From: Anaerolineales bacterium
GTDB lineage: Bacteria > Chloroflexota > Anaerolineae > Anaerolineales > Villigracilaceae
DNA length: 41,727 bases
Assembly (NCBI GenBank): GCA_023382575.1
Contig: JAHDWC010000011.1
Location: 1 to 41,727 of the forward strand
Reading direction: 5' to 3'
Part shown: positions 1 to 41,727 of the stretch, piece after piece
Position numbering within the stretch: position 1 is the first letter of the stretch
Layout of the letters: each line of letters opens with the position of its first letter
Notes under the pieces: model-generated
Told to the model about the DNA's origin: nothing
Databases searched by the model: none
What the model saw: the letters and a program-made list of their open reading frames with translations, nothing else
Translations under genes and position numbers: made by a program

Positions 1-147
1 CCATTTGTTTCGTCTATGCCAATAAACTTGATTTTTTTATATTCATTAATGCCCATTGGCTCATTCAAGCAATTGCATTCCTGCTTGTTCATAAAGCACC
101 TTATATTTGGATGCCCAATTATATCCAACAACCACCAATCCCTCGTT

Positions 148-153
148 TATAAT
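148..153 (+). promoter_or_regulatory. Candidate -10 element close to the lipid kinase start
   Basis: A perfect TATAAT ends 8 nt before the ATG at 162, so the transcript would start within about two bases of the start codon. No Shine-Dalgarno sequence is visible. The best -35 match (CCAACA at 125-130, 17 bp spacer) is weak. The mRNA may be leaderless or nearly so; this is inference from spacing. Confidence 0.4.
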
Positions 154-161
154 CCTCTCTC

Positions 162-1106
162 ATGCGTAAGGGACTATTACTCTACAACCCCGCCGCCGGA
201 CGGTTCCCCGTCCGTCGTTTTGTGCGGGGAATCATCAAGCCATTGAAAGATGCTGGCTGGAGCGTGGACATCGCTGAAACTCTCAGCGGCACCCACGCCA
301 CACAGACGGCGCATCAAGCCGCACAGGAGAAATACGATGCGGTTTTCGCCATTGGTGGTGACGGCACTGTGGGACAAGTCGCCAGCGGCTTGCTTCATTC
401 CGACACAGCTTTGGGCGTCCTGCCCGCCGGAACGACCAACGTCTGGGCGCTCGAACAGGGACAAAAGCCCTTCAGTTGGTTTCAATGGTGGAACTTGCGT
501 GACAATGCCAAATTGCTCGCCAACGTCACGCCGCAAAGTGTGGATGTGGGCATTTGCAACGACCGACCGTTTTTGCTATGGGCAGGCGTCGGCTTGGATG
601 CGCAAGCCATTAACAAGATCGAGCCGCGTCCGCGTTTGTTCAAGCATGTTTCGGTTCCGCACTTCTTCGTCACAACCGTCTGGGAGGCAACCTTCTGGCA
701 TGGGTTGGATTTGCGCGTCTATCAGGAAGGTCAACTCGTGGAGGGACATTACCTCGTCGCGGTTGCCACCAACATCCGGCATTATGCGGGCGGCATGTCG
801 GTCATTTCGCCAAACGCCCTGCTAGACGATGGCGAGATGGATTTATGGCTGCTAAGCGGCGATAGCGTCGCCGATGCCTTCCGTCATTTTTATGAATTGA
901 TCTCCGGCAAGCATCTCTCTTCTGAATATGCGCGCTGCATTCCTTTCAACCAAGTCACTATTGAATCGGATGCGAACTTTTCCATTCAAGTCGATGGCGA
1001 CCCCGCGCTTGGCGGCAACAAGGCAGAGATCAAAACTTTGCCGCGTTCACTCAAAATCCTGATGCCCGAAAACGCTTTATACTTGTTGAAACATCCGCAA
1101 AAATAA
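162..1106 (+). CDS. Diacylglycerol kinase family lipid kinase (YegS/DagK-like)
   Basis: The 314-residue product matches the DAGK catalytic family in length and motifs. LLYNPAAG lies near the N-terminus, the nucleotide-binding GGDGT loop follows at about residue 66, and a PAGTTN motif corresponds to the family's P-x-GT-x-N segment. The C-terminal half has the expected beta-rich domain with GDGEMDL-like and VDGDP motifs. Such enzymes phosphorylate diacylglycerol or related lipids at the inner membrane face using ATP; the exact lipid cannot be told from sequence. No signal peptide is seen. The ATG at 162 begins directly with the first beta strand, which supports the start. The SH3b gene begins 2 nt after its stop, so the two are probably co-transcribed. 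Confidence 0.88.
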   Translation: MRKGLLLYNPAAGRFPVRRFVRGIIKPLKDAGWSVDIAETLSGTHATQTAHQAAQEKYDAVFAIGGDGTVGQVASGLLHSDTALGVLPAGTTNVWALEQGQKPFSWFQWWNLRDNAKLLANVTPQSVDVGICNDRPFLLWAGVGLDAQAINKIEPRPRLFKHVSVPHFFVTTVWEATFWHGLDLRVYQEGQLVEGHYLVAVATNIRHYAGGMSVISPNALLDDGEMDLWLLSGDSVADAFRHFYELISGKHLSSEYARCIPFNQVTIESDANFSIQVDGDPALGGNKAEIKTLPRSLKILMPENALYLLKHPQK

Positions 1107-1107
1107 C

Positions 1108-1581
1108 ATGGACTTACGCCCCTTCTTAAATCGTTTTGTGATCATTGGATCGCTGGTGCTGGCCGGGATTCTGATCCTCGTCACGTTGATTCTCATCGGC
1201 TGGACATCTCCCCGCTTCTCTCCTGACGTTGGGTTTGCACCTGCCGACCTAACCATGATCCCCGCCCCAACCCACACCCCCGCTGCGACAACGACCTTCA
1301 CACCTGACCCGCTCGCCTCACCCACCTTCGACCCGGATACCGTTCACATCGAAGGCTATGTGCAGATCACCGGCACTGGCGGCGATGGCTTGCGCATCCG
1401 CTCCGCGCCAGGATTGAACACTGAAACCGTCTTCCGCGGCGAAGAAGCTGAAGTCTTTCTCGTCAAAGATGGTCCGCAAGAAGTGGATGGCTATACCTGG
1501 TGGTATCTCGTCGCCCCATATGACGATACCCGCGCAGGTTGGGCGGCTTCTGAGTTTCTCGCGGTTGTGCCTGCACCATAA
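1108..1581 (+). CDS. Membrane-anchored bacterial SH3-domain protein
   Basis: A 157-residue protein with one N-terminal membrane helix at about residues 10-33, then a Thr/Pro-rich linker at about 40-75, then an SH3b-like domain to the end. The domain has the typical GLRIRSAPGLNT segment, a WWYL strand and a closing GWAASEFL motif. In other bacteria SH3b domains bind cell-wall peptides or act as extracytoplasmic adaptors; the ligand here is unknown. Topology should place the domain outside the membrane. The start lies 2 nt after the lipid kinase stop and no strong ribosome-binding site is seen, suggesting translational coupling. A link to envelope maintenance with the lipid kinase is plausible but unproven. 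Confidence 0.75.
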   Translation: MDLRPFLNRFVIIGSLVLAGILILVTLILIGWTSPRFSPDVGFAPADLTMIPAPTHTPAATTTFTPDPLASPTFDPDTVHIEGYVQITGTGGDGLRIRSAPGLNTETVFRGEEAEVFLVKDGPQEVDGYTWWYLVAPYDDTRAGWAASEFLAVVPAP

Positions 1582-1601
1582 AATTCGAAAAAGGAATCGA
1601 A

Positions 1602-1940
1602 ATGACCGAAAAACCGACCAATGTCACTGCCAATAAAAGCAAACGCGAATTTACTGTCCTCTGGGATAGCGGACATAAGAGCGTCTATCCGTTTGGATTG
1701 CTGCGCGCGGCCTGTCCGTGCGCCTCGTGCCGTGGCGGACATGAGAATATGAAATCTGAGCCGGATGAAGATGTGTTTACCAAGGAAATGGAAGATAATG
1801 CGTCCACGCGCATCGCCAACGTGGTGGCGGTCGGCTCCTATGCGCTGACCATCGTCTGGGAGGATGGGCACGATTACGGGATTTATAACTGGCACTATCT
1901 GCGGGCGTTATGTCCGTGCGAGGAATGCCGGAAGAAGTAG
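1602..1940 (+). CDS. DUF971 domain protein
   Basis: A 112-residue protein filled by a DUF971 (gamma-butyrobetaine hydroxylase N-terminal-like) domain. It has an L-W-DSGH start, an LRAACPCASCRG segment with CxC and CxxC cysteines, a second V-W-EDGH strand, and the family's closing LRALCPCEECR motif. The cysteine clusters could bind zinc or an iron-sulfur cluster; related domains occur beside Mrp/ApbC-type iron-sulfur carriers, but no such gene is near. A good ribosome-binding site (AAGGAA) precedes the ATG by about 6 nt. It is probably the last gene of the lipid kinase-SH3b unit and ends before a bidirectional terminator. Function is unknown beyond the family assignment. Confidence 0.85.
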   Translation: MTEKPTNVTANKSKREFTVLWDSGHKSVYPFGLLRAACPCASCRGGHENMKSEPDEDVFTKEMEDNASTRIANVVAVGSYALTIVWEDGHDYGIYNWHYLRALCPCEECRKK

Positions 1941-1963
1941 CCCAGTCATTGCGATAACTTATA

Positions 1964-1994
1964 AAAAGAGCATGGAATTTGTCCATGCTCTTTT
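1964..1994. terminator. Bidirectional rho-independent terminator
   Basis: Perfect 13-bp inverted repeat AAAAGAGCATGGA / TCCATGCTCTTTT with a 5-nt loop. A-rich and T-rich flanks serve both strands. It lies between the convergent DUF971 and TPR genes. Confidence 0.9.
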
Positions 1995-1996
1995 GT

Positions 1997-3862
1997 TTAC
2001 GGAGTGGGGGTGGCTGTTGGCGTCCGCGTGGGGGTGCGGGAAACTGTCGGCGAGGTGCCCGCTGCGGGAGTTGGCGTCCCAGCCCGCGGCGTCGATGTGG
2101 ATGCGCCACGTGTGGGAGTCCGTGTTGCAGGGACCAATTCTCTGAGACGCGCTTCCGCTTCTTCGCGCATTTCGGCAGTCATCACATCTTCATCCAGTTC
2201 GAGCAAGGCTTGCCAGGATTCAATCTCGTCGTTTTCTTCTTCACGCATTTCCTGAATGCGAGCGCGCCAGTAAAGCGTGAGCGCCTGCTCCTCTTCAGTT
2301 TCCGTAAGCGACTTGGCAATGTCAATTTGCAAGAAGGCTGTGCCAAAACGTTCATCGAGATAATAGGCGCGGGCAAGACCAAGACGTGCCATGAAGGAAC
2401 GGTCATCTTCATCGACGGCTACTTCAAGGTCACTGACAGCTTCATCGGCATTGCCCAACTCAAGGTGAGACAAGCCGCGATATACGTAATATTCCCGGAA
2501 ACCATTACGGCTGAGGTCGGTCAGACGGTCAATCGCGTCGATGGTAAATTCGTATTCGCCAAGATAGAAATAGACCAGCCCGAGTTTGCCAAAACCAGAT
2601 GCATCTTCGGTTTCGAAGGCAGTGTACACGCGCAGGGATTCCAACGCACGCTGGTAATCGCCTTTTTCAATGTACAAGTCCGCGAGCAGTTCGTAAACGG
2701 GCAGGCTGGTAATATCTGCTGCGTAGGATTTTTCAGCGTATTCCAACGCCTTGTCGGTATCTTCCTGCGCAAGATAGACGCGAGCATAGGTCATGTAAAC
2801 TTCGGGGGAACCGGGCAAAAATTCTTCGGCGGTTTCCAGGTCGGCAAGCGCATCTTCATAATCGCCGCGGTTGAGATAGTAACGCGCACGTTCAAGATAA
2901 ACTTCGCCAAAGAACGGGTCGCGGTCGATGGCTTCCTCGAAGAGAAATTCTGCATTGAAGCGTGGATTCGTCAGCAAGCGGACACGCGCCAAGCCCAAGT
3001 ATGGCGGACCAAAGTTCGGGTCAAGTTGCAAAGCATCGTTGTAGGCATTGAGGGCGTTGGTCGTCTCGCCTTTGAAGCGATAAGCCTCACCGATGTAGTA
3101 CATCACATCTGCTGCCTCTGGCTCTGCCTGACGGATCAACTCCATGTTGAGCAGGAAGGTATCCCAATCGCCGTCTTCGTAGGCGGCTTGAGCAATACGG
3201 AATTGATCCACTGAATCCAACGAGCGCGGCGTGTTGACGTAAAGCGGAGTCGGTGTATAGGGAGCGGGGAGATACGCTTCAAGTGGTGTCGGTCCGCTAA
3301 AGGCTTGGGTCGGACGCGCCGTCGCACCGAAGAGTGTAGGCGTGGCAGTGAATGTGGGAGAAGGTCCCGGCGTGAAGGTCTCAGTTGGGCGGACGTTGCT
3401 CTGACGCGGCAGGATAAATCCGAAAATGACGGCGGCGCATAAGCCAACCGTGATGACGACCAATCCCATCAATCGCGCAATGGGACTGCGCGTAAAAGCG
3501 CGAAACCCTTTTTCTTTGGGTTTGTCGGTTGCGAGTAGAAGTTTCGCCTCCCACGCGCGCGGACGATTAACCGGGAATGGCTGAATGGTGTCATCGGGAG
3601 ATAATGCCCCTAACAGAATCAACCCGCGTTTGGCAGTGGCATTTTCCGGGTCCAGTTTGAGAGCGGTCTGCAAACAATAGATGCGTTCCTTTTGGGCATC
3701 CACTGCAGCGCTGAGCCAAACCCAGTACGTGGCATTGTTCTGATCGGTCTTGAGCAGCAACGTCAACAATTCCTTGGCGCGAGGTTTATCGCCGCGGCGC
3801 AAGGCTTCCAGGGCATCCTGAAAGATGGTTTCGTTGTTCTGCTCTTTGATCTCGCCGGTCAT
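1997..3862 (-). CDS. Membrane-anchored tetratricopeptide-repeat protein
   Basis: A 621-residue protein. Residues 10-85 form TPR-like helices, ending in an LKLDPENATAKRGLILLG motif often seen in Chloroflexota TPR proteins. One membrane helix follows at about 131-152, then a Thr/Pro-rich linker to about 200. A long array of TPR units runs from about 225 to 585, with repeats such as ALNAYNDALQLDPNFGPPYLGLARV and YLNRGDYEDALADLETAEE shortened here by eye. The last 30 residues are a Thr/Pro tail. One helix implies the two TPR blocks sit on opposite membrane sides, probably as a protein-interaction scaffold. No enzymatic motif is seen. A possible -10 sits only 6 nt upstream of the ATG. Partners are unknown. 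Confidence 0.8.
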   Translation of the reverse strand: MTGEIKEQNNETIFQDALEALRRGDKPRAKELLTLLLKTDQNNATYWVWLSAAVDAQKERIYCLQTALKLDPENATAKRGLILLGALSPDDTIQPFPVNRPRAWEAKLLLATDKPKEKGFRAFTRSPIARLMGLVVITVGLCAAVIFGFILPRQSNVRPTETFTPGPSPTFTATPTLFGATARPTQAFSGPTPLEAYLPAPYTPTPLYVNTPRSLDSVDQFRIAQAAYEDGDWDTFLLNMELIRQAEPEAADVMYYIGEAYRFKGETTNALNAYNDALQLDPNFGPPYLGLARVRLLTNPRFNAEFLFEEAIDRDPFFGEVYLERARYYLNRGDYEDALADLETAEEFLPGSPEVYMTYARVYLAQEDTDKALEYAEKSYAADITSLPVYELLADLYIEKGDYQRALESLRVYTAFETEDASGFGKLGLVYFYLGEYEFTIDAIDRLTDLSRNGFREYYVYRGLSHLELGNADEAVSDLEVAVDEDDRSFMARLGLARAYYLDERFGTAFLQIDIAKSLTETEEEQALTLYWRARIQEMREEENDEIESWQALLELDEDVMTAEMREEAEARLRELVPATRTPTRGASTSTPRAGTPTPAAGTSPTVSRTPTRTPTATPTP

Positions 3863-3868
3863 TCCTTG

Positions 3869-3898
3869 ATTTTACCGCCTGTCTCACAATTAAGTAAA
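3869..3898 (-). promoter_or_regulatory. Candidate promoter of the TPR gene (leaderless geometry)
   Basis: On the minus strand TTTACT (3893-3898) and TAAAAT (3869-3874) are separated by 18 bp. The -10 ends 6 nt before the ATG at 3862, so the predicted transcription start coincides with the start codon. An AAGGA directly abuts the ATG, too close to serve as a normal ribosome-binding site. Confidence 0.45.
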
Positions 3899-3905
3899 CT
3901 TTGCG

Positions 3906-4475
3906 TTATTCGTGAAATTCTTCAACCTGGTAGGTAAAGACCAGCAATTTTACGTCGCGCCAGGTATTCGGCTTGACGTTCATCTTGTAGCAGAGTTGAT
4001 TGAGAAATTCTTCGGGATTGGGAATCTTCTCCCAAACTTGCGGAAGAAAGGTCGCTCGCTTCGAACCGTGACGCAAGACGACTCCATCCACATGCGGGTG
4101 GAGCTTCGCGAGAAGCTCTTCGCTCGTCTCATATTCCAACTGTCTGGGCGGGGTCAGGCGCGAGACCTCAATCTGGATGCGGTTGAGTTCCTCTTCCCGC
4201 ACCGGCGGGAAGCGTGGGTCTTCCAACGCAGCCGCAACCGCATGCTCGCGAACATCCTCTGCCAAGGGCTGATACGCTTCCAGCGCGCCGATGCAACCGC
4301 GTAATTCGCCTTGAACCGTGAGCGTGACAAACGATGCGCCATTTGCACCAAGCGCAGGCGTGATGGGATACACACTCAGCAACGGTAAGGCTTTGCCGCG
4401 TACTGCATCTTCGAGCGACTCCCGCGCAATGCGAAGCAGCGTTTGTCGTTCACTTGTTGTCAATGTTTCCGTCAT
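3906..4475 (-). CDS. AMMECR1-domain protein
   Basis: A 189-residue protein covering the AMMECR1 fold almost end to end. The hallmark LRGCIG motif follows a FVTLTVQGE strand, then come EDPRFPPV and IQIEVSRLTPP segments and a conserved HVDGVVLRHG stretch. A later FLPQVWEK segment and the closing LLVFTYQVEEF strand also fit. The family often sits beside Memo-like and radical-SAM genes (the AmmeMemoRadiSam system), but here it stands alone. Its biochemical role is not established. The ATG has a strong GGAGGG ribosome-binding site 5 nt upstream. The preceding gene's terminator hairpin ends about 15 nt before the ATG, leaving no room for a separate promoter, so expression may rely on read-through. 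Confidence 0.9.
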   Translation of the reverse strand: MTETLTTSERQTLLRIARESLEDAVRGKALPLLSVYPITPALGANGASFVTLTVQGELRGCIGALEAYQPLAEDVREHAVAAALEDPRFPPVREEELNRIQIEVSRLTPPRQLEYETSEELLAKLHPHVDGVVLRHGSKRATFLPQVWEKIPNPEEFLNQLCYKMNVKPNTWRDVKLLVFTYQVEEFHE

Positions 4476-4490
4476 ATTACCCTCCGAACA

Positions 4491-4520
4491 AAATAGGTCA
4501 CGCCAAGGCGTGACCTATTT
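4491..4520 (-). terminator. Hairpin terminator/attenuator between flavin reductase and AMMECR1 genes
   Basis: A 14-bp inverted repeat, AAATAGGTCACGCC / GGCGTGACCTATTT, with a 2-nt centre. It overlaps the flavin reductase stop codon and on the minus strand runs into TTTTGTT. The ribosome-binding site of the AMMECR1 gene follows at once, so it acts either as a terminator or as an intra-operon attenuator. Confidence 0.8.
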
Positions 4521-5039
4521 AAATTTAGACAACTTCCAATACTCGCGATTGTGATAGACCAATGGCTCTCCGGCATCCATGCTGCGAGCCGCGACCACTT
4601 CTGCGATGAAAAGCATATTCATGCCCGCATCGAACGTCTCGATGACGCGACAATCCAGCCATGCCAACCCACCGACGATCAGTGGCGAACCAGTGACAAG
4701 CGTCTCCGTTTGCAAGTTGGCAAAGCGATTCGACGCTTCAGGCACACGTCCAGCAAATATATTCGAGATGACAGCCTGTTCGTTGGAAAGGATCGTCACA
4801 CCAAACGCTTGCGATTTCGAGATCAATTCATGGGTGCGTGAATTCTGCTGGAGCGAAATAGTGATCAGTGCTGGGTCCAGTGAAATGGAGGTGAACGAGT
4901 TGACGGTCATACCGTGAATTTGGCCTTCGTGTGCTGCGGTAACAACGGTCACACCAGCTGACCAGGCGCGCATGGCAGACCGCAGCGATTCCGTGTCAAC
5001 GGTCAAAATTGTCGAATTCTTCATGTTTTGTTTCATCAT
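4515..5039 (-). CDS. Flavin reductase family (FMN-binding split-barrel) protein
   Basis: A product of 174 residues from the ATG at 5039. It has the flavin reductase-like (DIM6/NTAB) pattern: RAWSAGVTVVTA near the start, GMTVNSFTSISLDPALITISL as the flavin-contact strand-loop-strand (shortened core MTVNSF), then a FGVTILS strand and a late VYHNREY segment. Family members reduce FMN or FAD with NAD(P)H, often for a partner monooxygenase, or act as flavoproteins. No monooxygenase lies nearby, so the partner is unknown. An in-frame TTG at 5063 would extend the protein, but GAGG placed 5 nt before the ATG at 5039 makes 5039 (or the adjacent ATG at 5036) the better start. Cytoplasmic. Confidence 0.85.
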   Translation of the reverse strand: MMKQNMKNSTILTVDTESLRSAMRAWSAGVTVVTAAHEGQIHGMTVNSFTSISLDPALITISLQQNSRTHELISKSQAFGVTILSNEQAVISNIFAGRVPEASNRFANLQTETLVTGSPLIVGGLAWLDCRVIETFDAGMNMLFIAEVVAARSMDAGEPLVYHNREYWKLSKFK

Positions 5040-5146
5040 AATGTCCTCAAAAGGGCAAGTCAAGGCGAAAATGCATAGATTTGATTCAATTGCATGGTAA
5101 TTCCTTACCTTAAGAGGCTTTCATCCACGCGTGGTAGACTAGGCGC

Positions 5147-6379
5147 ATGTCTCCAAAGATCAGAAACATCCTCATCGGGCTGGCAGGTGTCATCCTGCTG
5201 GCTATCCTGGTATATCAAATTCCGGCGGTGAAATCACGCCTCGAATGGCGCATCGACGTATTTCAAATTTACGTAAAAAACATTATCGACCCGGTTGGTC
5301 CCGTGCCGACGGCGCTGCCTGTCACCCCACAAATCGCCACATCCACACCCCAGCCGACCCACACAGCAGTGGCTCAAACTCTCCCGTCGGTCACGCCCAC
5401 TGTCACCTTGCCGCCGCTCCCGCCGCAGGTCGCCATGTCATCGCCACCCTACGAAAAACAAACGCCCAATAACTGTGGTCCCGCCACGCTTTCGATGGCA
5501 CTGCACATATATGGCTGGGAAGGCGACCAAACCGACATCGCCGACCTCATCAAACCTGTCACTGGCGACCGCAACGTCAACCCCGAAGAGATGCGTTATT
5601 ACGTCCGCACACAGGCGGGCTGGCTCAATCTCGAATATCGCGTCGGCGGAAGCATCGAACTGCTCAAACGTTTGCTTGCGGCGAATTACCCCGTCATTGT
5701 GGAAAGTGTCACCTCGTTGAATCCCGCTGATGCACTCGGTCCTAATGATGACCTTTGGGCGGCGCATTATCTTCTGCTCACCGGCTACGACGATACCAAG
5801 CAGGAATTCACAATCCAAGATTCCTATCACGGTCCCGACCTGACCATCTCTTACGCTCAACTCGAAGAAGAATGGAAGCCGTTCAACAACCTTTACATGG
5901 TGATCTACTTCCCGCAATTTGAAGAAGAGATGAAGAACCTGCTCGCCTCAGACTGGGACCCGAATCAGAATCGCATCAATGGGCTGACCGCCACCGAAGC
6001 CGCCATCGCCTCTCCCTCCGCCGACGCCTTCGACTGGTTCAACTACGGCAGCAACCTCGCCTACTTCAGTCGCTACGAAGAAGCCGCGCTCGCCTATGAC
6101 AAGGCGCGCGAGATCGGACTTCCGCTGCGAATGTTCCGCTATCAGTTCGGTCCCTTCCTGGCGTACTTCCATTCCGGCCGAAACGATGACCTGCTCACTT
6201 TAACGGATTATGCCCGCGGCGTGACGGAAATGTCGGAAGAAGCCTGGCTGTGGTATGGTTATGGTTTGTATCGTAATGGTGACAATGCCGGCGCGCTCAA
6301 AGCCTGGCAAAAAGCGGATGCGATCAACCCGAAGTTCTTCGAAGACCAAGCCCGTAATGCCATGAAACTGGTTCAGTGA
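5147..6379 (+). CDS. Membrane-anchored C39-like cysteine peptidase with TPR-like tail
   Basis: A 410-residue protein with one N-terminal membrane helix at residues 7-26, a Thr/Pro linker at about 50-95, and a papain-fold C39-like peptidase domain at about 97-260. Catalytic candidates are all present: Cys110 in NNCGPAT, His207 in WAAHYLL and Asp225 in IQDSYHG. From about 275 a TPR-like helical region follows (AFDWFNYGSNLAYF, then EEAALAYDKAREIG). The domain should face outside. Unlike bacteriocin exporters there is no ABC transporter part, so a role in processing or binding envelope proteins is more likely. The start is the ATG at 5147; TAGACT ends 6 nt upstream and no ribosome-binding site is seen. 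A SUMF1 lipoprotein gene follows closely. Confidence 0.82.
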   Translation: MSPKIRNILIGLAGVILLAILVYQIPAVKSRLEWRIDVFQIYVKNIIDPVGPVPTALPVTPQIATSTPQPTHTAVAQTLPSVTPTVTLPPLPPQVAMSSPPYEKQTPNNCGPATLSMALHIYGWEGDQTDIADLIKPVTGDRNVNPEEMRYYVRTQAGWLNLEYRVGGSIELLKRLLAANYPVIVESVTSLNPADALGPNDDLWAAHYLLLTGYDDTKQEFTIQDSYHGPDLTISYAQLEEEWKPFNNLYMVIYFPQFEEEMKNLLASDWDPNQNRINGLTATEAAIASPSADAFDWFNYGSNLAYFSRYEEAALAYDKAREIGLPLRMFRYQFGPFLAYFHSGRNDDLLTLTDYARGVTEMSEEAWLWYGYGLYRNGDNAGALKAWQKADAINPKFFEDQARNAMKLVQ

Positions 6380-6401
6380 TCAAGTGAAAGCATCGCAGCT
6401 C

Positions 6402-7361
6402 ATGAACTATAAATCCATCCTTCTCACCCTCGCCTTCGTGTTGACGGCTTGTCAGTCCGCGCCATCACCCACGCTAGAAGTAACTCAAACACCAACGCTG
6501 ACTCCAACCATTGTCGTCGAAGAGACCGCAACTTTCACACCGACGGAAATCCCTGCTTCGCCCACGCCCGTTTTGACGCCCACACCAAATAACATCAAAA
6601 TCTCCCCAACCGATGGCATGACTCAAATCCTCATCCCTGAAGGTACATTCTTCATGGGCGGCATGGACGTGTATCGCGAAAACGACGAACTCCCAGCCCG
6701 CGAAGTTTTCATCAACGCCTTTTGGATGGATCAAGTGGAAGTGACCAACGGGATGTATAACCTGTGTGTGCAAGCTGGCGAGTGCCGCCCGCCCACGCAG
6801 CTCCGCTCGGATAATCGCGAGTCCTATTTCGGCAACCCTGAGTTTCAAGATTACCCGGTCGTGTATGTGACCTGGTACGATGCCAATGCCTACTGTCAAT
6901 GGGCAGGGCGGCGTCTGCCTACCGAAGCGGAATGGGAACGCGCTGCACGCGGGAACGACAAACGCAACTATCCATGGGGCGATGAACTCCCTAATGAATA
7001 CAATTCCAACTCGCAGAACATTGTCGGCGATACATCGCGCGTCGGATCATATGCTGAAGGCGCGAGTCCGTTTGGCGTGTTGGACTTGGCTGGCAATGTT
7101 TGGGAGTGGGTCGCCGACCGTTACCGCCCTGATTATTACAGCAAGTCACCGGCTGAAAATCCTACCGGTCCAACCGAGGATGAAGTCTTTAACCATATGC
7201 GTGTCATCCGCGGCGGGTCTTTCCAGGAGGATGGATATATCTCGCGGCTTGCCAATCGTAATTTTTTAGATGGACCCAATCCCAGGTCACGGCCAGGCGA
7301 TGATGAGTTCTATGGAAAGAGTTCATATAAGATTGGTTTTCGCTGCGCAGCTGATGAATAA
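6402..7361 (+). CDS. SUMF1 (FGE-sulfatase fold) lipoprotein, copy 1
   Basis: A lipoprotein of about 319 residues. The signal peptide ends in LTAC (Cys17), followed by a Thr/Pro-rich linker to about residue 65, then a SUMF1 domain to the end. Domain hallmarks are the FFMGG strand, the WMDQVEVTNGMY segment, PVVYVTW, GRRLPTEAEWERAARG, YPWGDE, LAGNVWEWVAD, VIRGGSF and the closing IGFRCA. The two active-site cysteines of true formylglycine-generating enzymes, expected after the RGGSW-like strand, are absent, so catalysis is unlikely. It is more likely a surface-binding or structural lipoprotein. A GTG at 6384 is an alternative start, but the ATG at 6402 gives a standard lipoprotein signal. It follows the C39 gene by about 20 nt, suggesting one transcript. 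Confidence 0.88.
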   Translation: MNYKSILLTLAFVLTACQSAPSPTLEVTQTPTLTPTIVVEETATFTPTEIPASPTPVLTPTPNNIKISPTDGMTQILIPEGTFFMGGMDVYRENDELPAREVFINAFWMDQVEVTNGMYNLCVQAGECRPPTQLRSDNRESYFGNPEFQDYPVVYVTWYDANAYCQWAGRRLPTEAEWERAARGNDKRNYPWGDELPNEYNSNSQNIVGDTSRVGSYAEGASPFGVLDLAGNVWEWVADRYRPDYYSKSPAENPTGPTEDEVFNHMRVIRGGSFQEDGYISRLANRNFLDGPNPRSRPGDDEFYGKSSYKIGFRCAADE

Positions 7362-7414
7362 AAATTCACCCCGCATCCACTCGGACGAGTCGCTTGCGGG
7401 GTGAAAAATTTTTG
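7361..7414. terminator. Bidirectional terminator between SUMF1 lipoprotein 1 and the response regulator
   Basis: Outer stem TTCACCCCGC / GCGGGGTGAA with an inner ACTCG-GA-CGAGT stem, flanked by an A-run and a T-run. It serves the two convergent genes. Confidence 0.85.
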
Positions 7415-7435
7415 AGGTTTGCGTTCAACTTCCGG

Positions 7436-8179
7436 TTAAGATGCGGCGGGTTGGTCATCCACAAAACTGTAGCCGCCAGGCCATGTCTTGATGAGTTGGG
7501 ATTCGCCTGCGTCCTCTTCCAATTTTTTTCTCAGACGATAGACGACATTTTTGAGTAAGGCGATATCGCCTTCGGCTCCCCATACGGTTTGGATGATCTC
7601 CTCCGCAGGAAACACATAGCCGGGACGACTCATCAGCAAATGCAAGAGACGAAACTCAAGGTTGGTGAGTTTCATTTCTATCTTGTTCTTTCCGATGGCG
7701 GAACGATGAGAAGGGTCAAGCCGCAATCGCCCGGTGTGATGTGGTTTCATCGGCTCGGCCCAACTTCGGCGCGACCAGGCGAGGATCTTGGCGAGGAAAA
7801 TCGCCGGGCTGACCGGTTTGACCACACATTCGTCTACGCCATTTTGGTAGGCTTCAAGGATCTCGGGTTCGTTGTGATAGGGTAGAAAAAGCAGGATGGG
7901 ACTGGAACTCAGGGAACGAAGTTTGCGGCAAAGTTCCATGCGTTGGGCATGCGGCGCGTTCAGGTCCACGACGATGAGGTCTGGAATCTCTTCGGCAGAA
8001 CGCTGCATGGCACGTTGGACGGAAGTCTCCAAAATAGCAACGAGCCCCTTTTCGCGGATGATGTAGCCCCAGATGGGGGCGGTGGCATCCTGGTCACAGA
8101 CGATGAAGACACGGGCAGTACTCTGAGAAATGACAGGATTGGTCATATTTTGGTAACCTAATTTGTATTTTTTTGTCAT
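7436..8179 (-). CDS. OmpR/PhoB-type response regulator with atypical receiver
   Basis: A 247-residue regulator. The receiver domain covers about residues 20-130 and a winged-helix DNA-binding domain about 150-240, with the usual LTNLEFRLLHLLMSRPG, NVVYRLRKKLEED and GGYSFVDD motifs. The phospho-acceptor Asp (IVVDLNAP) and the Lys (VVKPVSP) are present. The first acidic pair is reduced to CD in IVCDQD, and the usual Thr/Ser after strand 4 is Pro (LLFLPYHN), so phosphorylation control may be weak or altered. No histidine kinase is adjacent. An in-frame ATG at 8146 is an equally possible start because the extra 11 residues are not conserved-looking. It lies between two SUMF1 lipoprotein genes and shares a divergent control region with copy 2. 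Confidence 0.88.
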   Translation of the reverse strand: MTKKYKLGYQNMTNPVISQSTARVFIVCDQDATAPIWGYIIREKGLVAILETSVQRAMQRSAEEIPDLIVVDLNAPHAQRMELCRKLRSLSSSPILLFLPYHNEPEILEAYQNGVDECVVKPVSPAIFLAKILAWSRRSWAEPMKPHHTGRLRLDPSHRSAIGKNKIEMKLTNLEFRLLHLLMSRPGYVFPAEEIIQTVWGAEGDIALLKNVVYRLRKKLEEDAGESQLIKTWPGGYSFVDDQPAAS

Positions 8180-8185
8180 CTAAGT

Positions 8186-8209
8186 GGCTTACTAACAAAG
8201 ATGTAAGCC
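8186..8209. promoter_or_regulatory. Inverted repeat at the response-regulator transcription start
   Basis: GGCTTAC-N10-GTAAGCC, with perfect 7-bp arms, lies just downstream of the minus-strand TATAAT. It could be a dimeric operator or a 5' leader hairpin. Only the symmetry is seen; the function is inferred. Confidence 0.4.
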
Positions 8210-8210
8210 G

Positions 8211-8238
8211 ATTATAGCCCTAAAAGTCACAAAAAGTC
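8211..8238 (-). promoter_or_regulatory. Promoter of the response regulator with tandem GACTTTT repeats
   Basis: On the minus strand a perfect TATAAT sits at 8211-8216. Upstream, two GACTTTT copies (8222-8228 and 8232-8238) repeat with a 10-bp period and occupy the -35 area, where no good -35 hexamer exists. OmpR/PhoB-family regulators bind direct repeats of about one helical turn near -35, so autoregulation is a reasonable inference. Confidence 0.45.
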
Positions 8239-8271
8239 GTAATTTCTCACCGAAATAATACCTTTGGGGGA

Positions 8272-8300
8272 TTAGGAAATAAGTCCCATGTCCTTATACT
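8272..8300 (+). promoter_or_regulatory. Candidate promoter of SUMF1 lipoprotein copy 2
   Basis: TTAGGA (8272-8277) and TATACT (8295-8300) are separated by 17 bp. Transcription would start near 8307, just before the GGAG ribosome-binding site. The -35 is weak, which would suit an activated promoter. Confidence 0.4.
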
Positions 8301-8326
8301 GTGTATATATCTCAATGGAGGCTTTG

Positions 8327-9259
8327 ATGAAAAAAATACTTCCTGTTTTTGCTGTTATAGCGATCCTCTTATCCGCCTGCGGAGCGGGGAACGCCCAGCC
8401 CACTGCGATCAGTTTACCGACCGCCATGCCCAGCAGCACCCCCGCCCCGGCCAATGCACCTGCTGAAGTCGTCTCGGGCGGAGAAGCCGGTTCCGAGCGC
8501 GTCTCTTCTGTGGATGGTATGCCGCAAGTCTACATCCCCGAAGGTACCTTCCGCATGGGCGGTATGGACCCGGACGTCCAGCGTGACGAAGAACCTGTCC
8601 ACAATGTCACTCTGAAACCCTACTGGATGGACAAGTTGGAAGTCACCAACGCCATGTACACGCTCTGTGTGCAAGCTGGCGCGTGTGAACTGCCGCAGAC
8701 CCTTAAGTCCGAAACCCGCCAATCCTATTTCAACAATCCGGAATTCAATGACTACCCGGTCGTGTACGTGACCTGGTATCAGGCGAAGTCCTATTGTGAA
8801 TGGGCCGGACGCCGCCTCCCCACCGAAGCGGAATGGGAACGCGCTGCGCGTGGCGACGACTTCCGCACTTACCCGTGGGGTGATGCTCGCCCGGATTCGT
8901 CTCATGGCAACTTCAACTACTTCGTCGGTGATACCACCCGCGTCGGTAACTTCCCCGCTGGTGCCAGCCCCTATGGTGTTCTGGATATGGCCGGCAACGT
9001 AGCAGAGTGGGTCGCTGACTACTATGATGCAGATTACTACTCCCAGAATGTAACGGTGAATCCGCCCGGACCTGGTGAACGCTCCGAATTCTTCAACCGT
9101 GTCGTACGCGGTGGCACCTTCCAGGATGCGTTCAAGGATATCCGCCTTGCCAACCGCGCTTCTGTCCGTGGATCGAATCCCAGCGCTGATGACATTTACT
9201 CCGCCGACTATCTTGGCGAGTTCTCTCCCAAGATCGGTTTCCGCTGCGCTTCAGACTAA
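8327..9259 (+). CDS. SUMF1 (FGE-sulfatase fold) lipoprotein, copy 2
   Basis: A lipoprotein of about 310 residues from the ATG at 8327, chosen because GGAGG lies 5 nt upstream and because it gives a clean signal peptide ending in LSAC (Cys18). A short Ala/Pro linker leads to a full SUMF1 domain starting near VDGMPQVYIPEGTF. It shares near-identical core blocks with copy 1 (PVVYVTWY, GRRLPTEAEWERAARG, GASPYGVLD, GNVAEWVAD, IGFRCA), so the two are clear paralogs. As in copy 1, the catalytic cysteine pair of formylglycine-generating enzymes is missing after VVRGGTF. A non-enzymatic ligand-binding role outside the cell is likely. A strong terminator follows the stop codon. Confidence 0.88.
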   Translation: MKKILPVFAVIAILLSACGAGNAQPTAISLPTAMPSSTPAPANAPAEVVSGGEAGSERVSSVDGMPQVYIPEGTFRMGGMDPDVQRDEEPVHNVTLKPYWMDKLEVTNAMYTLCVQAGACELPQTLKSETRQSYFNNPEFNDYPVVYVTWYQAKSYCEWAGRRLPTEAEWERAARGDDFRTYPWGDARPDSSHGNFNYFVGDTTRVGNFPAGASPYGVLDMAGNVAEWVADYYDADYYSQNVTVNPPGPGERSEFFNRVVRGGTFQDAFKDIRLANRASVRGSNPSADDIYSADYLGEFSPKIGFRCASD

Positions 9260-9279
9260 TCTCTGAGTTGTTCCACCCC

Positions 9280-9311
9280 AGCCGCTGGAGTTTTCTCCGG
9301 CGGCTTTTTTT
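9280..9311 (+). terminator. Rho-independent terminator of SUMF1 lipoprotein copy 2
   Basis: AGCCGCTGGAG / CTCCGGCGGCT stem (11 positions, one G-T mismatch pair) with a TTTT loop and a seven-T tract. The metK promoter begins directly after it. Confidence 0.92.
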
Positions 9312-9312
9312 A

Positions 9313-9341
9313 TTGACTTGCATTTTTTGCTATGGTATTAT
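9313..9341 (+). promoter_or_regulatory. Sigma70-type promoter of the metK riboswitch transcript
   Basis: TTGACT (9313-9318) and TATTAT (9336-9341) with an ideal 17-bp spacer. The predicted transcription start near 9348 lies about 24 nt before the aptamer. It is the closest match to consensus noticed in the window. Confidence 0.8.
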
Positions 9342-9371
9342 CCGAGCCAATCGAATAGTCCCAATAAGACG

Positions 9372-9491
9372 CTCTTATCCAGAGAGGCGGAGGGAACGGC
9401 CCTGCGATGCCTCGACAACCGGTTAGTTATTTCCATAACAGGAAATAAAAATACGGTGCCAATTCCGACAGGATACGCTGGAAGATGAGAG
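9372..9491 (+). ncRNA. SAM-I (S-box) riboswitch upstream of metK
   Basis: The core of the S-box aptamer is recognisable. P1 is formed by CTCTTATC (9372-9379) and GATGAGAG (9484-9491). After P1 come AGAGAGGCGGAGGGAACGGCCC, a GATGCCTCGACAACC block and the late GGTGCCAATTCC block, all in the family order and spacing. These conserved elements form the SAM-binding four-way junction in known S-box RNAs. A terminator follows 20 nt later, so SAM binding is expected to stop transcription before metK. This is negative feedback on SAM synthesis. Confidence 0.93.
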
Positions 9492-9510
9492 GGTAAACAA
9501 GCAAAGCTCG

Positions 9511-9550
9511 AATTGCCCTTTCTGCACGTCCGAATGGGCAATTTTTATTT
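9511..9550 (+). terminator. Expression-platform terminator of the SAM riboswitch
   Basis: AATTGCCC (9511-9518) pairs with GGGCAATT (9536-9543) and is followed by TTTTTATTTT. It lies between the aptamer and the metK ribosome-binding site (AAGGAG), the arrangement for ligand-induced termination. Confidence 0.85.
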
Positions 9551-9569
9551 TGAAGGAGAAACAATCCAA

Positions 9570-10781
9570 ATGTCCAATACTTTCATGTCGTCCCCCAAGT
9601 TGATGTTCACATCAGAATCAGTCACGGAAGGACACCCCGACAAGATCTGCGATCAGGTCTCTGATGCCGTGCTGGATGCCTGCCTCGAACAGGATCCGCG
9701 TTCGCGTGTCGCCTGTGAGACGGCCGTCAAAACCGGCTATGTGATGCTGCTCGGTGAGATCACCACCAACGCAGTCTTCAACTACGATGAACTCGTCCGC
9801 AAAGTTGTCAATGAGATTGGCTATGACGCGAGCGAAAAAGGCTTCGACGGAAATTCCTGCGGTGTGTTGGTTGCCATTGCCAAGCAATCCGGTGACATCG
9901 CCATGGGCGTGGACAAGGCACTCGAAGCCAAGTCTGGCCAGATGACCGAAGCCGAAGTGGAAGCCATTGGTGCGGGTGATCAGGGCATGATGTTCGGTTA
10001 CGCTTGTAACGAAACCCCCACCCTGATGCCGCTGCCGATCTATCTGGCGCACAAACTCACCCGTCGCCAAAGCGAAGTTCGCAAGAATGGGACTCTGCCT
10101 TGGCTGCGTCCTGATGCGAAGAGTCAGGTCACTGTCGAATATTCCTTCGGCAAGCCCAAGCGCATTGACAATGTCCTCATCTCCACCCAACATGCGCCGG
10201 AGATTTCGCAGGAAGATATTCGCAAGAACGTCATCGAACACATCATCAACCCTGTCCTGCCCAAGGAATTGGTGGATGCTGATATGAAGATCTACGTCAA
10301 CCCGACCGGGCGCTTCGTGGTCGGTGGACCGATGGGCGATGCCGGTGTAACCGGACGTAAGATCATCGTCGATACCTATGGTGGCATGGGTCGTCATGGC
10401 GGCGGCGCCTTCTCCGGGAAAGACCCGACAAAGGTGGACCGCTCAGCTGCATACGCTGCGCGTTACGTGGCGAAGAACGTGGTCGCCGCCGGTTTGGCAG
10501 ACCGCGTTGAAGTGCAGGTGGCGTACGCCATCGGCGTGGCGCATCCGCTTTCAGTGAACGTCGAAACCTTCGGCACCGCCAAGATCGCGGATGAAAAGAT
10601 CGCGGCGCTCATCAACGAGCACTTTGACCTGCGCCCCGGCGCGATCATCCGTGACCTCGATCTGCGCCGCCCCATCTATCGCAAGACGGCGGCTTATGGT
10701 CACTTTGGTCGTGACGATATCGAATTCCCGTGGGAACGCACCGACAAGGCTGCGGCTTTGAAAAAAGCGGCTGGACTGTAA
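9570..10781 (+). CDS. metK: S-adenosylmethionine synthetase
   Basis: A 403-residue enzyme from the ATG at 9570 that makes S-adenosylmethionine from methionine and ATP in the cytosol, releasing phosphate and diphosphate. Family signatures are all present: [15 protein letters not shown] near the N-terminus, [12 protein letters not shown] in the middle, and the glycine-rich [19 protein letters not shown] loop, with the C-terminal HFGRDD segment. The length is normal for bacteria. A longer in-frame start at 9513 would run through the riboswitch terminator and is rejected. AAGGAG lies about 11 nt before the ATG; an ATG at 9585 is a weaker option. Regulation by the upstream S-box riboswitch is strongly indicated. 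The gene stands alone between two terminators. Confidence 0.98.
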
Positions 10782-10795
10782 TTCGCAAGAACCAA

Positions 10796-10828
10796 AAGCG
10801 CCTCTGAGAAATCAGGGGCGCTTTTTTG
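10796..10828 (+). terminator. Rho-independent terminator of metK
   Basis: GCGCCTCTGA / TCAGGGGCGC stem with one G-T pair, a short GAAA-type loop and a TTTTTTGTTT tract. It may also serve the convergent cbiO transcript, since A residues flank the other side. Confidence 0.9.
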
Positions 10829-10847
10829 TTTAGGTTTCAACTTTATA

Positions 10848-11603
10848 TTATGGCTTTTCCAACCCATGTGCAGACAATAACGCTTCATCCTCCAAAATAT
10901 CACAAGTCGGTCCATCTGCAACGATCTGACCTTCGTCCATCACAATCGTACGCGGAAAAAGTTCTTCGACCAACTTCATGTCATGCGTGGAGACTAACAT
11001 GGTGATGGGCAAATCGCGCAATAAATGGATCAACGTCCGCCGAGCACGCGGGTCAAGCCCCGCTGACGGCTCATCCAACACCAGCAGGCTGGGATTCATC
11101 GAAAGCACTGTCGCAATCGCAATGCGTTTCTTCTCCCCCACACTCAAGTGATGCGAGAGACGGTCGCGATAGGCAGACATGCGAACCGCTTCCAGCGCAG
11201 AATCCACTCGCGCCCGCACCTCCGGCTCAGACAGTCCCATATGAAGCGGACCGAACGCCACATCTTCAAACACAGTCGGCGAAAAAAGTTGGTCATCCGG
11301 ATTCTGAAATACGAGTCCCACCATCGCGCGAATGGCAGGCAGATTGTCGCGGGTGAGGCGTTTTCCGGCAACGTCGATCATGCCGTGTCCGTTCAAAATT
11401 CCATTCAAGTGCAGCATCAATGTAGATTTGCCCGCGCCATTTGGTCCGACCAAAGCCACTTTGTCACCCTGGCACAATGTGAACGAAATGCCTTTCAACG
11501 CCACATGACCGTCGGGATATGCGAACTGCAAATCATTTACAGATAGAACCTCACCGTCACATTCAGGCGGAGCAAAACTGCTGTTCAAATGAGTAACCGG
11601 CAT
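10848..11603 (-). CDS. cbiO: Energy-coupling ATPase of a cobalt/nickel ECF-type transporter
   Basis: A 251-residue ABC ATPase. The order of motifs is Walker A GPNGAGKST at about residue 53, the Q-loop FQNPDDQLF typical of CbiO/EcfA proteins, the signature LSVGEKKR, Walker B LLVLDEP, and the switch His in LVSTHD. It couples ATP hydrolysis to metal uptake through CbiQ and CbiM at the inner membrane face. The signature is LSVGE rather than the usual LSGGQ/E, a mild change seen in some family members. Its ATG overlaps the cbiQ stop by one base, so it is translationally coupled and last in the fur-cbiM-cbiQ-cbiO operon. Confidence 0.93.
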   Translation of the reverse strand: MPVTHLNSSFAPPECDGEVLSVNDLQFAYPDGHVALKGISFTLCQGDKVALVGPNGAGKSTLMLHLNGILNGHGMIDVAGKRLTRDNLPAIRAMVGLVFQNPDDQLFSPTVFEDVAFGPLHMGLSEPEVRARVDSALEAVRMSAYRDRLSHHLSVGEKKRIAIATVLSMNPSLLVLDEPSAGLDPRARRTLIHLLRDLPITMLVSTHDMKLVEELFPRTIVMDEGQIVADGPTCDILEDEALLSAHGLEKP

Positions 11604-12394
11604 TACAACCTTCCAAGAACTTGCATGAGAAAAATCGCGGCAATCGCAAACGCGGTCGCATAATAATCACCAGACTTCATCTCATGCGGATTCAAAGTAT
11701 AAAGATGACCCACATATCCACGCGCCACCATCGCATTGTAGATGCGGTCACTACGTTCATAACTGCGCAGGAACAATTGACCTGCCATATTCCCAGCCAC
11801 TTTTGCACGCCACACCACGCCTCCCCCCGACCTCGAGCCGGGTGCCGCTGCCGAACGAGCTTGTCTCGCCCGAAGCAGACGAAAGACCTCATCCGTCAAC
11901 ACAAATAGATAGCGATAGAGAAAAGCAATGATTGTGGTGAGAATTGCCGGAACGCGCAAATGCTCCAACGCATGGACAAGGTCTGGGAAGCGCGTCACTG
12001 CCACCAACAGGATCGCCATCTGCACCGAAAGCCAGGCGCGGATGAGAATGCTTACAAAACGAAGCAACCCGGCATCGGTGATGGTGAAGTCCCAGACAAA
12101 CAACCGAAACGTGGTCAATGGGTTGCCAGGAATGGAGAACAAGACCGTAATCGCAATTAACGCAAACGGTAGCGCAATGATCGAACGTTTGAATGTATAG
12201 CCGAGTCCCAGCTTTGAAAGCAGATTGGAAGCAAGGACAAACATCCATGCCAAAGCAAAAGCCAGCCACGCGCCATCTGGCAGCAAAGCATTGGAAACGA
12301 TAAACAACACCGTGACGACCACTTTCACCCGTGGGTCGAGGCGATGGAGAATACTTTCCTTTTCGTGATAACGGTCAAATGCGTCGAAATGCAT
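11603..12394 (-). CDS. cbiQ: Transmembrane T component of a cobalt/nickel ECF-type transporter
   Basis: A protein of about 263 residues from the ATG at 12394. It has the CbiQ N-terminus (DRYHEKESILHRLDPRVKVV), several membrane helices at roughly 25-60, 65-85 and 105-130, the ATPase-coupling segment near LEHLRVPAILTTIIAFLYRY, and an ARQARSAA motif. It links CbiO to the substrate component. A longer reading frame starts at 12445, but its extra 17 residues are encoded by a perfect hairpin and do not look like CbiQ, so 12394 is preferred although its ribosome-binding site is poor. It lies between cbiM and cbiO in one operon. Confidence 0.9.
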   Translation of the reverse strand: MHFDAFDRYHEKESILHRLDPRVKVVVTVLFIVSNALLPDGAWLAFALAWMFVLASNLLSKLGLGYTFKRSIIALPFALIAITVLFSIPGNPLTTFRLFVWDFTITDAGLLRFVSILIRAWLSVQMAILLVAVTRFPDLVHALEHLRVPAILTTIIAFLYRYLFVLTDEVFRLLRARQARSAAAPGSRSGGGVVWRAKVAGNMAGQLFLRSYERSDRIYNAMVARGYVGHLYTLNPHEMKSGDYYATAFAIAAIFLMQVLGRL

Positions 12395-12406
12395 AAATAA
12401 TTTTGG

Positions 12407-12441
12407 TGATGCGTAATCTGCAAAAAACAGATTACGCATCA
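12407..12441 (-). repeat. Perfect 14-bp hairpin between cbiM and cbiQ
   Basis: TGATGCGTAATCTG / CAGATTACGCATCA, perfect arms with a 7-nt loop. In the mRNA it would stand 12 nt before the preferred cbiQ start. No T-run follows, so it does not look like a simple terminator. It could stabilise or process the cbiM message, or control cbiQ translation. Confidence 0.7.
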
Positions 12442-12451
12442 TCATTACATC

Positions 12452-13387
12452 TTACGATTTCGCCTTCATCCCGCGTCCAACCAACACGATGATCGCGCCA
12501 ACGACAATCGCGCCGATCACGCCTGCGACAATGGTGGAAAGCGCCGTCTCACCGAGGAAGGGAACTGTGTAGTCTGGGATGATCTCATAGGGCGCATCCA
12601 AGCCAGTGCCAATGAAACCCATATCGATGGCGACACGCTCCAGCCCGTCAGGGTCACCGGAAGCAAACGGTGAAATCAAGACTACCAACAAGGCAACAAT
12701 CCCGCCGACGTACACCCAGTTGCGGCTGGCTTTCGCGGATTCAGAACCCTCTCCCAGCAGGTCGGGACGCGTCTGCATGATGAACCCGACAGCAAACACC
12801 GTGATCAGCGCTTCGCCAATTCCGATCAACGCATGGACGCCCATCATGGCAGGAATGACAATTTCCAGTTGGGATGTGCCGCTCAACCACAATTGCAGGG
12901 ACGTGAGCAATGCACCTGCCATCACCGAGAGCCACGCAGCAAAACCGATCATGCCGAGTTTCACGCCCTTGGACTGTCCGATCACTGAGCGATACAGACC
13001 ATAGCCAATCGCGGCTGTGACCAAGCCCATGTTGAGAATGTTCGCGCCCATCACGAGCAGACCGCCGTCCTGGAAGAGCAGCGCCTGCACGGCAATGACG
13101 GCGGTCATCACCAACATGCCCGCCCACGGACCCAGCACAATCGCCGCGAGCGCGCCGCCCAACATGTGACCGGACGTTCCGCCCGCCACAGGGAAGTTGA
13201 TCATCTGCGCGGCGAAGATGAACGCCGCCATCACACCCATGAGCGGAATTTGCTTTTCGCCCAACGCTTTATTGGTTTTGGAAATGGCAAAGCCGAGCGT
13301 GACGATGGTGATCGCCCAGCAAATAAGGGAAACAATGAGATTTAGAAATCCATCGGGGATGTGAAGAGGGGTAGGTGCATATAACAT
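12452..13387 (-). CDS. cbiM: Substrate-specific CbiM/NikM membrane component with fused PDGLE domain
   Basis: A 311-residue membrane protein. Residues 9-205 form the CbiM core with HIPDGFL, VAGGTSGHMLGGALAAIVLGPW (core SGHMLGG), the VHALIGIGEALIT helix and about seven membrane helices. The C-terminal part has PDGLE at 246-250 and a final membrane helix, equivalent to the separate CbiN/NikN subunit in other operons. In known family members the N-terminal Met-His helps bind the metal; here His9 is preceded by eight residues, so the mature N-terminus differs or is processed. The ATG at 13387 has a strong AAGGAG 8-9 nt upstream, overlapping the end of the fur gene. Nickel versus cobalt cannot be settled from the protein. 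Confidence 0.92.
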   Translation of the reverse strand: MLYAPTPLHIPDGFLNLIVSLICWAITIVTLGFAISKTNKALGEKQIPLMGVMAAFIFAAQMINFPVAGGTSGHMLGGALAAIVLGPWAGMLVMTAVIAVQALLFQDGGLLVMGANILNMGLVTAAIGYGLYRSVIGQSKGVKLGMIGFAAWLSVMAGALLTSLQLWLSGTSQLEIVIPAMMGVHALIGIGEALITVFAVGFIMQTRPDLLGEGSESAKASRNWVYVGGIVALLVVLISPFASGDPDGLERVAIDMGFIGTGLDAPYEIIPDYTVPFLGETALSTIVAGVIGAIVVGAIIVLVGRGMKAKS

Positions 13388-13389
13388 TT

Positions 13390-13815
13390 CTATTCTCCTT
13401 TTTGACAATCAGAACATAAACCAAAAAATGTGACATGGCTATCCGTCAGGCGGTAGCCGGTTTCAGACTCGAGCTGGCGATATAGAGTTTTGAGTAGATC
13501 GTGCTGTACCTCCATTTCATGACCACAATTTCTGCATTTCAGATGGTGATGCTCGTGCCGCGCGATCTCATAAACGAGACGTCCGCTGCCCATATAAGCC
13601 GGGCGCGCCAGACCATTCTCCGCAAGAAAATCAAGCGTACGATAAACCGTCGTTTCGGTCAGGCTGGGCAATTCCATGCGAGCTTGCTCATACACCTCAG
13701 AAGGAGAAAGATGCCTGCCTGAGTGATGAAGCACATGCAAAATGGCAAGACGCTGCGGCGTCATACGGTATCCGCGTGCGCGGAGTTGGGGAACATAGGA
13801 ATGGGCACAAGACAT
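13390..13815 (-). CDS. Fur-family metal-responsive repressor (Nur-like by context)
   Basis: A protein of about 141 residues from the ATG at 13815. The winged helix lies at about 15-80 (GYRMTPQRLAIL, SLTETTVYRTLDFL). The metal-sensing/dimer part has HEHHHLKCRNC and a final CSDC, giving two CxxC pairs for structural zinc and a His-rich regulatory site. An ATG at 13842 is possible, but it would lie inside a palindromic operator. The gene heads the operon with cbiM, cbiQ and cbiO, and its own upstream region carries TTGCAA-N4-TTGCAA, similar to the Streptomyces Nur box. Repression of nickel or cobalt uptake when metal is plentiful is the likely role; Fur or Zur function is less likely in this context. 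Confidence 0.88.
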   Translation of the reverse strand: MSCAHSYVPQLRARGYRMTPQRLAILHVLHHSGRHLSPSEVYEQARMELPSLTETTVYRTLDFLAENGLARPAYMGSGRLVYEIARHEHHHLKCRNCGHEMEVQHDLLKTLYRQLESETGYRLTDSHVTFFGLCSDCQKGE

Positions 13816-13823
13816 GGGATTTC

Positions 13824-13845
13824 TTATTGCAACTTTTTGCAATAA
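13824..13845. promoter_or_regulatory. Nur-like palindromic operator of the fur-cbiMQO operon
   Basis: TTATTGCAA-CTTT-TTGCAATAA, a perfect 9-bp palindrome with a 4-bp centre, containing TTGCAA-N4-TTGCAA. A minus-strand TATTAT at 13842-13847 overlaps one arm, so protein bound here would block the promoter. The Streptomyces nickel regulator Nur recognises TTGCAA-N5-TTGCAA (known); the assignment here is inference. Confidence 0.65.
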
Positions 13846-13892
13846 TATAAAATATAGAATAACACAATCATGGATTTCTTACAACAAGACAA

Positions 13893-13919
13893 AAGACCGT
13901 GGAACATATCCACGGTCTT
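13893..13919 (-). terminator. Rho-independent terminator of the lipoprotein gene
   Basis: AAGACCGTGGA / TCCACGGTCTT, perfect 11-bp stem with a 5-nt loop, followed on the minus strand by TTTTGTCTTG. It separates the NACHT-module transcript from the fur operon promoter. Confidence 0.88.
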
Positions 13920-13940
13920 CGGGCAAAGGCGGATAAAAAG

Positions 13941-14606
13941 CTACGGCTCCCACTCGTAGTGAGCGAGTGCCACCAGATAGTATTTCTCATCGACCAGAGT
14001 CATACCTACCCCCCATGTCTGCCAGTCCATGTTTCCGTACTGTTCCGTGCCGGGAAAATGGACAGAGTAATACGAGATATTCGGCGAGATCCACTCGGGG
14101 ATATAGGTCACGCCGCCGGTTTTGAGGTCATTGCAAGAGAGAATGGCATTGGGCGTGAACACGGTTTGCAGCGAAGGCAGGATAATCTCCTGAAATGAGC
14201 CGATGACTGGCTCGCCGCTTCCCGGACTCAGACCCCACTCCGCTTGATAGGTAGTTTCAAAGACGAATTTGGCGTGCGTTACATCATAATTGATGACGTT
14301 GCCGCCGCGGATATAGATCACGTCCATGCCATCGACCGGGGAAATGAGTGACACCAACAACGCCCCATCCTTGGTTTGGACAGCCGTCTGCAAGGACTGG
14401 ATCAACTCACGTGGACGTGGGTCATCGCAAAAGGTCAAAGGTTGTGGTGTCGTTGTCAGCGCGGGGAGAGGGGTTAACGCTTCGGCGGAAGTCGAAGCTG
14501 GCAGAGGCGTATCCGTTGACAGGGCGGTGGGAGGCGGGGGCGCATCCACAGGTGGAGAGCAAGCCGGGAGAGTCAGCAACGTCAGAAGCAGAAGGAATTT
14601 TTTCAT
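13941..14606 (-). CDS. Lipoprotein of unknown function
   Basis: A protein of about 221 residues. The signal peptide ends in LPAC (Cys16), a Pro/Thr/Ser-rich linker runs to about residue 60, and a single globular region follows to the end. Visible features are FCDDPRPRELIQSLQTAV, an SPVDGMDVIYIRGG strand, a SCNDLKTGG segment and an FPGTEQYGNMDWQTWG segment. I do not recognise the family. The ATG at 14606 has GGAGG 5 nt upstream; the frame also contains a start at 14621 lying inside the hairpin flank. It follows the small NACHT-partner gene, separated only by a terminator-like hairpin, so it may belong to the same module by partial read-through, or simply be a neighbour. Confidence 0.7.
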   Translation of the reverse strand: MKKFLLLLTLLTLPACSPPVDAPPPPTALSTDTPLPASTSAEALTPLPALTTTPQPLTFCDDPRPRELIQSLQTAVQTKDGALLVSLISPVDGMDVIYIRGGNVINYDVTHAKFVFETTYQAEWGLSPGSGEPVIGSFQEIILPSLQTVFTPNAILSCNDLKTGGVTYIPEWISPNISYYSVHFPGTEQYGNMDWQTWGVGMTLVDEKYYLVALAHYEWEP

Positions 14607-14623
14607 CTCATCCTCCAACAAAA

Positions 14624-14647
14624 AACTGGCGGAGATGTCCGCCAGTT
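14624..14647 (-). terminator. Terminator/attenuator between the NACHT-partner gene and the lipoprotein gene
   Basis: AACTGGCGGA / TCCGCCAGTT, perfect 10-bp stem with a 4-nt loop, followed on the minus strand by a run of T (TTTTTTG) and then directly by the GGAGG of the lipoprotein gene. Confidence 0.85.
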
Positions 14648-14654
14648 CATTGTA

Positions 14655-15062
14655 CTACTTTGCGTTCGCGTCTTCCGCCATCTTCGCAGCAATGCGCTTG
14701 ACTACTTCTGCCACGCCGCCGATGGGATTCTTCAGCGTTTCGAAAGCGACCTCGACGATTTCAGGTGCCATGCGTTTGATGTTACGCAGCCGCCGCGCGA
14801 TGAAAGTTTCGTCGGGTTTCGGTTCTTCGAGCGCGGTTTGAACTTCCTGCAACTCGGCTTTGATATCTTCCTTTTCCGCCGGTGCAAGATTTGGCTGGCT
14901 CTCCACCGCTTCAACAATGACCTTGAAAAGCGACTCGAGCTGAACGCTTTGATTGGTGACGACATTATTATCGCCGACCACGATATTACTGCGTTCCACA
15001 TTTCCGCCGATGACAACGCTGCCACTTCCGGCGCTCAACCCATCTTTCTTTTTATCTGCCAT
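14655..15062 (-). CDS. Small partner protein sharing the N-terminal motif of the NACHT protein
   Basis: A 135-residue protein. Residues 11-34 form a glycine-rich beta-like motif (GSVVIGGNVERSNIVVGD). Aligned by eye without gaps, 10 of 24 positions are identical to residues 24-47 of the NACHT-SUMF1 protein encoded just upstream. From about 43 the protein is charged and helical, with a coiled-coil-like stretch (PAEKEDIKAELQEVQTALEE shortened core KEDIKAEL) and an amphipathic C-terminus around VAEVVKRIAAKMAED. No catalytic motif is seen. A strong AGGAGG precedes the ATG, and the gene begins 8 nt after the NACHT stop, so the two are co-transcribed. It may be an adaptor or effector engaged through the shared motif; function is unknown. 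Confidence 0.75.
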   Translation of the reverse strand: MADKKKDGLSAGSGSVVIGGNVERSNIVVGDNNVVTNQSVQLESLFKVIVEAVESQPNLAPAEKEDIKAELQEVQTALEEPKPDETFIARRLRNIKRMAPEIVEVAFETLKNPIGGVAEVVKRIAAKMAEDANAK

Positions 15063-15070
15063 GCTTCCTC

Positions 15071-17707
15071 CTAATTATCTTTGGGTGCGATCACGATGCG
15101 AAAACCGAGATCGTCGTTAAACATCAATGGGATGGACCAGTTGCAGAACGACGAACGGGCAAACCACTGATAGCCGATCCATGAGCCGCCGCGTACAATG
15201 CGATATTTTTTATCGTCGTCATACCAAGTACTCGTCCATTCCCACACATTACCACTCATATCCCACGCGCCGACGGGACTGGTGCCCTGCGGGAAGGTAC
15301 ACACTGCCGTCGTGCCGCCCAACCCGGAGCCAGTCGCTTCGCTCTCCCAGGTGTTGGCGGCGGTTTTGTCGAAGCCTTCGCCCCATGGATATTCTCGTCC
15401 ATCCGTCCCACGTGAGGCGCGCTCCCACTCCCCGTCAAGCGGCAAGCGGATGACATATCCTTCTGGCACAGCCACGATCTTCTTGGCCATCCAATTGCAA
15501 TATGCCTCGGCTTCGAAGAAACATACACCCACCACCGGCACGATGGGATTGCTCAACTCGATGTTATGCCAATAATATGGCACATTGCGCTTCGCCAGCG
15601 GACGATGCTCCAGCCAGTCACGCTCCACATCCTGAAGCGTACGCGTATCATATTTGCCGGTGCGCCACTCCCAGCCCAAATCACTCCAATATTCGCGAGT
15701 CTGGTAGCCATCCTCTTTGACGAAACGTGCGAACTGAATGTTGGTAACCGGATAACGCGCGATGAAATACATATAAGGGATTTCACGCGCTTCTTTCTTG
15801 ACCCCAGCCTGAAACTCACCAGCGGGCACCTCCGCAAACCGATCCAGATCCACCGGACGCCAACCGAGACGTCCCAACAGCAAGCCGGCATGACGGCGCA
15901 GTTCCGGGCGAATGCTGCCATCGTGCATGGTTTCGGTCAACGCCTGTGTGACTTTGTCACGGCTTTGAATGGGCACGCCGCCCGGCCAGGTATCCAGCAC
16001 AGCATCACCAGCGAGGACAACTGCCTCTCCCGCCGGACCCGGCTTCTCGTTCACCAGCGCCTCGACCACCTCCCCTGCAATCTTCGGCAACTGCTGACGA
16101 ATACCGAGATAACCAATGGTCAGTAAAGTCACTTCGCGCCAAGCTTGCTCGCCGACATGGTTCGACAAAGTTTCGATGATCGGTTTGGAATCGCCCTGCC
16201 CCATCAACGCCAAAGCTACAGCGGCAAGGTATTCTTCAAAGGTGAGGTGGATAAAACCATATTCACCCGGTCCACGTTCGAGGAGCAGCGCAGCATGTTC
16301 GCGGACATCCATCATGAATTGACGCGCCGCCTGATGCGGAGACGAATCGCCACGCTCGAGGAACAATTCCTCCAACTTGCGGCGCATGTCTTCACGTCCC
16401 ACCAAGCCAACGCCCGGGCTGATCTCATGCATCCACAACGCCAGCGGAGCAAGGATACGCACGGTTTGGATCTCGTCAATGTCACGCCCGGGAGCGCGTC
16501 CGCTCAAGCTGCGGGCGCGATTCCAAGTGGACAGCAATGTGTTCACATATTGGTCATAGAGTTGGACGCGCCGCTCAGGCAGCGACACACCTTGTCGCTT
16601 CATCAAAGCCAGGATGGTCAACAACAGCGGCGTAGACGCCAGTTGACGCACACCGGGATTGTGATTGATGGCATCCAACAATTCGCGGTGTTCAGTTTCC
16701 GCGTCGGCAGTGGCGATGGCGGTATTGCCTTGCACTTGTTTTTCAAGGGCTTTCGTCCATTGCGCGATGAATTCCTCGATCTCATCGTCTTCAAAATCGA
16801 CGATGGTACATTCGACCAAGTCCTCTGCCGATGGGCGGACCGCGCGATAACCAACCACACGACTGGTCAGTACGAACTTGTTCCCCTGTCGGCGGTGGAA
16901 AGCGTAAAAGTCCATCACACGTTCGACGACGGTATTGCGCATGTTCAAATCGCGGACCTCGTCCAGTCCGTCCAGCAGAATCAACGTGCGTCCGGCTTTC
17001 AACGCCTCGGCGAGCATGTCACTCACTGGCAGGTTCGCGCCAATGCCTTCAAAATATTCGGCGATGAAATCATCGAGTGGGATGTCGCGGGATTGCAAAG
17101 CGTTGGCAAATGCCGCCAGCGGAAGCAGGATGGGCAGATAATCGTCCAGCCCAACCTTTTTCCCCTCGCCTCGCGCCAGACGCAAAGCCAGATATTTCAC
17201 AAACGTGGTTTTTCCTGCACCGGGGTCCCCCAACACAATGACGCCAGAATGGCGCTTCAACACATCCAGCAAGGGAATTGGATCACCAAAGTGCAGGACT
17301 TCCTGCTCGTGGTCGGTGATATCGCGCCCGGCAAGGCTGAGGTCACGTTTCCACGTATCCCCTTCAGGCAATTCCATACGAGCTTTGAGCGGCACATACA
17401 GGTCAAGCAGTTTGAGCCGCAACGGGACGCGGTCTGCAACCCCCATGCCCTTAAGGCTGAGATAGTAATGGCGGTCGGTCAGGTAGGCGAGATAAGCCGC
17501 TGTCGCTTCCCGCAAAGTCTCAGGAGCAAGAGCAGGCTTGAGGTCCCGCCAGAAGCGCTCTGCAAGGACGATGGTCTGTCCGTGGATGATGGCGCTGTCG
17601 GTCACCGATCCGCCGACGGCAATGCTCTGATCCCCTGCCTGAATCTCCTGCTCAGGAGGGTTGGTTTGTCGGGTTGTACGCTTTGAAGGGGGTCGTTTTT
17701 CGGTCAT
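15071..17707 (-). CDS. NACHT-domain STAND NTPase with C-terminal SUMF1 domain
   Basis: An 878-residue protein from the ATG at 17707 (GAGG 6 nt upstream; a TTG two codons earlier is unlikely). Residues 24-47 carry a glycine-rich motif also found in the small downstream protein. An uncharacterised helical part covers 50-140. The NACHT ATPase follows: Walker A GDPGAGKTT at 160-168, Walker B LILLDGLDEV at 242-251, TSR at 281-283, and the FIHLTFEEYLAA helix at 485-496. After a helical repeat-like region, a SUMF1 domain occupies about 624-875 (LPLDGEWERASRG, YPWGEG, SGNVWEWT, IVRGGSW, GFR). Catalytic FGE cysteines are absent, so SUMF1 probably acts as the sensor or binding end. STAND proteins often act in signalling or phage defence; the role here is inference. 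Confidence 0.9.
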   Translation of the reverse strand: MTEKRPPSKRTTRQTNPPEQEIQAGDQSIAVGGSVTDSAIIHGQTIVLAERFWRDLKPALAPETLREATAAYLAYLTDRHYYLSLKGMGVADRVPLRLKLLDLYVPLKARMELPEGDTWKRDLSLAGRDITDHEQEVLHFGDPIPLLDVLKRHSGVIVLGDPGAGKTTFVKYLALRLARGEGKKVGLDDYLPILLPLAAFANALQSRDIPLDDFIAEYFEGIGANLPVSDMLAEALKAGRTLILLDGLDEVRDLNMRNTVVERVMDFYAFHRRQGNKFVLTSRVVGYRAVRPSAEDLVECTIVDFEDDEIEEFIAQWTKALEKQVQGNTAIATADAETEHRELLDAINHNPGVRQLASTPLLLTILALMKRQGVSLPERRVQLYDQYVNTLLSTWNRARSLSGRAPGRDIDEIQTVRILAPLALWMHEISPGVGLVGREDMRRKLEELFLERGDSSPHQAARQFMMDVREHAALLLERGPGEYGFIHLTFEEYLAAVALALMGQGDSKPIIETLSNHVGEQAWREVTLLTIGYLGIRQQLPKIAGEVVEALVNEKPGPAGEAVVLAGDAVLDTWPGGVPIQSRDKVTQALTETMHDGSIRPELRRHAGLLLGRLGWRPVDLDRFAEVPAGEFQAGVKKEAREIPYMYFIARYPVTNIQFARFVKEDGYQTREYWSDLGWEWRTGKYDTRTLQDVERDWLEHRPLAKRNVPYYWHNIELSNPIVPVVGVCFFEAEAYCNWMAKKIVAVPEGYVIRLPLDGEWERASRGTDGREYPWGEGFDKTAANTWESEATGSGLGGTTAVCTFPQGTSPVGAWDMSGNVWEWTSTWYDDDKKYRIVRGGSWIGYQWFARSSFCNWSIPLMFNDDLGFRIVIAPKDN

Positions 17708-17796
17708 GCCCAACCTCGAAATGGATTAAATCAGTATACAATAATTCAAGGCTGAGCAAACTTACTGAATTGAAAGGTGGGGTGACGGGGAGAAAA

Positions 17797-17818
17797 AAAC
17801 CGCCTCAAAGGGCGGTTT
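17797..17818 (-). terminator. Rho-independent terminator of the FIST/kinase operon
   Basis: AAACCGCC / GGCGGTTT stem with a 6-nt loop and, on the minus strand, a seven-T tract. It separates the FIST gene from the NACHT promoter region (about 17710-17790), which holds a TATACT but no good -35. Confidence 0.88.
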
Positions 17819-17822
17819 GGGC

Positions 17823-18974
17823 TTATTCGGGTTCGCCAAAGAGGATGACGACGATGTGTTGGTTGAGGAATTTAGGCTTGGCAGCTTCATCGGAAGCGAG
17901 CTGACCGAGGGTGTAACCGCCCGCAATGGGGACGTTCTCACCCAGGATTTCCTGAATGGCGGCGATCTCCACACCGGGATGGGCTTTGAGCAGCATCTGC
18001 CAGGCGACGTCTACGAGCACAAGTGCAAGCACAGGTTTGGAATTGCCAAGTTGGCGCAATGCCTGCTGGGCGGCGCTGCGAGCGGCATTTTCGCAGGCGG
18101 CGCGACTGCCGACTAGTAAATAAGCATCGATGCCGTCACGGATGATGGCGTTCATACGGAAACTGCCGTCCGCCTCCACGCGGATGGGCGCGCGTACCAC
18201 CAACCCCTCGCCCTGCTCCACGCCAAGCGGATACAGCCTCGCTAAATAGCTCAGCGGAGGGAAGGCCCAGTCGCGGGCGGGATAGCCAAACAAGCCGGCA
18301 TACGTTTCAGAGGTGGGACGTCCATCCAGAGTGCGCAACCAGAATCCGCGCGAACGCGTCACACGGAACTGGTTGCCGACTGGCTTCCAACCATGATCAT
18401 AACCGACGCCGATCTTTAATCCGCCGCGCATAAAAGCTGCGACCAATCCGCCTGTGCCCGTTTGGTTGCCCCCCATTTGATAGGTGTTACCCGTGTGCAA
18501 ATCACCGCTGGAAAGTCCGCCGATGATATTCAAACCGGATGAGATGTTATTGCAAAATTGTTCGGCATCGCCATTGAAGCCATCGCCGAAACAGAGGATG
18601 GTTTGCTGTTCCGTCCGCGTCGCGGCGTGAGCCTCGACCTTGATCGCCGTATCCCGTCCCGATTGAGCATATCCCGGAAGCCAGAGCATATCCGCTTGAA
18701 AATCACCGCTGAGCATGGCAACCACTACGGAATGTGGATGCTGCCCATCGTGAGTGAGTCCAGCCGGAGAACTGAAGCCAATCATGGGCGCATCGCCCAA
18801 GAGACTGGAAACACCGTTCAAAACTTCACGAGGTTGATATTGATGTGAAGCAATGACAACCGCAAAACTGGGAGCAGATGCGCCAATACGGTTCAAGGCT
18901 TGATGCGCGGCTTGCAAGCCAGCTTCGCGCCCATCCAACGCCTGCGCCTTTCCCACGGATGCAATCAGTGTCAT
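17823..18974 (-). CDS. FIST-domain sensory protein
   Basis: A 383-residue protein consisting of FIST N (about 20-215) and FIST C (about 220-365) domains. Recognisable segments are PMIGFSSPAG, the LNIIGGLSSGD glycine-rich stretch, the VGYDHGWKPVG motif ending the N part, and GENVPIAGGYTLGQL in the C part. FIST domains are thought to bind small ligands and often occur next to or fused with signal-transduction modules. No signal peptide or membrane helix is present, so it is cytoplasmic. It begins 9 nt after the histidine kinase stop and is almost certainly co-transcribed and functionally linked, possibly as an auxiliary sensor for that kinase. The ligand is unknown. Confidence 0.88.
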   Translation of the reverse strand: MTLIASVGKAQALDGREAGLQAAHQALNRIGASAPSFAVVIASHQYQPREVLNGVSSLLGDAPMIGFSSPAGLTHDGQHPHSVVVAMLSGDFQADMLWLPGYAQSGRDTAIKVEAHAATRTEQQTILCFGDGFNGDAEQFCNNISSGLNIIGGLSSGDLHTGNTYQMGGNQTGTGGLVAAFMRGGLKIGVGYDHGWKPVGNQFRVTRSRGFWLRTLDGRPTSETYAGLFGYPARDWAFPPLSYLARLYPLGVEQGEGLVVRAPIRVEADGSFRMNAIIRDGIDAYLLVGSRAACENAARSAAQQALRQLGNSKPVLALVLVDVAWQMLLKAHPGVEIAAIQEILGENVPIAGGYTLGQLASDEAAKPKFLNQHIVVILFGEPE

Positions 18975-18983
18975 TGGTTCTCG

Positions 18984-21900
18984 CTATCCTTCCGCCACTG
19001 GCACGGTGAAATGGAACGCCGTTCCCTGACGGTATTCGCTCTCGAACCAGATGCGTCCGCCCTGCATTTCCACCAAACTTTTGGTGATGTTCAATCCCAA
19101 ACCTGTACCGGGCACTTCGCGCGCCTTGGGGTCTTCAGAGCGGAAGAATTTTTGGAATATCTTTTGTTGATCTTCCATCGTCATACCAATACCACTATCC
19201 TTGACCCATAAATGGATCACGCGCGGTGCGCCATCGGGGTCCCATTGATTCGCGGCTTCTTCCACGCCTACTTGAATGGTCCCGCCTTCGGGTGTGTATT
19301 TGAACGCATTACTGACAAGGTTGGTCAGCACCTGTCCCACGCGGATGCGGTCAGCCCACATGGGCGGCAACGTATTGGGCACGATTAATTCCAACGTTTG
19401 CTTCTTATCCTCGATCTGACGCGTAAAGCCGCGCACAACTTCATCGATCATATCGGGAGCGCTGGTGGCTTTATATTCGAGGCGCAGACGTCCCGCCTCG
19501 ATCTTGGAGTTATCGTTAAGATCCGATACCAAAGTAGACATGCGCTCGACATTCGATTTGATGGTTTGCAGGAAATTTCCCTGCATGTCATTGACCTGTC
19601 CCACCGCGCCGCCGGCAAGCAATTCGGTATAGCCTTTGATGGAGGTCATCGGATTTTTCAATTCGTGCGCCACAAACGAGACGAAATCGCTCTTGGCAAG
19701 GTTCGCGCGTTGGACTTCATCGTACAGTTGCGCGTTGGAAATAGCAATGGCCGCATGATCCGTCAGACGGGTAAGGAAGTCAATATCCACTTGCGCATCA
19801 CTCATGCTTTCCAGATAAAGCAAGCCAATCACAGAGGTCTCGCGGCGAATCGGAATCACCATTTGAGTTTGCGATGCCACCAGCAGTTTGCTTTTCGACG
19901 CCTCGACCACTTCCTGTTGAGGAAGTCCTGTTTCGACGGCTTTGACCATCGTTGGGAGTTCGATCTTCATCATCTGGTCGGGCATATTTTGAATCTGTTC
20001 GTCCAACCCTTGATGCGCCATGACGCGCAATTTTTCTTCCACGAGGGTTCCGATCAAGCCAGCTTCTGCGCCAGATTGACGCAACGCCCAATCGAGCGTG
20101 ATGCGCATGGCGCGTCCCATTTCGAGGCTGGCGTTCAATTCACGGTCGATGCGCTGCATGACCGAGAGTTCCTCAACGCGTTCGGCTAGTTCCTGATCGG
20201 TCAAGGTATAGAGGCGGGCATTCTCAATTGCCACCGCTGCCTGTCCTGCAAATGCGTTCAACAACGCCTGATCGTTTTGCACGAAGGGCAGTCCATCACG
20301 GCGGTTGATGACTTCGACCACGCCAATGATGCGATCCTTGACCTGCAGGGGCACAGCCATCAAAGAACGGCTACTAAAGCCAGTCTGCTGATCCACGCCT
20401 TTGAAGCGCGAAATAGAATTCTGGTCTTCGTTTTCGATGACAGCGCCGCGAGTCTGAACGGCACGTCCTACAATGCCTGTGCCGGGCGGAAGGCGCTTCC
20501 CGATCAAGTTCGATGCGACTGGTCCCACCGTCACTTGGAAGACGAGTTCATCTGTTTGTTCATCCACAAGGAAGAGGCTACCTGCTTCGCAATTCAAAAT
20601 GCCGACCGCGTTTTCGAGGATGTTCTGCAACAACGGATTCAGTTCCAGCGTGGAGGTCAACTGACGCGTGATCTCATTCAACGTCGAGAGTTGATGCGCG
20701 CGTTGTTCCGTCTCTTGAAGCAGGCGCGCCTTGACGATCGCGCCGGCGGTCTGGTCGGAGATGGCTTGCAGAAGTTCCAATTGTCCGCGCGTGTAGGCGA
20801 TGGAGCCATCGCGGCTGCCAATACTCAACGCGCCAATTGTCTCAGCGCCTGCGATCAGTGGTACGCCCATCCAGGCAAAGACATTTTCAAGAGCCGATGA
20901 ATTGCCGCGCGCCTGACATTCGCGCATGTAATCCTGCGTCATGATCGGGCGTCCCTTGCGGATCACTTCAGGGCTTAGACCTGTGTTGGCACTAAAAGGT
21001 TGATTCTCCCGTTCAGGGATGCGCTCATTATTTTCCAGACAGAAGCCGTAGTAGTAATAATCGCTATCTTTGTTATATAGGGTGATATGAAAATGCGATG
21101 TGGGGATGATCTGTGCGGTTTGAGCATAGATGAGTTCCAGCACATCATCAAAGGTTAGGGTGACATTCACGCCTTTGGAGACGCGTGTCAACGCGTTCAT
21201 TTCCTGGATGCGGCGTTCGAGATGCGACACAGTCTGTACGCGTTCAATGGCAACCGCGGCTTGGTCACACATGTTTTCGAGAAAGCGCAAGTCACGTGGG
21301 GTGTACGGCTGTCCCGTTAGGCGCGGTCCCAATGCAAGCCAACCATTTGGACGCTCCTTGCCCGGTAAGACGATGAATAGACGCGCGCCCAGCAATGCCA
21401 GGCGGGATTGTTCAGGTGAAAGCGCCTCAGGCAGATTGATGGTGTTATCCAGATACAGCGGGAGTTTTTCCTTCTCGAAGTATTGCGCCAATGGGCTCGT
21501 CGAAGTAAAGCGAATATCGCTTGTAGGACGACGGTCATCGCCGGGAAGGGCAGAGAAAAAGTCGTTGAGTGAGTCGTAGGTATAGATGTGGATGCGGCTT
21601 GGGGTCAGGGTGGAAGCGACTTGATCACGCATGACTGTGCCGATGGTGTTCAGGTCCAGCGTGTTGGTCAACTTATGAGAGAAGTCAGCCAGTTGCTCGG
21701 CATAGACGCGTGAACCGCGGAAGAAGAGCGTGTCCACTGCATTTTGTAAATATGTGCGGACGGGGTCAAGGGCGAGCGCCAACAGGAACAGCACCACACC
21801 TACAATGTAAGGATTGTTTGCTGGCAGGAAGTCGCCGGAGAACAGCCCCACGCCCGTGATGATCAACGCGTAGCCCACTGTCACTAACACTGTCAGCAGG

Positions 21901-22997
21901 GCATACATGACACCACGGCGCACCAACTCATCGGTCCGCAGGAAGCGGAAACGCAAGATGGTGTAGCCAATTGTCAACGGGAATAATGCCAAGGGGAGGA
22001 AGAGATACGGCGAGAAATTCGTCGGGCGGATAAATCCGAACACGAGCCAAACACCAATAGGCAGGAACGCAACCGTTGTGCCGATCAGGATCGTGCGTGA
22101 TTGTGTCTTGATGACCGGAGATTGGGCATAGATGGCATGATAGGTATTCATGCCAATATAGAAGAACACTCCCACGGCGACAAACCCGTAGATGAATTGC
22201 CAACTGGAAATGTACGCTGTGGGTCGCTCAAAATTAAAAAGATTAGGGAAGGCGACAAAAGCAAGCACCACGCCGATGGTCATTCCCAACCAACGCAGAT
22301 AAGGTCGATTGATGATCGGGCGCGGTTCCACCGGGAAGACAAGCCCGAGGTTAAATAATGCACCGCCAGCCAAGCCACAGGCGAGAGTCCAAACGATTGT
22401 AAATTCGTGGGTGGTGATGAGATCGAAATACGTGCCAGTGACAATGGCAAGCGATGATGTAAAAAGCGAAAAAGCACGCCCGGCAGGCTCGCTTCGACGG
22501 AAGCCGAAAATCCACAAACTGACCCCGAGGAAGATCGCCCCGAGGATGGAGGGGACAATGAAGTATGTGGTCCGACTGGAGGCGGGGAACTCGTTCAGGG
22601 TAATATCGAAAGTGTTGGTTTCCCCTGAGCTGGTCAATATTTCAACTTGAACGACATCTCCGAGGCTGTGATCGGCTAACAGGTCCTGCACTTCGGAAGC
22701 GCTTTGAATCGTCGCACCATCGATGGAGATTAACTGGTCCCCCACTTCAACATGTTCATACAAAGCCCAAGCCGGGTCCGCCTCGCCGGGACCTGTGCCG
22801 TTGAAAACCATTGTATGTTCGTAAAAGGCGCCAAGGAATGGCTGACGAAGCCAGCGGTTTGCAAGGAACAATGCCAGGATGAAAAGAACGACCGCCACTG
22901 CCTGATATGCAAAGACGACCCATTGCAAAACCTGATTCATCAGGATGCCATATCGCTGAAAACCCAGCGGAGCGCGTTGTACGCCTTGTGCCACCAT
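18984..22997 (-). CDS. Giant membrane histidine kinase with PDZ and multiple GAF domains
   Basis: A 1337-residue protein. A membrane helix lies at about 24-48, followed by a PDZ-like domain at about 70-130 (VGDQLISIDGATI), then about eight membrane helices from 140 to 400. Several GAF domains fill about 430-1100; the third has the clear GNxxG-type NF motifs GSLFLVDEQTDEL and GTGIVGRAV. HisKA follows with the H-box FVAHELKNPMTSIKGY, and HATPase has N-box LTNLVSNAFKYTPEGG, G1 DSGIGM and G2 GTGLGLNI. It should autophosphorylate on the H-box His. No response regulator with its own gene is adjacent, so the partner is unknown. A TAAAAT ends 7 nt before the ATG, and no ribosome-binding site is seen. 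The FIST gene follows 9 nt later. Confidence 0.92.
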   Translation of the reverse strand: MVAQGVQRAPLGFQRYGILMNQVLQWVVFAYQAVAVVLFILALFLANRWLRQPFLGAFYEHTMVFNGTGPGEADPAWALYEHVEVGDQLISIDGATIQSASEVQDLLADHSLGDVVQVEILTSSGETNTFDITLNEFPASSRTTYFIVPSILGAIFLGVSLWIFGFRRSEPAGRAFSLFTSSLAIVTGTYFDLITTHEFTIVWTLACGLAGGALFNLGLVFPVEPRPIINRPYLRWLGMTIGVVLAFVAFPNLFNFERPTAYISSWQFIYGFVAVGVFFYIGMNTYHAIYAQSPVIKTQSRTILIGTTVAFLPIGVWLVFGFIRPTNFSPYLFLPLALFPLTIGYTILRFRFLRTDELVRRGVMYALLTVLVTVGYALIITGVGLFSGDFLPANNPYIVGVVLFLLALALDPVRTYLQNAVDTLFFRGSRVYAEQLADFSHKLTNTLDLNTIGTVMRDQVASTLTPSRIHIYTYDSLNDFFSALPGDDRRPTSDIRFTSTSPLAQYFEKEKLPLYLDNTINLPEALSPEQSRLALLGARLFIVLPGKERPNGWLALGPRLTGQPYTPRDLRFLENMCDQAAVAIERVQTVSHLERRIQEMNALTRVSKGVNVTLTFDDVLELIYAQTAQIIPTSHFHITLYNKDSDYYYYGFCLENNERIPERENQPFSANTGLSPEVIRKGRPIMTQDYMRECQARGNSSALENVFAWMGVPLIAGAETIGALSIGSRDGSIAYTRGQLELLQAISDQTAGAIVKARLLQETEQRAHQLSTLNEITRQLTSTLELNPLLQNILENAVGILNCEAGSLFLVDEQTDELVFQVTVGPVASNLIGKRLPPGTGIVGRAVQTRGAVIENEDQNSISRFKGVDQQTGFSSRSLMAVPLQVKDRIIGVVEVINRRDGLPFVQNDQALLNAFAGQAAVAIENARLYTLTDQELAERVEELSVMQRIDRELNASLEMGRAMRITLDWALRQSGAEAGLIGTLVEEKLRVMAHQGLDEQIQNMPDQMMKIELPTMVKAVETGLPQQEVVEASKSKLLVASQTQMVIPIRRETSVIGLLYLESMSDAQVDIDFLTRLTDHAAIAISNAQLYDEVQRANLAKSDFVSFVAHELKNPMTSIKGYTELLAGGAVGQVNDMQGNFLQTIKSNVERMSTLVSDLNDNSKIEAGRLRLEYKATSAPDMIDEVVRGFTRQIEDKKQTLELIVPNTLPPMWADRIRVGQVLTNLVSNAFKYTPEGGTIQVGVEEAANQWDPDGAPRVIHLWVKDSGIGMTMEDQQKIFQKFFRSEDPKAREVPGTGLGLNITKSLVEMQGGRIWFESEYRQGTAFHFTVPVAEG

Positions 22998-23004
22998 GGC
23001 TGAA

Positions 23005-23010
23005 ATTTTA
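23005..23010 (-). promoter_or_regulatory. Candidate -10 close to the histidine kinase start
   Basis: TAAAAT on the minus strand, 7 nt before the ATG at 22997. No clear -35 and no Shine-Dalgarno sequence. The geometry would give a leaderless or near-leaderless mRNA. Confidence 0.35.
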
Positions 23011-23092
23011 CACTACATCCCCGTTAGAAGTATATGGTACTTTCATGACAAAGACGTAAGGTTTGGGAAAATGACCCATTTTGCCGAAAAAA

Positions 23093-23123
23093 ACTCGTCC
23101 GCGAGTAAATTTCGCGGACGAGT
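23093..23123 (-). terminator. Rho-independent terminator of the Cys-rich-tail lipoprotein gene
   Basis: ACTCGTCCGCGA / TCGCGGACGAGT, perfect 12-bp stem with a 7-nt loop and a minus-strand seven-T tract. Confidence 0.92.
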
Positions 23124-23146
23124 CAGGGCTTACAACCGGGATTTGA

Positions 23147-24250
23147 CTATGGCTGGTACGGTTGGGATGAGCAGGCGCAGTGCGGGGCTGGCCAATAATG
23201 GGGCGCATCTGCCGTACACTCTGACGGTTGGATCATACAGCCTTCGCCAGAGGGTTGAGTGGGCTGCTGGCTCTGGTTGGGCTTGGCCGTCGGCGGGATA
23301 TTGACCGGGCAACCCATCGGCTCGTAACCGGTCGGCTCGAAGCCTTGCGCCTGACGACAGGTATTGTCTACAGAGAAGAGCTCGTCCAGCGGGTAAGCAG
23401 CGCGATCTCGCACAGATGAGCCCGCCTGTTCCTCTGTGAAGCGATCCACATAATCCAGCTTGGTCACATCCTTGATGCCAGCATCTGCCAGCACACCGAA
23501 CATGAACACATCTCCAGCCAGTGAACGCTTGAAGGCAAACTGCAATGTGACGTCGGCAGAATTCACCATGCGGATCCAAGCAAGATCGGGATCATCGCCA
23601 ATACCCTGACTACCATCGAAGATCAACGTCTCGTAGCCGTCTGTAGAGATGGGCGCATCCGATTTGGTGGACGAGAGTCCGCTGGTATTTCGATTCTTAT
23701 CCGCAAAAACCTGAACATTCGAAGCTGTCCATTCCATCGTATAAGGCGGCTGTGCCCAAATGATGAAATCACCAAAACCATCCTTATCGGCATCCAATTC
23801 CACGGCATAGTTGATCCCCGGAGAATTGTTCGGGTCAAAACCGATCAACTTGACCGACACATAGAACCACGTCTCATCCTTCGCCAAAGAGAACGAAGAG
23901 ATATCCAAGTCAGGCACGTAGGTCATATCCTGTAAAAATGGACGTTCCAGTAAATTTACATCATACGAATCACCATACGGAGCGCGCTTGTCCGACGCGG
24001 TGCCGGAAGACTCAGCATCGTACACAACCTTGCCACTTGCCACGTCCACAGACGGAAGTTGCACATGCACCACTTCCACATCTGCTGGCTCTTCTGTTTC
24101 AGAGCTTGGTGCGCTCTCGGCAACAGGCGCCTCCGTTGCAGCTTCCACTACAGGTTCAGTCGACTGAGGCGATCCAGCCGGTGCGTTGCAGGCCAAGGCA
24201 ACAACAAAAAGAATTGCGAACAAACCATAAATCTTATTTCTTGCTTTCAT
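23147..24250 (-). CDS. Lipoprotein with beta-rich domain and Cys-rich C-terminal tail
   Basis: A protein of about 367 residues from the ATG at 24250. The signal peptide ends in ALAC (Cys21), an Ala/Glu/Pro/Thr-rich linker runs to about 60, and a beta-rich domain fills about 65-280 (LDISSFSLAKDETWFYVSVK core, INYAVELDADKDGFGDF with a Ca-binding-like DADKDGFGD loop, VTLQFAFKRSL). After a Pro/Gln/Ser linker a short tail holds six cysteines over about 70 residues (NTCRQ, MGCPV, EGCMI, SECTA, HCACSS), suggesting disulfides outside the cell. I do not recognise the family; the core resembles DOMON or carbohydrate-binding-type folds only in general pattern. An ATG at 24262 abuts the AAAGG and is less likely. 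Monocistronic, with its own promoter and terminator. Confidence 0.72.
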   Translation of the reverse strand: MKARNKIYGLFAILFVVALACNAPAGSPQSTEPVVEAATEAPVAESAPSSETEEPADVEVVHVQLPSVDVASGKVVYDAESSGTASDKRAPYGDSYDVNLLERPFLQDMTYVPDLDISSFSLAKDETWFYVSVKLIGFDPNNSPGINYAVELDADKDGFGDFIIWAQPPYTMEWTASNVQVFADKNRNTSGLSSTKSDAPISTDGYETLIFDGSQGIGDDPDLAWIRMVNSADVTLQFAFKRSLAGDVFMFGVLADAGIKDVTKLDYVDRFTEEQAGSSVRDRAAYPLDELFSVDNTCRQAQGFEPTGYEPMGCPVNIPPTAKPNQSQQPTQPSGEGCMIQPSECTADAPHYWPAPHCACSSQPYQP

Positions 24251-24286
24251 TTCTAATATCATCCTTTCAAAAATTTAACCTGCACG

Positions 24287-24315
24287 ATAATACATGATGC
24301 AGCTCATTCAGTCAT
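24287..24315 (-). promoter_or_regulatory. Promoter of the Cys-rich-tail lipoprotein gene
   Basis: On the minus strand ATGACT (24310-24315) and TATTAT (24287-24292) are separated by 17 bp. Transcription would start near 24280, about 30 nt before the ATG, leaving room for the AAAGGA sequence. The remaining intergenic stretch up to 24439 shows nothing further. Confidence 0.55.
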
Positions 24316-24439
24316 CACCCGAATATCCCAAATCGATGATAGGACATTTGTAGTGGGAGATGAGTACTAGCGCATCATTCTGAACTGTTTGCTGATTCTG
24401 AAATTCTCAATTTGTCACTCCCCTGATGGTTCCAACAAA

Positions 24440-24467
24440 AAAGGTGGCGTTTTGAAACGCCACCTTT
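24440..24467 (-). terminator. Rho-independent terminator of the tandem GT39-like genes
   Basis: AAAGGTGGCG / CGCCACCTTT with loop TTTTGAAA; the minus strand continues into TTTTTTGTTGG. The loop sequence is shared with the terminator at 29947-29987. Confidence 0.92.
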
Positions 24468-24470
24468 ACA

Positions 24471-26192
24471 TCATTGATTGATCAAATCTTCATACACTGC
24501 ATCAGGAATATCTGGCACATAATAAATGTAAAGATACTCAAGTCCATTGATGAAGATCGTCTTTTCCGGAGTCACATCTTTCAACACGCCCAATATCTTT
24601 TCCGTTTCAGGTTGTTTTTTGTGCGCAATTGGATACAAAACAAGATAATCTGAATTGCGTATCTCGTCGGCAATTTGCTCGAACGACTCATCCAGCAGAT
24701 AAACGCGTTTGAAGACCAAGGTCTCACCGGGGAAAAAATAAGAAAACGTCCCCATGCCGTTGTAAACATAAGCGCGCAATTCCTTTGCATTGGGCTTTTG
24801 TGCCAGATAATCTGCCGCCTCCGAATATCCCTCACCATAGGCATAGGTCGCGGGCTCACTTGCCAATGGATTCTTGTATGTGAAATAGTAAGGCGCATAG
24901 GGAAGCCCAAAGCCAATCTGCGCAAGAATCACTCCAACCATCACCGCCACAGACCCATAGACAGAAGCTACCCATTTCCAGCGAGAACCCGCCCACAACA
25001 AAGCACTCCCCCACCCGATCCCTGCAATCACATCAAAGGTGACGAAGGTATTCATAATGTAATGTGCATGGTTACGTCCCTGTGCGATACCAAACATTAG
25101 AATAAAAAGCGTCCCCAGTAAAGCCAGATATCCCACCAAGGACTTGACCTGTGCCAGCACCTGTTCTTTCTCTTTTGAGAAAAGAAAAGCTATAGCAAAT
25201 AGCAACCCAAACCATGTAATAAAAGTAGTTCCAGATACCCAGTACTCCACATATTGCAACAAACCATCTGAACGGGTTACTACACTAAATTCTTCAAGGG
25301 CGAGCTCCTCAGTCACATCGAGGCGAGCGCCTTGAAATGCATAACTGAAAGCATTGCCATATACTTCAGAGAGCATCCTGCCTGGGTCCGCCCACATCCC
25401 TGGCCAAAGGATAAAGTACGCCAATGCTGCTGTTCCGAACCACATGACAAAGGTCTTTATTGCCTGCCAAAACTTACTTGAGAATGTTTTTTCGGTGCGT
25501 TTAAATAAATCCACTAAAAGCATTATCCCAACCACCCCGAGCAGAACAATGGATGTGGATTTGGTCAACTGTGCCAGTCCAAATGCCATACCGGAAATAA
25601 GCAGAAAAACTAGTTTTCGCCCCATTTCAAGATATACATGCATTCCAATCAGAGAAATAACCACGAAGATTGCCAACATTCCTTCATGATTTAACAGCCG
25701 TGAGTGTCCCAAATAGAATGGCGCAACCATTGCCAACGTGATGGCGAGAAATGCCATCCGATAATCCATCAGTTTCTGTAAAAGAAAAAATCCAAGCATG
25801 GCAAAGGCAAGGATCAAGGCAGACTGTATCCAACGACTATAGCGGAGCAAGTCCAATGCTTCTTTGCCATGCTCGCGCAAGAACTCTTCAAACTTTGGCT
25901 TGCGGACATCAAAATATCCCTGACCCAAGCCACGATATTCGGGGAAGTAGGCAACCATCCCGCTTGTGACCATCCATGTAGTGGTAACAGCAGGATGATA
26001 GTCGTAGAGTGTGCTGGCAAAGTCACGGTTGGTGAGGGCGTAGTAATAATTCGAACCTGAGATGAGCCACCATGGCTCATCCACAGTTATTGGACGGTCA
26101 ACAGCTATCAGATGTGAAGGCGCAATCAAAACGAGCAGGAGAATAGCTAAAAGGAATCTGCTGCGTTTACTAAGATTTATGCTTTGATTCAT
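24471..26192 (-). CDS. GT39/PMT-like membrane glycosyltransferase, copy 2
   Basis: A 573-residue integral membrane protein with about 10-12 hydrophobic helices and the GT-C layout. The first helix is followed by an outward loop with the Asp-Glu pair in TVDEPWW (Asp38-Glu39), the likely catalytic acid region of PMT/ArnT-type enzymes. Further landmarks are PAVTTTW, FPEYRGLGQGY, LGHSRLLNHEG and a C-terminal soluble part of about 100 residues. Such enzymes move a sugar from a polyprenyl-phosphate carrier onto a protein or glycan outside the membrane; donor and acceptor are unknown. It is a clear paralog of the upstream gene, whose stop overlaps its ATG by four bases, so the two arose by tandem duplication and are co-translated. 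Confidence 0.85.
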   Translation of the reverse strand: MNQSINLSKRSRFLLAILLLVLIAPSHLIAVDRPITVDEPWWLISGSNYYYALTNRDFASTLYDYHPAVTTTWMVTSGMVAYFPEYRGLGQGYFDVRKPKFEEFLREHGKEALDLLRYSRWIQSALILAFAMLGFFLLQKLMDYRMAFLAITLAMVAPFYLGHSRLLNHEGMLAIFVVISLIGMHVYLEMGRKLVFLLISGMAFGLAQLTKSTSIVLLGVVGIMLLVDLFKRTEKTFSSKFWQAIKTFVMWFGTAALAYFILWPGMWADPGRMLSEVYGNAFSYAFQGARLDVTEELALEEFSVVTRSDGLLQYVEYWVSGTTFITWFGLLFAIAFLFSKEKEQVLAQVKSLVGYLALLGTLFILMFGIAQGRNHAHYIMNTFVTFDVIAGIGWGSALLWAGSRWKWVASVYGSVAVMVGVILAQIGFGLPYAPYYFTYKNPLASEPATYAYGEGYSEAADYLAQKPNAKELRAYVYNGMGTFSYFFPGETLVFKRVYLLDESFEQIADEIRNSDYLVLYPIAHKKQPETEKILGVLKDVTPEKTIFINGLEYLYIYYVPDIPDAVYEDLINQ

Positions 26193-27898
26193 AAGTCTGC
26201 CAACGCTTCGTACATTTCAGGCGTGAACGTACTGATATCATAAGTACGAACGTATTCATAGCCATTCAGCCATATCACATGAATAGGGTCTACCGTTTCA
26301 AGAATCTTCAGATAGGGATGATATTTTTCCAGGCGATACTGATTTGCGTAATACACTACAAGATACTTTGAAGCCTGGATGTTACCAATAAGATCTTCTG
26401 CATGATCGCCATCGATGTAATATGGACGAAAACTGATCGACTCGCCAGGATAATAATACGAGAAACAGCCGCGGCTGTAATAGACAAGGGCTGTTGTCTC
26501 TTCTGCATCCGGCAATGAAGCCAGATAGCGCGCTGCCAATTCCAAGCCTTCACCATAAGGGAATTCTGGTGTATCCGTGTGCCAACCAGCCGCATAGAGA
26601 ATGGGATTGCGATAAGTAAAATAATATGGATAATATGCAAGTGCGCTTCCAGCTTGGAACATCATTACGAATCCCAAGAAGACATATAGTAATGATTGTC
26701 TTTCAAATCGATCCGCAAGCCATTTGACAGCATAAAACCAACCCAGACCTGCCAATACGTTCAGCGCAAAATAACTGGATAAGATATAGTGTGGAGAATT
26801 CCGTCCCTGAGCAATGCCGATCATGAGAATAAAGGCTATGGCGGTAGTTAATGTCAGTGTGAGCAAAAGCTGATAGGGACGGACCAACTCACGGTTTGGG
26901 TGGAGGCGAAAGGTCAAACCGAAGAGTACACCCAGCCAGGTTAGCGGAGTGATACGATACAGCAAAACTTTCGTAACCTCCCAAACTCCCCCCACATTTG
27001 TTTCAAGGCTAAATTGTTCGGGCTGCAGCTCTTCAGTAATAGTCAGACGTGCACCTTGAAAGGCATAACTGAAAGCATTACCAAAAACTTGATAGAGCAT
27101 CTTGCCCGGCGCAACCCACATGCCCGGCCAAAAAATGACATAAGCTACCGCAAGTACAGCAAACCAAGCGCCAAATACTTTGGTGTTATTTAGAAATGCC
27201 TTACCCCAACCCTGCTGCCGTTCCTGATACATCTGCATTAATAAAAGGATACCAATTGCTGCAAGCATCGCGATAGAAGATGATTTTGTAAGTTGAGCAA
27301 ATCCAGCAGATATGCCCGATAATAAAAGAAAGAGAAATTTGCGGTCACGCAGGTAAACAGCAAATGCAAGGATGGAAACAAAGACAAACAATGCCACCAT
27401 CGCTTCGTGATCCATCATACGCGTATGACCAAGAAAGAATGGGTCAAATGAAACAAAAACAGCAGCAAACACGGCTGCCCACTTTGGGATGATGCGTTGC
27501 AGCAAAAAGTAAAACAACAAAAAAAGAATAAGTAAAATAAAAACTTGAATAACACGTGAATAAGTGAGCAACACCAACGGATCGTATCCATGCTCGATCA
27601 TGAACGGATCCAATCGTCCCTTCTCGTAATCGAGATACCCCTGACCCAGCCCGCGATATTCGGGGAAATAAGCCAGCATCGCAAACGAGATGATCCACAT
27701 CGTGGTCACAGCCGGCTGGTATTCATAGACCGTATTTTCAAACTCACGCTGTCCGAGCGCATAATAGAAATTCGCACCCTGACTCAACCAGGAAGGTTCA
27801 TCGAGCGTCACGAACGAGTCGATTTTGGGCAGCCGTGGTGCAAGAAACACCACAGCTAACAGAACATAAATCAATACATCTTTTATCTTTTGCTGCAT
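26189..27898 (-). CDS. GT39/PMT-like membrane glycosyltransferase, copy 1
   Basis: A protein of about 569 residues from the ATG at 27898, beginning directly before the first membrane helix. An in-frame start at 27928 would add ten residues that include the promoter region and is rejected. The Asp-Glu pair is in TLDEPSW (Asp33-Glu34), with PAVTTMW, FPEYRGLGQGY and LGHTRMMDHEA blocks matching the paralog downstream. There are about 10-12 hydrophobic helices and a soluble C-terminal part. The predicted function is transfer of a lipid-linked sugar at the outer membrane face; the substrate is unknown. TATAAT ends 7 nt before the ATG, so the transcript may lack a leader. The gene is divergent from the GT-C/TPR membrane protein gene. 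Confidence 0.85.
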   Translation of the reverse strand: MQQKIKDVLIYVLLAVVFLAPRLPKIDSFVTLDEPSWLSQGANFYYALGQREFENTVYEYQPAVTTMWIISFAMLAYFPEYRGLGQGYLDYEKGRLDPFMIEHGYDPLVLLTYSRVIQVFILLILFLLFYFLLQRIIPKWAAVFAAVFVSFDPFFLGHTRMMDHEAMVALFVFVSILAFAVYLRDRKFLFLLLSGISAGFAQLTKSSSIAMLAAIGILLLMQMYQERQQGWGKAFLNNTKVFGAWFAVLAVAYVIFWPGMWVAPGKMLYQVFGNAFSYAFQGARLTITEELQPEQFSLETNVGGVWEVTKVLLYRITPLTWLGVLFGLTFRLHPNRELVRPYQLLLTLTLTTAIAFILMIGIAQGRNSPHYILSSYFALNVLAGLGWFYAVKWLADRFERQSLLYVFLGFVMMFQAGSALAYYPYYFTYRNPILYAAGWHTDTPEFPYGEGLELAARYLASLPDAEETTALVYYSRGCFSYYYPGESISFRPYYIDGDHAEDLIGNIQASKYLVVYYANQYRLEKYHPYLKILETVDPIHVIWLNGYEYVRTYDISTFTPEMYEALADL

Positions 27899-27905
27899 GG
27901 GGCGG

Positions 27906-27911
27906 ATTATA
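27906..27911 (-). promoter_or_regulatory. Candidate -10 of the GT39-like operon (leaderless geometry)
   Basis: A perfect TATAAT on the minus strand, 7 nt before the ATG at 27898. No -35 match at 16-18 bp and no ribosome-binding site. The predicted start of transcription is at or next to the A of the ATG. Confidence 0.45.
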
Positions 27912-27927
27912 CCCGCATGAGCGTACA

Positions 27928-29940
27928 ATGACGGATGGTAAAATAACCCTCGTGAAAGAAAAAATCAGCCAACTTCTTCAAAAACCTTTTGTCATTCCAG
28001 TCACCCTTGCCGCGCTCATCGCTCTGGCATATGGCTTACTCACCCCATGGATGGGCTTCTACTGGGACGACCTTCCCTTCGCCTGGTTCCTGCGCTTCTT
28101 CGGCCCAACGGAATTCATCGAAGCCTTTCGCCCCTTCCGTCCCTTGTTGGGATATATCTTTGCCGCCACGACCTCCCTGTTTGGCGAACATCCGCTCACG
28201 TGGCAATTGCTTGGCTTACTTGTCCGCTTCCTACTCGGACTTCAAGTCTGGTCCTTGCTTCGGAAAGTCTTCCCCACCCGCGAGCAGAGCGTGCTTTGGG
28301 TCGTACTACTCTTTACCGTTTACCCTGCTTACGGACAACAATGGGTTGCGCTCACTCATATCAACCAGGAATTGATCCCGCTCCTCTTTCTGTTTGCATC
28401 GTTCATTGTCACCGTAAACCTCTTACGCAACAACAAACGTTCAATCCCTCTTACTGCGCTTGCCATCCTCTTACAAGTGATCGGATTATTCTCCACCGAA
28501 TATTTCTTCGGGTTGGAAATTTTGCGTTTCTTCTTCATCATTGTCGTCTTTGCTGAAACAATTTCGGGCAAAAAGGAACTCCTGAAAAAGACCCTCCTCC
28601 AATGGCTGCCTTATCTCCTCGTGTGGATCGCCAACGCTGCATGGACATATTTTTATCATCAATCTGATGCTTACAATTCCTATGAGATCAGCATCCTTGC
28701 GATGCTTTCACCTTTGGCATTGGTCAATGAATTCATCACAACCCTCTCCCTCTCCGGTTTTATTTCCTGGTTAGGAACATTCAACATCTTCTCCATCGTT
28801 GACGGCTCCGCCACCCAGATAATTGCATTTGTCGTTCTGATAGTAGCAGGTGGAATGGTATTTGTCGTAGCCAATCACAAGCGACAAGACATCACCTCGA
28901 ATACACCGCTTGCCGCGTCATACTGGTTCATCCTCATTGGACTGGTTGCCATCTTTGCAGGGCGCCTCCCTTCATGGGCGGCTGGGCTTCCGCTGAAGAT
29001 CGAGTTCGATTACGATCGTTTCTTCGTTTCGATCATGCTCGGAGCGAGTCTATTTATCGTAGGGCTGGCAGATCTAATGTTAAGAGAGGGGCGAGCAAAA
29101 GTCATCTTCTTGAGCATTATGATCGGCATGTCCACGGCATATCAATTTACCGTGGCGAACACATATCGGCGCGATTGGGCAAACACGCAAGACCTGTTCT
29201 GGCAAATGGCATGGCGTATGCCTGCGCTGGAAAAAAATACGGCAATCTTGACCTATGAGCTTCCACTGAAATATCTCTCCGATCATCAATTGATGTCGGC
29301 GCTAAATTGGATGTATGCCCCCGATTTAAGTGGACGAGAACTTCCCTATGCATTGCAATATCTCAAGACCCGCTTCACGCCTTCCGAAATTCGCGCAGAC
29401 CATCCCATTGAGATTGCATATCGCACTGTGACGTTTCGTGGAAACACCTCGAACAGTGTCATAATCTATAAAGAAGCGGATGGATGTCTGCGTGTGCTTG
29501 ACCCAGTTTATAACAATGCAGAAACGATTCCAGGCGCAAGCTTTTATCTGATCAACGCGCTTCAATTCTCTGACCCAAGCCTGATCGTAATCAATGCAGC
29601 CATGCCAACAATGGAGTCGTCCATCTTTGGCAATGAGCCTGAGCATGGCTGGTGTTATACCTACTCTCAAGCAGAGATTGCAAGACAAAGTGGAGATTGG
29701 GAAAAAGTGGTGAAATTGTATAAAGAAGCGCAGCAAGCGGATTTGTTCCCTGCTTTGCCCGTAGAGTATCTCCCCTTCATCGAAGCCTTTGCACGCACAG
29801 GAGACATCGAGACCGCGCTCAAACTCACTGAGCGAACCGCCAAAGGTCAGCCAACGTTATGCCCAGCATTGCATACCTTGTGGGGTCGGGTTTCAAGTTT
29901 GGAAGCAGAACAAACTCTCAGACAAATCTGCGCTCCATAA
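27928..29940 (+). CDS. GT-C-like multi-span membrane protein with TPR-like C-terminus
   Basis: A protein of about 670 residues. The ATG at 27928 or the GTG at 27952 are both plausible; the track of the frame upstream to 27835 overlaps the divergent gene and is rejected. The first helix is followed by FYWDDLPFAWFL, an Asp-Asp pair in the position of the GT-C catalytic loop. About ten hydrophobic helices extend to about residue 400, then a soluble region and helical TPR-like repeats near the end (QSGDWEKVVKLYKEAQQ, ARTGDIETALKL). It probably acts in glycan or glycoprotein assembly with its neighbours, but no specific family was recognised. It converges on the membrane protein gene at 29986 through a shared terminator. 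Confidence 0.72.
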   Translation: MTDGKITLVKEKISQLLQKPFVIPVTLAALIALAYGLLTPWMGFYWDDLPFAWFLRFFGPTEFIEAFRPFRPLLGYIFAATTSLFGEHPLTWQLLGLLVRFLLGLQVWSLLRKVFPTREQSVLWVVLLFTVYPAYGQQWVALTHINQELIPLLFLFASFIVTVNLLRNNKRSIPLTALAILLQVIGLFSTEYFFGLEILRFFFIIVVFAETISGKKELLKKTLLQWLPYLLVWIANAAWTYFYHQSDAYNSYEISILAMLSPLALVNEFITTLSLSGFISWLGTFNIFSIVDGSATQIIAFVVLIVAGGMVFVVANHKRQDITSNTPLAASYWFILIGLVAIFAGRLPSWAAGLPLKIEFDYDRFFVSIMLGASLFIVGLADLMLREGRAKVIFLSIMIGMSTAYQFTVANTYRRDWANTQDLFWQMAWRMPALEKNTAILTYELPLKYLSDHQLMSALNWMYAPDLSGRELPYALQYLKTRFTPSEIRADHPIEIAYRTVTFRGNTSNSVIIYKEADGCLRVLDPVYNNAETIPGASFYLINALQFSDPSLIVINAAMPTMESSIFGNEPEHGWCYTYSQAEIARQSGDWEKVVKLYKEAQQADLFPALPVEYLPFIEAFARTGDIETALKLTERTAKGQPTLCPALHTLWGRVSSLEAEQTLRQICAP

Positions 29941-29946
29941 ATCACA

Positions 29947-29987
29947 AAAGAGAACAGGTCACGTTTTGAAGCGTGACCTGTCTCTTT
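29947..29987. terminator. Bidirectional rho-independent terminator
   Basis: AAAGAGAACAGGTCACG pairs with CGTGACCTGTCTCTTT around loop TTTTGAAG, with one bulged base. It lies between convergent genes and shares its loop and stem-top pattern with the terminator at 24440-24467. Confidence 0.88.
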
Positions 29988-32553
29988 AAGGTTCATCCAA
30001 TGGACACATCAACGGTGCGCGTGGGGCACGATTGTAAACGTATCCTTCATCTGATGTAACAAAGACAACTACGGCATCGATAAATGGCGCGTAATAAGTA
30101 GTGTTCCAACATCCCAAAACCACCACATCGGTTGTGTGCAATGAAAACGGCGGCGGGTCGCCGGGGATGACCACGCCTTGATGTTGAGCATTATATGGAC
30201 CGATAACCGTCAGCACCAAGCGTCGATAATCGAGAGCGCGATAATATGTACTGCGGTCTGGTTCGCCTTCGTCGCTTCGATAATAACGGGGATAGAGCGC
30301 CTGCCCAACTGTGATCATTGCATTTGGCTGGGAAAGAAAGGCTGCTAGATCGTCGCGTGAATAACCAGATTGTTCCAACAACCCAGACTGTTCAAGTTCG
30401 GCAAGCGTTTCTTCTGTTGGGCGCACCTGATAACGCGGCTCGAAAAAGGCTTCTGAAGCAGGCAATAATGCGCCGATGCCTAATATAAGAATCAAGGCAG
30501 GAAATAGCTTGAAATATTGATTCCCAGTCAGCGGCTGAAAACTATTCACCGCAGCCACAGGCTGCTCTTCAACAACCCGTAATAATCCAGTCCACTTTAA
30601 GAACCAGCAGACTAATTGCAGTCCGCCTGCCAGATAGAAAAGATACATAACCCAATCCACTGGCGCGATATAACGACCGCCAGAGGTTAGTCCGAGAGAG
30701 TTCGTAAAAAGATATGCCAAAAAGAGGAGAATCGGAAAAAGGGTCAGCCCCTGGCTACGTTTCCAGATTGCGCCAACTCCAAGAGAAATCAGGGCCAGGT
30801 TGGCGATCAGTAGTCCTACTCCAACAGACCCTATCTGACCTTCGTTCCAATCTCGTTTCCAATAAGGGGTATCAGCTTTGACCGTATTCCAAAGATCGTC
30901 AAACGTGAGCGACAATGGAAAAGAAACAATGGAAGTGGTGATATTGTGGACAAAATGATTCACAATTGAACAAGGCAAAGAATTACATACCGGGGCAGCC
31001 GTCTCTGGAACGGAGCGCTGCCTGAGTCCTACTGTCCGCGTTTGTGCCACATCCGCATCCTGCGGCGGGATGTAGGCATCACCAAGGATGCCATAGCGAT
31101 AACGAAGCAAAAGCTCGATACGGGAATAGTACATATAAAACATTGGAATGCCTTTGGTCTGATTTCGTACTTCCCAAGGCAGGGTTACAGTCAGCAAACC
31201 CAACAGTAACAAGAGGGCGATGGTGACAAATTGCTTCCAATGTATTCGCACAACAAATGGGATAAACACCAATGCAATCGGCAGAAGCGTTAGTGCATGG
31301 GTGCGGACCATGAGAGTTAATCCGAAAGTCGCCCCAGCCCAAATCAAATTTGTAGGCTTGTTTGGCTCTTTTAGCCATCTCAAAAAGAAAAACATGAAGA
31401 TGGCAATCCCAATCGCAGTAGGGAAATCCGTCAGCACCATCTTCGGGCTGGCGGTATCGATCCACTTTGAAGCAATAAGGGTGTTGACGCCGCGTATCGC
31501 GAGCAAGACCCCTGCAGAAGCGCCAAGAGCGCGGCTGTGTAATTCCCTTCCGAGCAAGTAAATCACCGCCGGGAAGACCGCATAGACAGCCGCTTGAACC
31601 GCCATGATGACGCTGTAATCCTGTCCAAACAGAATATGCAGATAAGCCAGAAAAGCACTGTACAACGCACGATCAAAATATTGGCTGTTGAACAAACCCT
31701 GCCCGATCAAAGCATACTGCGCGCCCATGTCAAAGGTCGCGCCATCAGAGTAGGGATAAATGACATTATCTGCAGTATCGGGCATGAAATAATTGGGGAC
31801 AAGCGGCTCACGCGCCCAGAACCAGGCAGCGACGATCCACAACCCGATAAAGACGATACCGTCGAACCAGATCTGTTTTTTCCCGGTAATCTTCGCTTCA
31901 GAACCAAGGACAAGTGCGCCGATCAGAAGTGAAAATAAAACCTGTAATCCTAAAATTGGTACACCCGCGCCATACCAATAATCCTCAGGCTCGCGATAGC
32001 CAATGCCCGTGGCAAGCATCAAAATCCCCAGCAAGATAAACAAACCAAAGATAACGCCGCTGACTTTAAAAATGATCCAGTCCGTTGAATGAAGCGATTG
32101 TTTCGTAATCCGTTTTCGCTCAAGGAAAAGGATTGCGGTTGCAACAGCACTGGTCACAGTCAGCCAGATGATGATCGGGAACAACCTCTGCACATAACCT
32201 GTCAACACACCAAGTCGATAAGGTGGCATGAAGAGGATAATCCAACAAATCAGGAAAATTGCAAGTGAGATGAATAGCGCAGCATTCCCCGGACCTCGCG
32301 GCTGGGTGAAAAAATCCCAAAGGTGTTGTGAACGCTGAGGGTTATGGAACAGTTTCCAGGTCAGGAAGAGAAGCGCGATGCCAAGCATGAGCAATCCCCC
32401 ACCAAGGATAATCCGCTCCAGCGAATATCCAAAAAGAAAGGCATTCTTCGGATCTGATGGCGAACCGAGCGTGGCGAACAAGGCAACAAACGCCCCAAGC
32501 GTTACGAATAGACTGAAAGCGGGCATTCGTCGGGAGAATTCAATTCGAGGCAT
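29986..32553 (-). CDS. Large GT-C-like membrane glycosyltransferase
   Basis: An 855-residue integral membrane protein with roughly 15 or more hydrophobic helices. After five to six N-terminal helices an outward segment (NYFMPDTADNVIYPYSDG, then TFDMGAQYALIGQG) precedes a GT39-like block with LHILFGQDYSVIM, FPAVIYLLGREL and TASPKMVLTDFP. A soluble C-terminal part of about 150 residues has YSRDDLAAFLS and a final VFVTSDEGYVYNR segment. The pattern fits polyprenyl-phosphate-sugar-dependent transferases, though catalytic residues are not certain. Its start overlaps the end of the WecA-like gene by 14 nt, so it is co-transcribed with the polyprenyl-linked glycan initiation gene, which supports a role in the same pathway. 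Confidence 0.75.
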   Translation of the reverse strand: MPRIEFSRRMPAFSLFVTLGAFVALFATLGSPSDPKNAFLFGYSLERIILGGGLLMLGIALLFLTWKLFHNPQRSQHLWDFFTQPRGPGNAALFISLAIFLICWIILFMPPYRLGVLTGYVQRLFPIIIWLTVTSAVATAILFLERKRITKQSLHSTDWIIFKVSGVIFGLFILLGILMLATGIGYREPEDYWYGAGVPILGLQVLFSLLIGALVLGSEAKITGKKQIWFDGIVFIGLWIVAAWFWAREPLVPNYFMPDTADNVIYPYSDGATFDMGAQYALIGQGLFNSQYFDRALYSAFLAYLHILFGQDYSVIMAVQAAVYAVFPAVIYLLGRELHSRALGASAGVLLAIRGVNTLIASKWIDTASPKMVLTDFPTAIGIAIFMFFFLRWLKEPNKPTNLIWAGATFGLTLMVRTHALTLLPIALVFIPFVVRIHWKQFVTIALLLLLGLLTVTLPWEVRNQTKGIPMFYMYYSRIELLLRYRYGILGDAYIPPQDADVAQTRTVGLRQRSVPETAAPVCNSLPCSIVNHFVHNITTSIVSFPLSLTFDDLWNTVKADTPYWKRDWNEGQIGSVGVGLLIANLALISLGVGAIWKRSQGLTLFPILLFLAYLFTNSLGLTSGGRYIAPVDWVMYLFYLAGGLQLVCWFLKWTGLLRVVEEQPVAAVNSFQPLTGNQYFKLFPALILILGIGALLPASEAFFEPRYQVRPTEETLAELEQSGLLEQSGYSRDDLAAFLSQPNAMITVGQALYPRYYRSDEGEPDRSTYYRALDYRRLVLTVIGPYNAQHQGVVIPGDPPPFSLHTTDVVVLGCWNTTYYAPFIDAVVVFVTSDEGYVYNRAPRAPLMCPLDEP

Positions 32554-33610
32554 TAGGATTTCCTGCGGGCTGATCGTCGAGCGTGGGTTGGCGTTCGAGC
32601 CAAAGGAGAAACATCAAACTAAAAAAGATGGTGACGAAAAACAAGGTCAACGCGAGCCAGGGCGGCAGATAAAACGTGAGGTACGCGACGAGGCCGATGC
32701 CGAGTGCAGCCGCATGAGTGAGAAGAACAGCAATCTTCGGCTGAAATCCCAGCATCACCAAGCGATGGTATGTATGGTCGCGTCGTCCGCTACCGATGCG
32801 TTGTCCGCGGCGGAAACGAGAGAGGACTACCAGAGTTGTGTCAAAGATCGGGAGTCCCAGCAACATGATGGGAACGATCCATGAAGATTCGGGGCTCCGG
32901 TTAAGAGGATTATACAGGATGCCAAAGGAAGCGAGCAAAAAACCGATCGTCTGCGCACCAGAATCGCCGAGGAAAAAACGTGCGGCGAGTCCGTTCCAGA
33001 TATACAAGCCAAAACTGACTCCGAGTAAAGCAGCCGACCATTGCGAAAGAATCGGTTGACCAGAGAGGCTGGTAGCCACCGCAAAAAACGCCGAAGCAAT
33101 CGCACCAATCCCTGCGACGATGCCATCCATACTATCAATCATGTTCAGGGCATTTGTAATGCCGATCAACCAGAACAAGGTGATGAAAATATTCAACGCT
33201 TCAGCCACTTCGATGGGAAGGATACTCCCGGCAAAAAGGATCGTCACGAACTGAACCCGCACCCCAAAAGAAATCAGAATCATCGAAGCGATGAATTGCC
33301 CGATCAACTTCGGGATCGCCGACAATCCTTTGAGGTCATCCCAAAGCCCAAAGGCAAAGATCACGCTTGCCCCTGCCAGGACCACCCACACGTCATGGCT
33401 TACCGATGCGCGAAAAAGAAATGCCATACCTCCCAGCACGGCAACGATCAAAATTCCGCCTGCCAGTGGGGTAATACGAGCATGTTGTTTATGCGGTGCA
33501 GAACCAGGAACGTCCAAAAGGTTGAGGCGCTCCGCCAGAAAAGAGGCGGGACGTCCCAACACGATGCTAAGCAAAAAGCTGATGCCAAAAGAGAAAAATG
33601 GATTACCCAT
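32540..33610 (-). CDS. WecA/TagO/MraY-family polyprenyl-phosphate sugar-1-phosphate transferase
   Basis: A 356-residue membrane protein with about ten helices. Family motifs are in order: PHKQHARITPLAGG at about residue 40, the Mg-binding FGLWDDLKGL at about 88, NALNMIDSMDGIVAG in the middle, FLGDSGAQTIGF at about 215, and the substrate-loop Arg/His motif DHTYHRLV near 278. Such enzymes move a sugar-1-phosphate from a UDP-sugar onto undecaprenyl phosphate, starting synthesis of wall teichoic-acid-like polymers, O-antigen or S-layer glycans. MraY itself is less likely in this glycan locus. The ATG at 33610 is preceded by TAAACT about 10 nt upstream and no clear ribosome-binding site. The GT-C gene downstream overlaps by 14 nt. 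Confidence 0.9.
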   Translation of the reverse strand: MGNPFFSFGISFLLSIVLGRPASFLAERLNLLDVPGSAPHKQHARITPLAGGILIVAVLGGMAFLFRASVSHDVWVVLAGASVIFAFGLWDDLKGLSAIPKLIGQFIASMILISFGVRVQFVTILFAGSILPIEVAEALNIFITLFWLIGITNALNMIDSMDGIVAGIGAIASAFFAVATSLSGQPILSQWSAALLGVSFGLYIWNGLAARFFLGDSGAQTIGFLLASFGILYNPLNRSPESSWIVPIMLLGLPIFDTTLVVLSRFRRGQRIGSGRRDHTYHRLVMLGFQPKIAVLLTHAAALGIGLVAYLTFYLPPWLALTLFFVTIFFSLMFLLWLERQPTLDDQPAGNPNASN

Positions 33611-33677
33611 ACCGGGAGATAGTTTATCAGAGTTTGGATTTATAAATATTGGATGTGCCCCATTTCTCTAAAGAGAG

Positions 33678-34439
33678 TCAACGTATACGTCGTGCCTGTC
33701 GATATACAGATGAGTTAAAAAATCGCGTTGCACTTTGAAGATGCAGAAAAAGATATCGCAATTCTCTACGGCTTGACCGCTTCGCATCGTGCCTGACTTG
33801 AGCCTTAGCGTCTACCAGAAGTTTCATTCCTCGAAGTCGGAGGCGGGTGCAAAAATCCACGTCTTCAAAATATAGACGGAACTTTTCATCCATACCACCC
33901 AATTCACGGAATATTTTTGAAGGCATAAGCCAAAACATCCCTGCAATCCAATCCGGGCAGATCAATCCATTTTCATCTGGCGACAAAGCTTTGAAGGTAT
34001 AGCCAGGGAAACGACGGCGGATAATTTCCAATGGCGAGGGCAGCGTCCGATAGGAATCCTGCACAATCTCCTCTTCATCAATTATTTGGGGGGCAATAAG
34101 GTCATTTCGATTTGTATGAAGACTATCCAGTAGAACTCCAAAAGTTGGTTGAATGAAAAATAAATCGGGATTAAGAATCGCAAAATATTTTCCACGTGCC
34201 AGGGTAAAGGCTTGATTATGATTCCTCGCAAATCCTTCTTGCTTCTGATTCCTTAGTATTTGAAAATCTCCCCAAGCAGAAGGGTCAAAGTCGGGTAAAT
34301 TATTTTTCAGGTTATCGGTGAGAATTAATTGATAATGCCCAGTCTCCGGTTCGTGCCTTTGAATACTTGCAAGCAAATGTCCAACCTTTTCTGCATCGCC
34401 GTGACTCACAATCGAAATTGTAATAAGAGGATCTATCAT
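33678..34439 (-). CDS. Family 2 glycosyltransferase
   Basis: A 253-residue GT-A-fold enzyme. The first strand ITISIVSHGD, the second strand YQLILTDN, the GFARNHNQAF helix and the metal-site region AILNPDLFF fit family 2 rhamnosyl- or glycosyltransferases. The acceptor-side motif YFEDVDFCTRLRLRG includes the usual catalytic-base acidic pair. No membrane helix is present, so it acts at the cytoplasmic face on a nucleotide sugar and a lipid-linked glycan. Its ATG overlaps the end of the next upstream GT2 gene by four bases, so they are co-translated. Donor sugar is unknown; the heptose operon upstream makes a GDP-heptose donor possible but untested. Confidence 0.88.
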   Translation of the reverse strand: MIDPLITISIVSHGDAEKVGHLLASIQRHEPETGHYQLILTDNLKNNLPDFDPSAWGDFQILRNQKQEGFARNHNQAFTLARGKYFAILNPDLFFIQPTFGVLLDSLHTNRNDLIAPQIIDEEEIVQDSYRTLPSPLEIIRRRFPGYTFKALSPDENGLICPDWIAGMFWLMPSKIFRELGGMDEKFRLYFEDVDFCTRLRLRGMKLLVDAKAQVRHDAKRSSRRELRYLFLHLQSATRFFNSSVYRQARRIR

Positions 34440-35416
34440 CTCTTATTCCTTTGCAGAAATTCTGTCAGTGGTTCGAATATCCCGGTTGACATAACACGTA
34501 AAATCTCATTCGGTTTAACTTTCATCTTCTTCTGAATAGTTTTTCGCTTTTCAAGTATCCTTGGCAACCCACGCATAGCATCCGCGACCGCCTTCCAAAT
34601 CACTGGTCCCTGTCCACGGAAGGTAAGGTAAAACAAAAAAAACAGCACAGCCAAAATATGCAATGGGAGAAATATCCAAATATACGGTGATGGCATATTT
34701 TTGACAAATGTCCAAATCATATTCCGATACCCATGATATACCGAGAAGTCACTGCGTTTTCCCGTGCTTGCGCTGCCTACATGATGCACAATCGCCTCTG
34801 GCACATATAGACATTTCGCCCCATTCAAACGCAGACGAAATCCAAGATCAACATCTTCAAAGTAGGAAAAATAATCCTCATCAAATCCGTTCACCCTTAG
34901 AAAGTCCTCGCGGCGATACATAGCAGCGGCAGCACAAGGACTGAATATCTCTTTTTGTTCAAGTCCATATTTATCCGCTGACAGGTTATATCCATTGCGC
35001 CAAGCCAGTCCACTGATGTGATAGGCATCACCAGCACCATCCAATAAATGCGGAGCATTGTATTGGATTTGTCGCGAAGAAAATGCAGAATATTCAGGGT
35101 TCTGCTCTGCTGCACGAAGAAGGTTTGCAAGCCAGTCTGGCTCTGGGTAGGCATCCGCATTGAGAAGGACGATCCACTCGCCGCGTGCAAGGCATGCGCC
35201 GAAGTTGTTGGCGGAGGCAAAGCCAAGATTTTTATTTAAGGATTGATAGGTCCGTACTAATTTGTTTTTGACAAAATCCCCTGCTGATCCATCATTATCC
35301 ATGATGATCACTTCGAAATCCTGTACCGATTGTTCTTCCAAACAAAAAAGACAGCGCAGTAAGTACTTCGCGCTGTTATAGGCAACCAATATCACGGAAA
35401 CTTTATGGGCGTTCAA
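34436..35416 (-). CDS. Family 2 glycosyltransferase with C-terminal membrane helix
   Basis: A protein of about 326 residues from a TTG at 35416. It has VSVILVAYNSAKYL, FEVIIMDNDGS, NKNLGFASANNFG, the metal-site ILLNADAYPEPDWL and the base motif YFEDVDLGFRLRLNG. A hydrophobic helix follows at about 255-280 (IWIFLPLHILAVLFFLFYL core), placing it at the membrane. The frame extends to an ATG at 35473 inside the transaldolase gene; that start lacks a ribosome-binding site and adds 19 residues before the first strand, so the TTG is preferred, though the call is not certain. It probably acts with the downstream GT2 in extending a lipid-linked glycan. The donor is unknown. Confidence 0.85.
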   Translation of the reverse strand: MNAHKVSVILVAYNSAKYLLRCLFCLEEQSVQDFEVIIMDNDGSAGDFVKNKLVRTYQSLNKNLGFASANNFGACLARGEWIVLLNADAYPEPDWLANLLRAAEQNPEYSAFSSRQIQYNAPHLLDGAGDAYHISGLAWRNGYNLSADKYGLEQKEIFSPCAAAAMYRREDFLRVNGFDEDYFSYFEDVDLGFRLRLNGAKCLYVPEAIVHHVGSASTGKRSDFSVYHGYRNMIWTFVKNMPSPYIWIFLPLHILAVLFFLFYLTFRGQGPVIWKAVADAMRGLPRILEKRKTIQKKMKVKPNEILRVMSTGIFEPLTEFLQRNKR

Positions 35417-35441
35417 GTAACACTTTCTGGAGAATCTTATC

Positions 35442-36158
35442 TTACAAATTGAACCCGGCTTTAACTGCATCATCGCGGAACATTTTTACCGTATCGAGAG
35501 AATATTCATCCAAATTCTTGTCGACCAGAGATAATTTTTTAAGAATATCATGTGTCACAGTAATTACATGACAACCAATTTCATTTGCATGGAAAATATT
35601 CAACAGTTCACGTGGACTTGCCCAGATCAGTTCCTGTTTTTCATTCGGCGCCATGATCTCAACGGCACGCTTCATGAGAGGCATGGGATCCCGGCCAGTA
35701 TCCGCAATGCGACCGGCAAAAACAGAAATATATGAGGGGACATGATTGTCCAATGCCCTCGACATCTCGCTCACTTGATCAAGGGTCATCAAAGCTGTGA
35801 CGTTCAACTGCACACCTTTAGCAGCAAGCTTGCGAATCAATTTTGACGAGGATTCACGGCGAGTATTGGTTACGGGTATCTTGACATAAACGTTCTTACC
35901 CCATTTCGCTATTTTCAGTGCTTGACGTTCCATTTCATCGAATTCATCTGAAAATACTTCAAATGAAAAGGGACGATCCGAGATGTTTTCCAGAATTTGT
36001 CGAGCAAACCCTTCGTAGTCTTTGATACCGCTTTTATTCATCAATGTCGGATTTGTTGTAAAACCGGCGATGTATTTGTTCTTGTGGAGTTCCAGAATCC
36101 CATCCAAATCAGCGCCATCGGCGAAAATCTTTACTTTCAAACCATCCAAAGCAGTCAT
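35442..36158 (-). CDS. Transaldolase-family enzyme in the heptose operon
   Basis: A 238-residue enzyme, close in size to the short FSA/TalC branch. FADGADLDGI and GFTTNPTLMNKSG form the first strands, the Schiff-base Lys is in NVYVKIPVTN, then come VQLNVTALMTLDQV, YISVFAGRIADTGRDP and VITVTHDILKKL. The family forms sedoheptulose 7-phosphate from fructose 6-phosphate and erythrose 4-phosphate, or cleaves fructose 6-phosphate. Sedoheptulose 7-phosphate is the substrate of the GmhA-like isomerase encoded two genes upstream, so a dedicated supply role is a good inference. GAGGAA precedes the ATG by 5 nt. It lies 14 nt after the GmhB-like gene in the same operon. Confidence 0.88.
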   Translation of the reverse strand: MTALDGLKVKIFADGADLDGILELHKNKYIAGFTTNPTLMNKSGIKDYEGFARQILENISDRPFSFEVFSDEFDEMERQALKIAKWGKNVYVKIPVTNTRRESSSKLIRKLAAKGVQLNVTALMTLDQVSEMSRALDNHVPSYISVFAGRIADTGRDPMPLMKRAVEIMAPNEKQELIWASPRELLNIFHANEIGCHVITVTHDILKKLSLVDKNLDEYSLDTVKMFRDDAVKAGFNL

Positions 36159-36172
36159 ACGTTCCTCTATAT

Positions 36173-36706
36173 TTATGAATGTAGAATAATATCCGCGAGT
36201 GTAGACATGTCTTCAATGACAAATTCAGCGGGTAGCCCATTATAGATCTCATCGTAATGATAATCTACAAACACCGTCCGCAACCCGGCACCCTGACCGG
36301 CAGAAATGTCTTTCCAGCGATCGCCGACCATCCAGCTTTTGGCAAGATCGACATTATATTCTCTCGCGGCATCGAGGATCAACCCCGGTTTGGGCTTGCG
36401 ACATGAACAATTGTCTTTGTCATCATGATAGCAAGTGAAAATGGCTGTAACAGGCAATTTCACTTTGATATACGCATTAATCTCCTCCACTGCTTCGCGT
36501 GATTGGGTACCACGTGATACATCCGGCTGGTTGGTCACGCCGATAAGTACATATCCGGCGTCAGCAAGTTTCTTTAGCGAAATCATGGCGCCTGAGATGA
36601 TTTCCAACTCGTCCAGCGAAGTAGGTGGATAAGGGGCACCGTCCCGCACTACAGAATGATTGATGATTCCGTCTCGGTCCAGAAAAACAGCAGGAACACT
36701 AGGCAT
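36173..36706 (-). CDS. gmhB: HAD-family D-glycero-D-manno-heptose 1,7-bisphosphate 7-phosphatase
   Basis: A protein of 177 residues from the ATG at 36706, whose A is shared with the stop of the SIS gene. The HAD nucleophile motif is AVFLDRDGIIN, followed by GVTNQPDVSRG, the zinc-site pattern CYH-x6-CSCRKPKPG, and the last acidic motif MVGDRWKDI. The CxH...CxC loop is characteristic of GmhB and separates it from histidinol phosphatase only partly. The reaction expected here is removal of the C7 phosphate from heptose 1,7-bisphosphate. The neighbours GmhA-like, HddA-like and HddC-like make the GDP-heptose route the best reading. Confidence 0.88.
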   Translation of the reverse strand: MPSVPAVFLDRDGIINHSVVRDGAPYPPTSLDELEIISGAMISLKKLADAGYVLIGVTNQPDVSRGTQSREAVEEINAYIKVKLPVTAIFTCYHDDKDNCSCRKPKPGLILDAAREYNVDLAKSWMVGDRWKDISAGQGAGLRTVFVDYHYDEIYNGLPAEFVIEDMSTLADIILHS

Positions 36707-37302
36707 TACTTGACAGACTCCCATTTGGTCTGGGCGGCTTTTAACTTGGGGTGCGTAACCAATAGATGATGTACAACAGATTGAAACGCTTCTGTATGTG
36801 GGGTGATGTGATCCGAGTGAACGGTTGGGATGATAACACAGGCATCTGCCACCTGGGCAGTGTACCCGCCATCACGGCCAACAATGCCAACCACTTTAGC
36901 ACTGACCTCTTTGGCATATTGCAGCGCCATTACCAGGTTCGGGCTGACATTCTTTTCCAAATTACCACCGCCAACAGAGAATACCATAATAGCGTCCTTG
37001 GCATTAAGGCGGCTGCCCTCCAGCCACGCTTTGAAAACTGATGCCCAGCCTTCATCATTCGTACGGGCAGTCAATTCAGAGACATTATCAGTCGGCGCAT
37101 AGGTCTCTATCCCCACGATCTTGCGAAAATCATTAACAGCATGAGAAGCATTTGCCGCGCTGCCACCCACTCCAAGCACGAACAATCTTCCACCTTGTGA
37201 ACGCGCTTCGAGGATTACATCCGCCATTTTTTCCACAGACGCTTCATCGAGTTTGTTAAGAATCTCGATGGTTTCTGCTATAAATGTTTTTGTAAATGAC
37301 AT
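36706..37302 (-). CDS. gmhA: Sedoheptulose 7-phosphate isomerase (SIS domain)
   Basis: A 198-residue SIS-fold protein. FVLGVGGSAANASHAVNDFRK (core GGSAANASHA) and VSELTARTNDEGW match the GmhA branch found in S-layer and capsule heptose loci, and MVFSVGGGN forms the second phosphate-binding loop. HTEAFQSVVHHLL carries the Gln and His positions of the catalytic helix. The reaction is conversion of sedoheptulose 7-phosphate to D-glycero-D-manno-heptose 7-phosphate in the cytosol. A strong AAGGAG lies 6 nt before the ATG. It begins 3 nt after the HddC-like gene stop and overlaps the phosphatase gene by one base. Another sugar-phosphate isomerase function is possible but less likely. Confidence 0.9.
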   Translation of the reverse strand: MSFTKTFIAETIEILNKLDEASVEKMADVILEARSQGGRLFVLGVGGSAANASHAVNDFRKIVGIETYAPTDNVSELTARTNDEGWASVFKAWLEGSRLNAKDAIMVFSVGGGNLEKNVSPNLVMALQYAKEVSAKVVGIVGRDGGYTAQVADACVIIPTVHSDHITPHTEAFQSVVHHLLVTHPKLKAAQTKWESVK

Positions 37303-37305
37303 GGC

Positions 37306-38031
37306 TTACTCCTTTTTCAAAAATTTTTCAGGGTCCCTCGTAAGAAGATCGTCCAGCTCTTGCAAACCACCGAAGGAACCAATTTCATAAAACCGTTCCG
37401 ACACATCATATGTCAGCAGTTTTTTTTCCAAAACCAGTTTCTGGTACACCTCTACCAAGTCAACAGCCTGACCATCCTGCAATCCACCAAATACAGACGG
37501 GACGAACATCCCCAATCCATAATCTATGTATTCCATGCGCGGGTTCTTACTCTTTTTGTCGTACTGAACGATCCTGCCTTCCGCCATTTCAACATTGCTT
37601 GTATCCCATTTGCCGAGGTTTCGGTAAATGGTCATTAGAGCAGGTAAACCTCCAACCTCAAAATGCGCCTGAATGGCGGCATAGTCACAGGGGAGATAGG
37701 AATCCCCGTAGAGCACGAAAAACGATGAGGTCAGCAAGGGAAGCGCTTTGCGAATCGCGCCACCTGTACCCAGGGGAGAGCCACCGTCGAATACATAATC
37801 CACTTCCATGCCAAACCGGCGGCCATCCCCCACATGCTCGCGCAGCATATACCCGCGATACCACGCACAGATAATCACCCGCCGGATGCCATGCGAATAC
37901 AACAACCGTAATTGATGATCAATGAATGGACTTCCACCCACTTCAACCAGCGCTTTGGGAATCTTTTCTGTAATCGGGCGCAGGCGTGTTGCCAGCCCTC
38001 CTGCCAGAATAACGACAGGGAACAAGTTCAT
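37306..38031 (-). CDS. hddC: D-glycero-alpha-D-manno-heptose 1-phosphate guanylyltransferase-like
   Basis: A protein of 241 residues from the ATG at 38031, which overlaps the kinase stop as ATGA. The frame runs open another 60 codons upstream, but that extension lies in the kinase gene and does not resemble the family. It has the nucleotidyltransferase signature VILAGGLATRLRPITEKIPKAL (core LAGGLATRLRP), then FVLYGDSYLP with the metal-binding Asp, and a late MEYIDYGLGMF motif. The expected reaction is heptose 1-phosphate plus GTP to GDP-heptose plus diphosphate. Sugar and base preference are inferred from the operon; mannose-1-phosphate or other nucleotidyltransferases share the motifs. Confidence 0.85.
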   Translation of the reverse strand: MNLFPVVILAGGLATRLRPITEKIPKALVEVGGSPFIDHQLRLLYSHGIRRVIICAWYRGYMLREHVGDGRRFGMEVDYVFDGGSPLGTGGAIRKALPLLTSSFFVLYGDSYLPCDYAAIQAHFEVGGLPALMTIYRNLGKWDTSNVEMAEGRIVQYDKKSKNPRMEYIDYGLGMFVPSVFGGLQDGQAVDLVEVYQKLVLEKKLLTYDVSERFYEIGSFGGLQELDDLLTRDPEKFLKKE

Positions 38032-39008
38032 CCGATCATCACCTTGGATCCTTCGAAATCGAATCGGAAGCGGACTTCTTCCAGTCCAACTTTCGATATT
38101 GCATGGCGAAGTTGATTGCGATCTTTGGCATAGAACATGAGAAAACCGCCACCGCCCGCCCCGACTAGTTTCCCGCCCAAGGCCCCGTTCTTCATGCCAA
38201 GATCGTACCATTCATCGATCTGCGGGTTACTCATACCTTTGGATCGCTTACGTTTGTGTTCCCAATGCTCGTGCATTAACACACCAAACTCAGAAGTGTG
38301 CCCCCTTATCAAAGCCTCCTTGCTGCGCAAACCCAAATCTTTCACATAGTGAAGATTGTTCAGCATTTCTTCATCCATCTCCTTGCTGCGTCTATCTTGA
38401 TCCTTCAAAATGGCAGAAGCGCTGCGAGCAAATCCAGTAAAAAAAAGCAGGAGGTTATCTTCCAAATCAAACAGGGTATCAATACTAATAGGAAGCGGAT
38501 ATGCCTTTACCGAATCGTCCTTATTGAACTCAAAGCAAGTAATTCCACCATATGCAGCAATGTACTGATCCTGTTTGCCAATTGGCTCCTTCAAAATATC
38601 GATCTCAATTTTACAAGCCAGTCGAGCCAGTTCATCCGGCAAAATCATACGACGGCGATGAGCGTACAAAGCTTTCAACAAAGCAGTCGTGAAACTTCCG
38701 GAAGAGCCCAATCCTGTACCAGCAGGTATATCTGCAAGAGTAGTTATCTCGATTTGAGGCGTCTTGAATTCAAGTATTCGGAGCGCTTCTCGCAGAATAG
38801 GGTGTTGCACTTCGTCAACCTTTTCTGCCTTTTCAAGACTTGAATATTTCAAGAAAATTCCGGGAATAAAGGGGCGCATAGTAGTCACATAGACGTACTT
38901 ATCAATCGCCGCCGCGATCAGAAATCCCTCATAATCACGATAGTAAGAGGGAAGGTCAGTACCTCCTCCACCCAGAGTAATTCGCAACGGGCTACGACTG
39001 ATGATCAT
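38028..39008 (-). CDS. hddA: GHMP-family D-glycero-alpha-D-manno-heptose 7-phosphate kinase
   Basis: A 326-residue GHMP kinase. SRSPLRITLGGGGTDLPSYY (core LGGGGTDLP) begins the protein, the ATP-binding motif PAGTGLGSSGSF lies at about residue 96, and the closing GALGGKLVGAGGGGF motif is near 280. The GGGGTDLP start is typical of the HddA/fucokinase-like branch. The expected reaction is phosphorylation of heptose 7-phosphate at C1 to give the alpha-1,7-bisphosphate, the branch leading to GDP- rather than ADP-heptose. The ATG at 39008 lies 17 nt inside the oxidoreductase gene, and the kinase overlaps hddC by four bases. The operon context strongly supports the assignment. Confidence 0.9.
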   Translation of the reverse strand: MIISRSPLRITLGGGGTDLPSYYRDYEGFLIAAAIDKYVYVTTMRPFIPGIFLKYSSLEKAEKVDEVQHPILREALRILEFKTPQIEITTLADIPAGTGLGSSGSFTTALLKALYAHRRRMILPDELARLACKIEIDILKEPIGKQDQYIAAYGGITCFEFNKDDSVKAYPLPISIDTLFDLEDNLLLFFTGFARSASAILKDQDRRSKEMDEEMLNNLHYVKDLGLRSKEALIRGHTSEFGVLMHEHWEHKRKRSKGMSNPQIDEWYDLGMKNGALGGKLVGAGGGGFLMFYAKDRNQLRHAISKVGLEEVRFRFDFEGSKVMIG

Positions 39009-39993
39009 AACCAGAGTCCTTGTAGATTTTTTCGACTACAAGCAAGGCTTCACGAGCATCGTTCAGATTTGCTGAGGGTGTCCTTCCAAGCCGGATGTCT
39101 TCCAGAAACTCTTCAAACTCAAGTTTCCAGGAATTATCACCACGCGGATATTCCCATATCGTTGTATCGGGCGGACCCATCTCGGGCAGCATTTTATAGA
39201 AGGATAGTTTCTCCACACCATAACTGCCGCCGAGCCCCTCAATATGGAGTTTGGCATCACGACCGTATATTTCCATTGAGAAGAGGTTTTTCCACTCGGT
39301 GCAACTGACATGGAGAAATGCAGTTTGTTTTGTCTCCGTTTTCAGGATCATAAAGCCGTTATCATCCACTGGCATGTCCCAAAAATAGGTGTGGGCAAAA
39401 CCGTGTATCTCAGAAAAGTTTCCTAAAAAACAGCGAGAGAGGTCAATGAGATGAACACCTTGGTCGATCAACTCACCGCCGCCAGAAAGAACCGGGTTTG
39501 CGCGCCATTCACGGTCATAACCTTTGCGTCCGCCATGACCGTACCGTCCGCGAATGAACATCAATTCACCCAGTTCACCTGTCTCCAATAACTCATGCGC
39601 TTTTAATAAGGCGGGATGATATCGATGATTGAATCCCACCCGCACTTGAACGCCTATTTTGTCTGCGGCCGCAATCAAGACATCCAACTCCTTCACATTG
39701 CGTGCTGCAGGTTTCTCAACCAGCACATGTTTTCCCGCATTGACCGCCGCGAGGCTGGCCTCGACAAGCGCATCATTCGTAGTAGCAACCACAACAATAT
39801 CCACATCATCACGCTGAACCGCGGCACGCCAATCGGATGTTCCAACACAGTTGGGAAATCCTGCAGCCATAGCTTTTGCACGTACCTCGTTCACATCCGC
39901 ACAGACAACCAGGTTTGTCTCCGCGAGCGCCTTCGAACGTTTCTGCCCGATCAGCCCACACCCCAAAATAGCAATGCCCAAAGTTTTTGTCAT
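38992..39993 (-). CDS. Gfo/Idh/MocA-family oxidoreductase
   Basis: A 333-residue enzyme. An N-terminal Rossmann domain starts with GIAILGCGLIGQKR, has VVVATTNDAL and the catalytic HVLVEKPAARN segment, and the C-terminal alpha/beta domain has RVGFNHRYHPALL, GGELIDQGVHLIDL (core DQGVHLIDL, with the active-site His) and the late WKLEFEEFLEDI helix. The family oxidises or reduces sugars and nucleotide sugars with NAD(P). Substrate is unknown; a sugar modified by the neighbouring SDR or dehydrogenase is likely. The ATG overlaps the SDR stop as ATGA, with GGGGGGATG upstream. It lies in the middle of the glycan operon. Confidence 0.88.
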   Translation of the reverse strand: MTKTLGIAILGCGLIGQKRSKALAETNLVVCADVNEVRAKAMAAGFPNCVGTSDWRAAVQRDDVDIVVVATTNDALVEASLAAVNAGKHVLVEKPAARNVKELDVLIAAADKIGVQVRVGFNHRYHPALLKAHELLETGELGELMFIRGRYGHGGRKGYDREWRANPVLSGGGELIDQGVHLIDLSRCFLGNFSEIHGFAHTYFWDMPVDDNGFMILKTETKQTAFLHVSCTEWKNLFSMEIYGRDAKLHIEGLGGSYGVEKLSFYKMLPEMGPPDTTIWEYPRGDNSWKLEFEEFLEDIRLGRTPSANLNDAREALLVVEKIYKDSGYDHQS

Positions 39994-40868
39994 ACATCCC
40001 CCCAGTTCATGCCTCGATCCTTTGGAATAATACGGCGTAAAGTATAGATATCGGTCTTTTTCATTTCATCTACATGCTCCGAGAATGTATCCCAAGGATC
40101 CCACACCGCGCTGATGAGTTTTCCAGTCATACCATCGCTTTCGGCAGAAGCGAGGAACACACATAAATCGGCTCCGCGCTCCAATGGAACGCCACCATCA
40201 TTCTTCTGTTTCAAAGATCGCTCGTAGAATCCCCTGCCAACCTTTTCAGGTCCCGCTTCCAACACTTCATCCAACAACCGGGTATTGAGCGCACCAGGGG
40301 CAATGGAGTTCACATCAATACCATCCTCACTCACCTCACCAGCAAGCGTTTCAGCAAAACGCACAATAGCAGCTTTCGATGCTGCATAAGCGCTGATGAA
40401 GGGGAGTGGCGCGGTTGCCCCACCACCTGAAAGTTGGATGATCTTCCCGTATTTATTCATGCGGAAATGCGACAAAAACGCCCTTGCCATCAAGATCGAA
40501 CCGAACAGATTAACTTCAATCGCTTGCACCCATTCATCCCAATCGACCTCTTCGATGCGTCCCTTCGGTCCATATACTCCTGCATTGTTTACCAAAATAT
40601 GGATCTGTGAGAATGTTTCTAAAGCGCGGGATGCGACGCGGTCAACATCCTCCCGTTTTGAGACATCCGCCCGCATCACTTCGACCTTTTGACCTGGTTT
40701 GCAAAGACGTCGGAGATGCTCCTGCACTTTGAGCAGTTTCTCCTCATCCCGCGCGCATAAGAATAGATTCGCCCCAGCCGCAATATATGCTGTTGCTATG
40801 GCTTCCCCCAAGCCCTGATTTGCGCCTGTAACCACGGCGGCGCGCCCATCCAGAGACCATGGTGTCAT
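39990..40868 (-). CDS. Short-chain dehydrogenase/reductase
   Basis: A 292-residue SDR. The cofactor motif TGANQGLGEA is at about residue 14, the ILVNNAGVYG motif at about 90, and the catalytic Ser-Tyr-Lys set in QLSGGGATAPLPFISAYAASK (core SAYAASK). VNSIAPGALNTRL follows. The absence of an Asp right after strand 2 (LFLCARDEEK) is compatible with NADP use. The C-terminal extension of about 45 residues beyond the usual end (WDPWDTFSEHVDEMKK onward) is somewhat unusual. It probably oxidises or reduces a sugar intermediate in this glycan operon; the substrate is unknown. The ATG overlaps the upstream dehydrogenase stop as ATGA, so the genes are coupled. Confidence 0.87.
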   Translation of the reverse strand: MTPWSLDGRAAVVTGANQGLGEAIATAYIAAGANLFLCARDEEKLLKVQEHLRRLCKPGQKVEVMRADVSKREDVDRVASRALETFSQIHILVNNAGVYGPKGRIEEVDWDEWVQAIEVNLFGSILMARAFLSHFRMNKYGKIIQLSGGGATAPLPFISAYAASKAAIVRFAETLAGEVSEDGIDVNSIAPGALNTRLLDEVLEAGPEKVGRGFYERSLKQKNDGGVPLERGADLCVFLASAESDGMTGKLISAVWDPWDTFSEHVDEMKKTDIYTLRRIIPKDRGMNWGDV

Positions 40869-41727
40869 TTGATAGTTTTTCCTACAGAAACGTATTTTAT
40901 CGCAGGCAAGGCTTCCACACTTTTGGCAAGGAAACGATTCACATCCAATACATACGGCGCTTTCATCGCAGAGACCACCACGCTCATATCCGTCTCACGG
41001 TATTCAGGCCATTCAGTGGCTACGATCAGGGCATCCGCTTTTTGAACGGCATCCAAGGCAGATGTGGTGATCTGCACTTTTTGCAATTCATCCGGCAGAT
41101 TCTTAACAGCTGGGTCATGAGCACGGACTGTCGTTCCTTGTTCCAAAAGCCATTTACACAATTCAACTGCGCTCGACCGGCGCAGAGTGTCGGTGCCTGG
41201 TTTGTAGGTTAACCCCCACACAGCAACCGTTTTGCCTTTCAAACTCCCCAGCAGCTGCATGAGGCGACGCCTCGCCCAATTTTTGTGAGCATCGTTGCTC
41301 GATTTAATGGCAGGAAATAACTGAACCGGCACATCATACTGTTCGCCTAATTGCGTTAGGAAGGCGACATCGCGTGCAAGGGTACCACCTGCAAAGGCTC
41401 CACCGGGTCCCAGATATGCCTTGGAACCGATGCGGGCTTCAGATTTTAAGCCGCGTTCCACTTCCTTGGCATCCGCGCCAACCTGCTCACAAATGGCGGC
41501 AATCTCATTGATGAACGTGACCGATGTTGCCAGAAACGCATTGAGGGCATGTTTTGTCATTTCAGCTGATTCAACAGACATCCATTCGATTCGATCTGTG
41601 AATGGAGCCAGCAGATCGGCAAAGACTCTCTGGCTTTCTTCATTTCTAACACCGATCACTACACGGTCAGGTTGTGTAAAAACGGATATGGCTTTCCCTA
41701 ACCGTAAGTTCTCAGGCGAGCAAGAGA
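40865..41727 (-). CDS. Nucleotide-sugar dehydrogenase-like protein lacking the catalytic Cys (partial, 5' end outside window)
   Basis: The frame is open to the window edge; the visible 286 codons begin in the first domain with SPENLRLGKAI and PDRVVIGVR, matching the NPEFLREGxA and PDRxVIG segments of UDP-glucose/GDP-mannose dehydrogenases. The middle helix HALNAFLATSVTFINEIAAIC and the C-terminal domain with KGKTVAVWGLTYKPGTDTLR, VRAHDPAV and LIVATEWPEY are clear. The catalytic-loop motif, usually GFGGSCFPKD, reads AFAGGTLARD, so the catalytic Cys is replaced by Thr. Full four-electron oxidation to a uronic acid is therefore doubtful. The GTG at 41659 is an internal codon, not the start. It is co-transcribed with the SDR by ATGA overlap. 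Confidence 0.85.
   Translation of the reverse strand, partial: SCSPENLRLGKAISVFTQPDRVVIGVRNEESQRVFADLLAPFTDRIEWMSVESAEMTKHALNAFLATSVTFINEIAAICEQVGADAKEVERGLKSEARIGSKAYLGPGGAFAGGTLARDVAFLTQLGEQYDVPVQLFPAIKSSNDAHKNWARRRLMQLLGSLKGKTVAVWGLTYKPGTDTLRRSSAVELCKWLLEQGTTVRAHDPAVKNLPDELQKVQITTSALDAVQKADALIVATEWPEYRETDMSVVVSAMKAPYVLDVNRFLAKSVEALPAIKYVSVGKTIK

Follow-up and report, generated by a model that had tools for sequence, protein, structure and literature searches.

When a nucleotide-sugar dehydrogenase has exchanged its catalytic Cys for another residue, it is fair to ask which reaction the enzyme can still perform. This question is raised by the 41,727-nucleotide stretch of DNA from an Anaerolineales bacterium that we analyzed here (referred to as the window). 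The stop-free frame at its very end (Table 1) includes YLGPGGAFAGGTLARDVAFL and codes for a homologue of UDP-glucose/GDP-mannose dehydrogenases, whose active-site loop carries a Thr residue in place of the nucleophilic Cys found in the family loop GFGGSCFPKD. An earlier note had described this ACC-encoded Thr and a loop free of Cys; the reading frame, the codon map, and phmmer alignments, in which the Thr aligns with the catalytic Cys of the solved UDP-glucose dehydrogenases (UGDHs) 3gg2, 4a7p, and 2y0d, bear this out. We found no candidate for a substitute Cys, as the one present in the ICEQVGAD helix also occurs, according to our alignment, in the canonical enzyme (L001) of the same genome.

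Table 1. Coordinates of the dehydrogenase fragment, its active-site loop, and the neighboring genes in the window.
Feature	Coordinates	Strand	Remarks
LmbL-type nucleotide-sugar dehydrogenase homologue, C-terminal 286 aa	40865..41725	(-)	5' end lost at contig end
Active-site loop AFAGGTLARD	41369..41398	(-)	ACC (Thr) at 41381-41383, where the family has its catalytic Cys
Classical SDR oxidoreductase (TGANQGLG, YAASK)	39990..40868	(-)	start overlaps dehydrogenase stop; proposed C6-ketoreductase; in the place of LmbS
Gfo/Idh/MocA oxidoreductase (EKP motif)	38992..39993	(-)	LmbZ homologue, 38% identity over 300 residues
GHMP sugar 1-kinase	38028..39008	(-)	homologous to LmbP and HddA
Sugar-1-phosphate nucleotidyltransferase	37306..38211 (longest ORF)	(-)	LmbO/HddC homologue
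SIS-domain sugar-phosphate isomerase	36706..37302	(-)	closer to LmbN than to GmhA from E. coli
HAD-IIIA sugar bisphosphate phosphatase	36173..36724	(-)	closer to LmbK than to GmhB from E. coli
Transaldolase (VKIPV motif)	35442..36158	(-)	TIGR02134 above cut-off; LmbR enzyme class, closer to Staphylococcus-type transaldolase

With a TIGR03026 score of 213.7 bits (cut-off 189.8), the fragment belongs to the nucleotide sugar dehydrogenase superfamily. Its central and C-terminal Pfam domains pass their cut-offs, and the shortened N-terminal domain misses its own narrowly (26.8 versus 27). About 145 residues of the 5' part are absent because the contig ends at position 41727; a search of the assembly with the full-length sibling enzyme as the query did not find this part elsewhere. 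The sibling (L065) is 88-89% identical to the window dehydrogenase, possesses the identical loop, and scores 325.4 bits with TIGR03026. Its predicted model (pLDDT 94.2) matches the UGDH fold over the whole length, with the best match to 3gg2 (Z 44.9, 417 residues). A sequencing error, named in the earlier note as one of two findings that would overturn its reading, and a lone mutation are both very unlikely sources of the Thr, given that L065 shares the loop and 96 clade rows carry this residue.

The Thr was present in 80 of 80 genome loci. As these were selected as the best 80 among 319 relatives matching the clade profile, the count describes the clade and not the superfamily; the loci represent 18 named phyla, two of them archaeal. 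In an alignment containing a few near-copies, the Cys260 column (SpUGDH numbering) holds Thr in all 96 clade rows and Cys in 31 comparison rows, with one short piece being gapped. Sampling 400 genomes of the phylum to which the window belongs, we retrieved 30 loci, nine with the Thr loop (including the window) and 21 with the Cys loop. In a corresponding 396-genome sample of the phylum to which a Mycolicibacterium carrier belongs, 44 genomes matched at E <= 1e-72; judged by identity alone, the carrier itself reached 57% and the remaining 43 genomes at most 40%. By the same measure alone, the best match among named phages reaches 35%. A quick tree calculated without the signature columns and the loop (40 Thr rows, with L065 representing the window, and 31 Cys rows) placed the Thr group, five LmbL-type proteins among them, on one side of a branch with an SH-aLRT value of 97. 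A tree built from all columns, which included the window fragment, likewise split 95 Thr rows from 31 Cys rows by a single branch (SH-aLRT 97). GGTxARD thus marks a conserved clade, a point that the earlier note had proposed to check.

In UGDHs, Cys260 serves the second oxidation and Tyr10 the hydrolysis of the thioester, while Asp264, Lys204, and Asn208 serve the first oxidation, as laid out in parts of two published accounts (PMC4794789, PMC3184952). Thr118 is invariant in 229 published UGDH-type sequences, and Tyr10 is conserved in 98%. In the Thr clade, Tyr10 is replaced by His and Thr118 by Gln in 94 of the 94 rows reaching these positions; both positions are absent from the window fragment, and their replacement in its enzyme therefore rests on its relatives. 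Gly9, the second Rossmann glycine, is Trp in 92 of 94 rows, and binding of NAD by the Thr enzymes is for this reason an assumption. In contrast, Lys204, Asn208, Asp264, Glu141, and Arg244 are unchanged in all 96 rows, among them the window. Hence, the clade shares the whole-length fold and the first-oxidation residues with the canonical UDP-glucose, GDP-mannose, and UDP-ManNAc 6-dehydrogenases (TIGR03026), but differs from these four-electron enzymes in Cys260, Tyr10, Thr118, Gly9, and its gene neighbors. It constitutes a natural experiment in which the second oxidation appears to have been lost: the nucleophile, the hydrolytic Tyr, and the water-binding Thr were changed while the main first-step residues were kept. 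Formation of a uronic acid through another nucleophile or a hydrated aldehyde would be compatible with the intact fold and first-step residues, and the C276A variant of human UGDH oxidizes added aldehyde, as stated in part of its description (PMC3184952). However, the residues for thioester hydrolysis and the active water have been replaced together with the only Cys of the loop, and we consider a four-electron reaction exceedingly improbable.

A guide to the function of the Thr enzymes is provided by LmbL from the lincomycin cluster, which falls inside the Thr clade and outside the canonical enzymes, although its position beside the long branch L131 is unsure in the quick tree. LmbL and four relatives possess the same replacements as the window clade (Trp9, His10, Gln118, Asn142, Leu145, and Arg263 in addition to the Thr); one difference lies in the loop, where LmbL (SGATLRRD) has GAT instead of GGT. 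The lincomycin clusters (L216, L225, L226) were recognized by an LmrA model (1077 bits, cut-off 850), the LmbU family (246 bits, cut-off 125), a gamma-glutamyltransferase, and the lmb gene order; a celesticetin-like LmbL relative (L215) was identified by eye only. The replaced residues and the presence of LmbL in the clade make the suggested two-electron step likely: the Thr protein is very probably an LmbL-type two-electron enzyme of the UDP-glucose dehydrogenase superfamily. Its specificity may differ, since the clade reaches no more than 41% identity with LmbL (median 35%, 80 loci). The lincosamide-like clusters on Streptomyces plasmids were also considered, and none of the neighborhoods inspected (two from Streptomyces and one from Rhizobium) fits. 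Part of a source on the LPS genes of Coxiella was considered as a parallel, from which nothing was taken over.

The similarity to the lincomycin cluster extends to the neighboring genes. Homologues of LmbN, LmbZ, LmbP, LmbO, LmbK, and LmbR are all present in the window; the nucleotidyltransferase gene likely starts near 38031, overlapping the kinase stop, and the isomerase is the sole SIS_2 match in the genome. A homologue of LmbM, the remaining partner shared by the relatives' gene set and LmbL, would in the window fall past the end of the contig; in the sibling locus L065 it is located at 558-1520. It lies directly upstream in 71 of the 90 Thr loci with room for it, and in none of 27 Cys-type control loci (an LmbM-like epimerase occurs anywhere in the locus in 4/29 controls). 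The earlier note had raised the idea that the adjacent SDR and Gfo/Idh/MocA enzymes might process the product of the dehydrogenase, and both do belong to one gene set with it: they were found in 86/87 and 78/80 Thr loci, respectively, versus 0/29 and 1/17 controls. The same holds for the GHMP kinase (67/74 versus 0/17), the nucleotidyltransferase (60/70 versus 1/17), the SIS isomerase (50/65 versus 0/16), the HAD phosphatase (46/59 versus 0/16), and the transaldolase (46/55 versus 0/16). In these counts, present means anywhere within the locus at >60 bits, room refers to the downstream side, and the very loci counted had served as seeds for the profiles; L004, L006, L156, L037, L122, L123, L160, and L166 and the short-flank copies L007-L013 and L034 were left out. 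Fusions among the relatives join nucleotidyltransferase to SIS, HAD to transaldolase, and SDR to dehydrogenase. The set is partial in L060, L097, L100, and L116, is reduced to the SDR in L107, and has no member in the 21 kb of L117. Among deep-branching members, the LmbM identity is 24% (L124) and 27% (L130), with none for L131 among the matches listed.

The window-type set differs from the lincomycin cluster in that an SDR takes the place of the aminotransferase LmbS (LmbS-like matches occur in 2/80 clade loci, and the SDR profile assigned no ORF in eight Streptomyces-type regions), and in that its transaldolase and kinase are not closest to LmbR and LmbP. Transaldolases normally yield a C7 sugar phosphate, and the SIS, GHMP, HAD, and nucleotidyltransferase classes are also those of the GDP-D-glycero-manno-heptose pathway (GmhA, HddA, GmhB, and HddC in Campylobacter). 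Sedoheptulose 7-phosphate could thus be converted to GDP-D-glycero-manno-heptose, whose C6-OH would be oxidized to a 6-ketone and then inverted by the SDR. Among solved structures, the kinase and the isomerase have named heptose enzymes as their closest relatives, and for the nucleotidyltransferase such an enzyme comes second. The kinase profile scores closer to non-Lmb kinases (234-257 in loci without LmbL, 350 for an uncharacterised Rhizobium kinase, 201 for Vibrio) than to LmbP types (131-200). The profile of the transaldolase is closer to the Staphylococcus-type enzyme (343) than to LmbR types (76-127). However, the SIS and HAD profiles score closer to the Lmb proteins than to the heptose-type references used, and four proteins stay below the NCBIfam heptose equivalog cut-offs (HddA 169.2/600, HddC 76.6/300, gmhA 55.7/209.45, GmhB [NF006506] 118.5/178). 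The nucleotidyltransferase scores are ambiguous, and nearest relatives are mixed gene by gene. Homologues of the dehydrogenase, Gfo, and transaldolase were looked for and not found in a SIS-HAD-NTT-GHMP locus (L214), and part of the Campylobacter account (PMC10680097) names neither a transaldolase nor a MocA enzyme; the window-type set adds both, as well as LmbM and LmbL homologues. A plain heptose pathway, our initial reading, was weakened by the finding of the LmbM homologues and the lincomycin cluster, and appears unlikely. GDP-octose fits more genes of the set, and we regard an octose chain as quite likely the substrate.

With such partners and LmbL in the clade, oxidation most likely takes place at a secondary C6-OH and yields a ketone. 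A ketone cannot be oxidized further, so that both the Cys and the thioester-hydrolysis residue would be dispensable. This argues against the release of a dialdose envisaged in the earlier note, in which a single oxidation of the primary C6-OH of a hexose nucleotide would hand a 6-aldehyde to the SDR and Gfo enzymes. C276A human UGDH indeed fails to complete the UDP-glucose reaction, according to part of that study (PMC3184952), but with partner enzymes of C7/C8-sugar classes this route is highly improbable.

Taken together, comparative analysis makes it likely that the Thr protein is an LmbL-type enzyme of a GDP-octose pathway, which would oxidize C6 to a ketone that the SDR then reduces. In a 2020 PNAS paper, LmbL is said to catalyze 6,8-dehydration, LmbM 6-epimerisation, and CcbZ 4-epimerisation. 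By analogy, the transaldolase would form a phosphorylated long-chain ketose (octulose 8-phosphate, the product of LmbR), which isomerase, kinase, phosphatase, and nucleotidyltransferase would convert to GDP-octose (possibly heptose). The LmbM-type epimerase would act on C6, the Thr enzyme would use NAD+ to oxidize the secondary C6-OH, the Gfo/Idh/MocA protein would epimerise C4, and the SDR would reduce the ketone that lincomycin producers instead transaminate with LmbS. Part of a lincosamide review names LmbM, LmbL, CcbZ, and CcbS as the enzymes leading from GDP-octose to GDP-lincosamide (PMC12945683). The Thr enzyme might also carry out a redox-neutral 6,8-dehydration to a 6-keto-8-deoxy sugar; this step followed by SDR reduction is a reasonable proposal, if somewhat short of an even chance. 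Were the Thr enzyme to epimerise C6 on its own, re-reducing its substrate after transient oxidation with no net dehydrogenase or dehydratase activity, this would be a plausible redox-neutral use of bound NAD with a separate SDR following. An LmbM-type epimerase is already encoded upstream in most loci, however, and this makes a second one very unlikely.

The product of the conserved gene set is probably a rare long-chain sugar destined for surface glycans. We tentatively propose, with rather more doubt, that the lincomycin octose pathway is an offshoot of an old, widely shared one, through which bacteria from many phyla, some archaea, and certain phage-like contigs would make GDP-8-deoxy-octose for surface glycans; an SDR-made 6-hydroxyl would replace the 6-amine of the antibiotic, and the Thr enzyme would act as C6 oxidase/6,8-dehydratase. 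If so, a sugar so far met chiefly in a single class of antibiotics would be a widespread component of cell surfaces, the enzymes that make it could readily supply rare C8 nucleotide sugars, and one could test where the lincosamide sugar came from. Titles and abstract openings among the literature matches listed, with subscription papers mostly outside this set, contain no description of the gene set or of a Cys-less clade. Clade members go by unspecific names, for example 'nucleotide sugar dehydrogenase', which suggest a uronic acid as the product; the Thr enzyme probably does not make one. The Lawsonia member of the clade is annotated under this very name.

The earlier note had claimed that the nucleotide-sugar dehydrogenase at 40865-41727 carries a Thr residue in place of the catalytic Cys. 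This finding is real: the residue is encoded by an ACC codon, it aligns with the catalytic Cys in alignments to solved enzymes, and the sibling locus L065 encodes a full-length protein with the identical loop and 89% identity to the window enzyme across the shared part. The loop of the window enzyme reads YLGPGGAFAGGTLARD. Contig C11 (1-41727) ends within the dehydrogenase gene, and the window sequence covers the enzyme only from just before Pro140 (SpUGDH numbering) on; the fragment nevertheless passed the TIGR03026 cut-off (213.7 bits vs. 189.8). The structure predicted for the L065 protein (mean pLDDT 94.2) matched UGDH structures over its whole length (3gg2: Z 44.9, rmsd 2.0, 417 residues).

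Coordinates of the window features considered here
Feature	Position	Strand	Remark
Nucleotide-sugar dehydrogenase homologue, C-terminal 286 residues	40865-41725	minus	Open frame; gene runs off the contig end
Active-site loop part AFAGGTLARD	41369-41398	minus	Thr codon ACC
Two family-2 glycosyltransferases	within 29986-35473	same as gene set	Downstream of gene set; profile/ORF reading

The family alignment that the earlier note had proposed as a check for a conserved clade revealed such a clade, and it is large. A profile (A2) built from eight relatives retrieved 319 relatives from species genomes, and Thr occupied the Cys column in all of the best 80. The ranking was by closeness to the clade, and PENLRL, a part of the clade signature, occurs in one of the two peptide patterns underlying these loci. 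These best 80 of 319 come from 16 named bacterial and two named archaeal phyla, with two loci lacking a phylum name. The Thr type is also found on Lawsonia intracellularis plasmids, on Rhizobium plasmids and on contigs of a viral collection. The Cys column of a 128-sequence alignment holds 96 Thr, 31 Cys and one gap (a short piece), and a quick tree separated the two groups by a single branch (95 vs. 31 rows; SH-aLRT 97). This split persisted when the signature columns and the loop were removed (40 vs. 31 rows; SH-aLRT 97, quick tree). Among 30 loci fetched from a sample of genomes of the window's phylum, nine, counting the window, are of the Thr type and 21 of the Cys type; within its genus the distribution is patchy, with a match at E <= 1e-100 in two of the 24 other genomes examined.

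Across 229 compared enzymes, 18 residues are invariant, and roles have been assigned to them (PMC4794789). In the aligned Thr-clade rows, Cys260 is replaced by Thr (96/96), Thr118 by Gln (94/94), Gly9 by Trp (92/94) and Gly257 by Ala or Ser (93/96); Tyr10 is replaced by His (94/94), Phe142 by Asn (95/96) and Glu145 by Leu (94/96). Pro140, Glu141, Glu201, Lys204, Asn208, Arg244, Gly258, Asp264 and Asn287 are unchanged in all 96 rows, and the remaining listed invariants vary in few of them. The same study links Tyr10 to thioester hydrolysis and Lys204, Asn208 and Asp264 to the first oxidation (PMC4794789); hence, the clade has lost its nucleophile and hydrolysis residue but retains these three first-oxidation residues. 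The loss of Thr118 is not purely a second-step change, since this residue also binds the water that is active in the first oxidation (PMC4794789; PMC3184952). At index 406, all 31 Cys-type rows have Gly, whereas the Thr clade has Ala (67/96), Pro (23/96) or Gly (6/96). Ala at this index is described as a mark of GDP-mannose dehydrogenases (PMC4794789), and may thus be a weak hint at GDP. We assume that the Thr clade binds NAD despite the Trp at Gly9.

Downstream of the dehydrogenase, the window encodes, in this order, an SDR, a Gfo/Idh/MocA protein, a GHMP kinase, a nucleotidyltransferase, a SIS isomerase, a HAD-IIIA phosphatase and a transaldolase, the genes of which overlap or sit at most about 20 bases apart. 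Counting only Thr loci with sufficient downstream sequence, with profiles that were seeded from these loci and whose scores therefore favour the clade, and with Cys-type controls that came mostly from the window's phylum, plus E. coli, we found the SDR in 86/87 Thr vs. 0/29 Cys-type loci, the Gfo protein in 78/80 vs. 1/17, the kinase in 67/74 vs. 0/17, the nucleotidyltransferase in 60/70 vs. 1/17, the isomerase in 50/65 vs. 0/16, the phosphatase in 46/59 vs. 0/16 and the transaldolase in 46/55 vs. 0/16. Four loci (L060, L097, L100, L116) have a partial set, L107 has the SDR as its sole partner, L110 stops at the dehydrogenase, and no partner was found within 21 kb in L117. Fused open frames join nucleotidyltransferase and isomerase (L076), phosphatase and transaldolase (L080, L088), and an SDR domain N-terminal to the Thr dehydrogenase (L095, 8906-11284; L104, 2878-5202); the latter two loci have an additional SDR gene downstream. 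In the window genome, the isomerase gene is the sole SIS_2 match and the transaldolase is one of three. Our literature searches met neither the SDR-containing gene set nor its multi-phylum spread.

Most of the set (nucleotidyltransferase, phosphatase, transaldolase, isomerase, two epimerases, kinase and Thr dehydrogenase) was noticed on a viral-collection contig (IMG/VR 3300032053_012243; L036/L123), whose SDR and Gfo genes are distant (27-29% identity). Plasmid 3 of the intracellular gut bacterium Lawsonia intracellularis carries the gene set as well (L041; NC_008014.1, 6580-31440), with the kinase annotated as 'galactokinase'. The window kinase matches 58 Rhizobium plasmid records, those listed without the gene set at 44.8-46.0%; in the one region inspected (plasmid of Rhizobium sp. 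C104, 98572-115537; L202), the kinase adjoins a HAD protein, a SIS protein, an SDR and a glycosyltransferase, which makes this another sugar locus.

In lincomycin octose synthesis, LmbR serves as transaldolase, LmbN as isomerase, LmbP as kinase, LmbK as phosphatase and LmbO as guanylyltransferase; LmbM, LmbL, LmbZ and LmbS act after LmbO. Published gene tables give these assignments in outline, and the conversion of GDP-octose to GDP-lincosamide is assigned to LmbM, LmbL, CcbZ and CcbS (PMC12945683, PMC4351081, PMC7014725). With the window kinase as query, eight of 392 genomes of one large-genome genus matched at E <= 1e-25, and five of the eight regions contain, in order, phosphatase, dehydrogenase, isomerase, Gfo, kinase, nucleotidyltransferase and transaldolase homologues; gap-filling epimerase and aminotransferase genes were confirmed in L216, the one region checked. 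L216 is the lincomycin cluster, as its genes show: those in the flanks encode an efflux protein that matches LmrA at 1077 bits (cut-off 850) and a regulator that matches the LmbU family at 246 bits (cut-off 125), together with an ABC-F protein, a gamma-glutamyltransferase and a luciferase-like enzyme of the F420 type, and a TldD/PmbA protein is present as well. By eye, its SIS gene has a carrier-protein-like N-terminal extension as described for LmbN, in which Pfam called no carrier domain, and a similar tail is seen on the Gfo protein of L215, as described for CcbZ. The L216 dehydrogenase, LmbL, has the loop LPGAAFSGATLRRD with Thr for Cys, so that the enzyme type is already known; it shares Trp9, His10, Gln118, Asn142, Leu145 and Arg263 with the Thr clade. 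The proteins of the Thr loci show moderate identity to their lincomycin homologues, in the case of LmbL at most 41% (median 35%). Five LmbL-type proteins fell within the Thr clade in a quick tree, but we are unsure of their exact position because their neighbour, L131, is long-branched. Three loci of Streptomyces-type genomes (L217, L218, L219) form a third class of Lmb-like clusters; their dehydrogenase loop is AGATLHRD, and their tree position is apart from that of L215 and L216.

Searches with the L216 LmbM protein detected a homologue (mostly 35-42% identity, ~300 residues) as the immediate upstream neighbour of the Thr dehydrogenase in 71 of the 90 loci that have room for it vs. 0/27 controls; 4/29 control loci have one above 100 bits anywhere. 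It is weak or absent in the deepest Thr branches. L065 encodes it at 558-1520, and that of the window would fall past the contig end. The commonest gene order, in lincomycin terms, is LmbM-L-[SDR]-Z-P-O-N-K-R. Thr loci possess an SDR where the lincomycin cluster has the aminotransferase LmbS: just two of the best 80 Thr loci have an LmbS match, and the SDR profile was assigned none of the ORFs in the eight Streptomyces-type regions.

LmbL reportedly performs the 6,8-dehydration of GDP-octose (Wang et al., PNAS 2020). By analogy, the Thr enzyme would oxidise a secondary C6-OH to a ketone; as a ketone has no further oxidation to an acid, absence of the Cys would be expected. On an octose, the 8-OH could then leave and C8 take the hydride back, which would yield a 6-keto-8-deoxy sugar. 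Reduction of the C6 ketone would fall to the SDR, at the step where LmbS would transaminate, and the Gfo enzyme would act as the C4 epimerase.

On chain length (C7 or C8), the profile scores of the partner enzymes diverge. Against references of which only E. coli GmhA/GmhB and a Vibrio isomerase are named heptose enzymes, the others being LmbL-free loci classed as heptose-type by gene content, the isomerase profile scored higher on LmbN types (96-106 vs. 40-69 bits), as did the phosphatase profile on LmbK types (142-250 vs. 98-139), whereas the kinase profile favoured the references (201-350) over LmbP types (131-200). The transaldolase profile likewise scored higher on Staphylococcus (343) and Streptomyces-plasmid (335) transaldolases than on LmbR types (76-127). 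The window isomerase, phosphatase, kinase and nucleotidyltransferase all fall under the heptose equivalog cut-offs. Downstream on the gene-set strand, the stretch 29986-35473 encodes, besides the two family-2 glycosyltransferases, what by sequence impression are two membrane proteins, one MraY/WecA-like and the other of 855 aa; together these genes suggest a lipid-linked glycan locus. Given the two downstream glycosyltransferases and the MraY/WecA-like protein, the sugar made by the gene set is probably used in surface glycans.
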